Virus record (IMG/VR): IMGVR_UViG_3300023172_000243
Span: 1-21,000 of that record
DNA: 21,000 nt
Source of the DNA: a virus
Reading direction: 5' to 3' (one strand)
Positions 1 through 21,000 of this stretch are shown here, one piece after another. Made by a program: the position numbers and the translations under genes. The notes under the pieces are model-generated. The model did not search any database and had not been told where the DNA came from. It saw only the letters and a list, made by a program, of their open reading frames with translations. Every line of letters begins with the position of its first letter. Positions within the stretch are counted from its first letter, which is position 1.

Positions 1-399
1 ATGTTGCTCCGGCGCTGTGTATCCTAACTTGTATTCACGCAATTTGGTATGGAAAGGTTTGACCTCATTGATATAACTCTCTATCCAATCGTCTGTACCG
101 GTAGTGTATGTTTTCCTTTGATCGAATTGTCTTACCCTGTTTACGGCAGTGATGAAACTGGTTTTGAACATCCAGTCAACATAAGTCTGTTCCTCCAACA
201 CCTTTCTCAGTCCAGTGAAGAACAGTGTGTTGTATTCCACTGCAAGATCTCCTATGAACAGGTCATCCCTCAAGGCTGTGAGAACTTTACGTGTTTCAGT
301 GACCGGTTCTTGGTCAAAGGTGTTGTCATCGAAATTGTCTTCGCCGTCGTATCCCGTTGCATCTTGAGAATAATCGTAAAGTTTAGTGCTCAATCTCAC
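1..399 (-). CDS. Continuation of the giant virion structural protein in the -1 frame (partial, runs off window)
   Basis: On the minus strand a frame is open from base 414 (just after a TGA at 417-415) to the window edge. It overlaps the end of the giant structural gene, whose TGA stop is at 398-396. A GTG at 399-397 overlaps that stop (GTGA), and a TTG lies at 393-391, so re-initiation is possible, but I see no good ribosome-binding site. The more likely reading is that this is the same protein after a lost base: the upstream frame ends GWENVEQ and this frame begins ENGTVRLSTKLYDYSQDA, which joins without a break in style. Further on, FVDW/VDWMFKTSFI and NEVKPFHTKLREY-like text is, as I recall it, typical of the large tail/baseplate proteins of marine T4-like phages. 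About 133 codons are visible and no stop is reached. The function is structural by association. The choice between split gene, true frameshift and sequencing error is open. Confidence 0.6.
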   Translation of the reverse strand, partial: MRLSTKLYDYSQDATGYDGEDNFDDNTFDQEPVTETRKVLTALRDDLFIGDLAVEYNTLFFTGLRKVLEEQTYVDWMFKTSFITAVNRVRQFDQRKTYTTGTDDWIESYINEVKPFHTKLREYKLGYTAPEQH

Positions 400-417
400 T
401 GTGCCGTTCTCTGTTCA
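396..417 (-). other. Apparent frameshift junction at the end of the giant structural gene
   Basis: Bases 414-399 are the only stretch where both frames are open: the -1 frame has a TGA at 417-415 and the main frame stops at 398-396. Re-reading one base after the CAG codon at 413-411 would give VEQ then ENGTVRLS and a fused protein of at least about 3150 residues. Restoring one G (CAGAG to CAGGAG) would do the same. I see no canonical slippery heptamer in the allowed interval. The nearest A-rich run, TGGGAAAAC, lies before the -1 frame stop and so cannot serve. A one-base deletion or a sequence error is therefore more likely than programmed frameshifting. Confidence 0.55.
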
Positions 418-3400
418 ACGTTTTCCCAACCGCTCGCGGTCTTCATGAAAAGTTTCCATCCTCCCGTGTCTGCAGATGTGACTTTTACATGTTTTCCCAC
501 TTCAAGGTCGAGTTGATCTAGTTCGTATTCATATGTCACCTGTTTGTCAATCACGGTATTCTCATCGTGTACCATGTTGCTATCCACTTGGTACCAATCT
601 GTGTAACCCCAATAGTTGGAGGTGTTGTATGTTTGGATTCTTGTCCTGGACCATTCCATGCCATCCCATTGGTATATCGCCCAGTAGTTGTTGGCAGTCT
701 CGTCCGCTTTAACAAGATAATTTACAGTGCCTGACAGGTCGGCTGTGTTCAAATAGGTTAGTTCTGCGTATGTGTCCACCTGACCATCCCACAATCCACT
801 TGCGGAAGTTGGCTCCGCCTCCTTGGCATCAAGGTTAGAAAGGTTAATTCTGCCCACCAATTGGTTCTTCTTTAACACAGAGTTGGCGTAATCTATTATT
901 TCCTTCAATGCATCAAATCTGTCAACGTACCAACTTTGTCTTGGCCTCACGCTGTTACCGTATTTTTGATTCAATGGCAGTTCTGCGTCAGGCACAGAAT
1001 CGCCCGTGCTGTTCTTGCCGCAAAGTGAATCCCACCAACGACTCTCTATCTGGTGTCCTGGCCTGTAGTCTGGATCACCTTCACGCACCAGTTTCCATAC
1101 AGAATGTGCATCTCCATCGAAAGAAGTTTTCCTTATGTCTACGTTCAACACTATGTCTGAATTCACAAGGTCATACAGTCCCTTGATTATAAATTTGTTT
1201 TGATCGGTCACTGAGTAATACTTGATACCCGTGTTCTGCGGATTCCTAATGGCATTTGCCACATACGCCGTGGTGTTCTTTCTCTTGACCACAGCATCCT
1301 CAGGAATGGTTGCCCTATCACGCACCCAGAAGTAATAATAATCCACGAAAGTCGCCAGGCGTGAATTGTACTTCTGTATTTGTGTGTAATTTTCAGTGTT
1401 TGCTGTTCCCGAGATAGATCTTTCTTGACCACCTTGTGTTCCTGAAATCCTATTCCAATCCTCAGGCGGCACTGTTGACTCCGTCCACTCATAAACGTCT
1501 ATGCTGGAACCTGGGAAAGTGTCCCCCCAGTTGTTGGTTTTGAACTCCTGTGATCCTTGCTCGTACCATAGCCATTTGACTGTTGACAGATCCCACCATG
1601 TCTCACCTATGTGATTTTCCGCCCATGGGGTTTTTGTGTTGGCATTCGCGCCAGTGTTGTACACCGCTGGATCCCACGGAGATTTAACATTTATTTCTCT
1701 ATCGGCGATACCTAAGATCCTGCCTTTTACCGGATCGTAAAGATCATAGTAATCTCTGATCTGCTTGTTCTTGTTATTGAATTCAAAAACCTGACCAAGT
1801 TTTGAAACGTCTACCAATGGAGTTTCTGTCGCTATGTTCTTCCATGCGTATTCATCAAAAACCGTAAGATCATATGCATACACAGATCCATCGTCTGTGA
1901 GTCCTGTGTTCCCTTCGTCTTGTGGTGCACCAACGAAAACATTGTTATCTATGATACAAACACCCCTACCGAAATCGTCATTCGATGAAACATAGTTGGA
2001 AATCAACCTATCGTCCAAAACAAATTTTGTGTTGTATTTTGTAGCGGTGTAACTTGCCCCTGAACCGATATTCAAGTCAACGATATTGGTGTCCTGCAGG
2101 TCAAATGTTGTCTCACCAAGATCGAACTTCATCATCCTCGGACTCGCTGACTTGGATGCACCGATTACCAATCTAGTGCCTGATTGATTTATAGACACAG
2201 AACTTCCAAAGTTTGCGTTTGAAACATCTCCGGGTTCATTGATAGTTTGATCTAAAGTATAAGTGTTTGTAGATCCATCCCTGTTCCATTTGTAAATGTA
2301 TACCGCACCTGCGTCTGGCTGATCTGTTGCAGACACTCCCGGTGCACCTATTACCAATGTTGTGCCATCCTTGCTCATTGCAATTGAATCACCAAAAGAT
2401 ATGTTCAACGTTGAACCATCAGATACCACACCTGTCAATGTTTGCACATGTGAAAACGAATTTATTGTGCTGTCGTCATTTGATTGCGACGTTCTCACAA
2501 ATATTTCAACCTTGCCAGCATTGCCTGGCGCGAGTGAACTTACTGCTAATATGTCTCCATTGTCGTTGGCTTCTAGCCTGTGTCCGAACCTCTGTCCGGA
2601 CCCACCTGCAGGAGCATTTATTTGTAGATCTTTTGTCCATGTGTCGTACGTAGAACCGTCTGCCCCGATGCCCCAGGTGTACATGTAAACCACACCGGTA
2701 TCATTGAGGTGTCCTGGTGCTGAAACAAACATGTATTTCCTTGAAGTATCTCTCGCGGATGCTGTGCCCGGTTCTGATATCTTGTGAGCCCATCCGAAAT
2801 TTAAATTTTCATTTGCGGTCGACCCATCGGTCGGTGGAGTCACTGTGCTCAATATTCCATACTTGAAGGTGTTTGGTTCCCACACATAAGTCTTGACGAG
2901 GCCTGCGTTCTGCTGTCTCGTGCTTCCGTCTGTGCCTATTGTGTTTGTGTATGGTGCACCCGCAACAACAAAATTCTCATCTGTGCTGATCGACAGAGAC
3001 TCTCCCAATCTACTGGTGTTGTCATCATTGTCAGTCATTGTGGCTGTTGCTTGTACTGAATACTCTGTACCAGCGGTATGGCTTGACCTAAACAAGAAAT
3101 GTAACTCACCCTGCCCTTTGCCCGGTGCTGACACGACCGCTGTCCTGCCGTCATTTCTCGCCACAATCCTGTAACCAAAGTCTTGGTTTGCTGAAGAAGT
3201 GTCTGGCGACAATATTCTAAGTTCTGTGTATGGGTCTTGTTTCTCGTACACACGCCATAGTCCTGAACTGTCTGCGTCGGCGAAAACCTTGTCCCCTTCG
3301 AGTTTGACTTGCCTGTCGTCGTCTTTGTCTTTGTACTCCTTGTAATTGATCCTGTCATTGACGTTGTCCATAGAACCTAATCTCACAGAAATGAACTTGT

Positions 3401-6400
3401 AAATTATTCCATAACTGTCCGCGGTTGATCCGTCTTCCAGTGTGGGTATGAAGTCGGTGTTACCTTCGAAGTCGATTTCGATAGACTTGTGATCGATCAC
3501 TCTAGAAACTTGGAAAACCCTGTTGAGTGTTGTTGCCTCGCTGTTGGAAATGGCGAAGTAATCTGCTTCGCTGGTGTTCGTTCCTTCAGACAATCCATGT
3601 GACCCTGTGAATATTATTTGTAACCTAGTGCCATTTTCGAAAGGCGTCAGCGATTGTATCCTGATTCCAGCGTTTGTCAAACGTAACACGTCCCAGTCTT
3701 TGTTTTCTCGATTGGCCACCCAAAACAGATCATTCTGTGTAAGAGAATCAATGTCCAGGTTCAAAATATCAGAAATGTTGAACGCTGTGTGTTGTACTTG
3801 GTTAAGTTGCGGATACCCCGCGGTCTTGTAAACCTGCGCCGAGTCCCTGTCCACTCCTTCTTGGCTGTAGTCCAACAAAGAGAAAGTGGTGCTCGCATCG
3901 TACTCCACAGGTTTGCTGTACAGGTCATCCTTGACAACCGCCAACGACCTATTGTATGTTTTTGTTTCGGCGGTGTTATCCAGCAGTTCAATACTCTGAG
4001 GGTTCGCTACAACTTTTTCTTCATCCAATGTGATCTGTATGGCTTCTTTTGAATCAACATTGCCAAATACACCCGTTCTTATCATCCATTCAGGATATAG
4101 ATCCAGAGTGATGTCAGAATTCTCGTACTTGGCTTTGAGCAATTTGTCTATGGCCGCCTGCGTTCCTTTTTCTCTGATGTAGCCTTGATAGAACTTGTAC
4201 TGCGACACATCATTGACAAATAAATTTTCTAGATAGTCCCTAGATTGATAACCAGTCAATCTTTGTGCCAGTTGCTGTTGTGATTCATCGAAGTTGTTAC
4301 TTTCTAAATTGTAAAAGTCATTGAATTGTGCTATCTTGTAATCAAAGTTTGGTATCAACTGTGGTGCTGGTTTTTCCGATTTCACTGTCCAGTTGGAGTT
4401 GTCAAAAGTGTCAGACGAATTATGATTCACCTTACACACATAAAACTTGCCTTGGTATTCAACTGAATCGCCAATCCTGTAATCTGTGTTTGATGTCCAA
4501 TACGTTACTTCGGCCGCATCAAAAACGAAACCAGGTGCGTAGTAATCCCCATTCCAGCCAGCAGTTTTCCAACCAACCAATTTCAACCGCTGTTGTCGGA
4601 ACCCTGTGAAAGGTTCGTATATTATGTCAGAAAATACTGTCTTGTTGTCGAACAACAACAGGTGTTCCTTCTGCACCGTGTTCAGTGCGATGTTGTAAAG
4701 TCCAACGTCTTCTGATTTTATCGAAAGGTCAAAGGTTTTGCCCACACGTTTTGTCGAAACTTCCCGAATGTCAATTTTCCTGCCTCCTGAATCCAATATT
4801 GAATAATCACCAGCAAGGTTCCTTAATCTTCCAACTATGCTGTTGTCAGTGTCTAATTCAAAACCATCAGCGGCAGGAGATACCGTGATCGCTGATCCAG
4901 GAGCCCATTCCTGTGTTGTCCAGAATAGGAATTCCCTGACCGCGTTTGTCCAATTCAGTGTTTCTTTGATCTCCTTGGAATATCGATTGAATTTGAATCC
5001 CTGTGACTCTAACCAATTTCCATATCCCAGCAAGAAGTCTGCCACATCTTGCACGGTACTGAACACATAACCGTATGGTATTGTCTGTACAGTTTCTTGG
5101 TAGTTGCTGTACTGTGACACAGCAACTGATCCCGGGACCGATATCTGGTTTGCACTTTGACTTTTCGAAGGATAGTTGAAGTTGAAGTAAGGTTTCGTTG
5201 TTGAATAACCCAACACCTTGTAACCGCCTACGTAAGTCACTGTTGATCCATCCGTGGCCGTTGTCGTGTCGGTGTTTTTTTCAATCAATACACCCGAATA
5301 TGAAAAACTCTGTACAGGGTTGGAAGTCCTGAACAGTATTTTATAGTTCTCATCTGGTATGAATTTGGAACCCGACGTCGAACCCGGTGAAATAGAATCC
5401 GTCAACACTTTCAAGTTGTCCTTGTCTGTGAATCCACCCAGTTTGTAGGCCAACTGGACATCTAGATTCTTCATCTTGTCATAGTAGAATGCCACTGGAT
5501 CTAAATTTCTTGCCATCAAGTGGTTGACTACATAGACCTGGTATCCAGCAGTCTGATATCTTGTTGTCACACCTGTGTCATTGTTTGTAGATGTTTCCAA
5601 ATGGTACTTCGCAGTGGATAACTGAGTCCTTATACCTGTGTCTAAATAAATCTGATTGCCCGCTACATTGGTAGACAATCTCGATACATCAAAGAACACG
5701 CTGAAAAATTTAGCAGGTTTAGTGATGGCCAAGGTCTTTACAACAGTGAATGGGTATGAGCTAGACCTTCTCCAGGCTGTCTCCGCCGGTGCTTGGTCTC
5801 CAAACTTCCAGGGCTGTCTCCTGCCTGGCACGTTATAATCATCTATCAATCCTGCCGCCAATGGATTAAGAAGATTTCCTGACGCATCAACAGGGATATA
5901 GTTTGCAATGTTCGGTTTTCCATATCTTCCAGGTTCTGTTTTTATTGCGTTCCATAATATGTCATTGCCAGAAGTGTAAGGTGCAGGTCCGTATGTGTCG
6001 TCCCACGTGCTTGGTTTCTCAGAATGGCCAAGCATCTCCCATGGTCTGGTGTGTGGCGAATCCGTGTCATAGTAATACTTGTATATCGCTCTCCAGTATC
6101 CGGGAAGTTTCTTGCCATCAACTCTACTTGTTGAATTAGCATAGTTGTAAGTGAACGGAGATCCTTCTGTGAAAGTAGTGTTATTGATGTACTGTACGTT
6201 GTTACGACCCGCCCAAGAATAGAAATCTGTGCCCATCACGTCATTGATTTCCTTGAGAGTGTAGTCCGTTGAATAGAACGCACTAGGTGTGACTTCGGAA
6301 ATATCTAATAACGTTGAATCATAAGTTGTCTTGATGTTGTTGTATATCCTTCTCTCCAATTCCAGTATAAGTGCATCTCTTTCATCACCGTATCCTTTGA

Positions 6401-9400
6401 TTATGGATCCATCGTGTCTACGTATCACAGTCGTGCTTGTGATGTAAGTGTCGTCTGTGAATGATTCGGGTTTGAACTTTGGATACATGCCCAACTTTGT
6501 TGGGGTAGGTGGAATATAACTACCCGTTGTGTCAGCGTAATCCTTGATTACTATCTTGTCTCCCACAGTCAATGAAGCCGAAATGTTGACACTGTCATCC
6601 ACTGTGCTGAACGTGTAATCTGATCCTAGATTCAACAACACATCGTTTAGGTAAACGTACACTGCCCTGTTGCTTAACGTTGAAACACTGTGTTGTGAAT
6701 CTATTGCATAATCTTTTTGCGAGGTTCCTGCCACTGTGTAAGATCTAGTAGATACGTTCTGTCCCCAGCCCACCATGTCCTCGAAGAAGAACGGAAAGGT
6801 GCTGTTCTTGCCTTGATTTATTGACTCTATGATCTCATCCACCCTGTCTCTGGCCACACCTTCATATGCGGTGCCTATCGCCTTAGTCAAGAATGCGTTA
6901 TACCATTTCTCGTATTCTCTGTTTACAAAATCAATGGCATTGATAGCGTTGGCTTCTTGATCTATCAAATTGAACACGGCAGGCACCAATGGAGCCTGGT
7001 GTTGGTGGATGGTTCCACCCTGCAATCTAACATCTGGGTTGTCTCTTAAATTTGTGTTGCCTGGTATGGCTCCTGTCAGAACAGAGTTCTTATCAAAAAT
7101 GTCTGTGACATGTTTTAATATCTGTCCATAAGTGAATTCTCCAACCGTGTCGTTAAGACTGTTTGTTGCAAGATTTTCTGGAACCTCATAAATTCCTCTA
7201 TCGGCAACTTTGACTGTGTTACTATAGCCAGCCATCCTTATTTGATCATTTACTTTCAATTCTTTTACAAACTTGATATACTTGTTGCTTGTTCCGTTTT
7301 CTAACGTGTAATCTGTGGTCAAACTTTGTCTTATCCCGTTGACCGATACACTCAATTCAAGATCTGTTAACGATGCAGAATTGGCATAGAAATCTATAGG
7401 AAATAATCTTTTTTCTGTTTCGTCAACAATGTGCGTCCTGATGACACGCTGTTTTGATTCATTCTGCCTTTTGATCCAAGCACTCTTGCTATTGTGTGTT
7501 GTGCGAGACGTGGTGTAATGCAGGTGTCCCGTTGCCAGGCTCTTGGTCACTGTTTTATTATCCTGTTGATACGTGAAGGTCCCAGACGTGTGGTCAGATT
7601 CAAATACCATGTCTCCGACATTGTTTATGGTGTTGTATTTTACTTTTAGACCCAACACAGTGTCCGTGGTCGCTGTGTCGCTGATTCCATATTTAAGCAC
7701 CGTGGCTCCCACAAAGGATGAGTTAGGATATGCTGTGACATCATCGAAACTGACATGGTTATTGTCGTACATGTTGAACAAAGGTTGTTGATTCAACTTG
7801 ATCTTTTGTTGTGTAGTTTTCCATGTTGTGGTAGCGGCATCGTAGTAATAAGACTTTCCTTTGTTACTGACTCCGTTCTTCACAAACACAGTGTCCTTGT
7901 CTAGAGCCACACCGTTGGTGTCTTCATTCAATGTCAATGACAACACCGTAGAATCACCTGCGTCAACAAAATTTGCCACCCATATCTTACCTCTTACCAG
8001 TTCGTCTGTGTCCGCGGAAAATATGATCCTCATGCCGTCTGTGATTGCCGTCCCGTCAGCGAAATATCCAAACTGCCCTGACACATCACTGAATGCGTCT
8101 CTGGTCGTTGTGTCAAACAGATCAACTGGATTTTTAGCAACTGTTCCTGAATTATAAAGACTTAATCCCGAGTCAAATTCTATAATAGGCCTTTTGGCTC
8201 TGTCTGCCTCGTCAAGAACCGTGGTGGTACCGTTGACTGTAGACGCAGTCTCGATGACTGATCTATGGAACCATCTATTGTACCTTGACCATGCGTTGTG
8301 GTCTAACGAATCTCTCTTGATGGTGATGTAATCCTTGTCGACCGGCACCCCATTGTCAGCATACGATTCCGGCGTTGCCAACACACTTGTGTCAGTGAGG
8401 GTGATTGAATCCCCAACTCCTTCCACGTAATATTCTTTGTTCTGATACTCTGATGCAACCTTGCTATTTTTGAATTTTATTTTCATTCCGTTAGTGAAAT
8501 CTAAAGTTCGCAACTTGTAGTTTTTAGCACCAATGATGTCATCCGCAGGGTTGATGTACGACGATGAATCTACTGTCCTTATGTGAAGGATTCCATACAT
8601 GCCATCATGGTTGCCGCACTGATAATACAAGGTGTCAGGTGCCCCAGATGTGGGCACAACAAAAGTAACAGTGCCTTGCTCCGCACCGTTGTTCGTTACA
8701 CCTGAGGTGTAAAGCACTGATGTGGAACCGTCAGCACCAATGCCATCCTTGCTCGGTTCCGTCATTATGTAGAACGGATGTCCTTGCGCTTCCATGGTGA
8801 ACTTGTAGGTGTTACCCCTCCAAAGTTCTAATTCAGGGTTTCTCTCGTTTTCCCTGTGTGAGAAAGTATAGGCCCTGCCCGAGGAACCATCATCCGCCAA
8901 TGCTTCTACTGTGTATTCTGCAACCGCTCCTGTGCCTACGGAATCAATCTCTATGGCAGAAGGACCTGATGGTAACCAATAGTATTCCCTGTAGTTGACC
9001 AGTTTGTCGAAATCAACCGCGGGGTTCCAACTGTAAACTGTTTCCTTGTTCAGCCTGTCATGATTGTTTACATGACCGCCAAGGTATTTGATCTGATTGA
9101 TGTAGTCATCATAGGTGCCTGTGAACTTGACCTGGTCTTCCGGATTTACTGACGTGGTGTCTCTGTCCGTGTAGGTTACTGCTGGTTCCAACTGGTACGC
9201 GAATCTGTCCCTACTTGTTGCAGAAATGTATCTGTCATTGACATCTCTTGTGTATGCGTCCTGTCTGCCAACAAAACCATCAAGTCTCTCCAGTGAGCCT
9301 TTTTGAACTAAAGGGTCTAATGTACTGGCCAGGAACCTCTGGTTGGTATCTGTACGATAAAATGCAGGTAGGTGCTGTACAGTCCTCCTGTACTCGTTGG

Positions 9401-9455
9401 TGCCTTGTTTCACAACTTCGCTATTACTGAATGCGTTGATCGGATTGTCGGCCAT
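396..9455 (-). CDS. Giant virion structural protein (baseplate/tail associated, gp7 position), apparently frameshifted at its C-terminus
   Basis: This 3019-residue product follows gp6 with a TAATG overlap and an AGGA site five bases before the ATG. It is expected to be a large baseplate-periphery or tail protein of the virion. The N-terminus (LPAFYRTDTNQRFLASTLDP, then DYINQIKYLGG, LNKETVYSWNP, YYWLPSGP) and the RPWEMLGHSEKP region near residue 1136 match, from memory, the large structural proteins next to gene 6 in marine T4-like phages. Visible modules are a cupredoxin-like domain at about 180-294 (H226, C280, H283, M286), a CBM5/12-like motif at about 1653-1680, and seven FG-GAP repeats starting at 2093, 2150, 2220, 2290, 2354, 2416 and 2495. 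DGST occurs eight times. There is no signal peptide or membrane segment. In T4 this slot holds gene 7 (1032 residues); equivalence is inferred from position only. The frame probably continues into bases 1-411 after a one-base shift. Confidence 0.85.
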   Translation of the reverse strand: MADNPINAFSNSEVVKQGTNEYRRTVQHLPAFYRTDTNQRFLASTLDPLVQKGSLERLDGFVGRQDAYTRDVNDRYISATSRDRFAYQLEPAVTYTDRDTTSVNPEDQVKFTGTYDDYINQIKYLGGHVNNHDRLNKETVYSWNPAVDFDKLVNYREYYWLPSGPSAIEIDSVGTGAVAEYTVEALADDGSSGRAYTFSHRENERNPELELWRGNTYKFTMEAQGHPFYIMTEPSKDGIGADGSTSVLYTSGVTNNGAEQGTVTFVVPTSGAPDTLYYQCGNHDGMYGILHIRTVDSSSYINPADDIIGAKNYKLRTLDFTNGMKIKFKNSKVASEYQNKEYYVEGVGDSITLTDTSVLATPESYADNGVPVDKDYITIKRDSLDHNAWSRYNRWFHRSVIETASTVNGTTTVLDEADRAKRPIIEFDSGLSLYNSGTVAKNPVDLFDTTTRDAFSDVSGQFGYFADGTAITDGMRIIFSADTDELVRGKIWVANFVDAGDSTVLSLTLNEDTNGVALDKDTVFVKNGVSNKGKSYYYDAATTTWKTTQQKIKLNQQPLFNMYDNNHVSFDDVTAYPNSSFVGATVLKYGISDTATTDTVLGLKVKYNTINNVGDMVFESDHTSGTFTYQQDNKTVTKSLATGHLHYTTSRTTHNSKSAWIKRQNESKQRVIRTHIVDETEKRLFPIDFYANSASLTDLELSVSVNGIRQSLTTDYTLENGTSNKYIKFVKELKVNDQIRMAGYSNTVKVADRGIYEVPENLATNSLNDTVGEFTYGQILKHVTDIFDKNSVLTGAIPGNTNLRDNPDVRLQGGTIHQHQAPLVPAVFNLIDQEANAINAIDFVNREYEKWYNAFLTKAIGTAYEGVARDRVDEIIESINQGKNSTFPFFFEDMVGWGQNVSTRSYTVAGTSQKDYAIDSQHSVSTLSNRAVYVYLNDVLLNLGSDYTFSTVDDSVNISASLTVGDKIVIKDYADTTGSYIPPTPTKLGMYPKFKPESFTDDTYITSTTVIRRHDGSIIKGYGDERDALILELERRIYNNIKTTYDSTLLDISEVTPSAFYSTDYTLKEINDVMGTDFYSWAGRNNVQYINNTTFTEGSPFTYNYANSTSRVDGKKLPGYWRAIYKYYYDTDSPHTRPWEMLGHSEKPSTWDDTYGPAPYTSGNDILWNAIKTEPGRYGKPNIANYIPVDASGNLLNPLAAGLIDDYNVPGRRQPWKFGDQAPAETAWRRSSSYPFTVVKTLAITKPAKFFSVFFDVSRLSTNVAGNQIYLDTGIRTQLSTAKYHLETSTNNDTGVTTRYQTAGYQVYVVNHLMARNLDPVAFYYDKMKNLDVQLAYKLGGFTDKDNLKVLTDSISPGSTSGSKFIPDENYKILFRTSNPVQSFSYSGVLIEKNTDTTTATDGSTVTYVGGYKVLGYSTTKPYFNFNYPSKSQSANQISVPGSVAVSQYSNYQETVQTIPYGYVFSTVQDVADFLLGYGNWLESQGFKFNRYSKEIKETLNWTNAVREFLFWTTQEWAPGSAITVSPAADGFELDTDNSIVGRLRNLAGDYSILDSGGRKIDIREVSTKRVGKTFDLSIKSEDVGLYNIALNTVQKEHLLLFDNKTVFSDIIYEPFTGFRQQRLKLVGWKTAGWNGDYYAPGFVFDAAEVTYWTSNTDYRIGDSVEYQGKFYVCKVNHNSSDTFDNSNWTVKSEKPAPQLIPNFDYKIAQFNDFYNLESNNFDESQQQLAQRLTGYQSRDYLENLFVNDVSQYKFYQGYIREKGTQAAIDKLLKAKYENSDITLDLYPEWMIRTGVFGNVDSKEAIQITLDEEKVVANPQSIELLDNTAETKTYNRSLAVVKDDLYSKPVEYDASTTFSLLDYSQEGVDRDSAQVYKTAGYPQLNQVQHTAFNISDILNLDIDSLTQNDLFWVANRENKDWDVLRLTNAGIRIQSLTPFENGTRLQIIFTGSHGLSEGTNTSEADYFAISNSEATTLNRVFQVSRVIDHKSIEIDFEGNTDFIPTLEDGSTADSYGIIYKFISVRLGSMDNVNDRINYKEYKDKDDDRQVKLEGDKVFADADSSGLWRVYEKQDPYTELRILSPDTSSANQDFGYRIVARNDGRTAVVSAPGKGQGELHFLFRSSHTAGTEYSVQATATMTDNDDNTSRLGESLSISTDENFVVAGAPYTNTIGTDGSTRQQNAGLVKTYVWEPNTFKYGILSTVTPPTDGSTANENLNFGWAHKISEPGTASARDTSRKYMFVSAPGHLNDTGVVYMYTWGIGADGSTYDTWTKDLQINAPAGGSGQRFGHRLEANDNGDILAVSSLAPGNAGKVEIFVRTSQSNDDSTINSFSHVQTLTGVVSDGSTLNISFGDSIAMSKDGTTLVIGAPGVSATDQPDAGAVYIYKWNRDGSTNTYTLDQTINEPGDVSNANFGSSVSINQSGTRLVIGASKSASPRMMKFDLGETTFDLQDTNIVDLNIGSGASYTATKYNTKFVLDDRLISNYVSSNDDFGRGVCIIDNNVFVGAPQDEGNTGLTDDGSVYAYDLTVFDEYAWKNIATETPLVDVSKLGQVFEFNNKNKQIRDYYDLYDPVKGRILGIADREINVKSPWDPAVYNTGANANTKTPWAENHIGETWWDLSTVKWLWYEQGSQEFKTNNWGDTFPGSSIDVYEWTESTVPPEDWNRISGTQGGQERSISGTANTENYTQIQKYNSRLATFVDYYYFWVRDRATIPEDAVVKRKNTTAYVANAIRNPQNTGIKYYSVTDQNKFIIKGLYDLVNSDIVLNVDIRKTSFDGDAHSVWKLVREGDPDYRPGHQIESRWWDSLCGKNSTGDSVPDAELPLNQKYGNSVRPRQSWYVDRFDALKEIIDYANSVLKKNQLVGRINLSNLDAKEAEPTSASGLWDGQVDTYAELTYLNTADLSGTVNYLVKADETANNYWAIYQWDGMEWSRTRIQTYNTSNYWGYTDWYQVDSNMVHDENTVIDKQVTYEYELDQLDLEVGKHVKVTSADTGGWKLFMKTASGWENVEQRTAQ
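1868..3179 (-). repeat. Seven FG-GAP repeats, predicted beta-propeller in the giant structural protein
   Basis: Repeat units begin FG or LG at residues 2093, 2150, 2220, 2290, 2354, 2416 and 2495, spaced 57 to 79 residues. Most then run through a DG or NDNG turn and a hydrophobic strand ending in a GAP/SAP/GAS turn, for example SAPGKGQG, AGAPYTN, SAPGHLND, IGAPGVS, IGASKSA and VGAPQDEG. Many close with an aromatic strand such as VYMYTW, VYIYKW or VYAYDL. This is the FG-GAP pattern of integrin alpha-chain seven-bladed propellers. The likely role is a binding or rigid structural module on the virion. Confidence 0.75.
4417..4499 (-). other. CBM5/12-like carbohydrate-binding motif in the giant structural protein
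   Basis: Starting at W1653 the protein reads WTSNTDYRIGDSVEYQGKFY, then VCKVNH and, shortly after, NWTV. The order W, Y, GD-x-V, Y-x-G-x-x-Y, H and closing W follows the short three-stranded chitin/cellulose-binding modules of the CBM5/12 (ChtBD3) type found in bacterial chitinases and many phage tail proteins. Sugar binding is inferred from the motif alone. The segment leads into a charged helical stretch, so it may also act as a hinge. Confidence 0.55.
8573..8918 (-). other. Cupredoxin-like domain inside the giant structural protein
   Basis: Residues about 180-294 form a beta-rich segment. It has WRGNTYKF, then GHPFYI (H226), a GVTNNGAEQGTVTFVVP strand pair, and YYQCGNHDGMYG with C280, H283 and M286. 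An early His followed by Cys-x2-His-x2-Met close to the end is the ligand layout of a type-1 copper site; plastocyanin has His, then Cys-x2-His-x4-Met. Copper binding is an inference. A copper-free cupredoxin fold used as a structural or adhesive module is also possible. Confidence 0.65.
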
Positions 9456-12400
9456 TAGTATCCTGCCCCACTACTGCCGGTGCTTGAACCGGAACCTGTT
9501 GTAGTAGAGCCTGATACCGCTGATCCTGTTGTGGTGTTGGTCGTGGCAGTTGATGTTGATGTGACCACAGTGCCAGAGGCGGCCAATTGGTTGGCTCCCA
9601 GTGCTGTGATTATAGACACATCATCAACGGTGGCCCCACTGATGAAAATCTCGTCCGCCGCTGAGTTAATCTGGAACAGAGACCCAAAACCCTGTCCTGA
9701 TTCATTTGGCACTATCACAACTGTGAGCAGGTCGGGTGCCAATTCGTTGTGAACGTATGCGGCTAATTCTGTAAAATAAAAAGTGTCTCCGAAATCCCAA
9801 TTATCAAGAGCAAAGAATTCGTTTATTGCGGCGATGACTCTTGTCTTTATGACAGCGTCTGTGACATTGGTTTTACTGTTCTTGACCACTTTGAAAGTGG
9901 CCTGTAAATTTTCATCAGCACCATTTCCAAATAAAATTTTGTATTTGACTGGATGATACACTATCTGATCCGATAATGATTTCAGTGGATTCAACACGCC
10001 GGAATAGTTGATTCTCAATTGATCGCTAGTAGACACGATAGGTTTTGTTCCGCCGTCCTGTAACCATATTCTAAACAGGTTATCATATGTCCTCTCTAGT
10101 AGGTACACGTCCACAATGTTAGACACACTAGGATCGATCCTTGTTTCTTGTCCGGCGTGATGCTTGTATTGGAAATCAATGGAACTTCTGCCTCTCCTTG
10201 CGTAATAATCTGTTGACGTTGACAGAGTGTTTGTTGTTGAATCATATGTTTTTACAACATCTTCTGATTCATCATAAAAATAAAATAATTGTCCATTTGT
10301 ATAGGTCGAAGTGTTAAGGTTTATATCCGATTCATTTTGTGTCACTACAAAATTAGATGCCGCGTATGGTTTGAATCTTTCTATACTATCGTATGATATG
10401 TACTTTTGGAAAAACACAAATTTAGTCGAGATTGCTGTATCTGGCTCAACGAATATATCAAAAAGTTCTGGATTGTCCACCACACCATCGTCGTCGCTGT
10501 CAAGGAATCCTACTTTGACTTTCCTGTTGTCTTGGAATCCATCATCTTCTGTGACAGTTTCCGTGACTTGCCATGTCAATGGATAGCCAATGCTGTTGCC
10601 AGAGGAAAGCACTGAATTTGTCCTTAGAATTTTCACTGTGTCTTTGACAACTTTTCCTGTCTTGTAATCGTAAATCCTTTCTTCTGTGTCATAATGGAAT
10701 TTGTTTTGGGCCTCTGACTCAAAAATGTAATCCAATTTCCTGTAGGTCACAGTGTATGTGTTTCCGTCATTTGTAAATTTGAACCACCAACTAGCATCGA
10801 GATTAGCACCAGTGGTATCACCGGTGTTTGTCAGACTAAACACAGAACTTGTGCTTAGATTGGTTGTGGTGATCACACGCCACTCTTGATTTTCTACATC
10901 ATATCTCAATCCGAAATTTTCGTATTTTTCGGTCCTATCTATTATATCTGTCTCAAGGCTTGACGAAAACGAAGTAGTGAATGTAGGTATCACTGCATCG
11001 AGCACCGCCCCGTTTGGTACAATGTCATTCAGTGTGATGGGACCTAGGCCACTTGAAAGGTTTCCCTGTCCACTGTTTGATCCATCCCCGACCACGTCGG
11101 TGATCTTTGCCCACGCCCTGTCCTCGGCGTTCTCTGTTCCTGCCGTTACCAGTGCGCCGTTCTTGAACTCTCTTGTGTCAGGAGATGTGAACTTAATCAA
11201 TGCTCCTTCCTTGGCGTATTTCAAATTAGAAGTTGCACTGTCACCTATCGCCAGCGCACCGCCTGAAGTGAAATAGCCGGTGTTGGTGTTCGTGCTCGTT
11301 GTCGATGAATTCCATGTTGCTGTCAGAGAAGACAAACTCTTGGTGTCATACTTGAGATAGTAGAAATGTCTGGAATAGGCCTGCTTCAATTTGGCCTCGA
11401 CTGAGAGATCTATCACAGACTTGATCTCACTCCTGTTGTTGAAAGTGAACGTAAAAGTTGGATTGGTCTCTTCTCTGTAGAGTATTCCGTCCTCCGCAAA
11501 CACAGACACGTTTGAATATGCCCCTGTTGGGTCTAGTATCTCCTTTGCCCTTGATATGCCTGATGCTGATCTGTTTACGGATCTAACCTTGACAATCTCT
11601 TGTGATGCAGACAGTGGAACCACTTGGTAGTCCTCCGCTGTGATCATCCTGTTCTGAGAATAGTAAACTTGTGCCGCTTTCTCCTTGATAGAATCATTGG
11701 ATTCGGTGGCCGCTGAGTTATAGATACTTGCTTTCAAGCTCATAGTCACAGTCAATGTTTGTTGTGATCCATTGGCATCAATGTATGGCACTGCGACCTG
11801 AATATTCTGCATGTCAGATGGCTGAATCGAATACTTGGCGTTATCACTGATCCTGTAGTATGTTCTGAAAGATCCTAAAGGAAGGTTAGAAAAATTTCCA
11901 TCACCGAACACTAAATCTATCGCATCATTATTTTTTGTTACTACGTTGTAAATGTTTCTAATACTTTTCGCCAAAGAATTGTAGATAGCATTATTGCCTG
12001 TAAGTGATGGTACCTTCGTCCAACTCTCGGATATTTGTCCAAACTGGTCTAACTTGTACAACCAAACGTCCGTGTCATTTATATTGTTTGTATCAATGCT
12101 TTTTACATAATTTGTGATAGCAGAATCAACAGAGAAATCCAAGTTCTGCATTGTTCCCTGTTTGAAAAGGAAAAAGAAACCTGTGTTGTTTGAACTATCA
12201 CCCGAACCGTCTGTCCTGTATGAGTAAGTAAAACCTGTTCCAGGCACAGGACTTGATTCATACACGCTGTCCGAGTCATTGATAGTGCTTGGCACAATTT
12301 CAAACGACCTCGATATTCCTCCAATGGTTTTTGCAAATTGGAATATTGGTAGATCTAACTGATTTGAACTTAATGTGTAAATTTCGGTTTTTATTCCACC

Positions 12401-12937
12401 GACCGAATCAGATTCTCTTGGATTGCCAAATAGTTGTCCGGTCTGATTTGCGGCATTTAGAACTGCTGTAAATTGTTCCCTGTAATTAGAATTTGCACTG
12501 TCGTTCCAGATGATTGTGCTGTTTGCTAAATTTGTTCCTGTGCTGTCGTTAACATCTTGTGTTGTAGATATGGCATCAATTTTTAAAAGACCTGTCGCGG
12601 GTTTATTCCTTTTCGCGTTGTAGTTTATCAACCGCGCCAATCTCAGGATTGAATTCCTTCTCTCTGCTGTTTCTAAGAAGTTTTCCCTTGCGTTTAGGTC
12701 TACCCTGAAAGAAAGTGCCTGTGCGATGTAGGCGATAAGATCTATTAAGGCAACGTATTCTGAACTCTCTACGAAATCATTGAAATCATCTGGATAATTT
12801 TCTTGTAGGTACGCCACCATGGTCCTACGTAGCGTCTCGAAATCATAACTTTTGAAATCTGCCTGCTGGAAAGCCTGGTAGATCTTCCTCCAATCCTCGG
12901 CTACTAATAATCTGTTCTGTCTATCTGTTGTGGCCAT
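9455..12937 (-). CDS. 6: gp6, baseplate wedge protein (extended marine form)
   Basis: This 1160-residue protein is the gp6 wedge component, which in T4 dimerises to form the continuous ring linking the baseplate wedges. The N-terminal block (YDFETLRRTMVAYLQENYP, then SSEYVALIDLIAYIAQALSF and NFLETAERRNSILRLARLI, residues about 31-110) is characteristic. A baseplate-J-like segment follows (YYSQNRMITAEDYQVVPLSA). The C-terminal third (KYKILFGNGADENLQATFKV to VVIVPNESGQGFGSLFQI) matches the gp6 ring domain. T4 gp6 is 660 residues, so about 500 are extra, mostly in the middle. That part includes a perfect EF-hand-type loop, DSDDDGVVDNPE, at 813-824. The last 42 or so residues are a Ser/Thr/Gly tail ending at Y1160. 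The gene lies 42 bases after gp25 with a TATAAATA late promoter in the gap, and I see no Shine-Dalgarno before the ATG. It overlaps the giant gene by one base. Confidence 0.92.
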   Translation of the reverse strand: MATTDRQNRLLVAEDWRKIYQAFQQADFKSYDFETLRRTMVAYLQENYPDDFNDFVESSEYVALIDLIAYIAQALSFRVDLNARENFLETAERRNSILRLARLINYNAKRNKPATGLLKIDAISTTQDVNDSTGTNLANSTIIWNDSANSNYREQFTAVLNAANQTGQLFGNPRESDSVGGIKTEIYTLSSNQLDLPIFQFAKTIGGISRSFEIVPSTINDSDSVYESSPVPGTGFTYSYRTDGSGDSSNNTGFFFLFKQGTMQNLDFSVDSAITNYVKSIDTNNINDTDVWLYKLDQFGQISESWTKVPSLTGNNAIYNSLAKSIRNIYNVVTKNNDAIDLVFGDGNFSNLPLGSFRTYYRISDNAKYSIQPSDMQNIQVAVPYIDANGSQQTLTVTMSLKASIYNSAATESNDSIKEKAAQVYYSQNRMITAEDYQVVPLSASQEIVKVRSVNRSASGISRAKEILDPTGAYSNVSVFAEDGILYREETNPTFTFTFNNRSEIKSVIDLSVEAKLKQAYSRHFYYLKYDTKSLSSLTATWNSSTTSTNTNTGYFTSGGALAIGDSATSNLKYAKEGALIKFTSPDTREFKNGALVTAGTENAEDRAWAKITDVVGDGSNSGQGNLSSGLGPITLNDIVPNGAVLDAVIPTFTTSFSSSLETDIIDRTEKYENFGLRYDVENQEWRVITTTNLSTSSVFSLTNTGDTTGANLDASWWFKFTNDGNTYTVTYRKLDYIFESEAQNKFHYDTEERIYDYKTGKVVKDTVKILRTNSVLSSGNSIGYPLTWQVTETVTEDDGFQDNRKVKVGFLDSDDDGVVDNPELFDIFVEPDTAISTKFVFFQKYISYDSIERFKPYAASNFVVTQNESDINLNTSTYTNGQLFYFYDESEDVVKTYDSTTNTLSTSTDYYARRGRSSIDFQYKHHAGQETRIDPSVSNIVDVYLLERTYDNLFRIWLQDGGTKPIVSTSDQLRINYSGVLNPLKSLSDQIVYHPVKYKILFGNGADENLQATFKVVKNSKTNVTDAVIKTRVIAAINEFFALDNWDFGDTFYFTELAAYVHNELAPDLLTVVIVPNESGQGFGSLFQINSAADEIFISGATVDDVSIITALGANQLAASGTVVTSTSTATTNTTTGSAVSGSTTTGSGSSTGSSGAGY

Positions 12938-12951
12938 ACTGTTTGTATGGA

Positions 12952-12959
12952 TATTTATA
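12952..12959 (-). promoter_or_regulatory. T4-type late promoter before gene 6
   Basis: The minus strand reads TATAAATA exactly, in the 42-base gap between gp25 and gp6, 14 bases before the gp6 ATG. This octamer is the -10 element recognised by gp55-programmed RNA polymerase in T4. With T4 spacing the start would be near 12946, leaving a leader of only about 9 bases and no Shine-Dalgarno. gp6 could also be translated from read-through transcripts of the upstream genes. Confidence 0.75.
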
Positions 12960-12979
12960 TATTAAATTAAGTGCGTATA

Positions 12980-13384
12980 TTAAGATAGGCGTAACAGAGA
13001 ATTTTCATCGAAGTTGAATCGTAATTTCTCTGTGATATTGAGTGGCACGTATGTTATTGTGGCCTGTACGGCTATGCCTTTGTCTGCTTCGGTAACTAAT
13101 ATTTCTTCCGTCGATATCCTAGGATCTGAGTTTAAATTTGCAGTGATGTCATCTACTATTGCATCTTTTAACTGTTCTGTGAATGGTTCAAATATTGCAT
13201 CATAGATTATTGTTCCAAATTCTGGATTCTCAACACGTTCGCCCTTCCTGATTGACAATCTGTTTATAAGATCCTGCTTGGCTACTTCGAAGTCATACAA
13301 CTTGAAATTTTGCCTGTCAGCACGTGAACTGAAACCTTTGAAAGTTGGTTGCCTGTTAGATAAATCTCGATTGTTCTCAGCCAT
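12980..13384 (-). CDS. 25: gp25, baseplate wedge protein (gpW/gp25 family)
   Basis: This 134-residue protein is a gp25-family wedge component, matching T4 gp25 (132 residues) in length. gp25 sits in the inner baseplate wedge and provides the first handshake for polymerisation of the contractile sheath. The sequence shows the family layout: KLYDFEVAKQDLINRLSIRK, then NPEFGTIIYDAIFEPF, a helix (TEQLKDAIVDDITANLNSDP), a DPRI turn at the strand entry, and two closing strands (IAVQATITYVPLN, TEKLRFNF). It lies 14 bases after gp5 and 42 before gp6. No clear Shine-Dalgarno is seen, and a TAAATA core lies just before the start. The order gp5, gp25, gp6 fits a wedge/hub assembly operon. Confidence 0.93.
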   Translation of the reverse strand: MAENNRDLSNRQPTFKGFSSRADRQNFKLYDFEVAKQDLINRLSIRKGERVENPEFGTIIYDAIFEPFTEQLKDAIVDDITANLNSDPRISTEEILVTEADKGIAVQATITYVPLNITEKLRFNFDENSLLRLS

Positions 13385-13390
13385 ATACTA

Positions 13391-13398
13391 TATTTACT
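13391..13398 (-). promoter_or_regulatory. Weak late-promoter-like element before gene 25
   Basis: In the 14-base gap between gp5 and gp25 the minus strand reads AGTAAATA, six of eight matches to TATAAATA with the TAAATA core intact. T4 spacing would start transcription at or one base before the gp25 ATG, giving a leaderless message. Short AT-rich matches of this quality arise by chance, so this is only a candidate. Confidence 0.25.
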
Positions 13399-14889
13399 CT
13401 ATGCAATATCGTCCTTTTCTCTGCCACCCACGGGTCGTTCATATGGTTCGTGTGTAATAAAAGCATCCGAATGTTTTTTAGTTTTATAATCTCTTACTGT
13501 GGTTTCAGTTTGTTTTGTTTGTACAACCCCTCGATTGTTGATTGGCTGTTCTGACTTGATGTCAGTCACTTTGACCGGTTGTAGATCAATTTTTTTGTGT
13601 GATGGTTTCAACCATCCAGGACCCCAATTCGACTTAGCCCTTGTTGAGTTAAAATGAACTTGTGAACCTGCTAGGTCAATCCTACCGGACGCACCATGTA
13701 ACTGTGTTCCGTTTGTGAAGGACGTTATACCGTCCCTAGCAAAATTACGAACACTTCCTTTTTGTGATGCATTCAATATTCCAGAATCTCCCATGGCATA
13801 GATGTATTTCTGTGAATTGAGAACGAGATCTTTCTCTGATGTAAACTTTATATTTTCCTTTGCATGGAAATTGATATTCTTGTCAGCATGTAGATTGAAA
13901 TCTCCTTCTGTCCTCATGCTTATTCCCCTGTTAGAATAAAGACTGATTCTACCCGACTTGTCCATTTCAACCCAAGCGTTTCCTGAGCCGTTTGCAATAT
14001 ACACTGTGCCCTCTGTGTCATGTAACAGAATCTGATGTCCTGTAGATGTCCTTATCCTTGTTAATTGATTATGGCCGTTGACATCTCCGTCGTCCATAAC
14101 GAAACTGTGTCCTAGATCTCTGTCAGGCCTTACGGTGGTTCCTGAGATTCCTACGTTCTGCTTACGCGAATCAGATCTGATCGGGCCTGGTGTGTTTATT
14201 CCAAACACCTGACTTGGTGTCTCCCTGTTGGCGGCACTGCTTGTAGTCCCCCTTACATCATCTTGTATCAATCCTTCGGAAAGCAATTGGTCTGCAAGGA
14301 TGTCATTTAGTGGAAGGTCCCATGTGTCTGAATTTGATAGTGTATTTCCTGGCTTATTGAAGTTCCTGTTGAGGTCTCCCGACGGCAAGAAATCCGTGCC
14401 ATAATTGGTTTGTCCTGCCCTAGCAAGATCTCTGGCATTAACAGATCTCTTGGTGCTGGCCAGTCCGGGTATCTGCTGATTTATTTTTGGTTTTTGTATA
14501 CAACCGATCCAATATGCACTATTCTCGTTGTTCTCTCCCTTTGCAAAGATAACCAACACCTCTGTGTCTATGTCAGGCGGTACTGCCCAAAATCCATAAC
14601 TGGTCTGATTCTCCTTGTAAGAATTTGGATCTGTAGTGCTCACCGTCGATAACGGTTTGGACCCATAGAATGGCGAAAGGTAATGACACCATATTACTTG
14701 GGAAGGTGCCGGCGTGTTGGTATTTGAAAGTGCAGGAATGTTTACTCCAAGCCTGCCCATCTTGAGTGGATCCACAACGGCCTTTACCACACCGACGTAT
14801 GGGCCTGGATCATTGTCTACGTATTTCTCGTTGTAACTTTTCTGATTGTCTTGAGTATCTGTGAACCCTCTTGCATCACGGTATGACAT
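13399..14889 (-). CDS. 5: gp5, baseplate central spike protein without lysozyme domain
   Basis: This 496-residue protein is the spike under the tail tube that punctures the cell envelope. Residues about 28-135 are the OB-fold: GPYVGVVKAVVDPLKMGRLG, then YGFWAVPPDIDTEVLVIFAK and AYWIGCIQKP. T4 gp5 (575 residues) carries a lysozyme domain next. Here residues about 136-255 are a linker rich in Asn, Ser and Arg, with no phage-lysozyme-like segment. From about 258 the VgrG/gp5-type beta-helix begins (HSFVMDDGD, HNQLTRIRTSTGHQILLHD) and continues as short strands to about 415 (SLYSNRGISMRTEGDFNLHA). The C-terminal 80 residues are basic and polar. It lies 8 bases after the hub-like gene and 14 before gp25. 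The AGGA before the start is unusually far from the ATG (about 13 bases). Confidence 0.9.
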   Translation of the reverse strand: MSYRDARGFTDTQDNQKSYNEKYVDNDPGPYVGVVKAVVDPLKMGRLGVNIPALSNTNTPAPSQVIWCHYLSPFYGSKPLSTVSTTDPNSYKENQTSYGFWAVPPDIDTEVLVIFAKGENNENSAYWIGCIQKPKINQQIPGLASTKRSVNARDLARAGQTNYGTDFLPSGDLNRNFNKPGNTLSNSDTWDLPLNDILADQLLSEGLIQDDVRGTTSSAANRETPSQVFGINTPGPIRSDSRKQNVGISGTTVRPDRDLGHSFVMDDGDVNGHNQLTRIRTSTGHQILLHDTEGTVYIANGSGNAWVEMDKSGRISLYSNRGISMRTEGDFNLHADKNINFHAKENIKFTSEKDLVLNSQKYIYAMGDSGILNASQKGSVRNFARDGITSFTNGTQLHGASGRIDLAGSQVHFNSTRAKSNWGPGWLKPSHKKIDLQPVKVTDIKSEQPINNRGVVQTKQTETTVRDYKTKKHSDAFITHEPYERPVGGREKDDIA

Positions 14890-14897
14890 ACACTAAT

Positions 14898-17060
14898 TTA
14901 GTTCCTAAAGAACTTACCAAACTCCTTTCTATAAAACGAAGGATTTTGTCCTTGCTTAATGATATCTTTCGTCCCATCCTGCGCGGCACTTATCAGCGCC
15001 GCAGGTGCTGTAGTGCCTGATTGATTGTTTATTCGGACCAGGGTAAGTGTCTGTGTAAACTGCCCTTGGTTCATCTGTGATTCAATCTTGGTGACCTGAT
15101 AAGCACCTGAAAAAAATAAGTTTTCGTCTAAGTAGGTATCAGAAAACATTGTACCACGTTTGTCGTCAATATCAGCAGGCATACGATATGAGAGTGTGAT
15201 AATGGGCATGTGTGATTCCATGTTGAAAGCGTTGAACTGAGTATCGTATTCTCCTGTTGTTAACACCTTATCATCAATCGGAGCAAAGGCGTCCTGCGCC
15301 ACATATGCAGGATCTCCCAGTATGTCCATTTCTACTTTAACCATGTCGGCCTCTGGATTGGTTAGATAGTCGAAGAACTCGTTGGCACGGAGACTTTTTG
15401 GATTGATCTCCTGTACCAAGTTTCTTTGCTTAAGGATAGAAGGATACTGTCGCAATGGAAGAGTTGGTTCAGGCTGTTTCTTGCCTCCCAACCATTTCCT
15501 TATACCTTCTTTGAAGTTGTAAAAAGCACCTGATGTTCCTGTGGCCTTTGGGTCTGTACGTACATTTCGGTAGTAGTATGCGGTTTTGTAATTGATTCTG
15601 AGATTTTGTATGTCAATGTTTTCTCCGGTGTAGATGTAGTTGTAGTTCCTACGAGAATACCGAGACCAATCTATATCTCCCAATGAAAGCCCGGGAAGCA
15701 CCAATTTACCTATGTGCACCTTGTACGGTATGGCCTGATATGTTATCCTTTTGGGATACATCTTGGTCACTGAGTCTAGACCCTTGCTTAACAAATTCTC
15801 TACCTTGGGTTTGATGAGAAACCAATCAACGTATTGATTAGACTCGATAAATTTTGCCAGTTCTTTTGAATCTTGGAATTTTTTAAACAGACTCTCTCGA
15901 GTTTCCCCAGGAGCATATGTTCCCCAGAAATCTTCTATAAGTTCCTGATAATACTTGGTTGACCTTATCATGTCCTCAAACGCCTTGACTATGCTTGTGT
16001 TTGGTTCAATATGCATGCCTTTGGTCTTTGTCTTGATTTGTGTGTCTGATTTTGGCTCATTCGCGGTCACCACCGGTCTCGTTCCGTTGAGGGTCACTTG
16101 TTCTACGTCCCTCAATGAGTCTGCCAAGGTAGCGGTATTGAAGATACTTGTGTTTTCAACAGAACTTATCTCGGTAGTCTGCATTGTTGATTTGATCCTT
16201 GATATGTCGAACTCATACTCGTCATCAAATTCTCTGGCTCCTTCTTCCCTCTCGTCCTGCATCTGCTTCTGTAATCCTTCTTTGACCTTTGATATCCAAT
16301 CATCAACGGAATTTACATTTATAGGAATTTGTGTCCTGCTAAACTTGTAACTGTCGTCGAACGCCATGTCGGGATATGGCACAGCGGTCACGTTGTACCT
16401 GGCGCCTCCTTGGTCCACGTCGAAATCAACCTTAGTGATGAATATGGGAACACGCCTCTCTAATGATTTTTGTGTGTCCTCTAATGGTCTACCGTTTTCG
16501 TCAAAACCTTTCCACTGTATGGTCAACAGAAACGGCGCGGCCTGATAGTCCTCGTATCCCATTCTGAAAGCACAGGCACGTATCTTCTCTATGAAAGTCA
16601 CGGCGTAAGGTTCGTGTAACTCGAACTCCATTTTAGTGAAGTTGGCTAGGTTACGTTCCACGTTTGGTCCCACCACTGACGTGATGTTCACGTTCTCGAA
16701 AAAGATGTCATGGTTCCTGTCCAGTATACTGCCACTACCGGCGTAATTTGGATCATTGAATAATTTTTGCATTTGCTCTTGCTTGATCTTATCGGTTGCA
16801 TCTGGATCAACAACACCGCCCCTTGGCACATCACCTATGCCCGAACTCCTAGCAATGATGTTCATTATTGGAGCGTTGAACAGTTGCCTTTGGCTTTGAA
16901 GATCCCTTTCACTTATTCCTGACAGTGTAAACAGGCAGTTGTATGTTGCAAAACTATGCAAGGGATTTTTTTTGGCAATAAACTCATCGCCTTGTCTCCT
17001 TGGTGTACGTTGGGTCGAGTTTACCTCTGGTTGCTTATTGCTATTATCTGTCCTCGGCAT
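14898..17060 (-). CDS. Virion structural protein, probable baseplate hub (gp27 role)
   Basis: This 720-residue protein has no motif that settles its name. The N-terminal half looks like a beta-barrel tail-hub domain (MEFELHEPYAVTFIEKIRAC, then FLLTIQWKGFDENGRP, VPIFITKVDFDVDQGGARYN, residues about 140-240). A charged helical segment follows (KVKEGLQKQMQDEREEGARE). Near the C-terminus, VEMDILGDPAYVAQD and FFSGAYQVTKIESQMNQGQF, then TQTLTLVRI (about 590-685), resemble the closing strands of gp27/gpD-type hub proteins. The position directly before the spike gene gp5 supports a hub role, because T4 gp27 and gp5 form a complex. T4 gp27 is 391 residues, so this is nearly twice the length, with extra sequence in the middle (about 270-580). 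An AGGGG site six bases before the ATG supports the start. I infer the gp27 role from context and C-terminal style. It could instead be a marine-specific hub protein. Confidence 0.55.
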   Translation of the reverse strand: MPRTDNSNKQPEVNSTQRTPRRQGDEFIAKKNPLHSFATYNCLFTLSGISERDLQSQRQLFNAPIMNIIARSSGIGDVPRGGVVDPDATDKIKQEQMQKLFNDPNYAGSGSILDRNHDIFFENVNITSVVGPNVERNLANFTKMEFELHEPYAVTFIEKIRACAFRMGYEDYQAAPFLLTIQWKGFDENGRPLEDTQKSLERRVPIFITKVDFDVDQGGARYNVTAVPYPDMAFDDSYKFSRTQIPINVNSVDDWISKVKEGLQKQMQDEREEGAREFDDEYEFDISRIKSTMQTTEISSVENTSIFNTATLADSLRDVEQVTLNGTRPVVTANEPKSDTQIKTKTKGMHIEPNTSIVKAFEDMIRSTKYYQELIEDFWGTYAPGETRESLFKKFQDSKELAKFIESNQYVDWFLIKPKVENLLSKGLDSVTKMYPKRITYQAIPYKVHIGKLVLPGLSLGDIDWSRYSRRNYNYIYTGENIDIQNLRINYKTAYYYRNVRTDPKATGTSGAFYNFKEGIRKWLGGKKQPEPTLPLRQYPSILKQRNLVQEINPKSLRANEFFDYLTNPEADMVKVEMDILGDPAYVAQDAFAPIDDKVLTTGEYDTQFNAFNMESHMPIITLSYRMPADIDDKRGTMFSDTYLDENLFFSGAYQVTKIESQMNQGQFTQTLTLVRINNQSGTTAPAALISAAQDGTKDIIKQGQNPSFYRKEFGKFFRN

Positions 17061-17061
17061 C

Positions 17062-17361
17062 TTATACCCCTAGATCACTTTTGACATTGGCCGGTTTAGG
17101 CAACTGTATAGTCACTCCTGGTCTGAAATCGTATATCGGATCCTCTATCTGATCTGGGTTACGCTGGGCGAACACCCACCACAATCTTGGCGAGCCATAT
17201 AAGTCATAGGCAAGAAGGTCGGGCCTGTATGCGTATGTCCTCTCTATTGTGTATGTTTGGTCGTCGTCCTCCGCCGTAATAGGCCTCGGAATAAAAGTTT
17301 CTAGATTGATTGCATTCTGAGGTGTACTGAAGTACGGAGAAGTGGATGAGTATTTGGCCAT
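17062..17361 (-). CDS. 53: gp53, baseplate wedge protein
   Basis: This 99-residue protein is similar in layout to gp53 of marine T4-like phages. The N-terminus (SPYFSTPQNAINLETFIPRP) is extended. Residues about 36-88 form a LysM-like unit: YTIERTYAYRPDLLAYDLYG, then SPRLWWVFAQRNPDQIEDPI and the closing PGVTIQLP. In T4, gp53 (196 residues) joins the wedges to the hub and carries a LysM-like fold, so this is a compact version, about half that length. The start overlaps the gp48 stop by one base (TAATG), with AGGA eight bases upstream, and the stop is one base before the next ATG. Tight coupling with gp48 and the hub-like gene fits stoichiometric baseplate synthesis. The gene name rests on the LysM-like core and gene order. 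Confidence 0.75.
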   Translation of the reverse strand: MAKYSSTSPYFSTPQNAINLETFIPRPITAEDDDQTYTIERTYAYRPDLLAYDLYGSPRLWWVFAQRNPDQIEDPIYDFRPGVTIQLPKPANVKSDLGV

Positions 17362-18191
17362 TAGATGAATCCTACTTCGTTGCTTCCTTTACCGTTAAGT
17401 TCGCCCCTCACGAATTTCTTCATTGAGAAATTTTTAATTGAATCTCTGCTGTAGATTGGTGTCACCAGCACCGATATGTTTGACAAGGTCGGTGCCCAAG
17501 TCTGAGACTCTCCGGCTATGACAGCGTCCTGAAAACCAGCATCTGGCCCGTTCAGGTCTCTGAAATTCGTGTTGTCCTGTTTAGTTGAGATGTAGTCGAT
17601 CCCCGGTCTCAATTCAACGTTGAAGGTGTTTATAACAACAGGCACCTTGTGGAACATGTGATCACCATAACCAAACAGATGCATGATCGGTGGAGGATTT
17701 CCCTTCAATCCGTCACCGTCATCATTTCCAAAAAACATTTTAGTGGCGGTCCTCAGGAAGTTCACCGTTGCCACCCAGTGCTTGGCGTCCTCAGAATTTT
17801 GCACAGGAAACTCTCCAATTATGTTCATCTGATCAACCTGTGAATTTTGGTATGCCTGGAATGGGTAATTGCTGTGTGTCTGTGCCAAGGCATTATAGTT
17901 GGCCGAATGCTGTATTACCACGGCAGGTGTCAAGGGCCAAAAAATGCCTCGTGATTCCGCCAGCGGGGCCATCAATGGATTGTTGTCAAAATCAAAGAAC
18001 TTCTGCAAAGGTGAATTTTCAGGTACCTGAAGCCTCACACGCCAGTCTGTTTGACTGTTCCTGCCCGACCACTTGGCCCTGGCCTGCACGATACGTAGAT
18101 CCGTAGATATGTTGGCTCCCTTCAGCCTGCTCAAGGTCCGGTTGAAGAAACCCGATGCTAGATTCTTGATTGTTCCGCCCAGTGTTGCCAT
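17361..18191 (-). CDS. 48: gp48, baseplate tail tube cap protein
   Basis: This 276-residue protein is the first gene of the leftward operon and looks like the gp48 family, which in T4 (364 residues) sits on the baseplate hub and starts tail tube polymerisation. Recognisable segments are DWRVRLQVPENSPLQKFFDF, then GIFWPLTPAVVIQHSANYNA, the helix EDAKHWVATVNFLRTATKMF, and GYGDHMFHKVPVVINTFNVE followed by LRPGIDYI. The LTP..VIQHSANY and PFQAYQNSQVDQMNIIGEFP pattern is, from memory, typical of marine T4-like tube-cap proteins and related tail-tube folds. A TATAAATA late promoter lies 46 bases before the ATG. An AAGGAAAG site is present, though with about 13 bases of spacing. The T4 partner gene 54 is not seen next to it. 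Confidence 0.78.
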   Translation of the reverse strand: MATLGGTIKNLASGFFNRTLSRLKGANISTDLRIVQARAKWSGRNSQTDWRVRLQVPENSPLQKFFDFDNNPLMAPLAESRGIFWPLTPAVVIQHSANYNALAQTHSNYPFQAYQNSQVDQMNIIGEFPVQNSEDAKHWVATVNFLRTATKMFFGNDDGDGLKGNPPPIMHLFGYGDHMFHKVPVVINTFNVELRPGIDYISTKQDNTNFRDLNGPDAGFQDAVIAGESQTWAPTLSNISVLVTPIYSRDSIKNFSMKKFVRGELNGKGSNEVGFI

Positions 18192-18201
18192 ATATTATAG
18201 G

Positions 18202-18230
18202 TTGCTTTCCTTTGTAAAATTTTGTATACT
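18202..18230 (+). promoter_or_regulatory. Putative sigma70-like promoter for gene 55
   Basis: On the plus strand, TTGCTT (18202-18207) and TATACT (18225-18230) are separated by 17 bases, matching a host sigma70-type promoter with a good -10. The start would be near 18237, giving a gp55 leader of about 100 bases. An alternative pair, TTGTAA (18212-18217) and TATATT (18236-18241) with an 18-base spacer, is nearly as good. The -10 lies in an imperfect 15-base dyad, TATACTTTAACTATA (18225-18239), which reaches into the late promoter on the other strand. The region is AT-rich, so a chance match is possible. Confidence 0.5.
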
Positions 18231-18237
18231 TTAACTA

Positions 18238-18245
18238 TATTTATA
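18238..18245 (-). promoter_or_regulatory. T4-type late promoter for the baseplate operon (gene 48 onward)
   Basis: The minus strand carries TATAAATA exactly, in the divergent intergenic region. By T4 spacing transcription starts near 18232, giving a leader of about 40 bases that includes an AAGGAAAG ribosome-binding site before gp48. It is the most convincing late promoter in the window because it heads the whole leftward operon and lies in non-coding DNA. The predicted activator gp55 is encoded about 95 bases away on the other strand. Confidence 0.8.
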
Positions 18246-18338
18246 GGCATAATTTTAGGCGCACTTAATTCCCCATACGGCACGATTCAACAGACCTGTT
18301 TGTGGTCATTTTACCAGTAACACTAGAGAGAAAAATTT

Positions 18339-19319
18339 ATGAAAAGAGTAAAATACCTAAACAACCGAGATCTGTTGGCACAGATACACGCCAGCAAGAA
18401 CACCTACTGTTCCTACGTGTCGCCGGACGATTCTACCTATGACATCATCGTGCCCAACCTAAAAAAAATAAATGTGAGGACCATAGCGGAGGCCAAGAAG
18501 AACAAGGCAAAGAGATTGACGCAGGAAGCATGGGAGCAGGCCAAGGCCGCCGGTATGAAGAAAATAAAATTAGCAGACTACACAGTATCTCCCAGGAAGA
18601 TAGACAAGACGGATCTTGTGTTCAGGGTCATGATGTTCGATCACGTGCCCATGGATGATGAAAGAAAAAAGAATCCAAAGACAACAGCGGATCACCACAG
18701 CAAGGTCAACTTCCCACCGTTCCAACACTACAGACTGGACAACAAGGGCAAGCCAAAATGCGTGGGCAAGAGCCACTGGGTGGGCGGAATGAGCAACGGT
18801 CACTTCTCCGCGGACCATGGCAAGATGACCAACCAACTGGCACTAATGTACATGAAGTTATGCGAGAGATACGGAACGAGAGCCAACTGGCGAGGTTACA
18901 CCTACAACGACGAGATGCAGTCGCAGGCATTGATGCAACTGTCACAGATTGGACTACAGTTCGACGAATCAAAGTCTGACAATCCTTTCGCCTACTACAC
19001 GGCGGCAATCACGAACAGTTTCACAAGGATCTTGAACATAGAGAAGAAGAACCAGGCCATCAGGGACGACCTGCTGGAGTTCAATGGCATGATGCCTTCA
19101 TTCACTAGACAGAACGAAAACGAGACGGCAGGGCCTTCTTATCAAAAGAGAATGAAAACCGCACACGGTGAGGCAAAGATCGTGAATAAGACGGGTATCG
19201 CCAAACTAAACAAAAAATTAAAGAAGACAGGAAAAATAGATTCGTCGGATTTCGATGAGGTCAATTACAAAAAAGTGGACATGACCAAACACAAACCAAT
19301 CGTAAAGAAGAAATGGTAA
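18339..19319 (+). CDS. 55: gp55, sigma factor for late transcription (extended form)
   Basis: This 326-residue protein is the late sigma factor that, with host core polymerase and the sliding clamp, recognises TATAAATA promoters. The N-terminus (VKYLNNRDLLAQI) matches the start of T4 gp55, and residues about 164-247 are the sigma region-2-like core: LALMYMKLCERYGTRANWRG, then YTYNDEMQSQALMQLSQIGL, FDESKSDNPFAYYTAAITNS and FTRILNIEKKNQAIRDDLLE. T4 gp55 is 185 residues. Here about 130 residues (30-160) are inserted between the two, with a KVNFPPFQHYRLDNKGK motif and C141, H146, H155 and H160 that could bind a metal. The C-terminal 75 residues are basic, ending KKKW, and the hydrophobic clamp-binding end of T4 gp55 is not obvious. 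The insertion may be common to marine relatives (recollection). It is the first gene of the rightward block, with gp47 four bases downstream. Confidence 0.88.
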   Translation: MKRVKYLNNRDLLAQIHASKNTYCSYVSPDDSTYDIIVPNLKKINVRTIAEAKKNKAKRLTQEAWEQAKAAGMKKIKLADYTVSPRKIDKTDLVFRVMMFDHVPMDDERKKNPKTTADHHSKVNFPPFQHYRLDNKGKPKCVGKSHWVGGMSNGHFSADHGKMTNQLALMYMKLCERYGTRANWRGYTYNDEMQSQALMQLSQIGLQFDESKSDNPFAYYTAAITNSFTRILNIEKKNQAIRDDLLEFNGMMPSFTRQNENETAGPSYQKRMKTAHGEAKIVNKTGIAKLNKKLKKTGKIDSSDFDEVNYKKVDMTKHKPIVKKKW

Positions 19320-19323
19320 AAAT

Positions 19324-20343
19324 ATGTTTTTCAAGAAGGTAGCCTGTTTCACGGACATACACTTTGGCCTCAAGGGCAACAGTCGTGTACACAACGACGA
19401 CTGCGAGGCATTCGTGATATGGTTCATAGAACAGGCCCGACTGCACGGATGTGAGACCTGCATATTCCTCGGTGACTGGCACCATCACAGATCAGCCACA
19501 AACGTTTCCACAATGAACTACACGGTATCGAACATGGAGAGACTGGGCAAGGCGTTTGAGAAAGTGTACGTGATCATGGGCAACCACGACCTGTATTACA
19601 GGGACAAGAGAGAAATCAATTCAATGGAGTACATTAGGAACATACCCAACATACACATAGTGAACGAATGGTTGGTGGAAGATGATGTCGCGATAATTCC
19701 GTGGGTGGTACAGGACGAATGGAAGAAGATTGAAAAAATGACTCAGAAGTACGTGTTCGGACATTTCGAACTGCCTTACTTCAAGATGAACGCAATGGTG
19801 GAGATGCCGGACGTGGGTGGAATACAGACTGACCACTTCGCAGGTTGTGGCAAAGTGTTCTCAGGACACTTCCACAAGAGACAGTACATGAAGAACGTGA
19901 CATACATGGGCAACGCTTTTCCACACAACTACGCAGATGCATGGGATGACGACAGGGGCATGATGATACTGGAGTACGGTGGTGAACCAAAGTTCATAAA
20001 CTGGCCCGAGATGCCGAGATACATCACAATAAAAGTATCTGAACTATTGGAAGATCCAGACAAGTATCTAAAACCGAAAATGTATGTGAGGGTAACACTA
20101 GACATAAAGATTTCATACGAAGAAGCAAACTTCGTGAGGGAGACATTCATAGACAAGTATCAACTCAGGGAACTACAACTGATCCCAGAACAGATGGATA
20201 ATGCACAGCAACCTCTTGTGGAGGTGCAGAAGTTTGACAGCGTTGACCAGATCGTTATCAAACAGTTACAAGGAGTTGATTCTGAGGTGTATGACAAGAA
20301 CATATTAACAGCAATTTACAACGATTTAGATGTCACGAATTAG
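19324..20343 (+). CDS. 47: gp47, Mre11-type recombination endonuclease subunit
   Basis: This 339-residue protein is the nuclease subunit of the gp46/gp47 complex, which resects DNA ends for recombination-dependent replication and degrades host DNA. The calcineurin-like phosphoesterase motifs are all present: DIHFG (D11, H13), LGDWHHH (D51), MGNHD (N87, H88, D89), GHFEL (H147) and SGHFHKRQ (H182, H184). These supply the two-metal (manganese) active site. The length equals T4 gp47. The C-terminal part (from about 240) would carry the gp46-binding region (YITIKVSELLEDPDKYLKPK). It begins four bases after gp55 with only weak purine-rich sequence upstream. Its last 14 bases overlap the next small gene. 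The order 55, 47, 46 agrees with T4. Confidence 0.95.
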   Translation: MFFKKVACFTDIHFGLKGNSRVHNDDCEAFVIWFIEQARLHGCETCIFLGDWHHHRSATNVSTMNYTVSNMERLGKAFEKVYVIMGNHDLYYRDKREINSMEYIRNIPNIHIVNEWLVEDDVAIIPWVVQDEWKKIEKMTQKYVFGHFELPYFKMNAMVEMPDVGGIQTDHFAGCGKVFSGHFHKRQYMKNVTYMGNAFPHNYADAWDDDRGMMILEYGGEPKFINWPEMPRYITIKVSELLEDPDKYLKPKMYVRVTLDIKISYEEANFVRETFIDKYQLRELQLIPEQMDNAQQPLVEVQKFDSVDQIVIKQLQGVDSEVYDKNILTAIYNDLDVTN

Positions 20344-20509
20344 TAAAAAGAAATTGATAAAAGCACTGAAAGGCGAGTACGAATACAATGCTTCGGTAAA
20401 CATGACACGACAACAAGTAATGGACATGTTTGAGAAACCAGTATCTCAGAAAGAATGGTTGAAGGGTTACAAGCGTTGGAAGAAACAGCAGGAAGAGGGC
20501 GGATTTTAA
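20330..20509 (+). CDS. Small conserved-looking basic protein between gp47 and gp46
   Basis: This 59-residue reading frame starts inside the end of gp47 (14-base overlap) and stops directly before the gp46 ATG (TAA then ATG with no gap). It fills the whole interval between the two genes, which argues that it is real. The protein is rich in Lys and Arg (MSRISKKKLIKALKGEYE at the start) and has a FEKPVSQKEWLKGYKRWKKQ core with two Trp, then QEEGGF. It is probably helical. There is no signal peptide or membrane segment, and no clear Shine-Dalgarno, so translation may be coupled to gp47. I do not recognise a named family. Its position suggests a partner or regulator of the gp46/gp47 nuclease, but nothing in the sequence proves that. 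Confidence 0.75.
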   Translation: MSRISKKKLIKALKGEYEYNASVNMTRQQVMDMFEKPVSQKEWLKGYKRWKKQQEEGGF

Positions 20510-21000
20510 ATGCTGACAATCAAAGAACTCACAGTCAAGAACTTCATGAGTGTGGGGAATCAAGCACAGGCGATTGATTTCTCAAACAAAAGCCTAGTTC
20601 TAGTGATAGGTGAGAATATGGACCTCGGAGGTGATGATGCGGGTGCGAGAAATGGCACGGGCAAGACAACAATAATAAATGCACTGTCATATGTGTTCTT
20701 TGGTGAAGCACTGACAAACATCAGGCGAGACAATCTCGTGAACAAGACCAATGAAAAGGCAATGGTGGTCAGCGTGAAATTCATCAAGAACGGTGTGACC
20801 TACACCATAGAACGAGGACGTAAACCACAGATATTCAGGTTCTACGCGGATGACATTGAACAAAACACAGAAAACAACGAAGCACAGGGCGAGAACAGAG
20901 AAACACAAGTGGAGATCAACAAACTGCTTGGAATGACTCACTCGATGTTCAAAAACATCATTGCGTTGAACACATATACGCAACCTTTCCTGTCAACCAA
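20510..21000 (+). CDS. 46: gp46, Rad50-type ATPase subunit (partial, N-terminal part)
   Basis: The first 163 residues of gp46 are visible; the gene continues past the window edge. gp46 is the SMC/Rad50-like ATPase that partners gp47 to process DNA ends. The N-terminal lobe begins LTIKELTVKNFMSVGNQAQA, with LVIGEN leading into a Walker A, ARNGTGKT (residues 46-53, K52). An acidic and Gly-rich loop (MDLGGDDAG) separates the GEN strand from the P-loop; similar loops are, as I recall, common in T4-like gp46. A Q-loop-like segment, NTYTQPFLS, appears near the end. The coiled coil, signature motif and Walker B lie beyond the window. A strong purine-rich site (AGGAAGAGGG) precedes the ATG, which directly follows the stop of the small upstream gene. 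Confidence 0.93.
   Translation, partial: MLTIKELTVKNFMSVGNQAQAIDFSNKSLVLVIGENMDLGGDDAGARNGTGKTTIINALSYVFFGEALTNIRRDNLVNKTNEKAMVVSVKFIKNGVTYTIERGRKPQIFRFYADDIEQNTENNEAQGENRETQVEINKLLGMTHSMFKNIIALNTYTQPFLST

Follow-up and report, generated by a model that had tools for sequence, protein, structure and literature searches.

A giant protein encoded beside T4-like baseplate genes carries seven FG-GAP repeats, which are predicted to form a closed seven-bladed beta-propeller of the integrin alpha-head fold, and the repeat region occupies the place of the turn of a beta-hairpin that is empty in several homologues. We propose, with a probability of roughly one half, that this hairpin-mounted propeller of the wedge protein is a display platform that binds another virion protein. 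The DNA analyzed, hereafter the window, is the whole stretch of 21,000 nucleotides from positions 1 to 21,000 of the IMG/VR virus record IMGVR_UViG_3300023172_000243.

The minus strand of the window harbors a T4-like baseplate cluster that encodes, in order, a gp53-like wedge protein (17062..17361; profile matches), a phrog_11190 protein, a gp5-like hub/spike protein with an OB domain (13399..14889; profile matches), a gp25-like wedge protein (12980..13384; Pfam GPW_gp25), a gp6-like wedge protein (9455..12937; phrog_10646 and phrog_219) and the 3019-a.a. ORF of the giant protein (396..9455). The plus strand encodes homologues of gp55 and gp47, together with a gp46 homologue labeled from a reading of its translation. 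The gene for the giant protein directly follows gp6, which is the position of the gp7 gene in T4, and its product is a member of the giant virion protein family phrog_10938 (1051.9 bits, with the profile matched over the protein length). After a one-base frame break, the same protein continues in a second frame (1..399, minus strand), and this piece carries on the phrog_10938 profile; the IMG/VR relatives have a single ORF of ~4200 a.a., as compared with 3019 a.a. plus the second frame in the window. The break, near position 415, is a one-base gap relative to the loci L001 and L002. It is either an assembly error or a real mutation, and it lies downstream of the propeller.

Sequence profiles of two conserved regions of the giant protein matched no wedge protein among the solved structures, and PDB sequence searches with the whole protein, a flank profile and a core profile returned nothing useful. 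CBB_236, the identity of which as a homologue of the giant protein was checked, is represented by 21 unique peptides in a mass-spectrometric analysis of virions (PMC5259590), and thus the giant protein is very probably in the virus particle. The synteny with gp53, gp5, gp25 and gp6, together with the presence of CBB_236 in virions, supports the assignment of the host protein to the baseplate, in line with an earlier sequence-only reading of this DNA, which had described a propeller built into a baseplate/tail protein. The source of the window is a T4-like, jumbo-related myovirus with the host protein at the gp7 position of the wedge.

Elsewhere in the giant protein, residues ~196−298 (8562-8870, minus strand) form a cupredoxin/plastocyanin-like stretch with a His..Cys..His..Met pattern (HPFYI...YYQCGNHDGMYG) and weak matches to At5g54830-like (E = 1.9e-4, below the cut-off) and AcoP (E = 0.45); tail proteins, among them the cyanophage gp9 ‘tail fibre connector’, have similar stretches. 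Residues 1653−1682 (4410-4499, minus strand) match a CBM_5_12 module of the chitin-binding type (E = 1.5e-6), and a second CBM_5_12, just below the cut-off (E = 1.6e-5), is found in L001 in the part beyond the window.

The seven FG-GAP repeats span residues 2093−2529 of the minus-strand ORF. FG (or LG) motifs, each followed by a GAP/SAP-type strand, are located at residues 2093, 2150, 2220, 2290, 2354, 2416 and 2495, exactly where the sequence-only reading had placed the starts of its seven units. All seven motifs are kept in the 31 aligned sequences, from relatives 67−82% identical to the window. The profile search that had been suggested as a check also returned the repeats: Pfam FG-GAP_2 matched the whole ORF with an E value of 9.4e-16 and all 31 aligned relatives (best E = 7.5e-24). 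In a held-out test, each blade was scored by a profile built from the other six and compared with 2000 shuffles of that blade; the scores ranged from 10.6 to 43.4 bits, and for every blade 0/2000 shuffles reached the score.

Using the 31-sequence alignment, the AlphaFold2 strands and the held-out blade test, we delimited, all on the minus strand, blade 1 (residues 2093−2139, 3039..3179), blade 2 (2150−2205, 2841..3008), blade 3 (2220−2280, 2616..2798), blade 4 (2290−2341, 2433..2588), blade 5 (2354−2406, 2238..2396), blade 6 (2416−2484, 2004..2210), which has a 33-residue loop with a conserved FDxGxTTFD, and strands 1−3 of blade 7 (2495−2530, 1866..1973). An N-terminal strand (residues 2076−2082, 3210..3230) is read as strand 4 of blade 7, closing the ring, based on the strand order and on the alignment of integrin residue 1 at model residue 29-30. 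The complete predicted propeller, as defined by Pfam, AlphaFold2 and VIA-align to integrin alpha, comprises residues ~2073−2530 (1866..3239). The span of 1868-3179 proposed earlier therefore covers all seven FG motifs, but the full domain is slightly longer (~1866-3239), because the closing strand precedes the first FG.

A first AlphaFold2 run, on residues 1830−2720 with 39 close relatives, gave good confidence for the propeller and poor confidence for the flanks (mean pLDDT 67.2). When residues 2045−2547 were modeled in a second run with 53 diverse sequences that are 23−75% identical to the window, the prediction was a closed seven-bladed propeller with a pLDDT of 87.5 and a pTM of 0.89. Its 28 blade strands follow one another in order and make up seven four-stranded blades, if the N-terminal strand is taken to close blade 7. 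A Foldseek search with this model ranked integrin alpha chains first (E = 1.8e-14). When the 1000 best Foldseek chains were re-aligned with VIA-align, the best 50 of the 1000 were all integrin alpha chains (Z 34−38, rmsd 2.9−3.8 Å, 362−387 residues aligned). Taken together, the models support a closed seven-bladed FG-GAP propeller with the integrin alpha-head fold, consistent with the complete, integrin-like propeller anticipated from the sequence, for which six to eight blades had been allowed.

The propeller takes the place of the turn of a beta-hairpin, the strands of which were located by homologue alignment and the model: strand 1, WRVYEK, at residues 2067−2072 (3240..3257, minus strand) and strand 2, YAWKNI, at residues 2536−2541 (1833..1850, minus strand). 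The occupied hairpin reads LWRVYEKQDPY[propeller]EYAWKNIATETP; the empty hairpin reads KWAVYKKG-VYSWAQYRTQVDS in L187, an uncultured lineage, and RWAVYYFNSGKWNLDYKEQD in SCTP-2. In the alignment of L187, with a slot of 232 a.a., to L175, the propeller region is absent between KWAVYKK and SWAQYRTQ, the two hairpin strands. Such an empty site, seen in several homologues, bears out the view that the propeller is inserted between two tail-type regions.

A pair of conserved anchors delimits the slot in 164 homologues, counted as loci, some of which come from one contig. The propeller is present in 147 of them, and the 17 propeller-free proteins are those of RaK2, XaC1, Vibrio 2.275.O, Cassandra (PA5oct group), SCTP-2, Atu_ph07, Phosso and ten uncultured loci. 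A quick, unrooted tree built from the flanks only has a fully supported branch that sets 13 propeller-free rows apart on one side, and it nests L187 within the propeller clade (SH-aLRT 96−99). Two changes suffice to account for the presence and absence of the propeller on the tree, as compared with a mean of 13 after shuffling. The deep change may be either a gain or a loss, as the tree is unrooted, and L187 apparently underwent a secondary loss. In the 353-kb record of L187, only the hairpin piece was matched and nothing resembling a propeller was found elsewhere, which argues against its relocation within this record. We found no cultured phage carrying the propeller in the wedge protein, and tblastn of cultured phages with the propeller hit only another gene of Sinorhizobium phage Phosso. 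In the Phosso genome (L086/L087, PV764938.1, W05), FG-GAP-like repeats are numerous in very large ORFs of 3182 and 3702 a.a. (48-69 kb and 92-94 kb), which are distinct from the wedge protein gene.

The slot ranges from 216 to over 1500 a.a. in length (216−217 a.a. in XaC1 and RaK2), and several propeller-free homologues have other beta-rich material in it, including GxGYxxxP repeats in Atu_ph07, Cassandra and L172 and a stretch in SCTP-2 that by eye looks like LamG. Tandem GxGYxxxPxV repeats, which match other phage structural families (phrog_460, phrog_701 and phrog_438), fill the slot in L085, L082, L172 and L186, and extend over ~1500 a.a. in Atu_ph07. Four loci (L224, L232, L244 and L246) have extra inserts within or between the propeller blades, with slots of 854 to 1600 a.a., which suggests nested insertions.

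The predicted orientation of the propeller was derived from the strand order rather than from coordinates. Its two ends exit at the turn expected between strands 3 and 4 of blade 7, a position on the bottom face in the integrin convention, and this is the side on which they would meet the hairpin. The propeller would thus sit with its bottom on the host protein, and its top face, bearing the long loops of blades 2, 5, 6 and 7, should point away from the wedge protein. In the reading we prefer, the propeller would bind another virion protein, such as a fibre or a peripheral baseplate part, and so decorate the baseplate rim. Over 62 relatives, the conservation of the propeller (0.642) is similar to that of the flanks (0.663 and 0.638) and of the whole protein (0.665). 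Conservation equal to that of the flanks favors a steady partner, most simply a virion protein, over a receptor in an arms race, without deciding between them, and we infer that the partner is a virion protein rather than a cell surface. The existence of L187 without the propeller means that wedge assembly in general can dispense with it.

Alternatively, the propeller might be a receptor-binding or cell-surface adhesin module that attaches through its exposed top face to a surface protein or glycan of the host. We regard this as less likely than the display platform, though a real possibility. Integrin heads bind their ligands by the top face of the propeller, and the top-face loops here are long and vary in length; the loss of the propeller in one lineage points in the same direction. 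However, T4-like phages normally recognize their hosts through the tail fibres, whereas the propeller resides in a wedge-position protein, and it evolves no faster than its flanks; the conservation along the protein has no sign of a fast-evolving adhesin. Equal rates are compatible with a conserved receptor, too. The top-face loops have a somewhat lower conservation (0.61, versus 0.68 for the bottom loops), as might be expected with variable ligands, but without statistical significance (p = 0.16). Moreover, phi11 Gp45 (PMC4901313) sets a precedent, being a host-recognition protein of the baseplate that contains a propeller.

It is unlikely that the propeller is a structural spacer or brace, packed between neighboring wedges of an enlarged baseplate with no other binding. 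The different beta-rich inserts that fill the slot in other lineages (the GxGYxxxP repeats and the LamG-looking stretch) and the wide range of slot lengths would fit such a role, but the propeller preserves its length and loops well within the clade, and RaK2, XaC1 and L187 manage without a large module, indicating that a brace is not generally needed. Finally, although the fold is a predicted one and the propeller profile found no significant match among the solved structures (the best, integrin alpha-4, had an E value of 0.79), a chance run of FG and GAP dipeptides in a beta-rich phage protein with no real domain is vanishingly improbable, being ruled out by the held-out blade test in every blade and opposed by the Pfam E value of 9e-16, the pTM and the Z of 38.

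The propeller is a precise, testable module, with clear ends and a defined hairpin; it is present in a large uncultured clade, absent from the cultured relatives checked and naturally lost in one nested lineage. Binding to fibres would explain the attachment of extra parts to giant baseplates; if it binds receptors, baseplate wedges would join the tail fibres as host-range determinants. A broader and rather doubtful extension is that, in this clade of uncultured T4-like phages, the wedge-hairpin propeller is a swappable ligand-binding head outside the tail fibres, and that modules for host recognition or fibre anchoring generally dock at this hairpin socket in jumbo phages. The prediction places a near-exact integrin-head fold in phage tails.

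The predicted phage propeller has the same seven FG-GAP blades as the integrin alpha propellers (alphaM/beta2, 9t3y; alphaV/beta3, 1jv2) and shares the start of the chain, integrin residue 1 aligning at the start of the phage propeller, with a sequence identity of 14−19%. The integrin calcium loops (DxDxDG, between strands 1 and 2 of several blades) are absent from the phage propeller, with none in the 53 sequences. The integrin propeller is the N-terminus of a receptor, whereas that of the phage is an insert in the hairpin of a structural protein encoded beside baseplate genes, lacking the legs, membrane anchor and beta-subunit partner, and the likeness implies no common function. In BFVD, FG-GAP proteins of giant viruses and uncultured Caudovirales, some of them named FG-GAP, share the propeller fold with E values down to 1e-26, but in other contexts (collagen-repeat, LamG and YHYH proteins), with no baseplate wedge named among the matches listed. 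A literature search for FG-GAP repeats in phage baseplates, tail fibres and virion structural proteins, in a collection with few subscription papers, returned one prasinovirus paper and no phage paper.

Among virion proteins, the Rak2-like CBB_236 and RaK2 ORF070w (phrog_10938) are homologous giant proteins in the same place after gp6, without the propeller, and CBB virions were reported to contain a Kelch-propeller protein (PMC5259590). The propeller of phi11 Gp45, a baseplate-attached trimeric RBP, is thought to bind a host glycan or surface protein, with a proposed GlcNAc pocket (PMC4901313); likened by description only, the two have a baseplate-attached propeller in common, with five blades in Gp45 versus seven here. 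The C-terminal domain of phiKZ gp131 (PDB 4GBF) is a seven-bladed propeller at the baseplate rim (PMC4901313), likewise compared by description only, and differs in its C-terminal placement, in the protein that carries it and in the tail system; it was not among the VIA-align best 50 of 1000, which is no evidence against kinship. Thus, seven-bladed baseplate propellers are already known from phiKZ gp131, and the novelty here lies in the FG-GAP type within a giant wedge-position protein, in the precise hairpin that receives it, and in how its presence and loss are distributed.
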